Assembly (NCBI GenBank): GCA_031262495.1
Contig: JAISHV010000057.1
Location: forward strand, 20,715 to 84,714
Source: Ruminococcus sp.
GTDB taxonomy: Bacteria; Bacillota; Clostridia; Oscillospirales; Ruminococcaceae
DNA length: 64,000 nucleotides
Reading direction: 5' to 3'
Positions 1-64,000 of the stretch are shown here, in pieces (the stretch's first letter is position 1; each line of letters opens with the position of its first letter). A model generated the notes under the pieces. That model was not told the origin of the DNA and ran no database searches. It saw only the letters and a list, made by a program, of their open reading frames with translations. A program made the position numbers and the translations under genes.

Positions 1-616
1 ATGCCTCTGCTTTTGACAAAACGCTTTTTATCGGGACATTATTTTTCGCCGCAAGGCAATGAGACGTTTCAACGCGGATGACCGCATTGATATAGAAATT
101 ATGGAGAGCCATAAGTTCATAGGTTTCGGTAATTGAGCCGATTGTAGAATTTTGAAGCGGCAAAATCCCGCAGTCACATTCGCCGTTATTCACTGCATTC
201 ACGACATCGGAAAACAGGTCGGCGAAAATTATTTCAGAGCCGGGGAAAATCTTTCGGCAGGCGGTTTCTGAATACGCCCCGTGAGTGCCTTGACAGGAAA
301 TGCGTTTTTGCATTTTCGGTATAAATTTTGCAGGCGGCGGCAGCGGCGTATCACCGTAAAGCGATAGGTTCTGTAGGCATTTCCCGGAGTCTATCATGGT
401 TGTAAAGAGGACTTCGGTAGCGTTTTCAAGCCCTTGAGGCGAATTTTCGCGGACGCGCTCAATGATTGATTTTTCACGGTGCGGCTGAAAAATCGGCAGA
501 TTATTCGCTTTTTTGTATTCTGCAACCTGAATACTGAGGTTCATACGCGAAGCAAAAAGCTCCAATATCTGCGTGTCAACTTGGTCAATGTCTTTTCTGA
601 TTAAATCTAAATTCAT
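1..616 (-). CDS. pheA: Chorismate mutase / prephenate dehydratase (partial, C-terminus beyond window start)
   Basis: Reverse-strand reading from ATG at 616: MNLDLIRKDIDQVDTQILELFASRMNLSIQVAEYKKANNLPIFQPHREKSII... (AroQ-type chorismate mutase) then ...CQGTHGAYSETACRKIFPGSEI... (prephenate dehydratase). Open at the window edge so absent from the ORF track. Confidence 0.85.
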   Translation of the reverse strand, partial: MNLDLIRKDIDQVDTQILELFASRMNLSIQVAEYKKANNLPIFQPHREKSIIERVRENSPQGLENATEVLFTTMIDSGKCLQNLSLYGDTPLPPPAKFIPKMQKRISCQGTHGAYSETACRKIFPGSEIIFADLFSDVVNAVNNGECDCGILPLQNSTIGSITETYELMALHNFYINAVIRVETSHCLAAKNNVPIKSVLSKAEA

Positions 617-742
617 ATGAATCCTATAACAAACAAACTCATAGACATCATTTAATGAAGTCTATGAGTCTATTATAACATACTATTGTGTGGTTGTCAA
701 GCCGGCGACCGGTAGTTAATGTGAAGTTAGAGGTTAGATTTC

Positions 743-876
743 GTAGGGGCGGATGTCCACATCCGCCCGCACACGGTAGGATTTTGTAGGGGCGGTCTTT
801 GACCGCCCGGGCGAACAGAGTTCGCCCCTACGACCGAACGCTTGGTAAACGGGCGACCGAGGGCGGTCGCCCCTAC
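743..876. repeat. Cluster of four GTAGGGGCG-type hairpin repeats with different stems
   Basis: GTAGGGGCGGATGTCCACATCCGCCCGCAC (743-772), GTAGGGGCGGTCTTTGACCGCCC (786-), GGGCGAACAGAGTTCGCCCCTAC (to 831), GGGCGACCGAGGGCGGTCGCCCCTAC (to 876). Confidence 0.85.
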
Positions 877-992
877 AAAATTTGATATCTGAATTTAATT
901 TCCCTTAGCGAGTTGTGCCACCTCTACGCGGTGAGCATCTTGAAGTTCTGAAAGACTTCCATCAGCGATAAGCAGCGTTGCTGCACAGCGGC

Positions 993-1916
993 TCAGCCGC
1001 CTTTAGCGAGTTGTGCCACTTCTTCTGCGAAGTTGTCGGCTTTTTTCTCTAAGCCTTCGCCTTTTTGGTAGCGAACATATTCTGTGATTTCGATATTGCC
1101 GCCGAGTTCTTTTGCAACTCCGGCTATATATTGCGCTACAGTGAGTTTATCGTCTTTAACATACGCTTGGTTTAATAAAACACATTCCGAGAAGAATTTC
1201 TTAAGCTTGCCCTCGGCGATTTTAGCTTTAACTGCATCGGGTTTGTTTGCGTTTTTCGGGTCTTCTGCCAATTGCGCCATAGCTATTTCTTTTTCGGAGT
1301 CGATTTTCTCCTGCGGTACATCTGTGTCGCGAAGGTATAAAGCACCGAGAGCCGCAATCTGCATAGCTACATTCTTGCCACATTCAACGAGAGCGGGGTT
1401 TGTCGGGTCAATATCGGTTTTGAAATTAACCATTACGCCGATTTCGCCGTTGTTATGAATATACGTAAAGAGTGTACCATCCATCAGTTTAAAGCGGCGG
1501 ACTTTTAAATTCTCGCGGATTTTGAGGAAAAGTTCTTGAAGTGCACCCTCAACGGTGAATTCTGTACCAACCATTGAAGCTTGCATTAAAGCATCAAGGT
1601 CGGCAGGACTTGCCGCAAGCGCGGATTTAGCCGCATTCTGTACGAACGCTCTGAATTCTTCATTTTTAGCAACAAAGTCGGTTTCGGAGTTAACTTCGAT
1701 TATAGCACCCTTGTTACCCTCAACCGTAACCGCCACAAGCCCTTCGGCAGCGGCACGTCCGGCTTTTTTCTCCTGATTGGCTTTGCCCTTTTCGCGCAGG
1801 ATTTTCACTGCTTCGTCAAGGTCGCCGCCGGCTTCTTCAAGCGTCTTTTTACAGTCCATCATTCCGGCACCGGAAAGCGACATAAGTTCTTTTATTAATG
1901 CTGTATTTACTGCCAT
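993..1916 (-). CDS. tsf: Translation elongation factor Ts (likely start MAVNTALIKELM at 1916)
   Basis: MAVNTALIKELMSLSGAGMMDCKKTLEEAGGDLDEAVKILREKG, SETDFVAKNEEF motifs. Confidence 0.97.
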   Translation of the reverse strand: MAVNTALIKELMSLSGAGMMDCKKTLEEAGGDLDEAVKILREKGKANQEKKAGRAAAEGLVAVTVEGNKGAIIEVNSETDFVAKNEEFRAFVQNAAKSALAASPADLDALMQASMVGTEFTVEGALQELFLKIRENLKVRRFKLMDGTLFTYIHNNGEIGVMVNFKTDIDPTNPALVECGKNVAMQIAALGALYLRDTDVPQEKIDSEKEIAMAQLAEDPKNANKPDAVKAKIAEGKLKKFFSECVLLNQAYVKDDKLTVAQYIAGVAKELGGNIEITEYVRYQKGEGLEKKADNFAEEVAQLAKGG

Positions 1917-1973
1917 AATAGGCACTCCTTATTTTTCAATATTTTGTATTGCTTTGCTTAGCCCTGCGAAGAT

Positions 1974-2724
1974 TTACTCAGCGGTAACTTCTTCCGCTTC
2001 TTCTGCGGGAGCAGTACCTGCTTCTTCAGCCGCGTCCTGCTGTCCCTGTCTGCCCTCTAAGATTGCATCGGACATAGCACCGGCGATAAGTTTAACGGCG
2101 CGGATAGCATCGTCATTGCCGGGGATAACATAATCAATCTCATCAGGGTCACAGTTAGTATCTACAATTGCGACGATGGGAATACCGAGTTTAGAGGCTT
2201 CCGCAACGGCAATGCGTTCCTTTTTGGGGTCAACGATAAACAGAGCACCCGGGAGGTGTCTCATGGTCTTGATACCGCCGAGGAATTTTTCAAGTTTTTC
2301 GATTTCAAGCTGAAGTTTTGTAACTTCTTTTTTAGGCAGTAAAGCAAATGTGCCGTCTTCTGCCATTTTATTAAGCTGTTCAAGGCGCGCAATTCTTCTC
2401 TGAATCGTCTTGAAATTTGTCATCATACCGCCGAGCCATCTTGCATTAACATAATGCGAATTCGAGCGGATAGCTTCTTCTTTGATAGAATCGCCGGCTT
2501 GTTTTTTTGTGCCGACAAATAAAACTGATTCGCCGTTTGCGGCTACGTCGCGAATAAATTTGTATGCCTCATCTAATTTGCGTACGGTTTTTTGTAAGTC
2601 AATGATGTAAATACCGTTTCTTTCAGTGAAGATATACGGTGCCATTTTCGGGTTCCATCTTCTTGTTTGGTGTCCGAAGTGAACACCTGCTTCAAGAAGT
2701 TGTTTCATAGATACAACGCCCATT
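1974..2724 (-). CDS. rpsB: 30S ribosomal protein S2 (ORF extends to 2792; likely start at [27 protein letters not shown])
   Basis: Canonical S2 sequence [41 protein letters not shown]. Confidence 0.96.
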
Positions 2725-2958
2725 TTTTTTCCTCCATCAGCTTGTGCGAAATTCGCATTGCCCGGTTTTGCGGCAATTACATTTTTTAACAAATGTGTTT
2801 ACCGAACCGATTATACGCCGAGCTGTAATTATTTTCACGGTGTACAAAACACCGCTTAAATATTATATCACAGAAAAACGTAAAATGCAATATTTTTCTA
2901 TTTGTGATTTTATACAAATTTTTATTAAGAAGTCCTATAAAAGCTTACATAATAAACA

Positions 2959-2982
2959 AACAGGGGCGTAATTACCCCTGTT
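2959..2982 (-). terminator. Rho-independent terminator downstream of ppa
   Basis: AACAGGGG-cgtaatta-CCCCTGTT stem with T-rich tail on the minus strand. Confidence 0.6.
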
Positions 2983-3003
2983 GATTAGTATTTTAAAAGA
3001 AAA

Positions 3004-3546
3004 TCAATCCCTGTTGCCGCGGCAAAAACAATCAATATATCTGTTAATTGAGGAGTCGATAACTTCGATAGCTCTTTCGCGGTTTTCGGTTTCGTTTATA
3101 ACGGTTTCTTTTTTCTCAAGTTCTTTATAAACCCTGAAAAAGTGTGACATTTCAACAAAGATATGGGACGGGAGTTCGCTTATATCACGATAACTGTTAT
3201 AGGTAGGGTCATTACAGGGGATAGCGATAATTTTGTCGTCGGGTTCACCCTTATCAAGCATCGTAATCATTCCGATAGGGTAACATTTTACGAGTGCCAG
3301 CGGCTGAATACTTTCAGAACAGAGTACCAACACATCCAGCGGGTCGCCGTCTTCTGCGTAAGTGCGCGGAATGAATCCATAATTCGCAGGGTAATGCGTT
3401 GACGTATACAAAACCCTGTCTAAAACCAAAAATCCTGTCTTTTTGTCCAATTCATACTTCATCTTGCTGCCTTTGGGGATTTCGATTACTGCATAGAATT
3501 CTTCTTTTGTTATGCGATTCGGTGAAATATCATGCCAAATATTCAT
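3004..3546 (-). CDS. ppa: Inorganic pyrophosphatase
   Basis: EIPKGSKMKYELDKKTG, DGDPLDVLVLCSESI signatures. Confidence 0.95.
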   Translation of the reverse strand: MNIWHDISPNRITKEEFYAVIEIPKGSKMKYELDKKTGFLVLDRVLYTSTHYPANYGFIPRTYAEDGDPLDVLVLCSESIQPLALVKCYPIGMITMLDKGEPDDKIIAIPCNDPTYNSYRDISELPSHIFVEMSHFFRVYKELEKKETVINETENRERAIEVIDSSINRYIDCFCRGNRD

Positions 3547-3579
3547 TTATTATCCTTTGATTTTATAAAATTTATCAGA

Positions 3580-4086
3580 CTATTCATAAGTTTTCAGCCG
3601 TTCGAAGATATAATCCTCTACTTTTTCATAGGGTATTCCGAGGACAAAGGCGAACTCGCCGTAGATAATATTTTCGGCGATATGCATACTTTTTTCGTCT
3701 GCTACGGGGAGTTTTTTTCCGCTTTCGCGTTGTTTATCGCGGAATGTATTAAGCGCACGTGTAAGCCCGATAAGGCGTTTCATATCGCCTTCCTGTAAAA
3801 GCTGGCGGTAATCATTCTTACGGGTGTTTGTATCATCATCCCATTCAGGCAGAATTTCGGGTATTGAATCAATAAGCTCATCAATGGCTTCTTTGGTCAT
3901 CGGTGTTCTTACACGCCCGTCAAAGGTTGAAATCGGGATATAAAAAGCCGAGCTTTTAGCTTCAACGGGAACAAGGCGGTAGTATTCGGTTTCGTCTGTC
4001 CCTTCAAAATTTCGTGACTCCTTAGCATCAATACGGCATACCCCGTTCATTCCGTAGACAACCGCGTCGCCGATATTATATTCCAC
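3580..4086 (-). CDS. CarD/CdnL-type transcriptional regulator
   Basis: N-terminal MEYNIGDAVVYGMNGVCRIDAKE RNAP-interaction-like domain and helical C-terminus. Confidence 0.85.
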   Translation of the reverse strand: MEYNIGDAVVYGMNGVCRIDAKESRNFEGTDETEYYRLVPVEAKSSAFYIPISTFDGRVRTPMTKEAIDELIDSIPEILPEWDDDTNTRKNDYRQLLQEGDMKRLIGLTRALNTFRDKQRESGKKLPVADEKSMHIAENIIYGEFAFVLGIPYEKVEDYIFERLKTYE

Positions 4087-4242
4087 TTTTATTCTCCATT
4101 TATTAGCCCGTTATTAAAAATACTGATTAATCGTACAATACTTATATTATACCCGATTTTTGTTAAAATTTTGTGCAGAAAATGTAAATGTTTTAACAGA
4201 TGTTAAAAAAACTTCAACCCGATTTTATATTTATATTTAAAT

Positions 4243-4725
4243 TTACATTTGCGATTTAAATTCGTCATTAATAATACGGATAAAGCTGTCTGCGTTGTCA
4301 AAATCTTTATAAACCGAAGCAAAGCGAATATATGCTACTACATCACATTCTTTTAGTTGTGACAGTACCATATCGCCAATCTCTGTTGTGGTAAAAATAG
4401 GCTTTTCACGTGCGCTTTCGCGTACGGCGTAAGCATTCTCAATACTCTCGACGATTTTTTGGATGCGCTCCGCTGACACCGGGCGTTTTTTTACGGCTGA
4501 TGAAATTCCGGCTATAATCTTTGTGCGGTTAAAGAGTTCCACAGAACCGTCTTTTTTCATTACAAGCAGAGTCGGAGCATCTGAAACATCATAGGTTTCG
4601 TAGGTTGTAAAACGTTTTCCGCAGTCATTACACTCGCGGCGGCGTTTTTTCCGGTCTTCGCCTGAACGCGAGTCAACAACCTTTGTGTCCGGGTTTCCGC
4701 AAAACGGACATTTCAAGTGGGTCAC
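4243..4725 (-). CDS. nrdR: Transcriptional repressor NrdR
   Basis: MTHLKCPFCGNPDTKVVDSRSGEDRKKRRRECNDCGKRFTTYE zinc ribbon plus ATP-cone. Confidence 0.95.
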   Translation of the reverse strand: MTHLKCPFCGNPDTKVVDSRSGEDRKKRRRECNDCGKRFTTYETYDVSDAPTLLVMKKDGSVELFNRTKIIAGISSAVKKRPVSAERIQKIVESIENAYAVRESAREKPIFTTTEIGDMVLSQLKECDVVAYIRFASVYKDFDNADSFIRIINDEFKSQM

Positions 4726-4774
4726 CTCTTAAATTTTTCATATTGGATTTATTCGATATTTAGGTAACTTTAAA

Positions 4775-6016
4775 TCATTTATACGGATAATTATATCCTG
4801 CTACTGAAAATGATGATGTGCCGACAGGGATTACGATAAAGTCGCCGCCGTCAATGGGCTGAGTGATATTGTTCTCCGGAACGGAGATATCCTGAACGGT
4901 TCGGTAAACGATATTTCCGTCTTCAATAAGATAATCTGTTATACGTGCGGATTCTATTTCGGGGTTTTTTGTTGCGGTAGATTTGAGTGTATAGAGCTGT
5001 CCGTTTATATCGCGGTATTTTTGGGGCGAAACGGCAAACATTTTATCGGTGAGTTCTACTGAAAAATAGTTCCCGACAAAGACGCGCATTTCTGTTAAAT
5101 TTGAAAAACGCGGGTCCGAGACTTTAAAATAGCGGTAAACTTCATCGTCAACTGTTGATGTAATCGTGATATAATCCGCTGTTTCGTCAATGGGCAATGT
5201 CTTATCCGCAAAATATGAGTAGATTTCGTTAGCTGTTTCATATGCCGCCCAGCCGAAATACAGCGGATTATCGACTGTTGTTTTTTCGGGTGCGAGTGTC
5301 ATAGTCAGAGTGTTAGGGTCAAATGTATAACATTCGAGCGTCGTTACAGCGCGCCCGCCGTGGTAATCAATATGAGCGGGCACTAAGAATTTGAAATTCT
5401 CTGTAGGTATAAGCGTTATTTCTTCTGCATAATCCATCGGCTCAAGCCCGAATGTTGAGTATCTGTAAATCGTCAGTTCGCGAAGCTGTCCGTCAGAGAC
5501 AGCATAAAATAATGCGGCTTTTTTATCGTCAGTATCAGAAAAAATAACTTCAATAATATCAGGCGAACTTCTGTCATTTGTCGGAGATTTAAGCAGTTTT
5601 ATACTTGTTCGGTCTGCGGTATTAAGCGTAAACCCTTCCGGTGCCGCGAAACCTATTGTCAAGGCACTGAAATCTTTATTTTCGACAGTGAACCAAACAT
5701 TCGCGCCCTCCGGACCGCGAGAGGCTGTGATAATATAATTTTCGTCCAAACTGCTGTATTCAAAGGTAAATCCGTTATCGGCAATGTTAACGTTAAATGG
5801 GCGATAACCGTTTTTGAGAGCTTCTCCCGTGTCTATTTTGAGAGCTTCTCCCTTTGCCGCCGTAACATCACCGTAAGGTACGTTAGGCATTGCAGTATCG
5901 GGCGGGTCTGATGAGCATGAAGTGAAAATAACACAGAAAACACAAACAGCCGCAAAAATTACCGCTGAAAATTTATTCTTTTTCAATTTCATCACCGCCT
6001 TTATACTATTCTCCAT
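4775..6016 (-). CDS. Putative lipoprotein of unknown function
   Basis: Signal/lipobox VFCVIFTSCSSDPPD; long ORF with coherent composition. Confidence 0.75.
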   Translation of the reverse strand: MENSIKAVMKLKKNKFSAVIFAAVCVFCVIFTSCSSDPPDTAMPNVPYGDVTAAKGEALKIDTGEALKNGYRPFNVNIADNGFTFEYSSLDENYIITASRGPEGANVWFTVENKDFSALTIGFAAPEGFTLNTADRTSIKLLKSPTNDRSSPDIIEVIFSDTDDKKAALFYAVSDGQLRELTIYRYSTFGLEPMDYAEEITLIPTENFKFLVPAHIDYHGGRAVTTLECYTFDPNTLTMTLAPEKTTVDNPLYFGWAAYETANEIYSYFADKTLPIDETADYITITSTVDDEVYRYFKVSDPRFSNLTEMRVFVGNYFSVELTDKMFAVSPQKYRDINGQLYTLKSTATKNPEIESARITDYLIEDGNIVYRTVQDISVPENNITQPIDGGDFIVIPVGTSSFSVAGYNYPYK

Positions 6017-6182
6017 TTAAAAAACGCTTTGCGTTTTTTAAATGCTCGTCAGCTTTGCTGACGAGAGCCGCCCGTAGGGCGGCAGAGAAACCGTTCAATA
6101 CTAATATCTGCGGCTTTAGCCGCACCGCCGCTTTGCGGCGGCAATAAAAACATTTTCAATGTTTTTATTGGATATTAGTATT
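6015..6182. repeat. Chain of six perfect short-loop hairpins, the last three enclosed by a 12-bp outer inverted repeat AATACTAATATC/GATATTAGTATT
   Basis: Stems at 6015-6043, 6045-6065, 6067-6083, 6109-6124, 6125-6141, 6142-6170; outer repeat 6097-6108/6171-6182. Confidence 0.9.
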
Positions 6183-6235
6183 ATATGATAGATTAATTAT
6201 ACCACAAAACCGCGAAAAAAGCAATTACAAGAAAA

Positions 6236-6976
6236 TTACAATATAATCGGTGATATGTCATTTTGTTTTAGGAAAGCGTTCATTTGATTAAAATGACCGC
6301 AGCCGAAAAATCCTCTGTTCGCGGACAGCGGGCTCGGATGTTTTGCAGTAAGCAGCAGGTGCTGTGGATTAGTAATTAATATTGACTTTTGTGCGGCGTT
6401 TGCCCCCCAAAGCATAAAGACTGTCGGCGCGGTGCGGTTATTCAATAGTGTTATTACAGCATCGGTAAATTCTTCCCAGCCTTTGCCCTTGTGAGAATTA
6501 GGCTCGCCTGCTCTGACGGTTAAAACGCTGTTCATCAAGAGAATACCTTGTTCTGCCCATGGGATTAAGTCGGGAGATGTATTTATTTCTCCTGTTTCGG
6601 CGCGGACTTCTTTGAAGATGTTTTTCAGTGACGGCGGTGTTTTTTCAGCATTATTTACGGCGAAAGACAAGCCGTTCGCCTGATTTTCACCGTGATAGGG
6701 GTCTTGACCGATGATTACAGCCTTTACTGTGTGAAGCGGTGTTAATTCAAATGCGCGGAAAATCTGTGATTTTGGGGGGTAAATTTTTTGCGTGTTATAT
6801 TCATTTTGAAGAAATTCATCTAAATTTTGTAATTTACTAAAATCACCGGAAAATGCCTTTTTATAATCTTCGGGTAAATTTTCAAAAATGCCCGGAAAAC
6901 TTTTCAGTTCCTCATTTTTACACGAAAAACCAATAGAAATTTCATCCGGCAAATTCCCGCAAATCTCGTAAGTCAC
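6236..6976 (-). CDS. ung: Uracil-DNA glycosylase
   Basis: VKAVIIGQDPYHGENQANGLSFAV, HPSPLSANRGFFGCGHFNQ motifs. Confidence 0.95.
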   Translation of the reverse strand: MTYEICGNLPDEISIGFSCKNEELKSFPGIFENLPEDYKKAFSGDFSKLQNLDEFLQNEYNTQKIYPPKSQIFRAFELTPLHTVKAVIIGQDPYHGENQANGLSFAVNNAEKTPPSLKNIFKEVRAETGEINTSPDLIPWAEQGILLMNSVLTVRAGEPNSHKGKGWEEFTDAVITLLNNRTAPTVFMLWGANAAQKSILITNPQHLLLTAKHPSPLSANRGFFGCGHFNQMNAFLKQNDISPIIL

Positions 6977-8112
6977 GAATTTTCACCCGATTCGGTCTCA
7001 ATATTTGAATTTATGTAAGCGAAAGCCTGATCAAGCATCGCGACAGTTTCATTCCAGCGGATATCGGAAGTAGGCGCACTTAGCATTACGGCGATAATTT
7101 CATGACCGAAACGCTCTGCCGATGCTACTATACAATATCCCGATTCATCCGTCATACCGGTTTTCATGCCCGTAGCGTACATATAATAGATATCGGTGTA
7201 GTCTTGTACTAATTTGTTGCTGTTTTCCCAAAAAACCGATTGACCCGTCAAAAAAGTTACCTGACGGTTTGACTGACCGACTGACGTCATTATTTCGGGA
7301 TAATCAGAAGCGCAAAGTGCAATCTTTAACATATCGGCGGCGGTAGTATAATGCCCCTCGTCGTGAAATCCGTCAGGCACTGAAAAATGCGTGTCTTGCG
7401 CACCTATTTCGCTGAGCTTCATATTCATACGGTTCATAAAGATGTCTACTGCCGCCGACGGGGACAGGGTATCATCTTCGGCGATAAAACGCCCGGCATT
7501 CGCCGCTGCCATATAGGCTACATCATTGCCCGACGGGAGCATCAAGCCGTCTATAGTGTCGCGCATATTAAGCTCGAATCCCTCATAGATAAGTCCCAAA
7601 CTGCTGCCCGGGGAGACAAGTTCAAGTTCTTTTCCCGCTGTAAACACAGTATCGGCGGGCATTGTATCAATTAAGACAGCCGCTGTCAAGAGCTTTGTTG
7701 TACTCGCGGGGAACGCCTTATTTTCGGGATTTTTTGCGAATAAAACTTCCTCAGCGGTTTTATCATAAATGATTGCATATGCAGTCTGTAGGTTTTCTTC
7801 AATGGGATAATCACCGTCAAGTTCAATGTCATACTTGAATTCGGGTATAATTTCAACGATAACGGGAACAGCTTCATCATCAATTCCGATAATTTCCGTT
7901 ACTGCAATATCACCGGCGGCAACGGTGGTTATTTGAGAATATTCAGCGGCATCAATTATAAGAGCTGCCGGTTTTGAGCCTAAAAACTTGCTTGCGGCAA
8001 AAATACCGCCGCCGATAAGAAACATTGCAAAAAGGCAGCCGAAAATTCTGCCCCATTTGAGTTTATGACGCTTTCTTTTTATTTTTTTGTTTTCGGTTTT
8101 TTTCGGATTCAT
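6973..8112 (-). CDS. D-alanyl-D-alanine carboxypeptidase (serine-type, DacF/DacB-like)
   Basis: N-terminal TM; PASTTKLLTA (SxxK), SGNDVAYM (SxN), KTGMTDESGY (KTG). Confidence 0.9.
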   Translation of the reverse strand: MNPKKTENKKIKRKRHKLKWGRIFGCLFAMFLIGGGIFAASKFLGSKPAALIIDAAEYSQITTVAAGDIAVTEIIGIDDEAVPVIVEIIPEFKYDIELDGDYPIEENLQTAYAIIYDKTAEEVLFAKNPENKAFPASTTKLLTAAVLIDTMPADTVFTAGKELELVSPGSSLGLIYEGFELNMRDTIDGLMLPSGNDVAYMAAANAGRFIAEDDTLSPSAAVDIFMNRMNMKLSEIGAQDTHFSVPDGFHDEGHYTTAADMLKIALCASDYPEIMTSVGQSNRQVTFLTGQSVFWENSNKLVQDYTDIYYMYATGMKTGMTDESGYCIVASAERFGHEIIAVMLSAPTSDIRWNETVAMLDQAFAYINSNIETESGENS

Positions 8113-8168
8113 TATTAACTACTACTCAATACAATTAAGACTTTACATTCGCAAACTGTTGTTTTTGT

Positions 8169-8290
8169 GAATGTCATTTTGAATGTCGGATGAATGTCAT
8201 ATGAATGTCTGTGAATGTCCGTTTGAATGTCAATATGAATGTCGCTCTGCGATGTCAGAATGTATGTCGTGAATGTCCGTCTCCGATGTC
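8169..8290. repeat. GAATGTC iteron array (copy A), about 11-bp period
   Basis: GAATGTC at 8169, 8181, 8192, 8203, 8213, 8225, 8237 then degenerate units to 8290. Confidence 0.85.
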
Positions 8291-8445
8291 TTGCAGGGGA
8301 TGAGGGGAGAGGGGGCGGCTATTCGAGGTGGCAGGCTGTGCCGTGTAGCAACGCTACGCCCCTCTCCCCTACACCCCCGCACTAACTTGTTAGTGCTATG
8401 CACGTCCCCTACCCCTCTCCCCCTGTGGCGGCATGGTGGCGGTCT
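8291..8445. repeat. G-run/C-run inverted-repeat cassette, copy A
   Basis: TTGCAGGGGATGAGGGGAGAGGGGGCGGC ... CCCCTCTCCCCTACACCCCC ... CCCCTACCCCTCTCCCCCTGTGGCGGCATGGTGG; homologous to 19176-19292 and 63881-64000. Confidence 0.85.
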
Positions 8446-8532
8446 ATAGGGTGCTTTTGAAAATTTTGCTTATCAGCTAAAATCAAGCGATTTATCAAGT
8501 TTTTAACTTAATAATTTACTTTTAACGTATTA

Positions 8533-9462
8533 TTATGTCATTTCCCTGTAAACCGCTTCAATCGCTTGCTTATCAGCGAGCCACTCGGAGAAAGCTGTTG
8601 CAGACCCGGCGGCAACACCTCTTTTGAGTGCGTCGCCGAAATCGCCGTAACGAATGTATCCGTCAATGAATCCCCCGACAAGTGAATCCCCCGCGCCTAC
8701 GGCGGATGAAAAATTCCCGTTCGGTGCTTTTTGATAACGCCGTGTGCCTGCCGAATCAATCATTATCGCACCCTCTGCTCCGATAGATACGATAATATTT
8801 TTTGCACCGCTGTTTTCGCCTTTGTGACAAATAAGCTTTTCGGCATAATGAAACAGTTTATCTCTGTCTGTCGTTATTTCGGCGTTTAAAAACTCACATA
8901 ACTCAATATGATTGGGCTTTATCAAAAACGGATTGAACGGTAATACCTCTTTGAGTGCATTACCGGCAAGGTCAGCCGCAATCAATACCCCTTTATGGAG
9001 TTCAGAACAGATTTGCGCGTAAAAATTATCCGTAAGTGAAGCAGGACTGCTCCCCGATAAAACTACTATATCACCCGGTTCTATTACAGAAACTTGTTTT
9101 AAGAGTTTCGCGGCAATATTAGACGGTATAACAGGGGAGGGCGCATTTATCTCGGTATCTTTGTCTTCCCCTTTTAGTTTTACGTTAATACGCGTTTTTT
9201 CGGCGGGTATTCTTATAAAAGAGGTATTCAGCTGATATTTACGGCATTGATAACGAACCTCGTCTCCCGTAAATCCTCCGATAAATCCTAACGCCTTACA
9301 AGGTACACCCAGTCTTGTTAAAATAATGCCGACATTGATGCCTTTTCCGCCGGCGCGGATTAAGGTATTTTCAGCTCTTATGACTTGTCCGGGCGTGTTA
9401 TTTTTCGTTTTGGTTTCTATGTAATAATCAACAGCCGGGTTGAGTGTTATTGTATAAATCAT
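8533..9462 (-). CDS. PfkB-family sugar kinase, 1-phosphofructokinase-like
   Basis: MIYTITLNPAVDYYIE...GGKGINVG...GAGDSLVGGFIDG. Confidence 0.9.
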   Translation of the reverse strand: MIYTITLNPAVDYYIETKTKNNTPGQVIRAENTLIRAGGKGINVGIILTRLGVPCKALGFIGGFTGDEVRYQCRKYQLNTSFIRIPAEKTRINVKLKGEDKDTEINAPSPVIPSNIAAKLLKQVSVIEPGDIVVLSGSSPASLTDNFYAQICSELHKGVLIAADLAGNALKEVLPFNPFLIKPNHIELCEFLNAEITTDRDKLFHYAEKLICHKGENSGAKNIIVSIGAEGAIMIDSAGTRRYQKAPNGNFSSAVGAGDSLVGGFIDGYIRYGDFGDALKRGVAAGSATAFSEWLADKQAIEAVYREMT

Positions 9463-9532
9463 GATTTTTCGTATAGCATAGACATCAGTAGTAGAAATTT
9501 ATCAGGTTCATCTTTAGTTAAAAATCTGATAA

Positions 9533-10378
9533 TTATATAACCGCACTTGCGTGTCTTGTAACGTGACAGCCGATATTAACGGCGGCGGGTAATCCCGCAA
9601 TATGCGTCGGGAAGGTTTCTATCGCAACAGCTAAAGCAGTGGTTTTTCCGCCGAAACCTTGGGGACCTATGTTCAGTTTATTTATACGCTCAATCAAACG
9701 CTTTTCACTGTCGGCGTACATGATGTCAGGGTTATTTACTGCAACATCGCGGCAGAGTGCTTTTTTTGCAAGGTACGCACATTTTTCAAAATTGCCGCCG
9801 ATACCGACACCGACAACCATCGGCGGGCAAGGGTTGCTGCCGGCTTTTTTTACTGTTTCTGTGACGAAATCTTCGATATCCGAGAGTGTATTTGAGGGCG
9901 TAAACATCTTCATTGCCGACATATTCTCAGAGCCGAAACCTTTTGGGCAAACATCAATTGTGATTTTATCCCCCGGCACGATTTCAGTGTGAATAACAGC
10001 CGGTGTATTGTCATTTGTATTTACGCGGTTTATAGGGTCTTTTACGATACTGCAACGCAAAAAGCCCTCTGTGTAACCTTTTGCAACACCTTTATTGACG
10101 GCGGTTTCGGGTGTGTCGCCCGTAATATGAACATCCTGACCGATTTTCAGAAAAACGACAGCCATCCCGGTATCCTGACAAATGGGAATACTATCACGCT
10201 TCGCGACATCTAAATTCCGCAAGAGATCGCCTAAAACTTCACGTCCGACGGCTGAGGTTTCTTCAGCCGCCGCACATGACATACACTCACGGAGTGAGTC
10301 GGGGAGTATTAAGTTTGCTTTTATAACGAGTTCACTTACGGTTTTTTCAATTAGAGAGGAATCAATTTCGCGTATCAT
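9533..10378 (-). CDS. Fumarate hydratase class I, alpha (N-terminal) subunit
   Basis: PICQDTGMAVVFLKIGQDVHI, PKGFGSENMSAMKMFTPS, GVGIGGNFEKCAYLAKKAL. Confidence 0.9.
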   Translation of the reverse strand: MIREIDSSLIEKTVSELVIKANLILPDSLRECMSCAAAEETSAVGREVLGDLLRNLDVAKRDSIPICQDTGMAVVFLKIGQDVHITGDTPETAVNKGVAKGYTEGFLRCSIVKDPINRVNTNDNTPAVIHTEIVPGDKITIDVCPKGFGSENMSAMKMFTPSNTLSDIEDFVTETVKKAGSNPCPPMVVGVGIGGNFEKCAYLAKKALCRDVAVNNPDIMYADSEKRLIERINKLNIGPQGFGGKTTALAVAIETFPTHIAGLPAAVNIGCHVTRHASAVI

Positions 10379-11565
10379 TATATATGGTTCTCGGCTTTAC
10401 AAAGTTTGTAAATATTAGCTACATCTTCGGGTGTCAGTGATACAAAGCCGCCTGTCTGACCGCTTTGTGAAACGGGGTGAGAAGCTACAAGTTTCGGGAT
10501 ATCCTCTTCTTTTGCACCTAACTCTTCAAATGACGTAGGCATACCGATTGATTTGAGGAATGCTCTGAAACGTCTGATGCCCTCAAGTGCCGTGAGTTCG
10601 GGGTTACTGAAATCCATATCAACGCCGAAGATACGCGAAGCCATCTGTGCAAAACGCATTATATCGTGTTTATAAACATATTGCATCCACGACGGCATAA
10701 CTACTGCAAGCCCTGCACCATGAGCTACGTCATACAATCCCGAGAGTTCGTGTTCAATACCGTGGGAATTCCAGTCCTGTGAACGTCCGACACCGCATAA
10801 ATCGTTATGAGCAACCATTCCGCCCCACATGATATTAGCTCTTGCGCCGTAGTCATCGGGGTTTTTGAGGACTTTCGGAGTTTCGTTAATCATTGTTTTT
10901 ACAATAGCTTCGCAGAGTCTGTCGGTAACTTCAACATCCTTTGTATTTGTGAAATAACGTTCAAAAACGTGAGCGCAGATATCGGTTACACCGCAAGCTG
11001 TCTGATAAGCCGGCAGGGTTTGTGTTAAAGCGGGATTTAATACCGAGAAGACAGGGCGAATGAGTTCACAAGTGAGACCGCGTTTAACGCCGCCCTCTTC
11101 TTTTGTAATAACAGCACTGGGTGAACCCTCTGAACCCGCCGCCGCTATGGTGAGGACTGTAGCTACGGGCAACGCCTTTTGGGGCACAGCCTGTCCGCTG
11201 TAAAAATCCCAGAAATCGCCGTCATAGAGAGCTCCTACCGCTGTCGCTTTAGACGAGTCAATAACACTGCCGCCGCCTACAGCTAAAATAAAGTCGATGT
11301 TGTGTTCTTTAACCATCTTAAGGGCTTCATAAACGAGAGTATCACGCGGGTTCGGCTGAACGCCGCCTATCATTACGTAATAAATACCCTCTTTGTCAAG
11401 AGAAGCTTTTACTCTGTCGAGCAAACCCGATTTTATAACGGAATTTTTCCCGTACTGGATAAGCACACGTGTACCGCCGAAACGCTTAACATAAGCGCCT
11501 GTCTCGTTCTCTCTGCCCTCGCCGAAAATAAAATAAGTCGGTGAATGGAAATCAAAATTGGTCAT
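10378..11565 (-). CDS. Iron-containing alcohol dehydrogenase (butanol dehydrogenase-like)
   Basis: FGEGRENETG, AVGGGSVIDSSKA, HGIEHELSGLYDVAHGAGLAVVMPSWM. Confidence 0.92.
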   Translation of the reverse strand: MTNFDFHSPTYFIFGEGRENETGAYVKRFGGTRVLIQYGKNSVIKSGLLDRVKASLDKEGIYYVMIGGVQPNPRDTLVYEALKMVKEHNIDFILAVGGGSVIDSSKATAVGALYDGDFWDFYSGQAVPQKALPVATVLTIAAAGSEGSPSAVITKEEGGVKRGLTCELIRPVFSVLNPALTQTLPAYQTACGVTDICAHVFERYFTNTKDVEVTDRLCEAIVKTMINETPKVLKNPDDYGARANIMWGGMVAHNDLCGVGRSQDWNSHGIEHELSGLYDVAHGAGLAVVMPSWMQYVYKHDIMRFAQMASRIFGVDMDFSNPELTALEGIRRFRAFLKSIGMPTSFEELGAKEEDIPKLVASHPVSQSGQTGGFVSLTPEDVANIYKLCKAENHI

Positions 11566-11666
11566 TTTTTTAGCCTTTCTTTATTTATATAATTTTAATT
11601 TAAATTGATTTGTAAATATAATCGATAACTGCTACGCGGCGAGCATTTTTATTTTATGAAAGACTT

Positions 11667-12956
11667 TCATCGCGAATCAGCCCCGCGGGGGCACCCGCGA
11701 ATTTTATCTCTATAGAGTTTCGCCGCACTCTCCGTCTTATTATCCCCGAAATTATAGTAGATATGATTCTTTATGCCATCGGGGAGGTATTGTTGTTCTG
11801 TATAGTGATTCGGGTAGTCGTGGGGGTATTTATAGCCTGTCCCTCTGCCGAGGGTTTTAGCCCCCGGGTAGTGACTGTCGCGGAGATCTATCGGAATATC
11901 TCCGAAATTACCTGTCTGAACGTCTGCTATTGCCGCATCTACGGCGCATACCCCGCTGTTTGATTTTGGGGCTGTACATAAAAGTATAATCGCATCCGCT
12001 AAGGGTATTCGCGCTTCGGGTAAGCCCAGTTCGAGTGCTGAGTCTATACACGATTTCACAATCGGCAGACACATCGGGTAAGCCAAACCGATATCCTCTG
12101 CGGCTATAACCGCCAAACGACGGCATACACTCAGCAAATCACCGGCTTCAAAAAGCCTTGCCGCATAATGCAGAGCGGCATTTTCGTCAGAACCTCTGAT
12201 TGATTTTTGAAATGCCGACAGAATATCATAATGTTCGTCGCCGTCTCTGTCATAGCGCATGGAACTCCGCTGGGCTAAGGTTTTTGCGAGAGCGAGGCTT
12301 ACGTAAACGTTACCGTTTTTATGTTCGCCCGACAGTATACAGGTCTCGGCGGTGTTAACGGATTTCCTTACATCGCCGCCGCAGCCGTAGGCTATCGCTT
12401 CTAAAACGCCGTCTTCAAGTTCGGGTTTTGTATCATCAAATTCTGCCGCAATGTCAAAAGCGCGTTTTATAGACGGTATAATTTCATCAGGCGAAACGGG
12501 TTTGAATTCAAAAATCGTACAGCGGCTTAAAATTGCTCCGTATACCTTAAAATAAGGATTTTCGGTGGTTGAAGCTATCAGTGTAATTTGTCCGTTTTCG
12601 ATAAATTCAAGGAGCGACTGCTGCTGCTTTTTATTAAGATACTGGATTTCATCCAAATAAAGCAGAACGCCGTTTAATCCGTCAAAACCGCCTGTTTCGG
12701 CGATAACGGATTTTATGTCTGCCGTGCCCGCCGATGTACCGTTGAGTTTTCGCATGGTAATACCGGCGTTGTCGGCTATAATACGTGCTACGGTGGTTTT
12801 CCCGATGCCGGGCGGACCGTAGAAAATCATATTGACAAGCCGCCCGCTCTCGATAATGCGGCGAAGCGGCTTGTTTTCGCCGAGGATATGAGTTTGCCCC
12901 ACGATTTCATTTAAGTTTTTCGGGCGAATCTTTTCGGCTAATGGTGCTGCATACAT
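11667..12956 (-). CDS. rarA: Replication-associated recombination protein A (RarA/MgsA AAA ATPase)
   Basis: MYAAPLAEKIRPKNLNEIVGQTHILG, FYGPPGIGKTTVARI, LDEIQYLNKKQQ. Confidence 0.93.
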   Translation of the reverse strand: MYAAPLAEKIRPKNLNEIVGQTHILGENKPLRRIIESGRLVNMIFYGPPGIGKTTVARIIADNAGITMRKLNGTSAGTADIKSVIAETGGFDGLNGVLLYLDEIQYLNKKQQQSLLEFIENGQITLIASTTENPYFKVYGAILSRCTIFEFKPVSPDEIIPSIKRAFDIAAEFDDTKPELEDGVLEAIAYGCGGDVRKSVNTAETCILSGEHKNGNVYVSLALAKTLAQRSSMRYDRDGDEHYDILSAFQKSIRGSDENAALHYAARLFEAGDLLSVCRRLAVIAAEDIGLAYPMCLPIVKSCIDSALELGLPEARIPLADAIILLCTAPKSNSGVCAVDAAIADVQTGNFGDIPIDLRDSHYPGAKTLGRGTGYKYPHDYPNHYTEQQYLPDGIKNHIYYNFGDNKTESAAKLYRDKIRGCPRGADSR

Positions 12957-13140
12957 ATCTTATTCATAAATCGGAATTTTTCGTGTTTGTTAACTTTAGC
13001 ACAATTCATGTCGGCTAATGGTGCTGCGTACATATCTTATTCATAAATCGGAATTTTTCGTGTTTTGTTAGCTTTAGCACAAATCAATTCGGCTAATGGA
13101 ACATTATACATTTTATTGATAAAGCGGGAATTTCTTTGTA
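12934..13140. repeat. Tandem ~78-bp repeat (2 full copies plus a diverged third) spanning the glyA end / rarA start
   Basis: tcggctaatggtgctgc(a/g)tacatatcttattcataaatcggaatttttcgtgtt at 12934 and 13011; diverged unit from 13089. Confidence 0.85.
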
Positions 13141-14366
13141 ATTTCGGTAACCATCGCCCTTACCTTATCGGCGTTTGCTTCAAAATCTTTCGCCGTGAGG
13201 TAGATACATTCGGCAATTTGTTCCATTTCGGCAGTGCCTAAGCCTCTTGAAGTTACGGCGGGTGTACCAATTCTCACACCGCTTGTGAAAGCGGGTTTTT
13301 GGGGGTCATTCGGGATAGCGTTTTTATTTACCGTAATATAACATTCGTCTAAACGATTTTCCAAATCTTTGCCGGTTATACCGAACGGGCGCAGGTCAAC
13401 AAGCATCAGGTGGTTGTCAGTGCCGCCCGAAACCAGTCTGAAACCCCTGTCCGTCAGTCCCTTAGCTAAAACGGCGGCGTTTTCAACAACACGTTTGCCG
13501 TATTCCGTGAATTCGGGCTTTAATGCTTCGCCGAAACAAACAGCCTTTGAAGCGATAACGTGCATAAGCGGTCCGCCCTGAATACCCGGGAAAACTGCTT
13601 TGTTTATCTTTTTAGCAAGTTCTTCATCATTTGTAAGAATAAGTCCGCCGCGAGGACCTCTCAAGGTCTTGTGAGTGGTTGAAGTTACCACATCGGCGAT
13701 ACCGACAGGTGTCGGGTGAACCCCTGCTGCTACAAGTCCGGCGATGTGCGCCATATCTACCATTAAATACGCGCCGACGGATTCGGAGATTTCTTTAAGG
13801 CGAGGAAAATCAATTGTACGCGGGTATGCGGATGCACCGGCTACAATCAGTTTCGGGCTGTGTTCTTTGGCAAGTCTTTCTACTTCATTGTAGTCGATTT
13901 TTTCGTCGTCGCCCAAACCGTATGAAACGAAATTATAGTAATTCCCCGAAATATTGACAGGCGAGCCGTGTGTGAGGTGTCCGCCGTGGGCTAAACTCAT
14001 ACCGAGCACTGTGTCGCCGGGTTTTATTAATGCGAAATAAACAGCCGTGTTAGCTTGTGCGCCTGAGTGTGTTTGGACGTTTGCAAATTCTGCGCCGAAA
14101 AGCTTTTTGGCGCGCTCAATGGCGATAGTTTCAACCACGTCAACACATTCACAGCCGCCGTAATAACGTTTACCCGGGTAACCTTCGGCGTATTTATTCG
14201 TCAAAACCGATCCCATAGCCGCCATTACGGCAGGGGAAACAAGGTTTTCACTGGCGATGAGTTCAAGGTTGCGCTGCTGGCGTTTAAGTTCCGCGTTCAT
14301 GGCAGAACCTACCTCTAAGTCGGCTTTTTCAACAAATCCAATCGTGTCCATTATATCAGAATACAT
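13113..14366 (-). CDS. glyA: Serine hydroxymethyltransferase
   Basis: [52 protein letters not shown]. Confidence 0.97.
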
Positions 14367-14538
14367 AAAAAATCTCCATTCGGTTTTAGTTTAGGTAAAA
14401 TATACTCCTAAACATTATATACCAAATGAAGTTTTTTTTCAAGTGAATATTTTATTGATTTTGTTAATTTTTATCGCTTTTAGTGTTAATTAATTCAAGA
14501 AAAGGCATATGTAATCATTTTGCGCTTAATAACTACAG

Positions 14539-14928
14539 TCATTCACGGTAAATCTTACGCTTGTCGCCGAAAATCGCGCCCAATACGGCTGTGATTAATC
14601 CGGCTGAAAAGATTATTAACATAATTATAGTAAGCGGCTTTGTGAGTGGGAATTCACTACCTTTGATTTCATACACACCAAATATAAAGCACAAAACAGT
14701 TAAAAACGCAATCCCGATGTTGAATATAATTACCGCCGGTTTGTTTCTTTTGAAATAAATGGTTAATATGCCTATCAAAGGACTTACAGTAGCGTGTGAA
14801 AACCACTTATTGGGTTCTCCTTGAAAAACCACATTATAAATGAAAAATGCGAATCCTAAAAAAGCGGTTATTAAAATATATTTCATAAAGAGTTTATAAT
14901 TTTTAGATGCCGTCTGAATTATTTTCAT
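14539..14928 (-). CDS. Small integral membrane protein
   Basis: Four hydrophobic segments; ORF bounded by neighbouring same-strand genes. Confidence 0.65.
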   Translation of the reverse strand: MKIIQTASKNYKLFMKYILITAFLGFAFFIYNVVFQGEPNKWFSHATVSPLIGILTIYFKRNKPAVIIFNIGIAFLTVLCFIFGVYEIKGSEFPLTKPLTIIMLIIFSAGLITAVLGAIFGDKRKIYRE

Positions 14929-14940
14929 GATTTTTCCTGT

Positions 14941-15990
14941 TTAAGCTTTACTCTTTTTAAACACAACCTTCTTTTGAATAAAGAAGCTTATCGTAAAGAG
15001 TATGGTATCTATAACGAGTTTCGCGGGGATCAGCGGCAATCCGAGGGTTACGGCTAAGTCGGTGAGATTTGCCGATATCACTATTTGTACCACGAAAAGG
15101 CAAAGGTATTTTACGCCTGAAAATACTACATTTTCTTTGGAATTAAAGACAAGTTTTCGGTTTACGGTGAAGTTGAAAACACCCGACACTACCCTTGCGC
15201 CATATGCGGAAATCAAAACGGGGAACTTAAATGTCAAAAGCTGACATATTGTCACATCAATAAGAGCCGACAGAAGCCCTGTTAACCCGAATTTCGGCAA
15301 TTGAAAGATATTGGCGTACACACGCACGCTGTCACGAACGGTTTTAAAGTGCGACGGGCGGTTTGTCGGAATATAGATAGTGGCGATTTTCACTTGCACA
15401 AAAGGGATTTTACTGTCGGCAAAATCAATAAGGACGTTCATTTCATATTCAAAGCGGTCGCCGTCGCTTTGAAGCGATTTTTCTGTAAGTGCCGCCGGTA
15501 TACCGCGCAAGCCCGTTTGAGTATCGGTAAGCCTCATTCCCGTTCTCATTTTAAAGACAATTGACGTAATACGATTGCCTGTACGGCTTCTGAACGGTAC
15601 ATTTTCGGCTGAAAAATCACGAACACCTAAAACAATTGAGTCGGGGTTTTGTGAAAGCACCGCCATAACCTTTAATATGTCTTCCGGTGAATGTTGTCCG
15701 TCATCGTCAGCGGTAACATAACCGCAGCCCGGGAATTTTTCTGTAATATAGCGGGAGGCTGTTTTAATTGCAGCTCCTTTGCCGCGGTTTTGAGGATGCG
15801 TTATTACAGTGACATTTTCAAAATCTATGAGCCTTACAAAAATTTCATCGCTGTCAGAACCGTCATTGACAATGACAAACTGAGGTTTTTCGCCGAATTC
15901 GGTGAGTTTTGCCGCCGCTTCGTCAATGGCATTGACTAAATCAATTAAGTTGGTTGAGGGGTTACAACTGGGGATAACAATAAAGTTCAT
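14941..15990 (-). CDS. Glycosyltransferase family 2 (DPM1-like) fused to GtrA-like membrane domain
   Basis: MNFIVIPSCNPSTNLIDLV...VITHPQNRGKGAAIKTASR...ADDDGQHSPEDI, then ~120-aa four-TM GtrA-like tail. Confidence 0.85.
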   Translation of the reverse strand: MNFIVIPSCNPSTNLIDLVNAIDEAAAKLTEFGEKPQFVIVNDGSDSDEIFVRLIDFENVTVITHPQNRGKGAAIKTASRYITEKFPGCGYVTADDDGQHSPEDILKVMAVLSQNPDSIVLGVRDFSAENVPFRSRTGNRITSIVFKMRTGMRLTDTQTGLRGIPAALTEKSLQSDGDRFEYEMNVLIDFADSKIPFVQVKIATIYIPTNRPSHFKTVRDSVRVYANIFQLPKFGLTGLLSALIDVTICQLLTFKFPVLISAYGARVVSGVFNFTVNRKLVFNSKENVVFSGVKYLCLFVVQIVISANLTDLAVTLGLPLIPAKLVIDTILFTISFFIQKKVVFKKSKA

Positions 15991-16090
15991 GTTCTATTCC
16001 ATTATTTAATAGTAAGGGAGTGCAGAGCGGAGAGCTGTTATGGATATTATAGCATATATATTATTACCTGTCAATATTTTTTTAAAAAAA

Positions 16091-17356
16091 TTATTTTTTA
16101 TCGTTATTTTTTGATTTTTTCGTGGATTTTCGTGATAATTTAAATGATTTGTGTTGGGTTTTTATTTTAACTGTCGGCAGCGGCATATATTCTGCGGTGT
16201 CTACAGGCAAACTCTTCTTTTTTAATATGTATTCTACAAAGTCTTTAATCAAAGTATATAAAACTGCAAAGAGCGGTACACCGATAATCATTCCGCCGAA
16301 TCCGAAAAGTCCTTCGCCGAGGAAAATAGCGACCATCACCCAAAAAGCGGATAACCCTGTTGAGTCGCCTAAAATCTGCGGTGTCAGGATATTTCCGTCA
16401 AACTGCTGTAATACCAAAATGAATATGCCGAACGGTATAACCTGTGACGGGTCAGACATAAGCAGCAGCAGTCCCGATGGGATTGCGCCGATAAACGGAC
16501 CGAAAAACGGGATAATATTAGTTATGGCTATTACAACGCTTATCAGTACAACATAATCCATCTTCATTATTGTCATACCTATAAAACAAATAATACCGAC
16601 GAGGACAGAGTCTATGATTTTTCCGTTTATAAAACCGCCCATAACTTCGTTCGTGTGAGAACATACTCTGATAAGACTTGCGGAGAAAGATTTCGGGAAA
16701 ATAGCTGAGGATATTTTTTTAGCCTGTCCTATAAAAACCTCTTTTGAAAAAAGCAAATAAATCATGATGATTATGCCGATAAATGCGTCAAGTAACGTCG
16801 TAATAATGCTCCAAGCTCCTGAACCTATTTTTGTCATAAATGTTTGAATAGATGGCATTACGGTATTAAGGTAGCCTGATAAATCTGCACGAACTTTATT
16901 AAGTTGTTCAATAGCAAACGTATTTAAGTCGGGATAATCGGCAACAAGTTTCATAACCCAGTCTTGGACTGCTGTAAAATAGGATTGGAAGTTGTTAACA
17001 ATTTGCTGTATGCTCAAAATCAACTGCGGTAAAATTATAGCAAAAAATGCCGCAATAAGCCCTAAAAAGACGAATAGACAGATCGTTACGGCGGTTATAC
17101 GGCAGGCTTTTTTATGCGGTTTTTTCTTGCAGAAAATTTTGCCGAATATGGATTCGGATTTAACTAAAACGGGGTTCATAAGGTATGCAAACACAACACC
17201 CCACGTTATAGGCGCAAGGAGAGACGATATTTTTGCGGCCCCGCCGGCTATAACGGGGATATTCATTGCTAAAATTACGAGTGTTAAACAGGCGGCGAAC
17301 GTGATAACGGCGTATATTGATATAGTGGTGTATTTTTGGTTAGGTTCAAATTTCAT
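16091..17356 (-). CDS. AI-2E family transporter / PerM-like permease
   Basis: Multi-TM protein with NIIPFFGPFIGAIPSGLLLLM and GLFGFGGMIIGVPLFAVLYTLIKD motifs. Confidence 0.88.
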   Translation of the reverse strand: MKFEPNQKYTTISIYAVITFAACLTLVILAMNIPVIAGGAAKISSLLAPITWGVVFAYLMNPVLVKSESIFGKIFCKKKPHKKACRITAVTICLFVFLGLIAAFFAIILPQLILSIQQIVNNFQSYFTAVQDWVMKLVADYPDLNTFAIEQLNKVRADLSGYLNTVMPSIQTFMTKIGSGAWSIITTLLDAFIGIIIMIYLLFSKEVFIGQAKKISSAIFPKSFSASLIRVCSHTNEVMGGFINGKIIDSVLVGIICFIGMTIMKMDYVVLISVVIAITNIIPFFGPFIGAIPSGLLLLMSDPSQVIPFGIFILVLQQFDGNILTPQILGDSTGLSAFWVMVAIFLGEGLFGFGGMIIGVPLFAVLYTLIKDFVEYILKKKSLPVDTAEYMPLPTVKIKTQHKSFKLSRKSTKKSKNNDKK

Positions 17357-17684
17357 TTTTTTATTACCTTAAAAAGGCTTTCTATGTAAATTTATCTGAA
17401 ACGGAATTTTAACTTTTCTTCTAAACCATATTTTAGCATAACTTTTTTGAAATGTCAAGAAAAATTCATAAAATTCAAAAATTTTTGTCGAAAAGTTTTC
17501 CGCGTATGCATTATTTACCAAATTTTAATTACTTGTGATTTTTATGTAACTTGCACAAACACAGTGACCATAATTTACAAAAATATTAAGAACACTTGTC
17601 GTAATTTGTAATAAAATATACTAAGTATGAAAAAATATCTCAAATTTATAGTGATGTTGCACAAATTTGAGGGTATATTTTTAT

Positions 17685-17713
17685 TTGACAAATGAATTTA
17701 CTTATTGTATAAT
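17685..17713 (+). promoter_or_regulatory. Consensus sigma-A promoter TTGACA-N17-TATAAT
   Basis: TTGACA 17685-17690, 17-nt spacer, TATAAT 17708-17713; preceded by inverted repeat CTCAAATTT/AAATTTGAG (17639-17671). Confidence 0.85.
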
Positions 17714-17848
17714 ACCAAAAGTAACGAAAAATTACGAAAACGAATGTGTTTTGTAACCCTTTTGAAACCAATTTATTTCGTATAACACAGTTATTAACGG
17801 TAGAAATCTTTCAGACCGAAGCCTTTTTAATAATTTAATCACGAATAT

Positions 17849-18838
17849 ATGAAGAAAGAGATTATGCAAATAAAACATAAATTGACGATAATAGGCACAA
17901 TACTTGCTGCCGCAGCAGTTCTGTCACTGCTCATAGCGGCAGTGAAACCTGTCCCGGCAGATACTTTTATCGCTCCGATGAAAGACATACTGCTCGCACC
18001 GATTTCAGCTTCGGCACATTTACTTAAAGCGGCATCCTTTACGATACCCGAAATCTCTGTTGAGATAAAAGCCGACGGCGAGACCTACAGTATCAGCACA
18101 TATGGTACGGTTGAGAATGCGCTTACAGAAGCCGGAGTAGCAATTGATGAAAACGACCTGATTAATGTTCCTTTGAATGAATCGCTTATACCGAAAATGC
18201 AGATTCATGTCAACCGTGTAGAAACCCGTCACAAAACGGTACTTACCGAACTGAATTTCGCAACACAGACTATAGAAGATGACACATTATTTATCGGCGA
18301 AACAGAAATTATTGAAGAAGGCGAACAGGGACTTGACGCTAAGACTTATGAGCATACTTATATTGACGGGGTTTTAAAGTCAACCGAACTTGTGGATTCT
18401 GATGTTGCAGAACCGCAGGATCGTGTTGTTGCCGTAGGGACGAAACCGGTTCACCGCAATGTACCCGAAGCCGAAAAAATGAAGAGCACATTACCTGTAC
18501 CCGAGTGGCTCTCATTTGATGAAAACGGCGTACCGACCGAGTATAAAAAGGTTCACACCGGGAAAGGCGTTGCATATTACGCTCATCCGGAGTCACTCAC
18601 TGCCTCAGGGCGAACCGTAAGACCCGGTCATGTGGCTGTAGACCCTGATTTGATTCCATACGGCACCGAACTCTTTATCACTTCAACCGACGGAAAACAC
18701 ATCTACGGTTATGCTATAGCAGCCGACACAGGCGGCTCAATGTTAAGCGGAGACTGTCTTGTAGACTTGTTTATGTATACCTACGATGAATGTGTTCAGT
18801 GGGGCGCGCATCAAGTGAATGTTTATGTTCTTAGATAA
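17849..18838 (+). CDS. YabE-like secreted protein: DUF348-like + G5-like + C-terminal 3D domain
   Basis: N-terminal TM; VEIKADGETYSISTYGTVENALTEAGVAI; G5-like middle; GKGVAYYAHPESLTASGRTVRPGHVAVDPDLIPYGTELFI...AADTGGSMLSGDCLVDLFMYTYDECVQWG (three Asp). Confidence 0.85.
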   Translation: MKKEIMQIKHKLTIIGTILAAAAVLSLLIAAVKPVPADTFIAPMKDILLAPISASAHLLKAASFTIPEISVEIKADGETYSISTYGTVENALTEAGVAIDENDLINVPLNESLIPKMQIHVNRVETRHKTVLTELNFATQTIEDDTLFIGETEIIEEGEQGLDAKTYEHTYIDGVLKSTELVDSDVAEPQDRVVAVGTKPVHRNVPEAEKMKSTLPVPEWLSFDENGVPTEYKKVHTGKGVAYYAHPESLTASGRTVRPGHVAVDPDLIPYGTELFITSTDGKHIYGYAIAADTGGSMLSGDCLVDLFMYTYDECVQWGAHQVNVYVLR

Positions 18839-18919
18839 ACACAGAAATCAGATGTCAGATGTCAGAAATCAGAATATTGAACGCCGCGTTTTTATTGAAA
18901 ACGCGGCGGTTGTTTTTTT

Positions 18920-19060
18920 GTAGGGGCGGGCGCCCTCGCCCGCCCGCACTTCCTAAAATACTCTATTTTAGAAATAAAACAAAATTTCCATGATTTTTTG
19001 TTTATTAACTACAGGGATGTGATAACTGGTATGCGGGCGACCGAGGGCGGTCGCCCCTAC
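18920..19060. repeat. 141-bp composite element with inverted GTAGGGGCG hairpins (copy 1)
   Basis: Begins GTAGGGGCGGGCGCCCTCGCCCGCCCGCAC, ends GCGGGCGACCGAGGGCGGTCGCCCCTAC; near-identical to 19371-19511. Confidence 0.92.
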
Positions 19061-19091
19061 TACGCTGTAAAATCTAAAACTTGACATTTGT

Positions 19092-19177
19092 GAATGTCGC
19101 GTTTGAATGTCGGATGAATGTCGCATGAATGTCGCTTGAATGTCATATGAATGTCTGTGAATGTCCGTTTGAATGTC
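19092..19177. repeat. GAATGTC iteron array (copy B), eight units with ~11-bp period
   Basis: GAATGTC at 19092, 19105, 19116, 19127, 19138, 19149, 19159, 19171. Confidence 0.9.
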
Positions 19178-19292
19178 TTGCAGGGGATGAGGGGCGAGGG
19201 GGCGGCTATTAGGAGTGGCAGGCGTGACGCCGCCCCCTCTCCCCTACACCCCCTGCACCCCCTACCCCTCTCCCCCTGTGGCAGCATGGTGG
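19176..19292. repeat. G-run/C-run inverted-repeat cassette, copy B
   Basis: TTGCAGGGGATGAGGGGCGAGGGGGCGGC and complementary GCCGCCCCCTCTCCCCTACACCCCCTGCA. Confidence 0.88.
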
Positions 19293-19370
19293 AGTTCTAA
19301 ATAGAGATTTTGATATTTTCGTTTAACGGTTAAGAATTAAAAATTGTAAAGTTTTTGTTGGTACTTGGTA

Positions 19371-19511
19371 GTAGGGGCGGGCGCCCTCGCCCGCCCGCAC
19401 TTTCTAAAATACTCTATTTTAGAAATAAAACAAAATCTCCATGATTTTTTGTTTATTAACTACAGGGATGTGATAACTGGTATGCGGGCGACCGAGGGCG
19501 GTCGCCCCTAC
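19371..19511. repeat. 141-bp composite element (copy 2), two differences from copy 1 by eye
   Basis: Same orientation and length as 18920-19060. Confidence 0.92.
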
Positions 19512-19513
19512 AG

Positions 19514-20536
19514 CTATATTTGTCTGCCAAAATCTTTATTTAGGAACCCGCACATCGTTTTTATCTTTTCCATTACTTTTTCAAAATTATCGGGGCGGAG
19601 CTGTTGACCGCCGTCTGATAATGCTTTTTTCGGGTTGCAGTGAACTTCTATTTCTAAAGCATCCGCGCCCGTCACAACCGCTGCTAACGATAGCGGCTCT
19701 ATAAGTGAAATTATACCTGCCGCGTGTGATGGGTCAACACAGACCGGGAGATGGGATTTTTGCTTTAACAGAGGTATTGCCGAAACGTCCATTGTATTAC
19801 GTGTCATTGTTTCAAATGTGCGGATACCTCTTTCGCAGAATATGACTTCGTTGTTGCCGCCCGACATTATATACTCAGCTGACATAAGGAGTTCCTCAAT
19901 TGTCGCCGAAAGCCCTCTCTTTAGGAGAATGGGCTTATTTATTGTACCTAAAACCTTGAGTAAGTCAAAGTTTTGCATATTTCGTGCGCCTACCTGAATA
20001 ATATCAACGTCTTCAAACAGGTCTAAATCCGCCGCCGCCATGATTTCGGTGACTATCGGCAATCCTGTTTCTTTTTTTGCCGCCGAAAGAAGCCGCAGTC
20101 CCTCTTTTTCAAGCCCTTGAAATGCATAGGGCGATGTGCGGGGTTTGAATGCGCCTCCTCGGAGCATCGTTGCTCCGGCGGATTTTACGGCGCGTGCGGT
20201 TTCAAACAGTTGTTCTTCCGATTCAACAGAACAGGGTCCTGCAATTACATTGAGCGAACCGTCGCCGATTACACAGTTTCCCACAGTAATAAGCGTGTTT
20301 GCCGGGTGCATTTTACGGTTTGACTTTTTAAACGGCTCTTGAATTCGAGTAACACTCTCGACACATTCCTGAGCATACAGTCCGTCTAAATCAATCCGCG
20401 ACGTATCGCCGATTAGTCCGATGATACTCTGCTGTGCGCCGACAATGAGATTTGTATTAAGTCCGGCGGCTTTGAGCCCGTCTTCAAGTTTGGCGATTTC
20501 GTCTTTTGTAGCTGAATTTTTTAAAATAATAATCAT
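19514..20536 (-). CDS. 3-deoxy-7-phosphoheptulonate synthase (type I-beta, KDOPS-like)
   Basis: LNVIAGPCSVESEEQLFETARAVKSAGATMLRGGAFKPRTSPYAFQGL; PVCVDPSHAAGI. Confidence 0.94.
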   Translation of the reverse strand: MIIILKNSATKDEIAKLEDGLKAAGLNTNLIVGAQQSIIGLIGDTSRIDLDGLYAQECVESVTRIQEPFKKSNRKMHPANTLITVGNCVIGDGSLNVIAGPCSVESEEQLFETARAVKSAGATMLRGGAFKPRTSPYAFQGLEKEGLRLLSAAKKETGLPIVTEIMAAADLDLFEDVDIIQVGARNMQNFDLLKVLGTINKPILLKRGLSATIEELLMSAEYIMSGGNNEVIFCERGIRTFETMTRNTMDVSAIPLLKQKSHLPVCVDPSHAAGIISLIEPLSLAAVVTGADALEIEVHCNPKKALSDGGQQLRPDNFEKVMEKIKTMCGFLNKDFGRQI

Positions 20537-20583
20537 TTGCTGTTTCTTCCTAAGTTTTAATTAAATCAGTGCATTAATAATGC

Positions 20584-21879
20584 TTATTGTATGATAAATT
20601 GTGTACCTGTTAAGTGTTTTCTCATCGCTTCAACATCTTCTTCCGATACACCCGTATCAATAAGATAAATCTTGACGAGTGAATTCATTGATTCAAGTGC
20701 TGTAATGTCGCTTATGTCGTTACCCGACAGGCGGAGCCATTTTAAACCTGTTAAATATGACAGAGGATAAATATCCGTTATATCATTATTCTCGGCGTAG
20801 AGTTCCACCATTTCTTCAAGGTATTCAATCGGCGTTAAGTCGCTGATGATATTGTCTTGAATATGCAGACGCGACAGGTGCGGCATATCCGACAAAGCCG
20901 TTATATCAGAAATTTGGTTGTTGTTACAGTAGAGGAGTTCGACATTATATAGCCCCGAGAGCGGGTTTATGTCAACAATTTGATTCTCCGAAATGTCTAT
21001 GCTCTTTAGATTTGTCAGTTCCGAAAGCGGCGTTAAGTCGATAATGTTATTCGCTCTAAGGTAGAGGTTTTCAAGCACCGGCAGACCGGCTAACGGCGTT
21101 AAATCCTCAATTTGATTGCGAAAGAGCGATAGGGTTTTGAGTGATGTCAAGCCTTTGAGCGGCGTTAAATCCGTTATTGAGTTTGAATAGAGATGGAGTT
21201 CTGTCAGGTTCACCATATATTTGAGAGACTCAATCTCATCATCTGTCAGATTCGCACCCGAAATAGTCAGGGTTGTAAGGTCAGTTGAATATTCTTTATC
21301 GCGGATGAAAATTGTGTCCGGCAAATCCGCTTGAATATCCGAGCGGATAGAAACGGCTTCACTGACGGCATCATTATAGACACCCGCTAAGTAACCTTCT
21401 TTATCAACATATTCGCGTTCGCGTTTGGTTTCTTCTTTAAGCGACTGGATTTCACTCTGCATAGACGCTATTGTTTTGGCATAGTCCGTGCCTTCGGCGG
21501 TTGATGTTGCCGCATCTTCGGCATTCATAATCTGCGCTTTGCCGGTGGGGACAGTTACTGTTTCGGTTAATACTTCGGTGAATGTCGCGGTTAAAAACTC
21601 GGTGACAGGGCGGCGCCGGTTATCCGTCACGGCTTTACCGGCTGCATTTGTGACAGTCTCCGAAATTACCGTACCGTTTCCGTCCGTCACTAATCCGGTC
21701 ACCGCATTGCCGTTTTGGTCGGTAACAATAACGGTAACAGGTTCGCCGTCTTTGTTCGTGACAGTTACGGTATCGACAGATGTTTCGCCCTCTTCGCCTT
21801 TATCACAACCCGTTAATGTAAATATAACTGCTGCCGCGAAAATTGCCGTAATCACTTTAAGTATTTTTAGTCGTTGCAT
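20584..21879 (-). CDS. Leucine-rich-repeat (internalin-type) lipoprotein
   Basis: Lipobox FTLTGCDKGE; ~9 LRRs (NLTELHLYSNSITDLTPLKGLTSLKTLSLFRNQIEDLTPL...). Confidence 0.88.
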   Translation of the reverse strand: MQRLKILKVITAIFAAAVIFTLTGCDKGEEGETSVDTVTVTNKDGEPVTVIVTDQNGNAVTGLVTDGNGTVISETVTNAAGKAVTDNRRRPVTEFLTATFTEVLTETVTVPTGKAQIMNAEDAATSTAEGTDYAKTIASMQSEIQSLKEETKREREYVDKEGYLAGVYNDAVSEAVSIRSDIQADLPDTIFIRDKEYSTDLTTLTISGANLTDDEIESLKYMVNLTELHLYSNSITDLTPLKGLTSLKTLSLFRNQIEDLTPLAGLPVLENLYLRANNIIDLTPLSELTNLKSIDISENQIVDINPLSGLYNVELLYCNNNQISDITALSDMPHLSRLHIQDNIISDLTPIEYLEEMVELYAENNDITDIYPLSYLTGLKWLRLSGNDISDITALESMNSLVKIYLIDTGVSEEDVEAMRKHLTGTQFIIQ

Positions 21880-21919
21880 TTCACCACTCCTTTTGCGGAT
21901 GTAAAATTCCTTTTTGGTA

Positions 21920-24142
21920 TTATTCAGGTATCAAATTCATTTGCTCATATTGCCCGACCTTGCCCGCTGACGGTATATTTTTGACTTCAAATTTCAGTAC
22001 TTGCGCTCGCATTGCCGGTGTTACAATTTCCGCTCGTTCAATTTCATTGCCGCTTTTAAGTGTCATAACGGCGACACCCTCGGAATTCTTCGTGGTTTTT
22101 TGAGCAACTTGTCCGCTGTTAAACATTATGAATTTCCCGGCGGTTGATTTTAAGAGGATTTCTGTATTCCCGCCTATAAAAAACATTGCCGCAACAGGGG
22201 ATTTGTCGGAATACGCATTGAGGAGTTTTTTGCGGTTTGTAACGGTTTTATAACTCTCAAGCGGGATTTTTGCACACTTGCCGTTTTTAAAGACAAACAG
22301 GATATGCCCCGAATAATCACTCGTAATAACCGATCCGACAGGCATTTCACCATTATCAAAACCGAGTTTCGTCGGGAGAAAATCCCCCATCAGTGACGCT
22401 TTACCCTCCGGGAATATGGAGAGTTTCGCTTTATAACACTGCTGTCGGTCTCCGAAACAGAGGATTTCGGCGTTGTTTGTAGTTTCTGTCACCGAAATAA
22501 TGCGGTCGCCCTCTTTGAGCTTTTGTTCGCCCGCATTTCGCAGTGACAGAGGCGTTACCTTCTTAATATACCCCTCTGCCGTGATAAATACATTCACGGT
22601 AAAATCAGGAGTATCGTCTTCCGGTTCGTCGTCTTCATCTTGTTCGTAGATAAAATGAGTTTTGCGCGGGACGGCGTATTTCTTTTTTACGTCTTTTAGT
22701 TCTTCAATGATAATGTTCTTGATTTTGTCGTCAGAACCGAGAACCGATTCCATTTCGGCGATATCTTTTATAAGGGTTTCTATTTCGGCAATACGGTTGA
22801 GGATATATTGACGGTTGAGGTGGCGCAGTTTAATCTCTGCCACATATTCAGCCTGAATTTCATCAATCCCGAAACCGATCATCAAATTCGGTACAACATC
22901 GTCTTCTTCGTCTGTCTCACGGACAATCTTTACCGCTTTGTCTATATCAATGAGTATCTTCTTTAGGCCTTGAAGTAAATGCAGCTGGGATTTCTTTTTT
23001 TGTAAACCGCTGTAAACACGGCGTTTTACACATTCTTTTCTGAAAGCCGTCCATTCCTCTAAAATTTCATAAACGCCCATAACCCGAGGTGAACCGGCTA
23101 TCAGAATATTGAAATTACAGGGGAAATTATCTTGAAGCGGTGTAAGTTTAAAGAGCCGTTTCATCAGCTTTTCGGGGTCTGTACCGCGTTTTATATCAAT
23201 AGCAATCTTCAGTCCGTTAATGTCAGTTTCATCGCGGATATATGAAATGCCTTGGATTTTACCGTCTTTGACAAGCTCGATTATTTTATCCATAATGGAT
23301 TCAATATCGGTTGTCCACGGGATTTCGGTGATTTCTATGCAACCGTTTTCGCGGTCGAAGTTCCATTTGGCTCTTACGGTGAAATTACCGCGCCCTGTTT
23401 CGTAAATCTTTTTGGTGGCTTCTTCATCATACAGAAGCAGTCCGCCGCCTGCAAAATCAGGTCCGCGCAAGATGTCGATTATATCGGCATTCGGGTTTTT
23501 TATAAGTGCAACAGCCGCATCACAAACTTCCGTAAGGTTAAATGAACAGCAGTTCATCGCCATACCCACGGCGATACCTTTATTGGCATTAACAAGGATA
23601 GACGGAAATGTTACGGGCAAGAGTGTCGGCTCTGTTGTTTCATTATCATAGTTCGGGACAAAATCGACGGTGTCTTTGTCGATATCGCGGAAGAGTTCCG
23701 AGCAGATAGGGGAGAGTTTGGCTTCGGTATAACGGCTTGCGGCGTATGCCATGTTTTTTGAATATGCTTTGCCGAAATTACCTTTGCTTTCTACATACCC
23801 ATAGAGCAAGGCTTCATTCCCTGTCGAGAGCCTTACCATTGTATCGTAAATAGCACTGTCGCCGTGGGGATTGAGTTTCATCGTCTGACCGACGATGTTA
23901 GCCGATTTGGTCTTATTCCCTGTCAGAAGCCCCATTTTATACATAGTATAAAGAAGCTTTCGGTGAGAGGGTTTAAATCCGTCTATTTCGGGGATTGCCC
24001 TTGATACAATAACGCTCATGGCGTATGGCATATAGTTTTTTTCAAGGGTATCTGTTATCTGTTCCCCGGAAATAATCCCGCTGCCGGCTATGTAGGCATT
24101 ACTGTTTGATTGTGATTTTTTAGGTTCTTTATGTTTTGGCAC
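21920..24142 (-). CDS. Type II DNA topoisomerase subunit A (ParC/GyrA-like)
   Basis: YAMSVIVSRAIPEIDGFKPSHRKLLYTMYKMGL...AASRYTEAKLSP (catalytic Tyr). Confidence 0.92.
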   Translation of the reverse strand: MPKHKEPKKSQSNSNAYIAGSGIISGEQITDTLEKNYMPYAMSVIVSRAIPEIDGFKPSHRKLLYTMYKMGLLTGNKTKSANIVGQTMKLNPHGDSAIYDTMVRLSTGNEALLYGYVESKGNFGKAYSKNMAYAASRYTEAKLSPICSELFRDIDKDTVDFVPNYDNETTEPTLLPVTFPSILVNANKGIAVGMAMNCCSFNLTEVCDAAVALIKNPNADIIDILRGPDFAGGGLLLYDEEATKKIYETGRGNFTVRAKWNFDRENGCIEITEIPWTTDIESIMDKIIELVKDGKIQGISYIRDETDINGLKIAIDIKRGTDPEKLMKRLFKLTPLQDNFPCNFNILIAGSPRVMGVYEILEEWTAFRKECVKRRVYSGLQKKKSQLHLLQGLKKILIDIDKAVKIVRETDEEDDVVPNLMIGFGIDEIQAEYVAEIKLRHLNRQYILNRIAEIETLIKDIAEMESVLGSDDKIKNIIIEELKDVKKKYAVPRKTHFIYEQDEDDEPEDDTPDFTVNVFITAEGYIKKVTPLSLRNAGEQKLKEGDRIISVTETTNNAEILCFGDRQQCYKAKLSIFPEGKASLMGDFLPTKLGFDNGEMPVGSVITSDYSGHILFVFKNGKCAKIPLESYKTVTNRKKLLNAYSDKSPVAAMFFIGGNTEILLKSTAGKFIMFNSGQVAQKTTKNSEGVAVMTLKSGNEIERAEIVTPAMRAQVLKFEVKNIPSAGKVGQYEQMNLIPE

Positions 24143-24182
24143 TTAAATTTTTCACTTTCATTTTTTCGGATTCGAGAAGTTT

Positions 24183-26165
24183 TCAGGATATATCGGCAAG
24201 CTCAAGATATTTTGCGCCGTATTCATAAATATAATCTTTTCTGCCCTGTAGGTTATTCCCCAAGAGGATATCAAACATCTCGGCGGTTTTATCAAGATCA
24301 GTCGGCAAAACCTTTATCAGGCGGCGCGTATCGGGGTTCATTGTAGTGAGCGACATCATATCGGCATCGTTTTCGCCGAGACCTTTTGAACGGTCAAGTT
24401 TGTATTTTTTATCGCCTATGAGCTTGAGGATTTCACCCTTTTCCTTTTCGGAATAAGCAAAATAAGTCTTCTCTTTTGTCGTAATCTCAAACAGCGGCGA
24501 TTCGGCAATATAAATATACCCTTTTTGAATAAGTGTAGGCGTAAGTCTATATAGCATCGCTAAAATAAGTGTGCGAATCTGAAATCCGTCCTCGTCGGCA
24601 TCTGTACAAATGATAATTTTGTTCCACTTGAGGTTTTCAAGGTTAAAATTCGCGATATCTTTATTATTTTTCGCCGAAACTTCAACCCCGCATCCCAAAA
24701 CCTTGAGCAAATCGGTGATAATTTCACTCTTGAAGATACGCGCAAAATCCGCTTTAAGGCAATTTAAAATTTTCCCGCGAACCGGTATAATCGCTTGAAA
24801 TTCAGAGTTCCGCGCCGTTTTACATGAACCGAGAGCCGAGTCGCCCTCAACGATATAGATTTCACGGCGTGATAAGTCTTTTGTGCGGCAGTCAACGAAT
24901 TTTTCTACCATATTTGAGAGGTCGATATTGCCGCTTAACTTTTTCTTGATATTGAGGCGGGTTTTTTCTGCGGACTCACGGCTGCGCTTGTTGAGCATAA
25001 CCTGTTCGCAGATTTTTAAAGCGTAGTCGGGGTTTTCTAAAAAATATACCTCAAGCTGATGCTTTAAAAAGTCTGTCATTGCTGTAGCAATAAATTTATT
25101 CGTGATAGCTTTTTTGGTTTGGTTTTCGTATGATGTTGCCGTTGAAAATGAGCTTGAGATGAATACAAGACAGTCTTCAATATCGGCGAATGTAATCTTG
25201 CTCTCGTTTTTGAGATATTTATTATTGGTTTTAAGGTAAGCGTCTATTTGTGACGTAAATGCCGTTTTAAGGGCTTTTTCGGGGCTTCCGCCGTGCTCTA
25301 AAAAGCTTGAATTGTGGTAATACTCAATAAAAGAGAGTTTATTTGAGAAAGCAAAAACGCAGGAAAGTTTTACTTTATACTCTTCTTTGTCTTCGCGGTC
25401 GCGCCCGCGCCGTTCACATTCGATGTAATAGGGCGGGGTGAGCGACTCACCGCCTAAAACCTCTTTGATGTAGTCCTCAATACCGTTTTCGTAGATGAAT
25501 TTTTGTTCGTCAAATGTACCGTCTTCGTTTTCGCTTTTGAAAATAAAGGAGACATTCGGGTTTACGGTAGCTTGTTTGCGGATAATTTCGGCGAAATAAT
25601 CATCATCTATCGCTATATCGGTGAACACATCTAAGTCGGGTTTCCAGCGGGTTTTCGTACCTGTTGCGGAACCTCTGTAAGGCTTTTTTGTAAGTCCGCC
25701 GATATTCTCGCCGTGCTCAAAGTGCAAAGTGAATTCTGTTTTGTCGCGGTGAACCACAACATCCATATATTCAGCTGAATACTGTGTAGCACACGCTCCC
25801 AAGCCGTTTAAGCCCAGTGAAAAATCATAATCCCCGCCGCTGTTGTTGTTATATTTGCCGCCGGCGTAGAGTTCACAATAGACGAGCTCCCAGTTGAAGC
25901 GGTTTTCGGCGGTGTTAAAGTCCACAGGACAGCCGCGCCCGAAATCCTCTACTTCAATGGAATCATCCGAAAAATGCGTTATAATTATCGTATTCCCATA
26001 GCCGCCGCGCGCCTCGTCAATGGAGTTACTGAGCACTTCAAAGAATGCGTGTTTAGTGCCTTCAATGCCGTCTGAACCGAAGATTACGGCAGGGCGTTTT
26101 CTTACTCTGTCAGGTCCTTTGAGCATCTTTATACTGTCGTTTGAGTATTCTTTCTTTTTAGACAA
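24183..26165 (-). CDS. Type II DNA topoisomerase subunit B (ParE/GyrB-like); probable TTG start at 26165
   Basis: FFEVLSNSIDEARGGYGNTI, ...EGDSALGSCKTARN, CTDADEDGFQIRTLILAMLYR Toprim. ORF track start (26234) overlaps prmA; TTG TCT AAA AAG AAA preceded by AGAGAG is more plausible. Confidence 0.88.
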   Translation of the reverse strand: MSKKKEYSNDSIKMLKGPDRVRKRPAVIFGSDGIEGTKHAFFEVLSNSIDEARGGYGNTIIITHFSDDSIEVEDFGRGCPVDFNTAENRFNWELVYCELYAGGKYNNNSGGDYDFSLGLNGLGACATQYSAEYMDVVVHRDKTEFTLHFEHGENIGGLTKKPYRGSATGTKTRWKPDLDVFTDIAIDDDYFAEIIRKQATVNPNVSFIFKSENEDGTFDEQKFIYENGIEDYIKEVLGGESLTPPYYIECERRGRDREDKEEYKVKLSCVFAFSNKLSFIEYYHNSSFLEHGGSPEKALKTAFTSQIDAYLKTNNKYLKNESKITFADIEDCLVFISSSFSTATSYENQTKKAITNKFIATAMTDFLKHQLEVYFLENPDYALKICEQVMLNKRSRESAEKTRLNIKKKLSGNIDLSNMVEKFVDCRTKDLSRREIYIVEGDSALGSCKTARNSEFQAIIPVRGKILNCLKADFARIFKSEIITDLLKVLGCGVEVSAKNNKDIANFNLENLKWNKIIICTDADEDGFQIRTLILAMLYRLTPTLIQKGYIYIAESPLFEITTKEKTYFAYSEKEKGEILKLIGDKKYKLDRSKGLGENDADMMSLTTMNPDTRRLIKVLPTDLDKTAEMFDILLGNNLQGRKDYIYEYGAKYLELADIS

Positions 26166-26181
26166 TGTTTTATCTCTCTTT

Positions 26182-27174
26182 TTAAGTATTAATAAATCTT
26201 TGTGTGAATACAAGCGCCGACCAATCGTGGTCATCTTCTTGTGACTTCAATATAAATCCCTGTTTCTCCATTGCAATTGTTACTTCATCAGCGCGTTCCG
26301 ATATAATCCCCGAAAGGATAACACAGCCGCCCGTATTCAGTAATTCCGTGAAAATAGAAGACATAGCGATAAGTACATCGGCTACGATATTTGCGGCGAT
26401 TATGTCGGCTTTCGGTAAACCTTTTAAAATCGCACAAAGCTTGTCCGATTTGTCAAGGATATTGCCGCAGAAAATACTGTAATTTTCTGACGATATATGA
26501 TTTTTGCCGAAATTTTCAGCGGCGATGCGCGTTGAATTTTCATCTATATCAACGGCGTTAACGTATTTTGCACCGAGGAGTATTGAAGCAATCCCCAAAA
26601 TCCCGCTGCCGCAGCCTAAATCAAGGACAGTTTCACCGCCTTTTATATTGCGTTCAAGCAACTCAAGACAGAGTTTTGTGGTGTAGTGTTGTCCTGTGCC
26701 GAATGATGAACCCGGGTCAATTTCTAAAATCAGTCTGTTTTCGGTATTATTATAATCTTCCCACGAGGGTTTAATAACAAGTTTTTCGCCTACTGTGAAA
26801 GGCTTGAAATACTGCTTCCAGTTATTTGCCCAGTCGGATTCTTTGATGTTTTGTAATTTTATTTCGAGTGAACCGAAAAGCTTGTCCTTATCGCTTTGTT
26901 TTAATATTTCAATGGTGTCTTTGAGGGCATTTAAGGTTTCAAAACCCTGTTCATTTTCTGCAATATAACATTTTACGGCGGGGACAGTCGCTTTGAGGTT
27001 TAAAAGGCTTTCGTCTACGTAGTCCCAGTTGCCCGTTTTATGTTCTAAAAAATCCTCAAAATCGGCGGGGTCAACTATTTCAAATGAGTTAATACCGATA
27101 AGCGAAATCCTTCCGCAGACGGGTTCTATCCCGTCTGCGGTGGTTTCAACGGTAACTTCTATCCAATTTTCCAT
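26182..27174 (-). CDS. prmA: Ribosomal protein L11 methyltransferase
   Basis: NWKQYFKPFTVGEKLVIKPSWE, DPGSSFGTGQHYTTKLCLELLE, VLDLGCGSGILGIAS. Confidence 0.94.
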   Translation of the reverse strand: MENWIEVTVETTADGIEPVCGRISLIGINSFEIVDPADFEDFLEHKTGNWDYVDESLLNLKATVPAVKCYIAENEQGFETLNALKDTIEILKQSDKDKLFGSLEIKLQNIKESDWANNWKQYFKPFTVGEKLVIKPSWEDYNNTENRLILEIDPGSSFGTGQHYTTKLCLELLERNIKGGETVLDLGCGSGILGIASILLGAKYVNAVDIDENSTRIAAENFGKNHISSENYSIFCGNILDKSDKLCAILKGLPKADIIAANIVADVLIAMSSIFTELLNTGGCVILSGIISERADEVTIAMEKQGFILKSQEDDHDWSALVFTQRFINT

Positions 27175-27347
27175 CAGTTTTCTTCAGTTTCTTTCCTTAT
27201 GCCGAAAATTACACGGAGCAAGCCGGATAAAAATTTCGGGCTTCTGATAACAACTATTTTCATAAATTTTTCGCCTCATTTACCGAATTTATTTGATATT
27301 TTATATTATTCGGTAAAGTAAAATACGTGATAATTTTTATGAAAAAT

Positions 27348-27965
27348 TTATTCGTTTGAAAAAACTACGAGTAATTTTCCGCTTTTTATGCGGAGTTTTG
27401 CTTCAGTGCCCGTAAATTCATTACTGACGCCTAACGGGTAATTTTCAGTGTGTGTATATTCGTAAAGGTCATATTTTAGTCCCTCTGTTGAAATCAAGGT
27501 TTTTTCGGTGAGCGAGAAAAGACTTATGAATTTATATTGCGGCGTGTTTGTCAGTGTGTGTGCTCCCGAACTGAGGGTAAAAATAACATCGTTCGGCGTA
27601 AAAATTTTCCCGCGCCCGCCCTGTTCATCAATAAAAGAGAGTGTCTGTACTGCCGCGAATGTGTGGTCAAAACGTCCGCCGATAACACCGTAAAGCTCAA
27701 ATTCCTTGTATCCGCGAAAGAGTCCCTCTTTGACCGCCGCGATAGTATCGGTATCATTCTTTTCACCGGGCAACTTGATTTTCTCGGCATTCTCGGGCAA
27801 TGCTCCCGTGTAACTGTCAAAATCCCCGATAATCAAATCAGGCGTAATACCGTTTCTTTGCAGGTTTATAATCCCCGAATCGGCGGCTATGTAAAACTTA
27901 TCATTATGAAAGGGAATGGTTATTCCGTCTTGAACACCGCCGGTTATTATGCATTTATTTTTCAT
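27348..27965 (-). CDS. thiN: Thiamine pyrophosphokinase
   Basis: ADSGIINLQRNGITPDLIIGDFDSYTG, EKNDTDTIAAVKEGL, GVIGGRFDHTFAAVQTL. Confidence 0.92.
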   Translation of the reverse strand: MKNKCIITGGVQDGITIPFHNDKFYIAADSGIINLQRNGITPDLIIGDFDSYTGALPENAEKIKLPGEKNDTDTIAAVKEGLFRGYKEFELYGVIGGRFDHTFAAVQTLSFIDEQGGRGKIFTPNDVIFTLSSGAHTLTNTPQYKFISLFSLTEKTLISTEGLKYDLYEYTHTENYPLGVSNEFTGTEAKLRIKSGKLLVVFSNE

Positions 27966-28040
27966 AAAATTTTGAGTAACATTAATTTTAAGGATGAGCT
28001 TGATAATTTTGCAGAGATTATTGCTTACTTATATGAAAGA

Positions 28041-29051
28041 TTATTTTGGTTTATTAAAAGCTGTCTTTGTTCGCGGGGTTTCTTCAAAGATTTTTTTATA
28101 ACTCTCAAAACGTGACGGTGAAATATCACCGTTTAAAACATGGCGGAAGATATTACAGCCTGTCTCTTTAGTGTGCGTACATGAGGCGAATCGGCAGGGT
28201 GTCTCAAGGTATGGGATGAATTCTTTAAAACAGTAGGGGAGCTCTTCGCGGGTAATATTGTCGTATTTCGCTGTCTCAAATGTAGAGAACCCCGGTGAAT
28301 CGCCGACAAATCCCGTACCATACGGGTAGAGTTCAACACATCGCGTGGTATGTTTTCCTCTGCCGAGTTTTACACTGATTTCGTTTGTGGCGGCGGCAAT
28401 TTCAGGCATAAGAGCATTCAAAAGCGTTGATTTGCCGACGCCTGAGTTACCAGTAAAGATAGTGATTTTACTGTTTAAAAAATCTTTGATGCCGTCAAGT
28501 GTTGACGGATGATTATAATCAATTTCAAAAATTTTCGAGACGACAGGTTCATAAATGCGTTTAATTTTCGGGTTAGCCGCTAAATCTGTTTTGGTTACGG
28601 CGATTGCAGTATCAATATGTTTAAACGCCGCGACAGTGATAAATTTATCAAGAATAAAGAGGTTCGGCGGCGGCGCCACGGTTGATACAACGAAAATAAT
28701 GGAGTCTATATTGGCGCAAGGCGGTCTTGTCAGAGAGTTTTTTCGCGGCAGAATTTCGGCTATTACGCCGTCCTCGCCTTGGGCGTTTGACATTTTAACA
28801 AGATCCCCGGCGACAGGTGTTATACCGTATTTCCTGAAAATACCGCGTGCTTTGCAGTTAACTAACCCGTTTTGTGTCAGGACAGTAAAATTACTGCCCG
28901 GACTTTTTATTATTCTTCCGTCGGTTTGGTTACCGACTGTCTTTGTATTATTCATAAAACGTCCGTTTTTTCGTAAATTTAATTTGAAAATTTTATGCCG
29001 ATAACTTTGCTTTGGGTAATTATTCGCCTCAAATATCGCTTCGCTTGTCAT
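28041..29051 (-). CDS. rsgA: Ribosome small-subunit-dependent GTPase A
   Basis: RKNSLTRPPCANIDSIIFVVS, TGNSGVGKSTLLNALMP, KLGRGKHTTRCVELYP, CRFASCTHTKETGC. Confidence 0.95.
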   Translation of the reverse strand: MTSEAIFEANNYPKQSYRHKIFKLNLRKNGRFMNNTKTVGNQTDGRIIKSPGSNFTVLTQNGLVNCKARGIFRKYGITPVAGDLVKMSNAQGEDGVIAEILPRKNSLTRPPCANIDSIIFVVSTVAPPPNLFILDKFITVAAFKHIDTAIAVTKTDLAANPKIKRIYEPVVSKIFEIDYNHPSTLDGIKDFLNSKITIFTGNSGVGKSTLLNALMPEIAAATNEISVKLGRGKHTTRCVELYPYGTGFVGDSPGFSTFETAKYDNITREELPYCFKEFIPYLETPCRFASCTHTKETGCNIFRHVLNGDISPSRFESYKKIFEETPRTKTAFNKPK

Positions 29052-29091
29052 TTAGCGTACAATCGTAGAAACTCTGCCAATCTCAAAACTT

Positions 29092-31248
29092 TCACTCACC
29101 AAAGATTTCGTTCCACCAGTCATCGCCCGGGTCGATATAATCATCGTCGTTATTAATCGGCGGCAGTGTGGTTACGACAGTATCTGCGCCGAACAGTGTT
29201 AAGAATGCGTTGTTGTTAAAACTTATCTGTGTGGCTGTGCCGAGGTCGAAATTAACTTCATATTCAGCAATATCAACCTTTTGGCTTGTGGTTTTATTAA
29301 CGCCTTCAATGGTTACACGCTGAATACCGCTTCCGGATACGGGGATGGTTACTGTTGTGGTATATTTGATATTATCGCGTGAAACTTCATCCTTAAAGTC
29401 GCCGTTCACATAAGAACGGAATGTCGCCTGTGCCGATTTAGTGATACCATTCGGAACGGAGAATGTGATTTCTACAGATTTTTCGGGTTCTTCTCCCGTG
29501 CTTACCTGAATGGTCACAGGGGTTTTAATATTTACGATAAGCGGTTCGCCGTTATCGTCAAGCGGAGGCAGGGACTGTGCGATTACAGTGCCTTCGGGTT
29601 CAATTGAATCGACATATTCAATAGTTACGGTGAGTTTTGAGAGCAGAGTTGAAGCTGTTTCAAGCGTCTGACCTACGACATCCGGCATGATGAATCTGCT
29701 TACCGCAGGACCGTTGCTCAAATACACCCATACCACCGACCCGGCATCAACAGACTCATTGCGCGGGGGATCGGTTTTTATGACCATGTCTTTTTCGATG
29801 GTTTCGTCATTCTGATACAAAAACTGCACTTTGAATCCGCTGGATTTTAAAATTGCTTCTGCCGATTGAGCCATATTCCCGTAAACATTATCAATAATAA
29901 CCTTACGCTTCCCTCGGCTGACGACGACTTCCTGATTACATGAGCCTACATGATAATCCTTGTCGGCTTCGTATGATTGTTTTATTATTGCGCCCTCGGG
30001 ATATTCGTCGGAGTATTCCTCGCCCGCGACGGTTAAGGTGAATTTATCCTGATATGTTTGTTTTACATCAAGGAAACTGAATCCGACAAGGTCCGGCATA
30101 GCTTCGGTAGTAGCTTCCGCAGGATTGAACACGTCAACAAGTTTTAACGCGATAAAGGCGATAACGATTATTACGATTGTAGCGGCAATTGCCGTTAAAA
30201 TTACGACAAAGTAACTGCTGCTTGAAACAGTTGTTTCATCTTCATCGTCGTCATCGAATTTCGGAGCTTTCTTTGCCTCTTGTTTAACCTTTTCGCGCAC
30301 CTTAATGCGCGGTTTTTCGGCATTTACAGTTTCCTCAAAAGCAACTTTAGCCGCTTCCTTTTCCTTGTCGCCGAATGAGAGTGTTTGAGTTGACGTATAA
30401 TCATATGAAAAATTAATTGCGGGGTTGCGTTTGAATTCTTCTATGTCCTTAATCATTTCAGAGGCGGACTGATACCGCTTTGACGGATCTGCCTGCATAG
30501 CACGCATAACAATTTCTTCAAGCCCTTCCGGGATAGAATCATTGATTTTGCGCGGCGGTTTTGCACCCTTTTGCATATGCATAAGAATAACTGTCAGAGG
30601 ATTATCTGCATCAAATGGTTTTACCCCTGTGAGCATCTCATACATCATAATGCCGACAGAGTAAATATCCGACCGTTCGTCTGTGACATTGCCGCTTGCC
30701 TGTTCCGGCGAAATATAATGAACCGACCCGATAGCTTTATCTGAAATGGTTTTGAGTTCCTCGCGCGCAAAACGTGCAATCCCGAAATCCATGACTTTTA
30801 TCGTGCCGTCGGGGAAAAGCATAATATTCTGCGGCTTAATATCGCGGTGAACAATCCCTCGGTCATGCGCGTGCTGAAGCGCCCGTAGAATCTGTATAAT
30901 AAAGTGGACGGTGTCTTTCCATTTTAAAACTCCCTGCTGTTCAATAAATTCTTTTAGGGTAATACCGTCAATGTATTCCATCACGATAAACTGCATCTTA
31001 TCGGTGAAACCTACATCGAAAATTTTAACGATATTCGGGTGTGATAAAATGGCGATAGCCTTAGATTCATTCCGAAAACGCCTGATAAATTCCTCATTAT
31101 CCGAGAATTCGGGTTTGAGGATTTTAACGGCTACAGTCTTATCTTCTAAGATATCGACGGCTTTGTAGACATCCGCCATACCGCCGATACCGATAAGTTC
31201 GGTAATTTCATATCGCCCGTCTAATCGTTTTCCGATATTTTTGTCCAT
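29092..31248 (-). CDS. prkC: PASTA-domain Ser/Thr protein kinase
   Basis: LIGIGGMADVYKAVD, VHRDIKPQNIML, VMDFGIAR; TM; three PASTA repeats. Confidence 0.95.
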   Translation of the reverse strand: MDKNIGKRLDGRYEITELIGIGGMADVYKAVDILEDKTVAVKILKPEFSDNEEFIRRFRNESKAIAILSHPNIVKIFDVGFTDKMQFIVMEYIDGITLKEFIEQQGVLKWKDTVHFIIQILRALQHAHDRGIVHRDIKPQNIMLFPDGTIKVMDFGIARFAREELKTISDKAIGSVHYISPEQASGNVTDERSDIYSVGIMMYEMLTGVKPFDADNPLTVILMHMQKGAKPPRKINDSIPEGLEEIVMRAMQADPSKRYQSASEMIKDIEEFKRNPAINFSYDYTSTQTLSFGDKEKEAAKVAFEETVNAEKPRIKVREKVKQEAKKAPKFDDDDEDETTVSSSSYFVVILTAIAATIVIIVIAFIALKLVDVFNPAEATTEAMPDLVGFSFLDVKQTYQDKFTLTVAGEEYSDEYPEGAIIKQSYEADKDYHVGSCNQEVVVSRGKRKVIIDNVYGNMAQSAEAILKSSGFKVQFLYQNDETIEKDMVIKTDPPRNESVDAGSVVWVYLSNGPAVSRFIMPDVVGQTLETASTLLSKLTVTIEYVDSIEPEGTVIAQSLPPLDDNGEPLIVNIKTPVTIQVSTGEEPEKSVEITFSVPNGITKSAQATFRSYVNGDFKDEVSRDNIKYTTTVTIPVSGSGIQRVTIEGVNKTTSQKVDIAEYEVNFDLGTATQISFNNNAFLTLFGADTVVTTLPPINNDDDYIDPGDDWWNEIFGE

Positions 31249-31299
31249 ATTTTATATAACTCCAAAAAGAAATTTTACTGATTTTTTAAAGACTTAAGG

Positions 31300-32070
31300 T
31301 TATGATTTTTCCGATATTTCATCGGACTCCGTAATTTCATTTTCGCTGTACATCAAAGCGACTGTGATGTTGTCTTTGCCGCCGTTGCCGAGTGCAACCT
31401 TGACGAGTTCTTCTAAGAGTTCATCGCCTTTGAAATTTTTGCACATTGAGAAAATATCACTGTCTTCACAATATGTAGATAATCCGTCGGAGCAAAGCAG
31501 AACAATGTCGTCGTCATGAAGCTCAAGCTCGAAATAATCAGGTTCGGGTGCGTAGGGAAGCCCTAATGCCTTTGTTATGAAATTGCGCTGAGGATGAGTG
31601 CGGAGTTCGTCTTTGGTAATAAGTCCGCTTTCATATTTTTGCATTACAAGCGAGTGATCGTGTGTAATTTGATGAATCCCGTCAGCGGCAATAATATAAA
31701 TCCGTGAATCGCCGACACTGACAGCGTGAAGTTTAGTTCCGCGCAGCAGAGCACATACACAGGTAGTCCCCATACCCTTTTTTTCGGGGTCTGAAACGGA
31801 GGCGTCCAAAATTACCGAATTGGCGGTATTCAGAGCCGATAAAAGCAGCTGCTGAGTGGTAAAATCATCATAGTCACGGCGATAAACCTTTGTTACGCGT
31901 TCAAAAATTACATCAACAGCGGTTTCAGAAGCTTCTGAACCGGCATTTTCACCGCCCATACCGTCACATAACACGGTGAAGCCGGTGATTTCATTTAAAA
32001 CCTCTGCTTTAACACGGTCTTGATTTTCCGTTCGCGACAGTCCGATGTCGGTAATAGTATAAATTTTCAA
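31300..32070 (-). CDS. prpC: PP2C-family Ser/Thr phosphatase (TTG start with GAGGAG SD)
   Basis: SRTENQDRVKAE, LCDGMGGENAGSEAS, GDSRIYII, CSDGLSTYCED, KDNITVALM. Confidence 0.94.
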   Translation of the reverse strand: MKIYTITDIGLSRTENQDRVKAEVLNEITGFTVLCDGMGGENAGSEASETAVDVIFERVTKVYRRDYDDFTTQQLLLSALNTANSVILDASVSDPEKKGMGTTCVCALLRGTKLHAVSVGDSRIYIIAADGIHQITHDHSLVMQKYESGLITKDELRTHPQRNFITKALGLPYAPEPDYFELELHDDDIVLLCSDGLSTYCEDSDIFSMCKNFKGDELLEELVKVALGNGGKDNITVALMYSENEITESDEISEKS

Positions 32071-32230
32071 AATATACTCCTCAAATCTATGATATTTGAT
32101 TTAAATAGTTTTTTAAATTTTTTAAATTTCAAAATATACTCCTCAAAGCTATGATATTTGATTTAAATAGCTTTTTTACATATCAAAATTCAAAATTAAC
32201 TCATTAAATCTATGATATTATATTTAAAAC
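32067..32230. repeat. Three degenerate ~62-bp tandem units covering the prpC ribosome-binding region
   Basis: caaaatatactcctcaaatctatgatatttgatttaaatag at 32068, near-copy at 32130, diverged copy at 32191. Confidence 0.85.
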
Positions 32231-33267
32231 TATTTGACTTTAGCAGTATCTTTTTTAGTTCGGCGCAGCTGCCCACAGGCGGCATCAATATCAGTTCCGA
32301 GAGTGCGCCTGACGGTTACATTCAACCCGCCTTTTGTGAGCAGCAGTTTGAAGGCTTCAGCGGATTTTTTCCCCGAATGAAATGTTGTTTCGCGGATACT
32401 ATTTACAGGGATAAGATTTACGTGGCAATTTTTGGTCTTCAATAGTTTGATTAAAGCATCTGCATCCTCACGGCTGTTATTCTCACCGTCAATCACGGAA
32501 TACTCAAATGAAACGCGCCGCCCTGTTAACTTTAAATATTCGTCGCAGGCTTTTATCAGAGCTGATATATTGTAAACGTCATTTACAGGCATAAGCTTTG
32601 AGCGTTTAATATCAGTTGCGGCGTGAAGCGAAATTGACAGCGTAATCCCTGTTTTAAGTTCGGCGAGTGAATAAATCTTCGGGACAATCCCGCAGGTAGA
32701 CACCGACACATGGCGTAAACTCATATTCCGCCCTGCTTTGTCTGAAATTACATTGAGAAAGCGAACGGTATTATCAAAATTATCAAGCGGCTCACCGATG
32801 CCCATCAGTACAACTCCGGCGGCGTTTTCAGCGGAAATTCTTTCGGCGGCATAGATTTGCGCGACAATTTCACCGGGCGAAAGGTTTCTGATAAACCCCG
32901 CTATGCCCGAGGCACAGAATTTGCAGCCCATTTTACAGCCCACTTGTGTAGATACACAAACGCTTATTCCGCGTTTATAGCGCATAACAACAGTTTCGAC
33001 ATATTCACCGTCAGAGAGCATAAAAAGGTATTTTACAGTATTATCTCTAAAACTTTGAAATATTTCTGTCGGTTTATAAGAATGTAATATGAATTTTTCG
33101 TTAAGTTTTTTTATCAAAGCTTTCGGAATATCTGTCATTTCAGAAAATTCTGAAATCTTCTTAACGTGAAGCCACGTAAAAATCTGCTTTGCGCGGTATT
33201 TCAGCTCATCTATGAGTATAATCTGTTCTGTCAGCTCGTCAAGTGTCAATGAAAGAATATCCAACAT
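32230..33267 (-). CDS. rlmN: 23S rRNA (adenine2503-C2)-methyltransferase; ends with TAG
   Basis: VGCKMGCKFCASGIAGFIRNLSPGEIVAQI, GIGEPLDNFDN, RRTLGTDIDAACGQLR. Confidence 0.95.
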   Translation of the reverse strand: MLDILSLTLDELTEQIILIDELKYRAKQIFTWLHVKKISEFSEMTDIPKALIKKLNEKFILHSYKPTEIFQSFRDNTVKYLFMLSDGEYVETVVMRYKRGISVCVSTQVGCKMGCKFCASGIAGFIRNLSPGEIVAQIYAAERISAENAAGVVLMGIGEPLDNFDNTVRFLNVISDKAGRNMSLRHVSVSTCGIVPKIYSLAELKTGITLSISLHAATDIKRSKLMPVNDVYNISALIKACDEYLKLTGRRVSFEYSVIDGENNSREDADALIKLLKTKNCHVNLIPVNSIRETTFHSGKKSAEAFKLLLTKGGLNVTVRRTLGTDIDAACGQLRRTKKDTAKVK

Positions 33268-33280
33268 AAATAATACAATT

Positions 33281-34606
33281 TTACCCGTCTTTATTTTTCG
33301 TTTTTTTCAGTTTCGCTGTAAAGAATCCGTCGCCCCCGAAGTCATGCGGGAACAGTGTAACCATAGATTTCCCGAATGGTTTGCCGAAATGTTCGTTAAA
33401 AGTCATTGTTTCAAATTCCGGGTGAGCATCTAAAAAGCGGGTTACAACTGCCTCATTTTCGGCGGGGTTCAGGGTACAGGTTGAATATATAATCTCTGTG
33501 CCGGGTTTGGCGTAATGTGCGGCATTTTCGAGGATTTCATATTGAATCTGCGGAAGCTCCGCAAAATCAGCGGGGGATTTATAGCGTATCTCGGGCTTGC
33601 GCCTTATTACACCAAGCCCCGAGCAGGGGACATCGCAGAGGATTTTATCGAAAAATCCCAATTTGTCATTGAAAATTCTGCCGTCGGCGGTGTAAGCTTT
33701 GACAGAGCTAATCCCAAGCCGCTTTGAACCGTCAATAATTTTCGCCGTTCTGTTTTCACTGATGTCACAAGCGATGATTTCGGCATTGCCGCCCGAAAGA
33801 CACGCCATAGTGAAACTTTTAGAGCCGGGGGCAGCGCATATATCTAAAATTCTCTCGTTTTTCAAGGGGTTTAAGGCGTAACAGGCAAGTGCTGAACTTA
33901 AGTCCTGAATGTAGAATTTGCCTTTTTTAAAGTCTTTGCTTTTGACAATCCCGGAATTTTTATAGATAAACACATTCGGCAAAATTGTTTGGGTGAATGT
34001 GTATTTTTCTGTTAATTCGGCTATTTCTTCGGTATTGCATTTTAACGTATTTACGGCAACAAAAACGGGGACTTCTTCAAACGAATTTTCTAAAAAATCC
34101 GTTGCGATTTCATCCGGAAAACTCTCGCACAGAAGCCGCGCAATGTCGGTGTTAACTGAATATTCAACCGACAGCCGCGTGAATTTTTCATCGGGTAATT
34201 TATATGCCTTTTCGGCGCGGAGGAAACTGCGTAAAACGGCGTTTACAAATCCGCTTGTATGTGGTTGTTTAAGGGCTTTCGTGAGTTTTACGCTTTCGTC
34301 AACGGCGGCGTTATCGGGGATTGTATCAAGCCATAAAAGCTGATATAATGCGGATTTTAAAATTGCCGCGACGGTGTTGTCAAGCTTATTTGCTGGTTTT
34401 GATGAATACTGTGAAATTATTGTTTCAAGTGTTATCTTACGCGATACACAGCCGTAAAAAATCCGTGCCGCAAGCCGCCTGTCACTGCCCTCAAGGGCTG
34501 ATTTTGAAAGAATTTCATCAAGGACTTTTTCGGAATAAACGGTGTCCGACTCCATTTTAATGAGTGCCAAAACGGCGGCAAGACGAGGGTTTGAAGTACC
34601 TTTATT
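33281..34606 (-). CDS. rsmB: 16S rRNA (cytosine967-C5)-methyltransferase (ORF extends to 34696, overlapping fmt; likely start MNKGTSNPRLAAVLALIKM)
   Basis: ILDICAAPGSKSFTMACLSGG, CDVPCSGLGVIRRKPEIRYKS, YSTCTLNPAENEAVV. Confidence 0.93.
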   Translation of the reverse strand, partial: NKGTSNPRLAAVLALIKMESDTVYSEKVLDEILSKSALEGSDRRLAARIFYGCVSRKITLETIISQYSSKPANKLDNTVAAILKSALYQLLWLDTIPDNAAVDESVKLTKALKQPHTSGFVNAVLRSFLRAEKAYKLPDEKFTRLSVEYSVNTDIARLLCESFPDEIATDFLENSFEEVPVFVAVNTLKCNTEEIAELTEKYTFTQTILPNVFIYKNSGIVKSKDFKKGKFYIQDLSSALACYALNPLKNERILDICAAPGSKSFTMACLSGGNAEIIACDISENRTAKIIDGSKRLGISSVKAYTADGRIFNDKLGFFDKILCDVPCSGLGVIRRKPEIRYKSPADFAELPQIQYEILENAAHYAKPGTEIIYSTCTLNPAENEAVVTRFLDAHPEFETMTFNEHFGKPFGKSMVTLFPHDFGGDGFFTAKLKKTKNKDG

Positions 34607-35531
34607 CATCGGTAAGCACCATGCCGTCTGTGATTTTATGCCCGGGCAAAAATTGTTCTGCGGTTTGTTTTTTTCCGCCCTCAAGTTGGAGTTCACTGAT
34701 ACCTAAGAGTTTGCCCCCGATATTGACAAATAATTTACCGCCTTCGCTTATTAGAGTACCGACGGGCGTTTTTGAGAGTTTATCGGTTATGAAACTGCGC
34801 AAAATTTTTATGCGTTTGCCCTCAAAAAATGCGTAACCTGTTATGGCTTTAATCTTGTTGTTTTCTTTTTCTATATCGCCCGAAAAGTCAATAAGGCTCA
34901 TTTCTTTTTGAATCATCGGGGCGTAGGTTGAGTCTGAATCAATTTGTTTAACGGGGTTCAGACTGCCGCTTTTTAGTGCTATGATAGTGTCTGCCATTAC
35001 TTTTGCGGCAAGTTTTGAAAGTCTCTCCGTGAGTTCGGGGGCGGTCTCATCTTCGCCGATTGTGAGGGTTTCTGTAATAAGCATATCGCCTGTGTCTAAG
35101 CCTGTGCCCATCTGTTGGGAGGTAACGCCGGTTCTTTTGTCGCCGTTCAATAGGGCGTATTGAATTGGTGCGGCACCGCGCAATTTCGGGAGTATTGAGG
35201 CGTGCATATTGATACAGCCGTATTTTGGTAAAGTGAGAATACTCTCCGGTAAAATTTGCCCGTAAGCGGTGACGATTATTAAGTCCGGCGATAAGCTTTC
35301 AATTGTTTTCAGTGCAATTTCCGCATCATCGCCGCGCCGGAGCGACATCGGCTGAAATACAGGTATACTGCGGCTTTCGGCATATTCTTTTACCGGGCTT
35401 TTAGTGACTTTGTTCCCTCGCCCTTTGGGTTTGTCAGGCTGTGTAAATACGGCACAGACAGAATCGCTGTCACACAGTGCCTCAAGGCAGGGAACAGCAA
35501 ATTCAGGCGTCCCCATGAAGATAATGTTCAA
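34602..35531 (-). CDS. fmt: Methionyl-tRNA formyltransferase
   Basis: MNIIFMGTPEFAVPCLEAL, NMHASILPKLRGAAPIQYALLNGDKRTGVT. Confidence 0.96.
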   Translation of the reverse strand: MNIIFMGTPEFAVPCLEALCDSDSVCAVFTQPDKPKGRGNKVTKSPVKEYAESRSIPVFQPMSLRRGDDAEIALKTIESLSPDLIIVTAYGQILPESILTLPKYGCINMHASILPKLRGAAPIQYALLNGDKRTGVTSQQMGTGLDTGDMLITETLTIGEDETAPELTERLSKLAAKVMADTIIALKSGSLNPVKQIDSDSTYAPMIQKEMSLIDFSGDIEKENNKIKAITGYAFFEGKRIKILRSFITDKLSKTPVGTLISEGGKLFVNIGGKLLGISELQLEGGKKQTAEQFLPGHKITDGMVLTDE

Positions 35532-35583
35532 ATTAAAAATTCACTTCCAATTGTGATTTTAGTCGATAAACAAGAAGCTCATA

Positions 35584-35615
35584 ATCTAACTTCTAACCTC
35601 TAACGTCTAACTTCT
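35584..35615. repeat. Heptad microsatellite (CTAACNT)n
   Basis: ctaactt ctaacct ctaacgt ctaactt ctatgtt. Confidence 0.75.
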
Positions 35616-35618
35616 ATG

Positions 35619-36125
35619 TTATCTTTTTCCTCTGTTTTTTTTCTTGCGGGCTTTTTCGCGGCGTTCGAGTTCGGCGGCTTCAACCATTTCATCGGCTTTG
35701 TCGGTAAAGAGAATACCGTCAAGATGATCCATTTCGTGAAGAGCAGCACGTGCTGCGTGTCCGCGCAGTTTATGTTCTTCTGTCTGACCGCGGCGGTTGT
35801 AGGTTTGAATTTTAATTTGTTCGGGGCGTGTCACATATCCCCATAGGTCGGGGCATGAAAGACAGCCTTCAATATCGCGGGATGTTCCTTTTGCTTCTAA
35901 AAGCGTCGGGTTTATAAGCTCAACATAGGTATCTTCCCAGTGGATAACCGCGACGCGCCGCAATATGCCTATCTGAGGTGCGGCAATACCTGCTCCGTCG
36001 GCGTTTTCGTTTGTCTGAGCCAAATCATCTATGAGCTGTTCAAGCTTGTCGTCAAAAACTTCTACAGGTCTGCATTTTTTGTGCAAAATAGGGTCGTTTT
36101 TATTAACTAAATTTCTGAGTGCCAT
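35619..36125 (-). CDS. def: Peptide deformylase
   Basis: GAGIAAPQIGI, EGCLSCPDLWGYVTRP, ALHEMDHLDGILF. Confidence 0.95.
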   Translation of the reverse strand: MALRNLVNKNDPILHKKCRPVEVFDDKLEQLIDDLAQTNENADGAGIAAPQIGILRRVAVIHWEDTYVELINPTLLEAKGTSRDIEGCLSCPDLWGYVTRPEQIKIQTYNRRGQTEEHKLRGHAARAALHEMDHLDGILFTDKADEMVEAAELERREKARKKKNRGKR

Positions 36126-36142
36126 TTTTTATTCGGTACCTC

Positions 36143-38206
36143 TTAAAGCGTGAAATCTCCGTTCAGTGTTATTGAAACAGATACTCCGCAAAATGTTTTG
36201 TCGCTATAAGTTTCTTTATAAGCTGATGTCAGAAGTTGTCTGAAATCGTCATTGATACGGCATTTTATTAAAATTCTGAATCGAAATTTGTCGTTTAATT
36301 TCTCTTTATAAGACTTAACAGGACCTAAAATCCGCAAAGGTATCTTTAATCCCGCCGCGATTTTTTCGTTTATCATTTCAAGAAATCGCAGTGAAGCCAG
36401 TTCGGATTTTTTTGACTCGTTTGATGAAAATTCTACACCGCAGATGTCACAAAAAGGCGGATAAAGCAAAGTCTTGCGCAAGCGGATTTCTTCTTTATAA
36501 AACTCGGGGAAATCGGCATTGGCGGCAAGTCTGATTATGTAGTGATCGAGTTGATAAGTTTGAATAAGTGCTCTGCCGGGCTTTTCGGCACGTCCGGCGC
36601 GCCCTGTGAGTTGTGTTAATAGTGCGAAAGTGCGTTCATACGCCCTGAAATCACCGGCGAACAGCGAACCGTCCGCTGAAATTACAGCCGCTAAAGTGAC
36701 ATTGGGGAAATCCAATCCTTTTGCAATCATTTGTGTTCCGAGCATTATGTCGTATTTATGTTCCCCGAAAGCCTTGAATTTTTCGGCGTAGGTGCTGCGG
36801 TTTGTTATCGAATCGGCATCCATACGCAGTATTCGTGCATCAGGGAAATAAGTTTTCAGTTCTTCTTCAATGCGCTGTGTGCCTGTTCCCATAAAGGTGA
36901 GGGTTTCGCCGTTGCAGTCGGGGCAGTGAGTCAAATTTCGGGTGATAAATCCACATTCGTGGCATTTGAGATGTGAATCTTTCTTGTGATAGGTGAGTGC
37001 TACGCTGCAATGCGGACAGGAAAGGGCTTTTTTACAGGATTTACAGATGATTATTGTATTAAAGCCGCGCCTGTTTAGGAGCAGAACAGTTTGCTCACTT
37101 TTTGAAAGATTGTAGTTTATTTCATCAACAAGCGGCGGCGTGAAATTCACTGAATCGTTATAATATCCGCTCGACAAAATGTCGATTATTTGAACATCGG
37201 GCAGACTGACATTTTGATAACGCTCGGTCAGGGTAAAGAGATTAAGTTTTCCGTTTTGGGCGGCAAAAAAACTCTCTAAAGAAGGTGTTGCCGAAGCGAA
37301 TAAAACCGCACCGCCGCTTTCTACACAACGCTTTTTTGCAACTTCTTTTGCGTTGATTTTCGGAGATTTTTCCGAAATATAAGTGTGTTCGTTTTCTTCA
37401 TCGCAGATAATGAGACCTATGTTACACAGCGGTGCGAACACGGCACTCCGTGTACCTATGACAATGCGCGCCTGTCCTGATTTGATACGAAAATATTCAT
37501 CGGTTCTTTTGCGCGGTGTAAGCCCGCTGTGGATTACGCTCACCGTTTCGCCGAAAAGACCGATAAATCGCTCAAGCAATTGCGGTGTAAGCGCAATCTC
37601 CGGCACAAGCATAATGCAGTTTTTGCCGAGGTTAAGTGTAAACTCAATAAGTTTTGCGAATATAAGCGTCTTACCGCTGCCGGTAATACCGTAAAGCAGT
37701 GACCCTGAGGATTTCCCCGTAGAAATCAATGCCGCGATTTTACTGTAAATGTCAGCCTGTTTGTCCGAAAGTGTAATACCTGTTTGTATAATGTTATGCA
37801 CGGTTTTTGAAATTTCACGCCCAACACGCTTTTTCGGCGGAATAAAACCATTCTCATCAAAATGTTTACAAGCCGCATCATCAAGAGGGGGGAAAAAGAG
37901 TTTCGCCGCATCAAAAAAACAACATAAACAAGTCTTTTTAATAAAACGTGCAGTTTCAATATTCTCTCGTGACAACGAATATTCCCTCGGGGCAGCCCCG
38001 GCGATAAATTTCAGTTTCGCCGCTTCATCTGACGTTTGGTCAACAGAATTTACATCAAACACAACCCCCGAACGCAGGGTCTTTCCGGTGCCGAATGGTA
38101 CTGCAACCCTGTCGCCGACCTCAATAACCAATCTGTCGGGAACTCTGTAATCGAACAGTTTATCAAAAGAAAAATTCGTCTTCTCAACAGCAACCGAAAC
38201 GACCAT
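36143..38206 (-). CDS. priA: Primosomal protein N' (replication restart helicase)
   Basis: LLYGITGSGKTLIFAKLIE, CDEENEHTYISEKSPKINAKEVA, zinc-binding CKSCKKALSCPHCSVALTYHKKDSHLKCHECGF. Confidence 0.95.
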   Translation of the reverse strand: MVVSVAVEKTNFSFDKLFDYRVPDRLVIEVGDRVAVPFGTGKTLRSGVVFDVNSVDQTSDEAAKLKFIAGAAPREYSLSRENIETARFIKKTCLCCFFDAAKLFFPPLDDAACKHFDENGFIPPKKRVGREISKTVHNIIQTGITLSDKQADIYSKIAALISTGKSSGSLLYGITGSGKTLIFAKLIEFTLNLGKNCIMLVPEIALTPQLLERFIGLFGETVSVIHSGLTPRKRTDEYFRIKSGQARIVIGTRSAVFAPLCNIGLIICDEENEHTYISEKSPKINAKEVAKKRCVESGGAVLFASATPSLESFFAAQNGKLNLFTLTERYQNVSLPDVQIIDILSSGYYNDSVNFTPPLVDEINYNLSKSEQTVLLLNRRGFNTIIICKSCKKALSCPHCSVALTYHKKDSHLKCHECGFITRNLTHCPDCNGETLTFMGTGTQRIEEELKTYFPDARILRMDADSITNRSTYAEKFKAFGEHKYDIMLGTQMIAKGLDFPNVTLAAVISADGSLFAGDFRAYERTFALLTQLTGRAGRAEKPGRALIQTYQLDHYIIRLAANADFPEFYKEEIRLRKTLLYPPFCDICGVEFSSNESKKSELASLRFLEMINEKIAAGLKIPLRILGPVKSYKEKLNDKFRFRILIKCRINDDFRQLLTSAYKETYSDKTFCGVSVSITLNGDFTL

Positions 38207-38209
38207 TTT

Positions 38210-38428
38210 CTACTCTTTACATAACGCTTTAAGCGTCGGATCTTCTATCATACGGTATTTGCGTTTTGCAAATTCCTCGACTGCTGTTTTAACGGGTTTT
38301 TGCTCTAAAATTTGGTTCGCCGTATACACCTCTTCCGCAACCTCGCGGGCACGTTTTGCCACACCGATTACTACGGTGTAGGGGGTTTCATTCTGTGTTG
38401 TAATCTCCTGAATGGACGGTCTGAGCAT
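38210..38428 (-). CDS. rpoZ: RNA polymerase omega subunit
   Basis: MLRPSIQEITTQNETPYTVVIGVAKRAREVAEE; position between priA and gmk. Confidence 0.85.
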   Translation of the reverse strand: MLRPSIQEITTQNETPYTVVIGVAKRAREVAEEVYTANQILEQKPVKTAVEEFAKRKYRMIEDPTLKALCKE

Positions 38429-38476
38429 ACTGAATCCTCTTTCGTTTTATATATTTTAATTTTCTTTATATGTTTT

Positions 38477-38611
38477 TTTGTTTGTACGATTTAATCAATT
38501 TTGGAGTTTTATCGACAGCGCGTTTGATTAAATCATTAAATATATTTATGTTTGTTTGTATGATTTAATCAATTCTAAAATTTCATCGGCGGCGCGTTCG
38601 GCATAATCATT
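38477..38611. repeat. Degenerate duplication of the gmk 3' end (61 bp, 74-bp offset, no gaps)
   Basis: 38477-38537 vs 38551-38611: tttgtttgta(c/t)gatttaatcaatt...gcgcgtt...aatcatt. Confidence 0.85.
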
Positions 38612-39112
38612 CAGAACAATAGTTTTAAAATTCACGGCTTCTTGTATCTCTTTGTCGGCGGTTAAAAGCCGTTTTTCTATAACTTCAGGTGAATCTGTTC
38701 CGCGATTTATAAGTCTTCGCCGCAATTCTTCTTTTGAGGGCGGCATTAAAAAAACAGTAAGTGCATCGGGGAATTTTTCTGTGATTTTTCGGGCACCCAC
38801 AACCTCGATTTCAAGGATTACATCAAATCCGTTTTTGAGGTTTTCTTCAACAGGCGGTGCGGGCGTTCCGTAGTAATTCCCCACATATTCGGCGTATTCA
38901 AGCATTAAACCGCCGTCAATTTGCTTTTGAAATGCATCACGGCTCAAAAAGAAATAATCAACGCCGTCAACATCATCCTCGCGGGGAGGGCGGGTTGTCG
39001 CTGAAACAGACAGTTTCAATGCGGGATTTATTTTGAGCATTTCAGCGATTACAGTACCTTTGCCGCAGCCGCTTGGTGCTGAAATCACAGTCAGACAACC
39101 TTTTTTATTCAT
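38546..39112 (-). CDS. gmk: Guanylate kinase (likely start [20 protein letters not shown])
   Basis: P-loop [36 protein letters not shown]. Confidence 0.95.
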
Positions 39113-39404
39113 TATTTGCACCTTTTTCTGCATCTTCTTCGTCCATATAATTATCATTGACGTTTTTTTCGCCTAAAATACGGGCAGTATTAATATGCGA
39201 AAGAATAATGTGACCGCTGTCCATAATAAATACGGTTTTAGTGCGTTTGCCGTATGTCGCATCAATGAGACTGCCTTTGTCGCGGGCGTCGGTAATAAGC
39301 CGTTTTATTGGTGCCGATTCAGGCGAAACAGCCGCTATCAGGCGCATAGGATTTATGAGATTGCCGCCGCCTATGTGTAAAAATTCAGATTTTTCATTCG
39401 ACAT
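39105..39404 (-). CDS. RemA/DUF370-family regulatory protein
   Basis: [61 protein letters not shown]. Confidence 0.9.
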
Positions 39405-40260
39405 TCTGGATTTGTTCCCTTATCTTTTCGATTTCGGATTTTATATCAAGGACAATTTTAGTGACCTCAATATCCTGACATTTAGAGCCTATGGTATTAG
39501 CTTCGCGGTTCATCTCCTGTGTCAGGAAATCCGCTTTACGTCCGATGGGTTCACCCGCCTCTAAGAATGTACGGTATTGATTTATATGACTTTTGAGACG
39601 TACGGTTTCCTCAGCAACAGCCGTCTTTTCGGCGAAAATTGCCGCTTCTGTCAAAACCCTTGATTCGTCAATATTTTTGTCCGCTAAAATTTCACTGAGC
39701 TTTTTAAATAACTTTTCGCGGTATTTGGCAGTGGTATCGGGTGAAATTTTCTCAACGCTCAAAACATAATCTTCAATAAGATTAAGCCTCGCTGCAATAT
39801 CATTTTTCAGCCGTTGACCCTCTTTTTGTCTCATTTCGGAAAGTCCCGTTAAAGCTTGTGCTACCGTTTCAAGTATATCAGCGGTAACTTCATCGGTATC
39901 AGTTTCTGACTTTTCTGTAACAATTGCATCGGGGATTCGCAGTAAATCCGATAAAGAAAGGTCGTCATTAAGCCTCTTTTCGGAGCGCAGAGCATTAATG
40001 TAAGACGTAATTATCCCGTCATTAAGCGAAATCTTTATATCGGAGGTACTCTGAGACGTAATATTAATATTGACATCAATCTTCCCGCGTGAAAGCGACG
40101 ATTGAATATATGACTTAATTTTATCCTCGGCGAAAGTGTAAGAACGCGGTGTACGGACAGAAATTTCCAAGAATTTATTGTTGACGGATTTGATTTCCGC
40201 CGTAATCTCTCTGTCGTGAATTGACATTCGTGCAGAGCCGAAACCGGTCATACTGTTCAT
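39394..40260 (-). CDS. YicC family endoribonuclease-like protein
   Basis: [12 protein letters not shown]...[18 protein letters not shown]...[39 protein letters not shown]. Confidence 0.92.
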
Positions 40261-40371
40261 AAAAGCTCCCCATAGCAAGAATTTTCAGCTATCAAAATAT
40301 TATATCACATTTAAAAACTTTTTGCAAGGGTTTGTTCACAAAAAATTAACAGTTCACAAAAAATTAACAAC

Positions 40372-40440
40372 ACAGAAGTCAGAGGTCAGAAGACAGAGGT
40401 CAGAACAGAAATCAGAAGTCAGAGGTCAGAGGACAGATAA
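40372..40440. repeat. Heptad microsatellite (CAGARRT)n
   Basis: cagaagt cagaggt cagaaga cagaggt cagaa cagaaat cagaagt cagaggt cagagga cagat. Confidence 0.85.
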
Positions 40441-40493
40441 TGAACGCCTTGTTTGTTAGCCATAATCACGTGAAAATGAATTGACAGTTTTTT

Positions 40494-40634
40494 GTAGGGG
40501 CGGGCGCCCCCGCCCGCCCGCACCACTAAAAATGTTAAGTCTTTGCTGATAAACGAAAAATTCTTTGAATCATGTTTTATTCCCAAAATCAAGCGTGTTT
40601 GGTTATGCGGGCGGGCGAGGGCGCCCGCCCCTAC
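40494..40634. repeat. 141-bp composite with inverted GTAGGGGCG hairpins (diverged interior)
   Basis: Starts GTAGGGGCGGGCGCCCCCGCCCGCCCGCAC, ends GCGGGCGGGCGAGGGCGCCCGCCCCTAC; same length as 18920 and 19371 copies. Confidence 0.88.
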
Positions 40635-40695
40635 AGGTAATAAAAATACGGCGATAAATTTTCAACCTGTTTTTTGTCAGCAGTCCAAAATTTAC

Positions 40696-40724
40696 TTGAC
40701 ATCACAACAAAAAAATGCTATAAT
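40696..40724 (+). promoter_or_regulatory. Consensus promoter TTGACA-N17-TATAAT upstream of purB
   Basis: TTGACA 40696-40701, TATAAT 40719-40724; GGAGGA SD before ATG 40770. Confidence 0.88.
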
Positions 40725-40769
40725 AAAGAAATCTAAAATGCAGTATAAACCCACGGAGGAAAAAATTTA

Positions 40770-42203
40770 ATGCCTTATAACTCCTATGAATCCCCCTTTT
40801 GCACACGTTATGCAAGTCCTGAAATGCAGTTTATTTTCTCGGCGGACAAAAAATTCTCTACATGGCGTAAACTCTGGACGGCTTTAGCCCGCGCCGAAAT
40901 GGAACTCGGTTTGCCCGTTACACAAAGTCAGGTTGATGAACTCGCGGCAAATATCTATAATATTGATTATGATATAGCATCAGAGCGTGAAAAAATTGTC
41001 CGCCATGATGTTATGGCACACGTCTACGCTTACGGCGAAGCCGCTCCGAATTCTAAGGGTATTATTCATCTCGGCGCAACTTCTTGTTATGTCGGCGACA
41101 ATACGGACATAATTATTATGAAAGAGGGGCTTGAACTTTTAAGACAAAAGCTTATTGCGGTAATTTCAAATCTGAGCGCGTTCGCACTCGAATACGCCGA
41201 TATGCCGTGTCTTGCTTACACTCATCTCCAACCTGCTCAGCTTACGACTGTCGGGAAACGCGCTTCGCTTTGGATAAACGAGTTTCTTTCGGACTATGAA
41301 GAAATACTGCACCGCATAGACAGTTTGGCACTTTTAGGTTCAAAAGGGACTACAGGCACACAGGCAAGCTTTATGGAACTCTTTGACGGCGACGGTAAAA
41401 AGGTAACCGAACTTGAACAGAAGATAGCGGATGAGATGGGATTTTCAAAGGTTATACCTGTTTAGGGGCAGACTTATTCGCGTAAAGTTGACTATAATGT
41501 TGTGTCTGTTTTAAGCGGAATAGCTCAGTCGGCGATGAAATTTGCCAATGATTTAAGAATACTTCAAAATTTCAAAGAGATGGAAGAGCCTTTTGAGAGC
41601 GGTCAAATCGGTTCATCGGCGATGCCGTATAAGCGAAATCCTATGCGGAGCGAGCGTATTTGCGCTTTAGCGCGGTATATTATGACAGATACGCTGAATC
41701 CGGCGTTTACGGCGGGTACGCAGTGGTTTGAGCGGACGCTTGATGACTCGGCGAATAAGCGTATAGCTGTTGCGGAAGCTTTTTTGGGCACTGACGCGGT
41801 GCTGGGTATTATGATTAATGTGACAGACGGACTGAAAGTCTATCCGAAGGTAATTCACCGCCGTGTGATGGCGGAGCTTCCCTTTATGGCTTCTGAAAAT
41901 ATAATGATGGATGCCGTAAAACGCGGCGGAAATCGTCAGGAACTCCACGAAAAAATCAGGACATACGCGATGGAAGCCGGAAAAAGAGTAAAAGAGGAGG
42001 GGCTTGACAACGATTTGATAGAGCGGATTGCCGCCGACCCCGAATTCAATTTAGGCAGCAGTGATATAGAAAAAATCTTAGTCCCCGAAAAGTACACAGG
42101 ACGTTCAGGCGATCAAGTAAGAGATTTTATAAAAGATTTCATAACCCCGATACTCGTGAAAAACAAAGATTTTATTAATATTAAATCGGAACTGAAAGTA
42201 TAA
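40770..42203 (+). pseudogene. purB: Adenylosuccinate lyase interrupted by a single in-frame TAG at 41463-41465 (477 codons in one frame otherwise)
   Basis: N-half MPYNSYESPFCTRYASPEMQFIFSADKKFSTWRKLW...; C-half GQTYSRKVDYNVVSVLSGIAQ...GSSAMPYKRNPMRSERICALAR. Both halves in the same frame (41502-40770 = 244 codons). Functional status unknown. Confidence 0.8.
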
Positions 42204-42358
42204 TACTAATATGCATTTAAAGAATTGATTGAATTTTTTTCATAAACGGGCGACCGAGGGCGGTCGCCCCTACAGACCAAAAAAATTATATACAATTTGT
42301 AGGGGCGGGCACCCCCGCCCGCCCGCACATCATTTCATTTTTTATTGCATATTAGTAT
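42203..42358. mobile_element. MITE-like element: 13-bp terminal inverted repeats ATACTAATATGCA/TGCATATTAGTAT enclosing two GTAGGGG hairpins
   Basis: TIRs 42203-42215 and 42346-42358, hairpins 42248-42273 and 42299-42328; homologous in inverted orientation to 59941-60057. Confidence 0.75.
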
Positions 42359-42387
42359 GATTTCTGTGTTGACATCTGTGTTGTTGT

Positions 42388-42421
42388 AAAAAAAAACTCA
42401 AACCAAAAGCGGTTTGAGTTG
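42388..42421 (-). terminator. Rho-independent terminator downstream of spoVG
   Basis: AACTCAAACC-GCTTTT-GGTTTGAGTT followed by T-run on the minus strand. Confidence 0.8.
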
Positions 42422-42510
42422 AAATAAATCTTAAATCGGCAACAAAATTGCCGTCATAACAATTACAACACGGCTAAACCGTTTGTGACGGTTCAGCCGA
42501 GTGATTGTTA

Positions 42511-42807
42511 TTATAATCCCATTTCGTCAGCTTCTGATTCAGCAGCAATTTGGTCCATATGCTGTTTATAAGCATCGAGAATCTGACTTTCGATAATGGA
42601 ACGTGCTTCAGGGCTGATGGGGTGAACAATATCCCTAAAGTTGCCGCTTTCATCTTTGCGGCTCGGCATAGCAACGAAAAGACGCTCCTCACCTTGAACG
42701 ACTTTGATGTCGTGTACAGCGAGCATACCGTCGATTGTTATGGAAATGACAGCGCGCAGTCTCCCGTCGGGGATAATTTTCCTGATTTTGATATCGGTGA
42801 TAGTCAT
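42511..42807 (-). CDS. spoVG: Septation/RNA-binding regulator SpoVG (start MTITDIKIRK)
   Basis: MTITDIKIRKIIPDGRLRAVISITIDGMLAVHDIKVVQGEERLFVAMPSRKDESGNFRDIVHPI. Confidence 0.96.
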   Translation of the reverse strand: MTITDIKIRKIIPDGRLRAVISITIDGMLAVHDIKVVQGEERLFVAMPSRKDESGNFRDIVHPISPEARSIIESQILDAYKQHMDQIAAESEADEMGL

Positions 42808-42977
42808 AACTGAATGTCCTCCTTTGAGTATTGGCATAAATTGTTTAACGTGCTGTTCTATTATTTTATTGCGCACGCAGTAAAATATACGAGGTAATTT
42901 TAGAATATGTACTTCGTAATACTCACTCGACATATTATAACAAATAAATATGTCTGAAATATAAACTCAATCTAAAG

Positions 42978-44456
42978 TTGGTGTGTTTTTTGAATAAACA
43001 TTATATGAATAATAACGAAAAAATTCAACGAAATATTAATAAAGTTGACAATTTTACCGAAAATAAGTACCATAATGCCATTAATTTTAAGCATATTCAC
43101 CTAATCGGCATCGGCGGCAGCGGAATGTACCCTTTGGCACAAATTCTCAAAAGCAATAACTTTTCTATAACCGGTTCTGACAATAATGAAACCGAAACAG
43201 TAGAAGCTGTCAGAAAAATGGGAATAAAAGTATTTATGGGTCAAAAACCCGAAAATATAATCGGGGCTGATTTAGTCGTGTATTCGGCGGCGATATCAAA
43301 AGACAACCCTGAACGGGCGGCAGCTGAAAATACCCCGGGGCTTGCCATATGGGAACGCTCGGAGCTTTTAGGAGCGATTTCGCGAATGTACCCGCTCACT
43401 GTAGGCATAAGCGGCACTCACGGGAAAACGACCTGTACATCAATGCTCACGGAGATTTTTCATGACAGCGGTGCTGATATTACGGCAGTAATCGGCGGGA
43501 AACTTAAGGCTATCGGCGGCAGCGGAATAAGCGGAAATTCCGATATATTTGTGGTTGAAAGCTGTGAGTTTAACGATACATTTTTGAAATTGTCGCCGGC
43601 GGTGTCGGTTATCTTAAATATAGACGATGACCATATGGACTATTTTAAGACGATGGATAACCTCAAGGCTTCATTCAGACATTTTGCAGACAGTGCCTCA
43701 ACCGCCGTATTCATCAACGGTGACGACGAAAATACGGTTGAGACTGTTTCCGGCATTGAAAAACCGTTGATTTCATTTGGCATGACACGAAATAACACAT
43801 ATTATCCGAAAAATATCGTAAAGGTTTCTCCCTTTACAACAACGTTTGATATTTACAAAAAACAAAATAACGAAGAAATTCTTATTACTGACATAGAAAT
43901 GCACGTCCCCGGCGAACATAATATCCTTAATGTAACCGCTGCCGCTGCAATAGCCGACTTCTTGGGCGTTAAAGCCCCCGACATAAAGCAAGGGATAAAA
44001 AATTTCCGAGGGGCAGGGCGCAGATTTGAAAAATTCGGTGAGAAGCGCGGTATTGTCGTTTGTGATGACTATGCTCACCACCCGACGGAGATTTCAGCCG
44101 TTTTAAAAACAGCTACGACAATGGGCTTTAAAAATGTTTGGGCAGTTCATCAGCCGTTCACATTCTCACGGACGAAAACCCTCTTAAATGAATTTGCCGA
44201 AGCCCTGAGCATAGCCGACAAAGTTGTACTCACAGACATATTCGGCGGACGAGAAGTCAATACATTTGACATTCACACCGAAGATTTAGGAAAACTCATA
44301 CCCGGCTGTATCTATTACCCTGAGAGCAATAAAGAGGACAATTTTAATACAGTTGCGGATTTCGTTGTGAAAAACGCCGCAGACGGGGATTTGATTATAA
44401 CCCTCGGGTGCGGTGATGCTAATAAATTGGCACGGAAGATTGTAGAATTACTGTAA
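42978..44456 (+). CDS. murC: UDP-N-acetylmuramate--L-alanine ligase
   Basis: IHLIGIGGSGMYPLAQIL, GISGTHGKTTCTSMLTEI, CDDYAHHPTEISAVL. Confidence 0.95.
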   Translation: MVCFLNKHYMNNNEKIQRNINKVDNFTENKYHNAINFKHIHLIGIGGSGMYPLAQILKSNNFSITGSDNNETETVEAVRKMGIKVFMGQKPENIIGADLVVYSAAISKDNPERAAAENTPGLAIWERSELLGAISRMYPLTVGISGTHGKTTCTSMLTEIFHDSGADITAVIGGKLKAIGGSGISGNSDIFVVESCEFNDTFLKLSPAVSVILNIDDDHMDYFKTMDNLKASFRHFADSASTAVFINGDDENTVETVSGIEKPLISFGMTRNNTYYPKNIVKVSPFTTTFDIYKKQNNEEILITDIEMHVPGEHNILNVTAAAAIADFLGVKAPDIKQGIKNFRGAGRRFEKFGEKRGIVVCDDYAHHPTEISAVLKTATTMGFKNVWAVHQPFTFSRTKTLLNEFAEALSIADKVVLTDIFGGREVNTFDIHTEDLGKLIPGCIYYPESNKEDNFNTVADFVVKNAADGDLIITLGCGDANKLARKIVELL

Positions 44457-44480
44457 AACAGAGGACAGAACACAGAATAT

Positions 44481-44509
44481 GTAGGGGCGACCGCCCTCGG
44501 TCGCCCGCT
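44481..44509. repeat. Single GTAGGGGCGACCGCCCTCGGTCGCCCGCT hairpin after a three-unit CAGANNN heptad
   Basis: cagagga cagaaca cagaatat directly precedes gtaggggcgaccgccctcggtcgcccgct. Confidence 0.85.
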
Positions 44510-44571
44510 TATTATATAATTTGCTGTATGAATTTCAAAATGAAAAATATTGTTACTGCTTTTTAGTTTTC

Positions 44572-45192
44572 TCAAAACCCGAAAATATTACGCTTACAAG
44601 GCTTTTTATAAGTCAACCCGCATTTGTTGCATTTCATTCCCGCGCATGGTTTCGGCGGATTTATACACGGCTTAGGTGTAGGCTTGCACGTTACGCAAAC
44701 GGGCTCGCACTTATATTTAAATTCCCAGTTCGCCGTAGGTTGTGACGGATATGAACAAGGCGGAACAGGCGGCGGACAGGGCGGACACGGTGGGAAATGC
44801 CCGCACGGAGGCACAGGCGGCGGACAGGGCGGCACCGGCGGGAACTGCCCGCAAGGAGGCACAGGCGGCGGACAGGGCGGTTTCGGCGGACACGGTGATT
44901 CGCAATGTCTGTTAAAAATAAATGACACACCGAAATTACTGCCCTGATGATGAAGCGGACGCGCCTCTTGGCAAAAACGAACATGACGTTCCTGCATTCG
45001 CGGCGATGAACAGTTGTCGCCCGTCACGCGCACTTTGAAATGCCCGTCAGGCAGCTCAAAAAACGCTGACCTGCTGACGGTGTCCTGATTATAATATTCC
45101 CGCCCCTCTAAATCAAGGATTGTTATGTTGTATGCGAAAACACCGTTTGAGTTTACGCATATTTCCACTGATAATGTGTTGATATCGTTCAT
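44572..45192 (-). CDS. Cys/Pro-rich repeat protein with N-terminal beta-like domain
   Basis: CPPPVPPCGQFPPVPPCPPPVPPCGHFPPCPPCPPPVPPC repeats; about 60-bp DNA repeats. Confidence 0.75.
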   Translation of the reverse strand: MNDINTLSVEICVNSNGVFAYNITILDLEGREYYNQDTVSRSAFFELPDGHFKVRVTGDNCSSPRMQERHVRFCQEARPLHHQGSNFGVSFIFNRHCESPCPPKPPCPPPVPPCGQFPPVPPCPPPVPPCGHFPPCPPCPPPVPPCSYPSQPTANWEFKYKCEPVCVTCKPTPKPCINPPKPCAGMKCNKCGLTYKKPCKRNIFGF

Positions 45193-45490
45193 AGTTTTTC
45201 TCCCATAAGTATTTAAAACATTGTATTTGTCTAATTCTTCCTCTACACTGCTATAATATTTAGTTTTTTGAAAAATGTTACTTTTAAATTTACATTGGTG
45301 TAAAATTTAGGATACGTAGTTTACAAGATGAAAACAATTCATAGTCAATTTTGAGATAAATATTGACAATTAATCAGAAGTGTGATAATCTTAATAAAGG
45401 ATTCTGTAAGTGTTTTTAAATCTGAATTTACAGTAATATTAACTGAAAAATTTTAACTTTTACCTAAAAAAATAATGGGAGAACCGTCAC

Positions 45491-47383
45491 ATGGATATCG
45501 GGAGGTTTAACCTCTGTCCGGGATGTATGAACCCCAAAACGGGCGATGATGAATGTCCTTTTTGCGGTTATGTGTATTCAGCACCTTACTTGCCGTCATA
45601 TTTAGCACCCGGAACGGTTTTAAACGACCGTTATATCATAGGGAAGCTGAAATCATATAACGGTGAGAGTGCCGATTATATCGCTTTTGATACCATCACC
45701 GAAGGAAAAGTCAATATAAAAGAATATATGCCCGACGCTATATGTACGCGTACTAAGGGCAATTCTGTAATTATAGTTGATTCTAATTTTGTGCCCCAGT
45801 ATAAGACTCTCTTATCGGAGTTTGTTTCACTGCACAAAACATTGTCAAAAATGCGCAGTATAAATCATGTTACCGCTGTAATAGATATGTTCGGCGACAA
45901 TAACACAGGCTATGCTGTTTTTGACTGTACAGGCGACCGCACACTCGGCGACTATCTCAAAGAAAATGCAGGGGAACTCTCTTTTGAAGAGACAAAACGC
46001 ATGATTCCCCCGATACTTACAACCATTTCGCTTATCCATAACGCAGGGATTATCCATCGCGGAATTTGCCCTGATAATATCCTTGTGGACAAAAACAATG
46101 AACTTGTCCTCAGGGGTTTTGCCATTTCCGAAGTGCGTACTGCCAATACTGTTTTAGCCTGTGATATAGCGGCGGGTTTTGCCGCCCCCGAACAATACAG
46201 CTCATCAAACTGGCAGGATACATGGACCGATGTTTACGGTATTTCGGCGGTTATTTACCGTATGCTTACGGGGATTACGCCGGTTGATGCTATGACACGC
46301 GCTACCACCGATACACTGATTGCCCCGGGGCTTATAAATCCGGGTGTACCTAAGCATTTTTCTGCCGCAATTATGAAAGGGCTTGCCCTGCCTCATGAAA
46401 TGCGTATTCAGACTATCACGGAACTTGTAACGCTTCTCTTTGACGAACCCGAATGGGGGAGTGAGCGGCTGTCTTCTTCAAGCACACTGTCAATCACTAT
46501 TCCCGAAGAAATTAAAAACGCCGCCAAATCAAATAAGCTCAATCCGCCTCAACCGAAAAAACCTCCCGAAGTTCGCCGCAAACCGCCTAAAAAACGCGTA
46601 AGCCGCAGAAAGATTTTTCTTGCAACTGTGGGTGTGACGTTTGTTTTAGGCTTACTTGTGCTTATGGTAATCTGGCTTATCGGGCTTGAAGATACCAGTA
46701 AAACCGAACACGACACTGCCGCTGTGTTAACAGGCGAACAAACAGGATTTTCAACATTCCGAACAATCCCTCCCGTAACAACAACCACATCCGCTCCCGT
46801 CACAACAGCCGCAGCAGAGACGACAAACGCCGCCCCGTCAATCATTATGGATAACATAACAGGTAAATATTATGAGATAATCAGTACATCCGAAGCATAT
46901 TCAAGGCTTGTATTTAACCCTGTTTATGTCTACAGTGAAACAGTCGGCAAAGGTTTTATTATCTCACAGTCAATCCCTGCCGATACGGTTTATAAAGCGG
47001 GCGATACGATAGATATTGAAGTCTCACTCGGCAGTAAGTTTGTTGTAATCCCCGATTTTATCGGGCTTACGGCGGCGGATTATTTCACATTGCTCAATGA
47101 ACGCGGCATCAAGTATGAGGAGCAGAAAATAACAAATTCAGGCATTATGGAAGGCTATGTAGCCGATATAGACCCCGATCCGGGTATGCAGCTTGATATC
47201 GAAGAGGGGCAAACGCTCATAGTCTTTGTCGCGGAAGGTGCTGTTACAACCCCGGCGACAACCACCGAACCGCTGTTCCCCGGTTTCGGCGAAGAAGAAG
47301 ATTATATTCCGGATTTCACAGATGACCTTGTAACTTATTTTGAAAATGAAAACCTCGTTTTTCCGGGTTACTTAAACGACTGA
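45491..47383 (+). CDS. Membrane-anchored kinase-like protein (predicted pseudokinase): zinc ribbon, kinase fold, TM, two PASTA-like repeats
   Basis: CPGCMNPKTGDDECPFCGY zinc ribbon; IIHRGICPDNILVD (HRD->HRG), LRGFAIS (DFG->RGF), AAPEQY; TM FLATVGVTFVLGLLVLMVIWLIGL; PASTA-like extracellular part. Confidence 0.85.
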   Translation: MDIGRFNLCPGCMNPKTGDDECPFCGYVYSAPYLPSYLAPGTVLNDRYIIGKLKSYNGESADYIAFDTITEGKVNIKEYMPDAICTRTKGNSVIIVDSNFVPQYKTLLSEFVSLHKTLSKMRSINHVTAVIDMFGDNNTGYAVFDCTGDRTLGDYLKENAGELSFEETKRMIPPILTTISLIHNAGIIHRGICPDNILVDKNNELVLRGFAISEVRTANTVLACDIAAGFAAPEQYSSSNWQDTWTDVYGISAVIYRMLTGITPVDAMTRATTDTLIAPGLINPGVPKHFSAAIMKGLALPHEMRIQTITELVTLLFDEPEWGSERLSSSSTLSITIPEEIKNAAKSNKLNPPQPKKPPEVRRKPPKKRVSRRKIFLATVGVTFVLGLLVLMVIWLIGLEDTSKTEHDTAAVLTGEQTGFSTFRTIPPVTTTTSAPVTTAAAETTNAAPSIIMDNITGKYYEIISTSEAYSRLVFNPVYVYSETVGKGFIISQSIPADTVYKAGDTIDIEVSLGSKFVVIPDFIGLTAADYFTLLNERGIKYEEQKITNSGIMEGYVADIDPDPGMQLDIEEGQTLIVFVAEGAVTTPATTTEPLFPGFGEEEDYIPDFTDDLVTYFENENLVFPGYLND

Positions 47384-47458
47384 CCCGACTTCACAGACGA
47401 CCTTGTTACCTATTTTGAAAATGAAAATTTGAAATTTCCAAATTATTTGAATGACTGA
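47309..47458. repeat. 75-bp tandem duplication of the 3' end of the kinase-like gene, including its stop codon
   Basis: 47309-47383 PDFTDDLVTYFENENLVFPGYLND* vs 47384-47458 PDFTDDLVTYFENENLKFPNYLND*. Confidence 0.95.
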
Positions 47459-47491
47459 CCCCCAGATGTAAAAATTTTAAAAGAGGACTAA

Positions 47492-48247
47492 ATGCTTGCA
47501 AAAAGAATAGTTCCATGTCTTGACGTGAGGCACGGCAAAGTTGTCAAAGGCGTAAACTTTGAGGGTGTAAAAGATGTAGGCGACCCTGTTGAACTTGCCG
47601 CAGAGTATAATCGCCAAGGTGCAGATGAATTAGTGTTTTATGATATAGTGGCTTCTCACGAAGGGCGCGGTGCTATGCTTGACATAATAAGACGCACCGC
47701 CGAAAAGGTATTCATACCGTTTTGCGTAGGCGGCGGGATTTCTGCTGTAGATGATTTCCGAGAGGTTTTACGCGCCGGAGCTGATAAAGTTTCGGTTAAT
47801 TCGGCAGCGGTAAAAAATCCGAGGATTTTATCCGATGCGGCGGATATATTCGGCTGTCAGTGCGTAGTGTTGGGTGTAGATACCAAACGTAACGGTAAAG
47901 GCGGTTACACTGTTTTCGCTAACGGCGGGCGTATTGACATGGAGATTGACCTCTTAGAGTGGGTTTATAAAGCCGAGAAATTAGGTGCGGGCGAAATTTG
48001 CCTTAATTCAATGGACACAGACGGCGTAAGAAACGGTTTTGACACCGAAATGCTTAAAGCAGTCTGCGGGGCTGTATCAATCCCTGTTATAGCCTCCGGG
48101 GGAGCGGGGAAACTCTCTGATTTTGCGGATGTGTTTTTAAATACGGGGTGCAGTGCCGCACTTGCCGCAAGCCTGTTTCATTTTAAAGAATTGACTGTAA
48201 ATGAAGTTAAGTCTGACTGCAAAAAGAAAGGCATACTTATCAGATGA
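47492..48247 (+). CDS. hisF: Imidazole glycerol phosphate synthase cyclase subunit
   Basis: [52 protein letters not shown]. Confidence 0.97.
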
Positions 48248-48576
48248 ATGAAAATGAAACAATAGAATTACTGTTTAAAAAAGGTGAATTAATCCCCGCT
48301 ATTGTTCAAGACGTAAACACTAAATCCGTACTTATGCTTGCCTATATGAACCGCGAAAGCCTTAATAAAAGCCTTCAAAGCGGCTATACATGGTTTTACA
48401 GCCGCAGCAGACAGGAACTGTGGAACAAAGGCGCTACATCGGGGAATATGCAAAAAATCGTTGATATTTTTTATGACTGCGATGAAGATACATTACTTAT
48501 TACCGTAATCCCCGAGGGGGACGGCGTAGCCTGTCATACAGGCGAATATTCATGTTTTTACAGGAAGTTAAATTGA
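48244..48576 (+). CDS. hisI: Phosphoribosyl-AMP cyclohydrolase
   Basis: [39 protein letters not shown]. Confidence 0.95.
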
Positions 48577-48587
48577 GGGTATAAAAA

Positions 48588-48911
48588 TTGAGTGAATTAA
48601 GCAAACTTTTTGAAGTAGTAAGCAGCCGAAAAGAGCATTTCGAGGAAGGCTCATATACCTGTTATCTGTTTTCAAAGGGCGAAGATAAGATTTGTAAGAA
48701 GTGCGGCGAGGAATGTGCCGAGATGATTATCGCGGCTAAGAATAACGATAAAGAGGAACTTAAAAACGAAGTCGCGGATTTGCTTTACCATATTACGGTT
48801 TTGTGTGCCGAAAAGGGTTTGGATTTTAAAGAAGTCGAAGCCGAGCTTGAAGCAAGGAGTGCTAAAATCGGTAATTTAAAGCAAATGAAGGTTACAGACC
48901 GGAATACTTAA
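48588..48911 (+). CDS. hisE: Phosphoribosyl-ATP pyrophosphatase
   Basis: KICKKCGEECAEMIIAAKNNDKEELKNEVADLLYHITVLC; TTG start. Confidence 0.94.
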   Translation: MSELSKLFEVVSSRKEHFEEGSYTCYLFSKGEDKICKKCGEECAEMIIAAKNNDKEELKNEVADLLYHITVLCAEKGLDFKEVEAELEARSAKIGNLKQMKVTDRNT

Positions 48912-48927
48912 ATTTAATGTTAAATAT

Positions 48928-48960
48928 AAATTCTGCCATAATAAATCGGCAGAATTTTTT
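48928..48960 (+). terminator. Rho-independent terminator after hisE
   Basis: AAATTCTGCC-ataataaatc-GGCAGAATTT + T-run. Confidence 0.9.
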
Positions 48961-49037
48961 TATTTTTTTGTATAAAAATTTGGTTAGCGTATAGAATATT
49001 TAAGAAATGTTAATCCCAAAAGGAGTCTTGTGAACAT

Positions 49038-49691
49038 ATGAAAAAAGCCGCTCTGCCGATTTGTATAGCCGCCGTTTTGACTGCTATAATCCTTGCTGTA
49101 CCGCATTTTGTCACAAAGAGTATACCGACAGCAACGCCTGTCACAGTCGCGAAAATAATTTTTACAGACAGCGTAGAATGTGACGGTGTACTCATAAAAA
49201 ATGAAGAAACAGGCGTATTTGCCATTCAGACGTATATTTCCGAAAAGGATATCAGTAAGGTTTCTACAGGGCTTAAATCGGAGGTTCGCGGTGATGCGTT
49301 CCCGGAGAAAGTTTACAGTGCTACGGTGACGGATATCGCGGGTGCGGCAACACAAATTTCCGCGGGGAATTCAACGAAAACAGTAGTTGAAGTATGGCTT
49401 GAGGTGAATGATGCCGATGAAGCTCTCAAAAGCGGTTATACGGCTAAAGTGAAAATTATAGTGGGAGCACTGCAGCAGAAGCGGTTATTGCCCTATAATT
49501 CTGTAATGCAAGATGACGGCGGGGAATATGTTTATGTTTTAAAGAACTCGACAGCAGTAAAGCGTTATATTATAACAGGCGATGAACTCCCCGACGGGAT
49601 TGAGGTAGTTTCGGGGCTTGATATGATTGAAGAGGTTGTCAAAGTTGATGTCCCTATAGAGGATGAAGCGGTTGTAACGGTGCAAGAATGA
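49038..49691 (+). CDS. HlyD/MacA-like periplasmic-adaptor-type membrane fusion protein
   Basis: N-terminal TM; beta-barrel/lipoyl-like EVRGDAFPEKVYSATVTDIAGAATQ...TVVEVWLEVNDADEALKSGYTAKVKI...LPYNSVMQDDGGEYVYVLKNSTAVKRYI. Confidence 0.75.
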   Translation: MKKAALPICIAAVLTAIILAVPHFVTKSIPTATPVTVAKIIFTDSVECDGVLIKNEETGVFAIQTYISEKDISKVSTGLKSEVRGDAFPEKVYSATVTDIAGAATQISAGNSTKTVVEVWLEVNDADEALKSGYTAKVKIIVGALQQKRLLPYNSVMQDDGGEYVYVLKNSTAVKRYIITGDELPDGIEVVSGLDMIEEVVKVDVPIEDEAVVTVQE

Positions 49692-49727
49692 GATTTCTGC
49701 AATAGAAAATCAAGGTAATATGAAAAA

Positions 49728-50900
49728 ATGATTAAACAAACTATACTGTCAGTGTTTCGCAATAAGCTCCGCGCCGCTTTGACTATTTCGGGGATTGCCG
49801 TAGGTGTAACAGCGGTTGTACTTGTATCGGCGGTAGGCGAAATCGGCAAAAACGAGATCAGTGCTACGATGGCGGGTATGGGTATGGACAATTTAGTTGT
49901 AACCGCACAGGAAAACGGATATTCCGTCTTAACAGAAGAAAATCTCAGCGAAATCAAGGTACAAAACGGCGTAACAAACGCTATGCCGCTGATGAACCTG
50001 ATTACAGAGGGCGAAATCCTGAAAACCACTTCACAGGTAATGATCTGGGGGATAAATGAGGACGCCAAAAGTGTTATAGATTTAAATGTACTTCACGGGC
50101 GTTTAATTAATAAAGGCGATGTAAAAACCGGAAATAAAGTCTGTATGATTGACGAAAAACTCGCCATAGAATCCTATCAGCGCAGTAATATTATCGGCAA
50201 AGAGATTGAACTGAATTTCGGTATAAAAAACGAGACATTCACAATAGTAGGTATCGTAAAAAGCGGTGTGAGTGCATTGCAGAATATGTTAGGCGGGTTT
50301 GTGCCTGATTTTGTGTATGTGCCGTTTACTGTTATGCAAGAAACCCTCGGCAGTGAGAATTTCGACCAAATAACAGTTAAAGTAGCCGACTCCGATACGG
50401 GAGATAAAGTCGCCGGGGTAATAAAACAGGAGCTTTCATCTGACTATGCGCAAGCCGGAGTCGCGGTAGAAAACCTTTTAAAACAAAAAGACAACATGAA
50501 CAGCATCTTAACCACGGCGACAATCGCCCTCTCGGCAGTAGCCGGAATAAGTCTTATCGTATCTGGAACATCCATAATGACTGTTATGCTCGTGTCGGTG
50601 AGTGAGCGAACCCGCGAAATCGGTATAAAAAAATCCATAGGTGCTTCAAATAAAACCATAATGTCTGAATTCTTGCTTGAAGCGGTGATAATAACGCTCA
50701 CAGGTTCTGTAATAGGCGTTTTAGCGGGGATTTTGCTGTCTCTTGCGGCAAGTCTGATTATCGGTGTCACTTTCGCGGTGAATATCCCTATGTGTATAGC
50801 GGCGATAGTGTTTTCGGTGATAATAGGCGGGGTTTTCGGGGTATATCCGGCGATGAAAGCGTCTAAACTAAAGCCTGTGGAGGCTTTGAGGCATGAGTAG
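49728..50900 (+). CDS. MacB/FtsX-type ABC transporter permease; ends with TAG
   Basis: MIKQTILSVFRNKLRAALTISGIAVGVTAVVLVSAVG...SIMTVMLVSVSERTREIGIKKSIGASNKTIMSEFLLEAVIITLTG. Confidence 0.92.
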   Translation: MIKQTILSVFRNKLRAALTISGIAVGVTAVVLVSAVGEIGKNEISATMAGMGMDNLVVTAQENGYSVLTEENLSEIKVQNGVTNAMPLMNLITEGEILKTTSQVMIWGINEDAKSVIDLNVLHGRLINKGDVKTGNKVCMIDEKLAIESYQRSNIIGKEIELNFGIKNETFTIVGIVKSGVSALQNMLGGFVPDFVYVPFTVMQETLGSENFDQITVKVADSDTGDKVAGVIKQELSSDYAQAGVAVENLLKQKDNMNSILTTATIALSAVAGISLIVSGTSIMTVMLVSVSERTREIGIKKSIGASNKTIMSEFLLEAVIITLTGSVIGVLAGILLSLAASLIIGVTFAVNIPMCIAAIVFSVIIGGVFGVYPAMKASKLKPVEALRHE

Positions 50901-50910
50901 TATTAAAATT

Positions 50911-50944
50911 AAAAAAATCACCTCGTTTTGGGGTGATTTTTTTG
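50911..50944 (+). terminator. Rho-independent terminator after the ABC permease
   Basis: AAAAAATCACC-tcgttttgg-GGTGATTTTTTT. Confidence 0.88.
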
Positions 50945-50953
50945 ATTTTTCAG

Positions 50954-50982
50954 TTGACATTTGCGATAAAATCGAGTATAAT
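50954..50982 (+). promoter_or_regulatory. Consensus promoter TTGACA-N17-TATAAT
   Basis: TTGACA 50954-50959, TATAAT 50977-50982. Confidence 0.85.
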
Positions 50983-50986
50983 ATGA

Positions 50987-51607
50987 TTGGGCGGTGTTAA
51001 TGTGATAATTGAAAAACAGCGATACGGCAGAAATAAAAGCACACAGATAAATAAAACATATATTGGCAGTGCAGAATATCGCCGTAAATTCATAAATTTA
51101 ACTGATAGAGAATATATTAACAATAAGATTTACATCGAAGCGAAAAAGATGTTGATACACAGGTCAGGAACTGAATATGAAGATTTAGTATTTATAAATG
51201 CAGAAAACGGAAAAGTTTTACGTAACAACAATTATGCTGAATCAGCTATATCATTTGGAATAAACGCTGATGAAGTTATTCAAAAAGTTATGCCGACTGA
51301 GTCAATGAAAAATATGTTGCTAAATGCGGAACCGAATATAATTATAGCATTACATAATCATCCGAACAATTCGTTGCCGAGCCTCGCCGATTTGCGTTCT
51401 GCATATAAGCATAAATATAAATTTTCATTAGTTTTAACTCACAATGGGAAATTATTTAAATTCGCGGTAACAGACAAATTTATAGAGAATTTAGCAGACT
51501 TCACTTTAGGACGATTAGAAAAAAATATGTTATATGGTGATTCCGAAAAGATAACCGGTTATATTAATGAATTATCTGAATATGGTGTGATTTTGGAGGT
51601 GTTATAA
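50987..51607 (+). CDS. JAB/JAMM (RadC-like) domain protein
   Basis: IIALHNHPNNSLPSLADLRSAYKHKYKFSLVLTHNGKLFKFAV matches HxHP..(x)n..SxxD metalloprotease-type motif. Confidence 0.7.
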   Translation: MGGVNVIIEKQRYGRNKSTQINKTYIGSAEYRRKFINLTDREYINNKIYIEAKKMLIHRSGTEYEDLVFINAENGKVLRNNNYAESAISFGINADEVIQKVMPTESMKNMLLNAEPNIIIALHNHPNNSLPSLADLRSAYKHKYKFSLVLTHNGKLFKFAVTDKFIENLADFTLGRLEKNMLYGDSEKITGYINELSEYGVILEVL

Positions 51608-51793
51608 ATGATTACTTATGAAAATATATGCAGAAAACTTGGATTTGCTTTTGATAACGAAAAGAATTACAGACCGGACATACCAAGTTTTGAAGATGAT
51701 AGTGTAATTAATCCGTATTCTGTTTTAAACGAAGAAGAGTTGGATTTTATAGGTGATTATCTTCGTAATAAACCAAAACTAAGAACTGCTTAA
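51608..51793 (+). CDS. Small acidic protein, co-transcribed with the JAB-domain gene
   Basis: 61 aa; ATG immediately follows upstream stop, SD GGAGGTG. Confidence 0.7.
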   Translation: MITYENICRKLGFAFDNEKNYRPDIPSFEDDSVINPYSVLNEEELDFIGDYLRNKPKLRTA

Positions 51794-51796
51794 ATA

Positions 51797-51823
51797 AAAG
51801 GGTGCTGATGAGCACCCTTTTTT
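51797..51823 (+). terminator. Rho-independent terminator
   Basis: AAAGGGTGCT-gatg-AGCACCCTTTTTT. Confidence 0.92.
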
Positions 51824-51831
51824 ATTATGTT

Positions 51832-52026
51832 TTAGCTATACGAACCGTCACGCGGTTGGAGGCTGCCTGTGATAATTCTTATTAGGTCTATTAACCAAAG
51901 GATACCGAGACCGCCGCCCGTTAATAATTTCAATACACCCATTCCCGTATAACCGAGATAAAAACGATCAATACCGATTACTCCTAAAAAGAGCGACAAA
52001 AGAATTGCTACCATTTTGCTTTTCAT
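51832..52026 (-). CDS. TM2-domain protein
   Basis: [43 protein letters not shown]. Confidence 0.85.
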
Positions 52027-52042
52027 GTGAATTTTCCCCTTT

Positions 52043-52234
52043 TTACTTTTTAAATATAATTACAGCCATAAAGGTTGTGCTTGCTATTTGTGTACTTGTT
52101 TCGACATATGTATAGCCCTGTTTTACCATGTTGTTTATTGCGTCACTAATTTGCTGTGCGAATGTTTCCATGGTCTTTTTCATATTGATAGAACCCATGG
52201 TTGCATTTGCAGATACGAGAACCGTTTGGTACAT
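52043..52234 (-). CDS. Small protein of unknown function (DUF4177-like C-terminus)
   Basis: 63 aa between same-strand genes; [24 protein letters not shown]. Confidence 0.55.
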
Positions 52235-52304
52235 TTTGAACCTCTTTTCCGTAAAGCGATATACTTTACAAAATTTATTTATCCGCTAATGCGGGTAAAT
52301 TTCA

Positions 52305-52616
52305 CTATACTTTTTCGTATCTGTCACCATCAATGATTAATACGTCTTCATCATCTTCTTCAAAACAACTGTAAGCAAGCTCTAACCCGGAAGCTTCATC
52401 AATTAAGCTGAGTTTATTATTTCTATAACTATATGTAACAACAACTATTCCTAAATATGTCATCTCATTCCTGTTAAACTCAATTTCATTTCCAAGTACG
52501 CCCAAATATTTATCACCGGTATAAATATATTTTCCGTCAAGCCCGCCTCCGCACGCTGTAAACAATGTACAAACCGTGATAAGTATAATGACCATTTTGC
52601 ATATTCTTTTTTTCAT
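52305..52616 (-). CDS. Small putative lipoprotein
   Basis: Lipobox ITVCTLFTACGGG; beta-rich GKYIYTGDKYLGVLGNEIEFNRNEMTY. Confidence 0.7.
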   Translation of the reverse strand: MKKRICKMVIILITVCTLFTACGGGLDGKYIYTGDKYLGVLGNEIEFNRNEMTYLGIVVVTYSYRNNKLSLIDEASGLELAYSCFEEDDEDVLIIDGDRYEKV

Positions 52617-52635
52617 AGTTTCACCCCTTTCAATA

Positions 52636-53349
52636 TTATTTTAATGAATTAAATATTTCTTGAATATTTTGTTCGTTGTCTATCGCTGTCTTTTCCGGGT
52701 AACAACCCACAAACCTTGTCTTTAAATCCTCTGCCCAGTACACGTTGAGCGGAAAACCCGTTTCATCAAATGTTACAAGGCAATATCCGCCGGAATTTTC
52801 GGTATCACCGCCTTGATAAATAGCAAGCAATTTCCCTAAAACGTCAGCACTCTCATCTTTTGAATATTGGTTATCATAACTTATGCCGACTCCGGATTCT
52901 GATTTTTTACCTATTTTACAAAGAATAGCTCCTGATGTATCTATACTACCGCCTCCGATTAAAAACTTTGTAAAAATAGTATTTAGATTATTACTTGTTG
53001 TTGAAGCGCCGATGTTTACGTTATACATTTTACCGACATCTGAACTCTCCGATACATATTCTACTCCGTCAATGATGAGCGTATCTTCTTGTTTTCTGAA
53101 TGAGACGCTCTTTTGCTTGTCTGAATCAGGATCAAAAATAATCAGTTCATCACCTTTGATTTTATACTTTATAGAATCTCCGTTAGCATTTAACTTATTA
53201 CCGTCAAATGTTATGTATCTGCCGAGAAATATTGCATCTCTCGGATTGTCGCCGATGAATACATAATCGCCCTTTACTCCGCTGCACCCCGTCATTACCC
53301 CGCAAAAAACCATTAAAACTACAATTAAAGCCGGTATTCGTTTTCGCAT
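52636..53349 (-). CDS. Putative lipoprotein related to preceding small lipoprotein
   Basis: Lipobox VFCGVMTGCSGVKGDYVFIGDNPRDAIFLGRYITFDGNKL. Confidence 0.7.
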   Translation of the reverse strand: MRKRIPALIVVLMVFCGVMTGCSGVKGDYVFIGDNPRDAIFLGRYITFDGNKLNANGDSIKYKIKGDELIIFDPDSDKQKSVSFRKQEDTLIIDGVEYVSESSDVGKMYNVNIGASTTSNNLNTIFTKFLIGGGSIDTSGAILCKIGKKSESGVGISYDNQYSKDESADVLGKLLAIYQGGDTENSGGYCLVTFDETGFPLNVYWAEDLKTRFVGCYPEKTAIDNEQNIQEIFNSLK

Positions 53350-53395
53350 AAAAATCTCCTTATTTGATTTTTTTTAAGTTTTTTTGAATTTTTCC

Positions 53396-53424
53396 TTGCA
53401 TTTCACAATAAAATGCTATATAAT
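53396..53424 (+). promoter_or_regulatory. Promoter-like TTGCAT-N17-TATAAT reading toward the recombinase
   Basis: TTGCAT 53396-53401, TATAAT 53419-53424. Confidence 0.6.
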
Positions 53425-53474
53425 GTAATTATATTAACCAAAATCACCCTTTCAAAATAAAACAAAAAAGCCGA

Positions 53475-53500
53475 TGTAACACAATTCATAAAGTGTTACA
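53475..53500 (-). other. Putative tyrosine-recombinase core site 1 (inverted orientation)
   Basis: TGTAACACAA TTCATA AAGTGTTACA; reverse complement TGTAACACTT TATGAA TTGTGTTACA. Confidence 0.6.
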
Positions 53501-53629
53501 TCGGTTATTTATTAGCGGTGATAGTGTGCCTTGATTTATCTATTTTCTGCAATATTTTAAAATTAATTCCGCTGTAATTTAAAAAACCAAGCCGTCGGCT
53601 TGGTGATTGAATTTACTAATTTGTAGCTA

Positions 53630-53655
53630 TGTAACACTTTATGAAAATTGTTACA
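53630..53655 (+). other. Putative tyrosine-recombinase core site 2
   Basis: TGTAACACTT TATGAA AATTGTTACA. Confidence 0.6.
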
Positions 53656-53694
53656 TATATACAATGCCTTAATGCGCGATATACCATTTAATCG

Positions 53695-53720
53695 CGTAAC
53701 ACTTTATGAAAACTGTTACA
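53695..53720 (+). other. Putative tyrosine-recombinase core site 3
   Basis: CGTAACACTT TATGAA AACTGTTACA, about 27 bp upstream of the recombinase start. Confidence 0.6.
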
Positions 53721-53746
53721 TTCATATTCAAAAAAGGGGTAAAACT

Positions 53747-54319
53747 ATGACTACGCAACCTATCCGGGAGAAAAAAGAAATCAAACGTATCTGCGAATAT
53801 TTCGAGGGGCGGTCTGAGACGCGGAATTTGGTGCTTTTTATGTTCGGTATTCACACTGCTCTGCGCATAAGCGACATTTTGAAATTGCGGTGGGGTGATA
53901 TTTTTGACTTTAAAACTGCTCAATTCAAGAATGAATTTGAATTAACGGAAAAGAAAACCAAAAAATTCAAAGTTGTAGCTCTAAACAGCAAGCTTCGCGA
54001 CGTTATACGCCGCCTGTTTCGTCAGAATAAACCGTCAGCCGACACCTTTTTATTCGCTCACCCGACAAAAAATCATGCCATCAGCAGGATTCAGGCTTAT
54101 CGTATCATCAAAGCCGCTTCTGCCGCTGTGGGCTTAAAGCCCTTGTCCTGTCATTCGCTCCGAAAGACTTTCGGTTATCATTTATGGAAAAAAGGCACGT
54201 CTCTTGCCATAATTATGGATATTTACAATCATTCGTCGTTCGGAATTACACAGCGTTACCTCGGCATCACACAAGACGAACGCAACAATGCCTACCGATG
54301 TTTGAATTTTGGGTTATAG
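53747..54319 (+). CDS. Short tyrosine recombinase (about 190 aa, FimB/E size, no N-terminal SAM-like domain); ORF track start 53648 is probably too far upstream
   Basis: Catalytic set HTALRISD (R), CHSLRKTFGYH (HxxR), YNHSS (H), TQRYLGIT (Y). SD AAGGGG before ATG 53747. Confidence 0.9.
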   Translation: MTTQPIREKKEIKRICEYFEGRSETRNLVLFMFGIHTALRISDILKLRWGDIFDFKTAQFKNEFELTEKKTKKFKVVALNSKLRDVIRRLFRQNKPSADTFLFAHPTKNHAISRIQAYRIIKAASAAVGLKPLSCHSLRKTFGYHLWKKGTSLAIIMDIYNHSSFGITQRYLGITQDERNNAYRCLNFGL

Positions 54320-54622
54320 GATAACTATACACAAATTTCTACAAAAAGTCAATACTAATGCTATTAATTTGTAAAATCCCACAAAAAAGTATATCTTTTT
54401 TTGTGATTTTTAACCTTGTTCAAATTTTTATAAATACGTTTTCCTCTTTCGACATTCTTTTGAAAGCTTTGGTAATATAATATCATTTAAGTTACTTTTA
54501 TAATTCTGATTACTTTTGACTATAATAATTTCAGCACTGCGGAAAATGTTTTTTTAAACGAGCAGAGAAGAACTGTTAAATAGGTAATATCCGACGCGGT
54601 GTGAAAGGGTTCTGCGGCACAA

Positions 54623-55867
54623 ATGGAACGTATTGTTAAAATTATCTTGACATTAATAAATACGGCAGTTCTTGCGGCGGCAGGGCTTATCGTATATTTC
54701 AATGTGACTTTGCCTGATACATTTTATGTATCAAGCGGGGATATAACATCACTCCCCGGACCTGTGAGCGTAACAGACGGCGGCGGTTTTATTACCGTTA
54801 TGTCACGTTCGTCACGCGGTACTGAAACCGTAATCCCCTCAAGGATGCATTTGCGCCTTTTCGGTATTATTCCGATAAAAGATGTTACCGTTGAAGCTGT
54901 TGGAACGCCGGAACTTATACCGCTGGGTAACCCGTTCGGAATAAAAATGCTGACAGACGGGGTTATGGTGGTTGACACAAACAGTTTTGAAACGCCCGTG
55001 GGATTTTCTTCACCGGCACAAAATGCCGGTATACGACCGGGTGACGTTATAAAAACCATTGACGGCGAAGCGGTTTTCACAAATTCTGATGTTGCGTCAA
55101 TTATCGGTAACAGCGGCGATATAATTGAAGTTAAAATCTTGCGCGGGGGGAATGAATATTCCGTTCTTTTATCCCCCGAACTCAGTATAAGCGACGGTAT
55201 GTATAAAGCCGGAATGTGGGTAAAAGACAGCTCCGCCGGAATAGGGACAATGACATTTTATGATAAAACCACAGGCATAGCCGCCGGTCTCGGGCATCCC
55301 GTCACAGACTCGCAGACAGGGGAACTCATGCCGCTTTATTCGGGTGAAGCCGTCAGAGTGTCAATTGACCGTATTTTAAGAGGCAAAACAGGTTTCCCCG
55401 GTGAACTCACAGGCACATTTATGACATCAGACGAGATAGGCACACTTGTCGGCAACACCGAATCGGGGGTTTATACCCGGCTTCAAACAGCTCAAGATGA
55501 TGAGAAAGCTTTACCCTTAGGTTTTAAACAGGATATAAAAACAGGCGAAGCGACAATACTCTCAACGATAAACGGAGAAACACCTAAATCGTACAAAATT
55601 TTAATAGAGAGTATAAATCTGCGCGGCGATGAAACCAACAGCCGCGATATGGTAATAAAAGTTGTTGATGAAGAACTGCTGCGCCAGACAGGCGGTATAG
55701 TTCAGGGAATGAGCGGCAGTCCGATTATTCAAGACGGAAAACTTATCGGTGCCGTAACTCATGTATTCGTGAATAACCCGACAAAAGGATATGCAATATT
55801 TGCCGATACAATGTATGCCGAACAAAAAGCATACCAAAATAATTTTAGTATAGGAGAAGCCGCATAA
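54623..55867 (+). CDS. spoIVB: SpoIVB-type PDZ/S55 serine peptidase
   Basis: PDZ GFSSPAQNAGIRPGDVIKTIDGEAV; S55 VQGMSGSPIIQDGKLIGAVTHVFVNNPTKGYAIF. Confidence 0.93.
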   Translation: MERIVKIILTLINTAVLAAAGLIVYFNVTLPDTFYVSSGDITSLPGPVSVTDGGGFITVMSRSSRGTETVIPSRMHLRLFGIIPIKDVTVEAVGTPELIPLGNPFGIKMLTDGVMVVDTNSFETPVGFSSPAQNAGIRPGDVIKTIDGEAVFTNSDVASIIGNSGDIIEVKILRGGNEYSVLLSPELSISDGMYKAGMWVKDSSAGIGTMTFYDKTTGIAAGLGHPVTDSQTGELMPLYSGEAVRVSIDRILRGKTGFPGELTGTFMTSDEIGTLVGNTESGVYTRLQTAQDDEKALPLGFKQDIKTGEATILSTINGETPKSYKILIESINLRGDETNSRDMVIKVVDEELLRQTGGIVQGMSGSPIIQDGKLIGAVTHVFVNNPTKGYAIFADTMYAEQKAYQNNFSIGEAA

Positions 55868-55938
55868 TGAAACTTTCAAGAGCTATAAAAAGACAAATTA
55901 AACGTACTGCGAAGACTTTAATCAGAAAATATCTTTAA
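55867..55938 (+). CDS. 23-aa cationic small ORF overlapping the spoIVB stop (TAATG)
   Basis: ATG AAA CTT TCA AGA GCT ... MKLSRAIKRQIKRTAKTLIRKYL*, followed immediately by a strong terminator. Confidence 0.5.
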   Translation: MKLSRAIKRQIKRTAKTLIRKYL

Positions 55939-55947
55939 AAACAGCCG

Positions 55948-55984
55948 GTAACTCCGATTTGTAAATCGGAGTTACTTTTATTTT
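55948..55984 (+). terminator. Rho-independent terminator
   Basis: GTAACTCCGATTT-gt-AAATCGGAGTTAC + T-run. Confidence 0.92.
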
Positions 55985-56110
55985 TTTAAAAATACTTGTA
56001 TTTAATGCGAAAATGTGATATTATTATATTGTATACAAATTTAAGCGAAGTTTTAAGTACAAAGAATTTCATAGTTTTTTGTGCTGATCTTTAGATGGAA
56101 TGGTGCTTTT

Positions 56111-57271
56111 ATGATAAAAATGTTAACCGCTCATACATACGAGTTAGACGATATAGATTTGGCAATAGAAGAAATTAAATCTCAGATTGACTCTTCAAAA
56201 TTTTTGAAAAATTCTGTGGGAATGGTTTCCTGTCACGCGGATTTTATTACCGAAGGTATAACCGATGCGTTGTGCGAAGCTTTTGATTTCCCGATTTTCG
56301 GGCAGACTTGTAAAGCCGCCGCTGATAAAAATGTTATCAGTTCTGAGGTGTTGATTCTTACTGTATTGACGTCAGACGATGCCGAGTTTAATATTGCGGT
56401 TACAGAACCGGCAAATTCTGACATGGCGGAGAATTTACAGGTTTTATATAAAGATACGGGGGCTAAAACGGAATTACCGATTAAGCTTGTATATATAGGA
56501 TTGCCGCTTTTGGTTAACGTGGGCGGGGACTTCTTTGTCAATACTTTGAACGCTGTTTTAGACGGCGCGCCGCTCTTTGGAGGTGTTGCCGTTGACCATA
56601 CGGCTGATTATCGCAGTTCACAGCTTTTTTACGGGAAATCACATTTTTCCGACCGTGCTATTATTATGGTAATAAGCGGTAATTTAAACCCGAAATTCTT
56701 TACAGCGGATTTAGGCGGGCGGGAAGTTTATCGTGATAAAGCGGTTGTAACCGAAGCCCGCGGCAACAAGATAATAACGGTTAACGGCATGAAAGCAACA
56801 GATTTCCTCGAAATGATAGGCATTAAGCGCAACGAAGACGGCGGGTTTATCGGGCTTAATATGTGTAATTTAATGGTAGACTACGGCGACGGTTCAAAAC
56901 CTGTTGTCCGCGCTGTTTTCGCCGAAACGCCCGACGGCGAAATTATAACCGGCGGAGAGATACCCCAAGGCGCAATGATTACTATTTCGTATATCGAAAC
57001 AGACGACATAGAAAAGGCTGACAGAAAAATGGCAGAACAAATAAAAGCTTCGGGTGATTTTGACTTAATGCTTTGTTGTTCATGTATCGGCAGATATTTT
57101 AACTTAGCATATGATGCAGAACAGGAAATGAAGTTTATAACTGATGAATTCGGCGATGAAAAAGACTTCGTATTCAGTTATGTCGGCGGCGAAATTTGTC
57201 CTGTAGAAACACTTGACGGCAAACTCGTGAACCGCTGTCATAACCAGACATTTATAACCTGTTTGATTTAA
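56111..57271 (+). CDS. FIST N/C domain sensory protein
   Basis: VGMVSCHADFITEGITDALCEAFDFPIFGQTCKAAADKN...PLFGGVAVDHTADYRSSQLFYGKSHFSDRAIIMVISG. Confidence 0.85.
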   Translation: MIKMLTAHTYELDDIDLAIEEIKSQIDSSKFLKNSVGMVSCHADFITEGITDALCEAFDFPIFGQTCKAAADKNVISSEVLILTVLTSDDAEFNIAVTEPANSDMAENLQVLYKDTGAKTELPIKLVYIGLPLLVNVGGDFFVNTLNAVLDGAPLFGGVAVDHTADYRSSQLFYGKSHFSDRAIIMVISGNLNPKFFTADLGGREVYRDKAVVTEARGNKIITVNGMKATDFLEMIGIKRNEDGGFIGLNMCNLMVDYGDGSKPVVRAVFAETPDGEIITGGEIPQGAMITISYIETDDIEKADRKMAEQIKASGDFDLMLCCSCIGRYFNLAYDAEQEMKFITDEFGDEKDFVFSYVGGEICPVETLDGKLVNRCHNQTFITCLI

Positions 57272-57340
57272 ATTATCCATTTATTTTAAAAAAATACTCG
57301 TCCGAAAAAACTAAAATACTATTATGAAAAATCTCTGATT

Positions 57341-59065
57341 ATGGATATGAATAACGAAATTACATCTGATGAGTTGCAAGAATCACAGGCAGGAGAAATC
57401 AAACGCCTCACGCTTGAACTTAAAAAAACAAAACGAAAGCTCTTATCCCTTGAAGAAACTTTAGCGCGGAACAAGGATACTTTCAGTGCGCGCCAAACGC
57501 TTTTAAAAGCCGCCGAGGGCGAAAAACAACGGCTTGAGTCGGCGATGCGGTCTATTTTGACGAATTGCCCCGATATTATCCTGATTTTTGATAAATCGGG
57601 ACTGATGGCTTTTTGTACGGATACATTTGTGAATGTCTGTGGGATTTCCGCATCCGGTCTTATTCGTAAAACCCCTTATAACGAACTCTTAACAGGGCGC
57701 GTTTCGGGTGAAATTACAGATGTTCTGTATCAAATTTTCAGCGGCACATCGACGCTTAAACAAACTGTCGAATACAATGAAAAAGTGGATTTTTCGGGGT
57801 TTACTCCGCGCAGCTACAGTATTCAGATTACACCGCTCTTTGACAGCAATAACAAGCCCGACGGTGCTATGATGTTCTTTTATGACAGCACCGACCTCAA
57901 CAATGCCAAACAAACAGCAGAACGCGCAAACGAATCAAAATCAAGTTTCTTAGCGACAGTATCACACGAAATAAGAACCCCGATGAATGCCGTAATAGGT
58001 CAGCTTGCCATTCTGCGCGCAACAGGGCTTGACGACAATCAAATGAAACTTGTTAAAGGCATTGAAAAATCCTCTAATAATCTGCTTTCGCTTATCAATG
58101 ATATCTTGGATTTTTCAAAGATTGATGCCGGGAAACTGGATATCGTAAATGACTGGTTCGATTTAAGACAGACTGTTGAGCAACTGCGTTCTATGCTTAC
58201 GCCGATGTTTACGGAAAAAGGACTTGAGTTTGACATAGTGCTGCCCGAAGTTTTTCCGCCCTGTATATCGGGCGATGAAAAACGCCTCAGTCAAATTTTA
58301 ACGAACATTTTATCCAATGCCCTAAAATACACCGAAAAAGGCAGGGTAGTATTTGAAATCACCGAATCAAGCCGAAACGGCGATTGTATAGAATATGAGT
58401 TCAAAATTACCGACAGCGGTATAGGCATTAAAGAAAGCGACTTGCCGCGCCTGTTTATGAGTTTTGAGCAGCTTGATTTAGTTAAGAATAAAAAAGTGAC
58501 AGGCACGGGTCTCGGTCTTGTTATTACTAAAAATTTATGTAAACTTATGGGCGGCGACATCGCGGTTGAGAGTGTATACGGCGAAGGGTCTGTCTTTACG
58601 ATAAGTTTACCGTTTAAAGCGGGTACAATTGAAAATATCGGAACAGAAACAGAAAAAGCCCCCGCTTTTAAAGCGCCCGATGCTGTTTGTCTGATTGTAG
58701 ATGATATTTCAGTGAACCTTGAAATAGCAGAATTTATGATAGGTTCGACATTCGATATTAAGTGTGACACTGCCTCAGGCGGGCATAAGGCTTTGGATAT
58801 GGCGGAACTCAAAAAATATGACATTATTTTTATGGATCATATGATGCCCGAGATTGACGGTATAGAAACAGTACGAAAACTCCGAAAAGGCAATTCCGTT
58901 AATAAAAACACACCTGTTGTTGCCCTGACGGCAAACGCTATCAGCGGCGTTAAAGAAATGTTTTACGAAAACGGCTTCAATGGATTTTTATCAAAACCTA
59001 TGGAAATAAGTAAACTGGCTAAAGTAATTTTGGCACTTTTACCGAAAGAGAAAATTTTGCAGTAA
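57341..59065 (+). CDS. Hybrid sensor histidine kinase: PAS - HisKA - HATPase_c - REC
   Basis: SFLATVSHEIRTPMNAVIGQL; NILSNALKYTEKG; GTGLGLVITKNLC; REC with DHMMPEIDGIETVRKLR. Confidence 0.95.
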   Translation: MDMNNEITSDELQESQAGEIKRLTLELKKTKRKLLSLEETLARNKDTFSARQTLLKAAEGEKQRLESAMRSILTNCPDIILIFDKSGLMAFCTDTFVNVCGISASGLIRKTPYNELLTGRVSGEITDVLYQIFSGTSTLKQTVEYNEKVDFSGFTPRSYSIQITPLFDSNNKPDGAMMFFYDSTDLNNAKQTAERANESKSSFLATVSHEIRTPMNAVIGQLAILRATGLDDNQMKLVKGIEKSSNNLLSLINDILDFSKIDAGKLDIVNDWFDLRQTVEQLRSMLTPMFTEKGLEFDIVLPEVFPPCISGDEKRLSQILTNILSNALKYTEKGRVVFEITESSRNGDCIEYEFKITDSGIGIKESDLPRLFMSFEQLDLVKNKKVTGTGLGLVITKNLCKLMGGDIAVESVYGEGSVFTISLPFKAGTIENIGTETEKAPAFKAPDAVCLIVDDISVNLEIAEFMIGSTFDIKCDTASGGHKALDMAELKKYDIIFMDHMMPEIDGIETVRKLRKGNSVNKNTPVVALTANAISGVKEMFYENGFNGFLSKPMEISKLAKVILALLPKEKILQ

Positions 59066-59083
59066 TTTTTCGTATCAGATCAG

Positions 59084-59941
59084 TTGTCAGCAATAGAAAT
59101 CTCTCAGACAAGCCCCTTATTTGGTAATATATTCATGATTTTAGCTTTTACACTGACTTTAATTGCCGGGTTATCCACAGGGCTTGGCGGGATAATCTCT
59201 GTTTTATCCAAAAAACAGAATACTAAATTTTTAGCTGTCGCCTTAGGTTTTTCGGCGGGCGTAATGATTTACGTGTCGATGGTGGAACTTTTCGCACAAG
59301 CGAATGAGTCTTTATCACTCCTTTACGGCATAAAACGCGGCGGGATATATACGGCTGTAGCGTTTTTCGCGGGCATTTTAATTATCGCCGTTATTGATAA
59401 ATTAATCCCCGAAAAAGAAAATCCCCATGAAATTAAACACAAAGGCGATGAACCGATGTTCCCAGCCGTACAACCCGGACAAACAAACACGGCTCAGCTT
59501 TTTCGCACAGGGGCAATGACCGCTTTAGCACTCACAATCCACAACTTCCCCGAAGGCTTAGCTACATTTGTTACCGCTCTCAAAGACCCCGAAATAGCTA
59601 TTCCTGTTGCGGCGGCTATTGCTCTTCACAATATCCCGGAGGGTATCGCTGTTGCAATGCCCCTGTATTTCGCCTCAGGCAGCCGCAAAAAGGCACTCGG
59701 CTTTTCGTTCGCCTCGGGATTGGCTGAACCGGTGGGTGCGGTTATAGGGTATCTTCTGCTTCGGAATTTCATCAGTGACGCACTGTTCGGTGTGGTATTC
59801 GCGGCAGTAGCGGGGATTATGGTATTTATCTCGATAGATGAACTCCTGCCCTCGGCTCACGAATATGGCGAACATCATTTGTCTATCTACGGCTTTATCG
59901 CCGGAATGGCGGTTATGGCGGTGAGTTTGATTATATTATAA
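59084..59941 (+). CDS. ZIP-family metal transporter (ZupT-like)
   Basis: HNFPEGLATFVTALKDPEIAIPVAAAIALHNIPEGIAVAMPLYFASGSRKKA. Confidence 0.94.
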   Translation: MSAIEISQTSPLFGNIFMILAFTLTLIAGLSTGLGGIISVLSKKQNTKFLAVALGFSAGVMIYVSMVELFAQANESLSLLYGIKRGGIYTAVAFFAGILIIAVIDKLIPEKENPHEIKHKGDEPMFPAVQPGQTNTAQLFRTGAMTALALTIHNFPEGLATFVTALKDPEIAIPVAAAIALHNIPEGIAVAMPLYFASGSRKKALGFSFASGLAEPVGAVIGYLLLRNFISDALFGVVFAAVAGIMVFISIDELLPSAHEYGEHHLSIYGFIAGMAVMAVSLIIL

Positions 59942-60057
59942 TACTAATTTGCATTAAAAAAATGAAATGATGTGCGGGCGGGCGAGGGCGCCCGCCCCTA
60001 CAAATTGTATTCAAAATAATTCTGGTCTGTAGGGGCGACCGCCCTCGGTCGCCCGCT
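59941..60057. mobile_element. Second copy of the MITE-like element (inverted relative to 42203-42358; distal TIR not recognisable)
   Basis: ATACTAATTTGCATTAAAAAAATGAAATGATGTGCGGG...CAAATTGTATTC...TGGTCTGTAGGGGCGACCGCCCTCGGTCGCCCG aligns to the reverse complement of 42248-42358. Confidence 0.75.
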
Positions 60058-60096
60058 TAATAAAAAAGCCGCGTTTTCGGTGAGAACGCGGCTTTC

Positions 60097-60126
60097 GTAT
60101 TCTGTATTCTGTATTCTGTCCTCTCT
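60097..60126. repeat. Heptad tract (TATTCTG)n adjoining GCCGCGTTTT hairpin
   Basis: cgtattctgtattctgtattctgtcctctctc. Confidence 0.75.
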
Positions 60127-60271
60127 CATACGCAGTAAAAAATTCTGACAAACTGAATTTTCCTTAATTTTTAAAACTCTAAAAAAAGCTGTTCTGTTTA
60201 TGTCCAAGCCTGCATATTAATAGGACAAAGAGTAATGCAAGCCCACAAAGCGAATTAAGGAGATTTTTTAT

Positions 60272-60892
60272 ATGTTGAGCAGAAAAAAAACAAAAGTATG
60301 GCTTTTGCTGTTTATTATTTTATTGGTTCTTATAGCCGCAGCCGTTTTCTTTATCGTGAGAGCTAAAAATGAAAATATCTTAGACGAAACGTTATCAATG
60401 GCATCAAATTCAGAGCGTATCGCATTCCTCAATAAACAAGGCTGGATAGTTAAACCCGACCCCTCATCGGAACTCGAAGTCATTTTGCCGACTGAATTCA
60501 ATGAAACCTATAAAGACTACCTTGATTTACAAAAATATCAAGGGTTTGACCTGCCGCGTTTCGCCGGTCAAACGGTTGAAATTTTCAGTTATGATGTGCT
60601 TAATTACCCCGACTTCCCCGAGAATATCACCGCCAATATGATTATAAAAGACGATAAACTCATAGGCGGCGAAATCTGTTATAACGCCGAAGAAAATGGT
60701 TGGACTGAGCCTCTGATTACACTGCCGATAGCCGAAATCACCGAAAATCCGGCTGTAACAACAGTTTCGGCGGTACAGCCCACAATAACCGTAAAAACCA
60801 CAGTTTCGGCGGTTCAACCGACTATCACCGTTACATCAGTATCAGCCGCACCGAATTTTTACATAGAGGATATCAGGTTTACACAAGAATAA
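60272..60892 (+). CDS. Membrane-anchored DUF4830-like extracellular protein with Thr/Val repeat linker
   Basis: N-terminal TM; ...TVSAVQPTITVKTTVSAVQPTITVTSVSAAP; SD AAGGAG. Confidence 0.65.
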   Translation: MLSRKKTKVWLLLFIILLVLIAAAVFFIVRAKNENILDETLSMASNSERIAFLNKQGWIVKPDPSSELEVILPTEFNETYKDYLDLQKYQGFDLPRFAGQTVEIFSYDVLNYPDFPENITANMIIKDDKLIGGEICYNAEENGWTEPLITLPIAEITENPAVTTVSAVQPTITVKTTVSAVQPTITVTSVSAAPNFYIEDIRFTQE

Positions 60893-60970
60893 ACAAAAAG
60901 AATGTTTTGCAGTGTCAATAGAGATTACAAAACGCCCGCCCAATTGTGTAAGATTCCTCTTTTGAACAAG

Positions 60971-61004
60971 AAAAAACCTGTGATTATTTACCACAGGTTT
61001 TTTT
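60971..61004 (+). terminator. Bidirectional terminator
   Basis: AAAAAACCTGTG-attatttac-CACAGGTTTTTT. Confidence 0.85.
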
Positions 61005-61018
61005 CGTTATTAAAAAAA

Positions 61019-61092
61019 TCGGAGTGACGGGACTTGAACCCACGGCCTCTACCACCCCAAGGTAGCGCGCTACCAATCTGCGCCACACCCCG
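61019..61092 (-). tRNA. tRNA-Pro (anticodon TGG)
   Basis: Minus-strand CGGGGTGTGGCGCAGATTGGTAGCGCGCTACCTTGGGGTGGTAGAGGCCGTGGGTTCAAGTCCCGTCACTCCGA folds as a cloverleaf; anticodon loop CTTGGGG. Confidence 0.95.
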
Positions 61093-61240
61093 ATTAGTTG
61101 ATTAAGCTTATATATTATATCATAATTTTGTGTTTTTGTCAACTAAGTAATATGTAAAAATAAATCCATTATTTTATGTATATTTTTTTAATTAAATCGC
61201 GGATACTAATTACATCAAGAATAACACGGAGGAATTCAAA

Positions 61241-61375
61241 ATGGAAGATACCCATAACCGCATAGCTAAAGTTATATCCGCCTTAAAGCCGTCTGACAGT
61301 GACCCTACAGGTTCTTATACCGGAAAACCGATTGATGAAAATGAAAAACCTGATCAGGATGCTGACGACCTTTAA
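61241..61375 (+). CDS. 44-aa acidic small protein
   Basis: SD ACGGAGGAATTCAAA ATG; MEDTHNRIAKVISALKPSDSDPTGSYTGKPIDENEKPDQDADDL*. Not in ORF track (below length cutoff). Confidence 0.7.
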   Translation: MEDTHNRIAKVISALKPSDSDPTGSYTGKPIDENEKPDQDADDL

Positions 61376-61426
61376 ATTTCCAAATAAATAACTAATGGGC
61401 GAAATAACTCGCCCATTTTTTTAAAA

Positions 61427-62794
61427 TTATAAATAGTTATTCAATATAATAGTAGCAACAGTAAAATAAATAAGCAGTGAACAGGTATCCAAAATAGTTG
61501 AAATCATAGGCGTAGCCATAATCGCCGGGTCAAGTTTGATACGCTTTGCAAGCATAGGGAGCATTGAACCGACAACTTTCGCTAAAATTACAACCCCTAT
61601 AATCGAGAAAGACACAGCGAGAGTAATCAAAAGTCCGTCTTTTTCAAAGAAATATATCCTCAGTCCGTTAACTACAGCAAGGCAGACAGAACAAAGTACC
61701 GCGACTCGGATCTCTTTCCATAAAACCTTGAGGAAATCTTTCAGGTGAATTTCATCTACCGCCATACCGCGGATAATGAGGGTTGAAGACTGTGAGCCGC
61801 TGTTCCCCGCAGTACCCATTATCATAGGCATCAGCGAAATAAGTACAGGAACGCTTGCCGTTAAGACTTCAAATTTATTTGTTACAAACCCCGTGAGGGT
61901 TGCCGACAGCATCAAAAACAACAGCCACGGCAGACGGCTTGCGGCGTGACGCCATACAGAGGTTTTAAAATAACTGTCCTCAATGGGGCTAATCGCCGCC
62001 ATCTTCGCGAAGTCTTCGGTGTTTTCTTCTTCTAAGACGTCCAAAGCGTCGTCGAATGTTACGATACCGACAATGCGTTTTTCATTATCGCAAACGGGGA
62101 TAGCGTGTAAGTCGTATTTCGAGAGGGTTTTCGCTACCGATTCTTTGTCGTCTGATGTATTTACGGAGATGAAATTCGTATCGGCGATATCTTCTACAAG
62201 TGTTTCGGGGTCTGCCATCAGGAGCTCTAAAACGGTTACGACACCGACAAGGCGGCGGCAGTCCGTCACATAACAGGTATAAACTGTCTCTTTCATAATG
62301 CCGACAGAACGTATGCGCTCAAAACATTCGCGGACTTCCGAGCCGACTTTAAAGTATACGAATTCCGTAGTCATAATAGACCCGGCACTGTCTTTGGGGT
62401 ATTGCAATAAGTCGTTTATCTGACTGCGGGTTGAGCGGTCAACGTGAGAGAGGATTTTTGACACCACATTCGCGGGCATCTCTTCAATCATATCAACCGT
62501 ATCATCTATATACAGTTCGTCTAAAACATCCTGTAACTCTTTATCCGTAAATGCATTAATCAAAACCTCCTGAATCTCCGAGTCCATATACGTAAAAGAC
62601 TCGGCGGCGGTTTCTTTGGGCAAAATCCTGTAAAGGATAATAAGCGAGTTGTGCGGAGCTAAGTTATTATCTATTATATCCGAAAATAAAGCCGCTATGT
62701 CGGCAGGCTGCATTTCTGTAAACCTGACTTTGAGCGTAAGCAGTTTTTTCTCATCAAGAAGCTGTAATACTTCACGGGTTGACATTTCAGTCAC
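61427..62794 (-). CDS. mgtE: MgtE-family magnesium transporter
   Basis: CBS domains; LPWLLFLMLSATLTGFVTNKFE...MPMIMGTAGNSGSQSSTLIIRGMAVDEI. Confidence 0.95.
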   Translation of the reverse strand: MTEMSTREVLQLLDEKKLLTLKVRFTEMQPADIAALFSDIIDNNLAPHNSLIILYRILPKETAAESFTYMDSEIQEVLINAFTDKELQDVLDELYIDDTVDMIEEMPANVVSKILSHVDRSTRSQINDLLQYPKDSAGSIMTTEFVYFKVGSEVRECFERIRSVGIMKETVYTCYVTDCRRLVGVVTVLELLMADPETLVEDIADTNFISVNTSDDKESVAKTLSKYDLHAIPVCDNEKRIVGIVTFDDALDVLEEENTEDFAKMAAISPIEDSYFKTSVWRHAASRLPWLLFLMLSATLTGFVTNKFEVLTASVPVLISLMPMIMGTAGNSGSQSSTLIIRGMAVDEIHLKDFLKVLWKEIRVAVLCSVCLAVVNGLRIYFFEKDGLLITLAVSFSIIGVVILAKVVGSMLPMLAKRIKLDPAIMATPMISTILDTCSLLIYFTVATIILNNYL

Positions 62795-62819
62795 CCCCTT
62801 AAATTTTTATAAAATTATG

Positions 62820-63821
62820 TTAAATAAAAGTTTCCTCAACTTCGGGTTTTGCAGGGCGTTCCATCAATGCATAAACGGCATCTAAGGGCTTCTGCCCTTC
62901 AAATAAAATATTATAACACTGTTCGACTATAGGCATAGAAACACCGGTTTGCTTTGATAATGCGTATGCCGCTTTGGTACAATTAAAACCCTCGACAGTG
63001 CCGATTTGTTTAACGGCATCAGTAGGGGAGACCCCGCTGCCGATTAAGATACCGGCGCGGTGGTTGCGCGAATGCATACTCGTACACGTAACTATAAGGT
63101 CGCCGATTCCCGTGAGCCCGGCGAATGTTGCCTGTTTAGCACCCAGTGCCATTCCAAGGCGGGCAATTTCAGTTATGCCGCGTGTCATCAGAGCGGCTTT
63201 TGTGTTGTCGCCGCATTTTAATCCGTCGCATATTCCGGCGGCAACGGCTATGATATTCTTGAGCGCACCGCCCAGTTCACAACCTACTACATCATCGTTA
63301 TAATATATCCTGAAAAGCTCGTTTGAAAGTTCTTTCTGAACCTTGACTGCCGCTTCTTTACAGGTACTTGCGGCGACGACTGCTGTCGGAATAAATCGCG
63401 CAACCTCTTCAGCGTGAGACGGTCCCGAAAGGACTACTGATTTGTTTTCGGGGATAATCTCGTTCATTATTTCGGACATTCGGACGTACGTTTGACTGTC
63501 CAGTCCTTTTGATGTGTTTACGAGAATGGTTTGCGGATTAATGTACGGCTTAACGTCAATTAAACTTTCGCGCAGACAAAAAGTCGGTACGCTGAAAATG
63601 ATAATATTCGCGTTGTCACAAACTTTAATATCATTAGTAACAACAATCTCCGGCGGTATATCAACTCCCGGGAGTTTGAGTTCATTCTTTCGGGTTTTAT
63701 TTATCTCGTCAACTACAAAATCAAACTTTTCATAAACGCAAACACTGTGCTTGTATTTATTAAAATTTATAGCCAGTGCAAGCCCGAAACCGCCCGCGCC
63801 GATAATTGTTATTTTAGCCAT
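62820..63821 (-). CDS. gpsA: Glycerol-3-phosphate dehydrogenase [NAD(P)+]
   Basis: MAKITIIGAGGFGLALAINF, LSGPSHAEEVARFIPTAVVAAS, GLTGIGDLIVTCTSMHSRNHRAG. Confidence 0.96.
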   Translation of the reverse strand: MAKITIIGAGGFGLALAINFNKYKHSVCVYEKFDFVVDEINKTRKNELKLPGVDIPPEIVVTNDIKVCDNANIIIFSVPTFCLRESLIDVKPYINPQTILVNTSKGLDSQTYVRMSEIMNEIIPENKSVVLSGPSHAEEVARFIPTAVVAASTCKEAAVKVQKELSNELFRIYYNDDVVGCELGGALKNIIAVAAGICDGLKCGDNTKAALMTRGITEIARLGMALGAKQATFAGLTGIGDLIVTCTSMHSRNHRAGILIGSGVSPTDAVKQIGTVEGFNCTKAAYALSKQTGVSMPIVEQCYNILFEGQKPLDAVYALMERPAKPEVEETFI

Positions 63822-63880
63822 AATAAACTCCATTTTAATTTAGGTGATAAACGATAATATCATAATCGCTAATAGACCGC

Positions 63881-64000
63881 CACCATGCTGCCACAGGGGG
63901 AGAGGGGTAGGGGGTGCAGGGGGTGTAGGGGAGAGGGGGCGGCGTCACGCCTGCCACTCCCCATAGCCGCCCCCTCTCCCCTCATCCCCTGCAAGACATC
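63881..64000. repeat. G-run inverted-repeat cassette, copy C (inverted orientation, truncated by window edge)
   Basis: gccaccatgctgccacagggggagaggggtagggggtgcagggggtgtaggggagagggggcggcgtcacgcctgccactcc...ctcatcccctgcaagacatc. Confidence 0.9.

Follow-up and report, generated by a model that had tools for sequence, protein, structure and literature searches.

A probable non-autonomous transposable element of Ruminococcus sp. folds as two cloverleafs of three short-loop hairpins each

Bacterial non-autonomous transposable elements (MITEs) such as Nezha, RUP, Correia, ERIC and QMITE are described as small, non-coding repeats dispersed through intergenic DNA, with terminal inverted repeats (TIRs), a short target duplication, a stable fold and no transposase of their own; the usual element consists of one long stem, formed from both ends, and a core (PMC10969869). 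The BOX element of Streptococcus pneumoniae (boxA-boxB-boxC) has a modular, tight fold with paired terminal repeats, lies in transcribed intergenic DNA and has no known mobiliser, with variation arising from the number of tandem boxB units (PMC3049150). GTAG-REPs, which occur with RAYT, are likewise short perfect hairpins dispersed in intergenic DNA, each a single hairpin of 20-40 bp with a GTAG tag and served by a Y1 transposase (PMC3733652).

The block considered here lies in a 64-kb window of Ruminococcus sp. (the window being the whole stretch of DNA analysed, 64,000 nucleotides) and is very probably one insertion of a MITE that folds as two cloverleafs, keeps that fold and is moved in trans. 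Aligning copies from unrelated loci sets the borders: the unit proper is 6004-6180, a complete element of 177 bp on the + strand, plus a flanking TTA at 6001-6003 and at 6181-6183, which we read as the left and right copies of a 3-bp target duplication. The left terminal repeat, TACTATTCTC (6004-6013), is conserved wherever a copy retains its left end and is identical in a genome of a different family (G349); its last five bases, TTCTC (6009-6013), make up the 5' arm of closing stem 1, whose 3' arm, GAGAA (6085-6089), is paired in 100% of cells in 10 copies. This 5-bp stem encloses hairpin 1 (6014-6044; 14 bp, loop TTT), where copies differ by changes and 1-bp losses that are paired, hairpin 2 (6045-6065; 9 bp, loop TTT, or AAA in one copy) and hairpin 3 (6067-6083; 7 bp, loop GTA). 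A near-invariant linker, ACCGTTC (6090-6096), is followed by AATAC; its CCGTTC is invariant in 11 copies, and CCGTTYAATA is retained in G349. An internal copy of the terminal repeat (6097-6108) then provides the 5' side of closing stem 2, with an A-T to C-G compensatory change in three copies, and encloses hairpin 4 (6109-6124; 6 bp, loop TTTA), enlarged to a branched hairpin in the copy on contig C13, hairpin 5 (6125-6141; 7 bp, loop TTT, or AAA in four copies) and hairpin 6 (6142-6170; 13 bp, loop TTC), which carries an A-T to T-A compensatory change in three copies and overlaps the extended terminal repeat CCAATAAAAACATT. Closing stem 2 is completed on its 3' side by the right terminal repeat GATATTAGTA (6171-6180; reverse complement TACTAATATC). 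All parts within 6004-6180 lie on the + strand.

Each of the six perfect hairpins of the original prediction is present at its predicted position, with the stem of hairpin 1 measuring 14 bp instead of 13. The predicted 12-bp outer repeat also exists (6097-6108/6171-6182) but encloses only one half of the element, being the right terminal repeat paired with its own internal copy; a 12-bp closing stem around three hairpins accordingly describes the right half, whereas the closing stem of the left half, TTCTC/GAGAA, had been overlooked. With that stem recognised, the block resolves into two equal halves, in both of which a closing stem surrounds three hairpins, and the architecture is that of two side-by-side cloverleafs separated by the short linker. 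A scan of the 64-kb window for perfect stems of at least 6 bp with loops of 3-4 nt found three or more adjacent stems only in the two halves of the block; ten Markov-simulated windows held a maximum of two adjacent perfect stems each. All 73 of the 73 pairs predicted for the window copy are Watson-Crick, and the minimum free energy is -96 kcal/mol as RNA, where shuffles give -43.4 +/- 3.8 (z -13.8), and -69.8 as DNA, where they give -22.2 +/- 3.0 (z -15.9), values reached by none of 200 shuffles in either case, in keeping with the earlier description of a structured element. That description had also set the block apart from a terminator, correctly: no T run and no terminator-like site is found at 5900-6300, and no Rfam family matches.

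In the organism's own genome (G000; 2.08 Mb in 104 contigs, assembly 93% complete), the element is matched at 13 places, on many contigs, with 82-100% identity, amounting to about 13 copies or partial copies, several of them cut by contig ends. The aligned copies have sharp common borders, TTATACTATTCTC on the left and GATATTAGTATTA on the right, outside which the DNA is unrelated; the terminal inverted repeats are of the TACTA(T/A)T type, with the right end reading TAATACTAATATC in reverse complement, and TTA flanks all completely readable copies. The ends of BOX also read TATACT...AGTATA, a possible lead. The well-placed copies are all intergenic, many between same-direction genes, with unrelated neighbour genes and mixed orientation. 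The window copy sits between ung (uracil-DNA glycosylase, PF03167) and a putative lipoprotein gene, for which no Pfam match was found; 8 bp separate its left TTA from the likely start codon of the lipoprotein gene (5992), which lies downstream of it, and the listed ORF start of that gene, 6016, falls inside the element. The recurrence of the whole six-hairpin unit at some 13 unrelated loci, together with the occurrence of the same layout with different stem sequences in other genomes, overturns the earlier suggestion of tiny palindromes added independently, one by one.

Tested against known classes, the features found are those of a MITE, namely a 177-bp repeat dispersed in about 13 copies among unrelated neighbours, terminal inverted repeats (TACTATTCTC and TACTAATATC, with similarity extending over ~22 bp within the superfamily) and matched TWA flanks. 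Its ends, however, unlike those of usual MITEs, pair with internal partners, and the result is two cloverleafs that together carry six perfect short-loop hairpins. REPs are distinct, being single GTAG-tagged hairpins without TIRs, where the element has six hairpins, TIRs and TWA flanks, in a host in which no Y1 gene was found. The element appears to work most like strongly folded MITEs such as BOX, a likeness drawn from description, by which its fixed plan is also set apart from BOX with its variable boxB number. The two-cloverleaf, six-hairpin plan is not described for MITEs, GTAG-REPs or BOX in the excerpts available of the three sources (PMC10969869, PMC3733652, PMC3049150), and a literature search for the terminal motifs returned no mobile-element paper among the matches listed.

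The TWA-TACTAAT end is common to many short elements in the own genome and in genomes of the same order, including simpler MITEs of 105/106 bp (single-stem), 153-183 bp (GC-rich core) and 162/165 bp, with extended ends agreeing over ~22 bp (TWATACTAWTNYCCRATWAAAA). Of 299 genomes of the family, 14 carry the end pattern, as do 4 of 396 drawn from across the order; a reversed control pattern has almost no matches in the same genome sets. Among 52 machine-called pairs from related element families of the same order, the flanking triplet matches on both sides in 45 (27 TTA/TTA and 18 TAA/TAA), and several of the seven non-matching pairs are mispaired ends. Read in one element frame, copies in the congener G004 comprise four TAA/TAA and four TTA/TTA, and the GC-core family four TAA/TAA, three TTA/TTA and four unmatched; with both triplets present in a single frame, the match calls for more than the terminal sequence. 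Folding cannot account for it either, as TTA opposite TTA would not pair in a terminal stem, whereas a 3-bp duplication can. Counting against plain duplication, which does not predict orientation bias, the triplet, read in one element frame, is invariably TTA in the 106-bp family (17/17) and in the own-genome copies; the strongest evidence for duplication therefore comes from G004 and the GC-core family. Joined flanks used as a probe matched no empty site in congeners, and the TWA duplication thus rests on flank statistics; the matched triplets point to transposition with TWA target duplication.

Other arrangements of related ends and hairpins were observed in the same material. The TIR element at window 42201-42360, a type with about 50 ends in the genome, has TACTAAT ends around a core of two GTAG-tagged palindromes in inverted orientation, into which REP-like hairpins seem to have been captured by a MITE. 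The REP-like, GTAG-tagged palindrome itself, TGTAGGGGCGACCGCCCTCGGTCGCCC with its complement, is found at window 851-872, 19035-19056, 19486-19507, 42248-42269, 44485-44506 and 60033-60054; no Y1/RAYT gene to accompany it was found in G000. At window ~59939-60060, a further TAATACTAATTTGC end lies beside the same GC-rich core, with the right end apparently missing. In genome G227, a 106-bp MITE (L125:4037-4327) is interrupted by a nested insert of ~185 bp with inverted ends of its own, AACCTCTAAAAACC ... GGTTTTTAGAG.

The two-cloverleaf plan recurs beyond the own genome. In the congener G004 the plan is shared by two subfamilies, together at least 11 copies; G349, of a different family in the same order, has at least 10 matches, eight of them complete at 192-195 bp and flanked by TTA/TTA in 8/8, with the left end TTATACT(A/T/G)TT(C/T)TC, as in the window element, and different stems; in G143, of another genus, one of six matches retains the plan, though weakened and decayed. 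Stems of different lineages are not alignable by sequence; when 5' stem arms are compared site by site, those of the window copy and of G349 share 0-50% identity, with near-perfect pairing in both. On these sequence comparisons, the six-hairpin plan is kept across genera and two families of one order while the stems are replaced, and because pairing is retained as stem sequences change between lineages, it is the fold and not the letters that persists. One G349 copy (L234:1501-1694) has a right half like that of its siblings and largely different left-half stems, which suggests exchange of halves between subfamilies. In G143, at L193:1778-1962, a lysine riboswitch lies ~100 bp from a six-hairpin element. 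Phages and plasmids, searched for distant matches to the element and to its relatives, yielded none.

How such stems persist may be partly a matter of mutation. It is possible, if rather unlikely, that the hairpins grow and persist by mutation alone, through template switching across hairpin necks, which would make palindromes perfect and invert them, and without any selection for structure. Such an account is about the persistence of the stems and is compatible with MITE identity. The perfect stems lacking G-U pairs are what such a process would leave, as are the loops that appear inverted between copies (TTT in some copies and AAA in others on the same stem) and the loss of single base pairs of hairpin 1 on both arms at once. 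Among own-genome copies, seven pairs are changed on both sides, a number reached by 9 of 500 shuffles, and 15 cells are changed on both sides, reached by none of 500, with the compensation signal falling near zero when partners were slid as a control. Within G349, covariation is not above shuffles (the alignment of one divergent copy being imperfect), substitutions mostly break pairs, and imperfect stems are not restored, which counts against mutation alone. Mutation alone also leaves unexplained the recurring three hairpins per half, the two halves and the closing-stem pairing, although the process may well contribute to stem turnover. The overall pattern would fit maintenance at the DNA level, via selection on mobile copies or hairpin-templated correction, and the pair-breaking within G349 would fit copies drifting after insertion, which speaks against a host function for each copy.

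The last point bears on a regulatory or processing RNA kept by the host at many loci, as an attenuator, RNase III target or mRNA stabiliser, which we consider improbable. BOX, ERIC and similar MITEs do act on transcripts that they enter (PMC3049150, PMC10969869), and the extreme RNA fold, the intergenic position of copies, many of them between same-direction genes, and the 8 bp separating the window copy from a likely start codon would suit such a role. However, the copies have unrelated neighbours and point either way; the stems pair by Watson-Crick rules and neither strand shows a preference for G-U, most full copies having few G-U pairs and both strands folding about equally well; and the G-T and A-C departures on the element strand, in eight and five column types respectively, are similar in number and hence favour no transcribed strand. 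The pair-breaking substitutions of G349 count against this role as well. A known ncRNA, one of two identities that the original prediction had regarded as fatal to it, did not emerge: Rfam 15 gave no match above gathering score for the element, window or related loci, yielding only tRNA in the window and only the lysine riboswitch near one relative. Effects of the element on neighbouring genes, if any, may be a by-product.

Less probable still is single-strand movement driven by a hairpin-recognising HUH (Y1) transposase of the IS200/IS605 or RAYT type, in the manner of REPs and palindrome-associated elements. Enzymes of this type bind DNA hairpins of this sort, strong and with tiny loops, the hairpins are kept across lineages, and Y1 genes are present in G143, G147 and G025, and weakly in G227; yet PF01797 (Y1, IS200/RAYT-type) is found in neither G000 (93% complete) nor G004 (80% complete), both with many copies, and the element has terminal inverted repeats and a matched 3-bp flank, which are not known as features of Y1 elements. 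As for the enzyme supposed in the preferred reading, that of a MITE moved in trans, the IS1031 group of the IS5 family makes a 3-bp TNA duplication. The TWA duplication is of the same kind; the terminal sequence of the element, by contrast, is not recognised as IS1031-type, and profile searches found no PF13340 transposase in G000 or G004, no PF01609 in G004, and in G000 only contig-end fragments of PF01609, with no intact gene and no TACTAAT within reach. These searches covered three transposase families (PF01609, PF13340 and PF01797) in draft genomes, from which repeated insertion sequences are often lost, so that absence of the transposase is weak evidence. The genome stretches examined contained no autonomous element bounded by such ends; a 2-kb TIR pair on contig C39, taken up as a candidate, was rejected because its ends are two separate ones, of which the right is part of a short repeat, and what they enclose is an ordinary chemoreceptor-like gene.

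There is next to no likelihood of an attC-like recombination site or integron cassette end, the other identity named as fatal by the original prediction, for although the bulky folded strand is of suitable length, no GTTRRRY or RYYYAAC core site is found on either strand and copies are dispersed singly, not in cassette arrays.

For the MITE preferred here, dispersed copies, common ends and matched TWA flanks are observed, from which we infer movement of the DNA-transposon type: a putative transposase acting in trans would recognise TACTAWTNYCCRATWAAAA-type terminal repeats and duplicate a 3-bp TWA target. Folding and comparison establish the two cloverleaf halves, where each terminal repeat pairs with a nearby internal partner and encloses three short-loop hairpins. 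The fold most likely persists because only elements that form compact local DNA hairpins would stay mobile, or harmless enough to spread, possibly by way of a cruciform, of a single strand at replication or of hairpin-templated correction, while individual inserted copies would drift.

A more specific proposal, that mobility depends on the double-cloverleaf fold, read as folded DNA (or RNA) by the transposase or a partner, is put forward tentatively and is doubtful as it stands. If true, what the element passes on would be its shape, not its sequence. The usual marks of a MITE are its sequence and a single long terminal stem; here, the layout outlives stems that have been rewritten, which opens the reason for the strong folding of bacterial mobile repeats to testing, and sequence searches alone would miss relatives of such elements.
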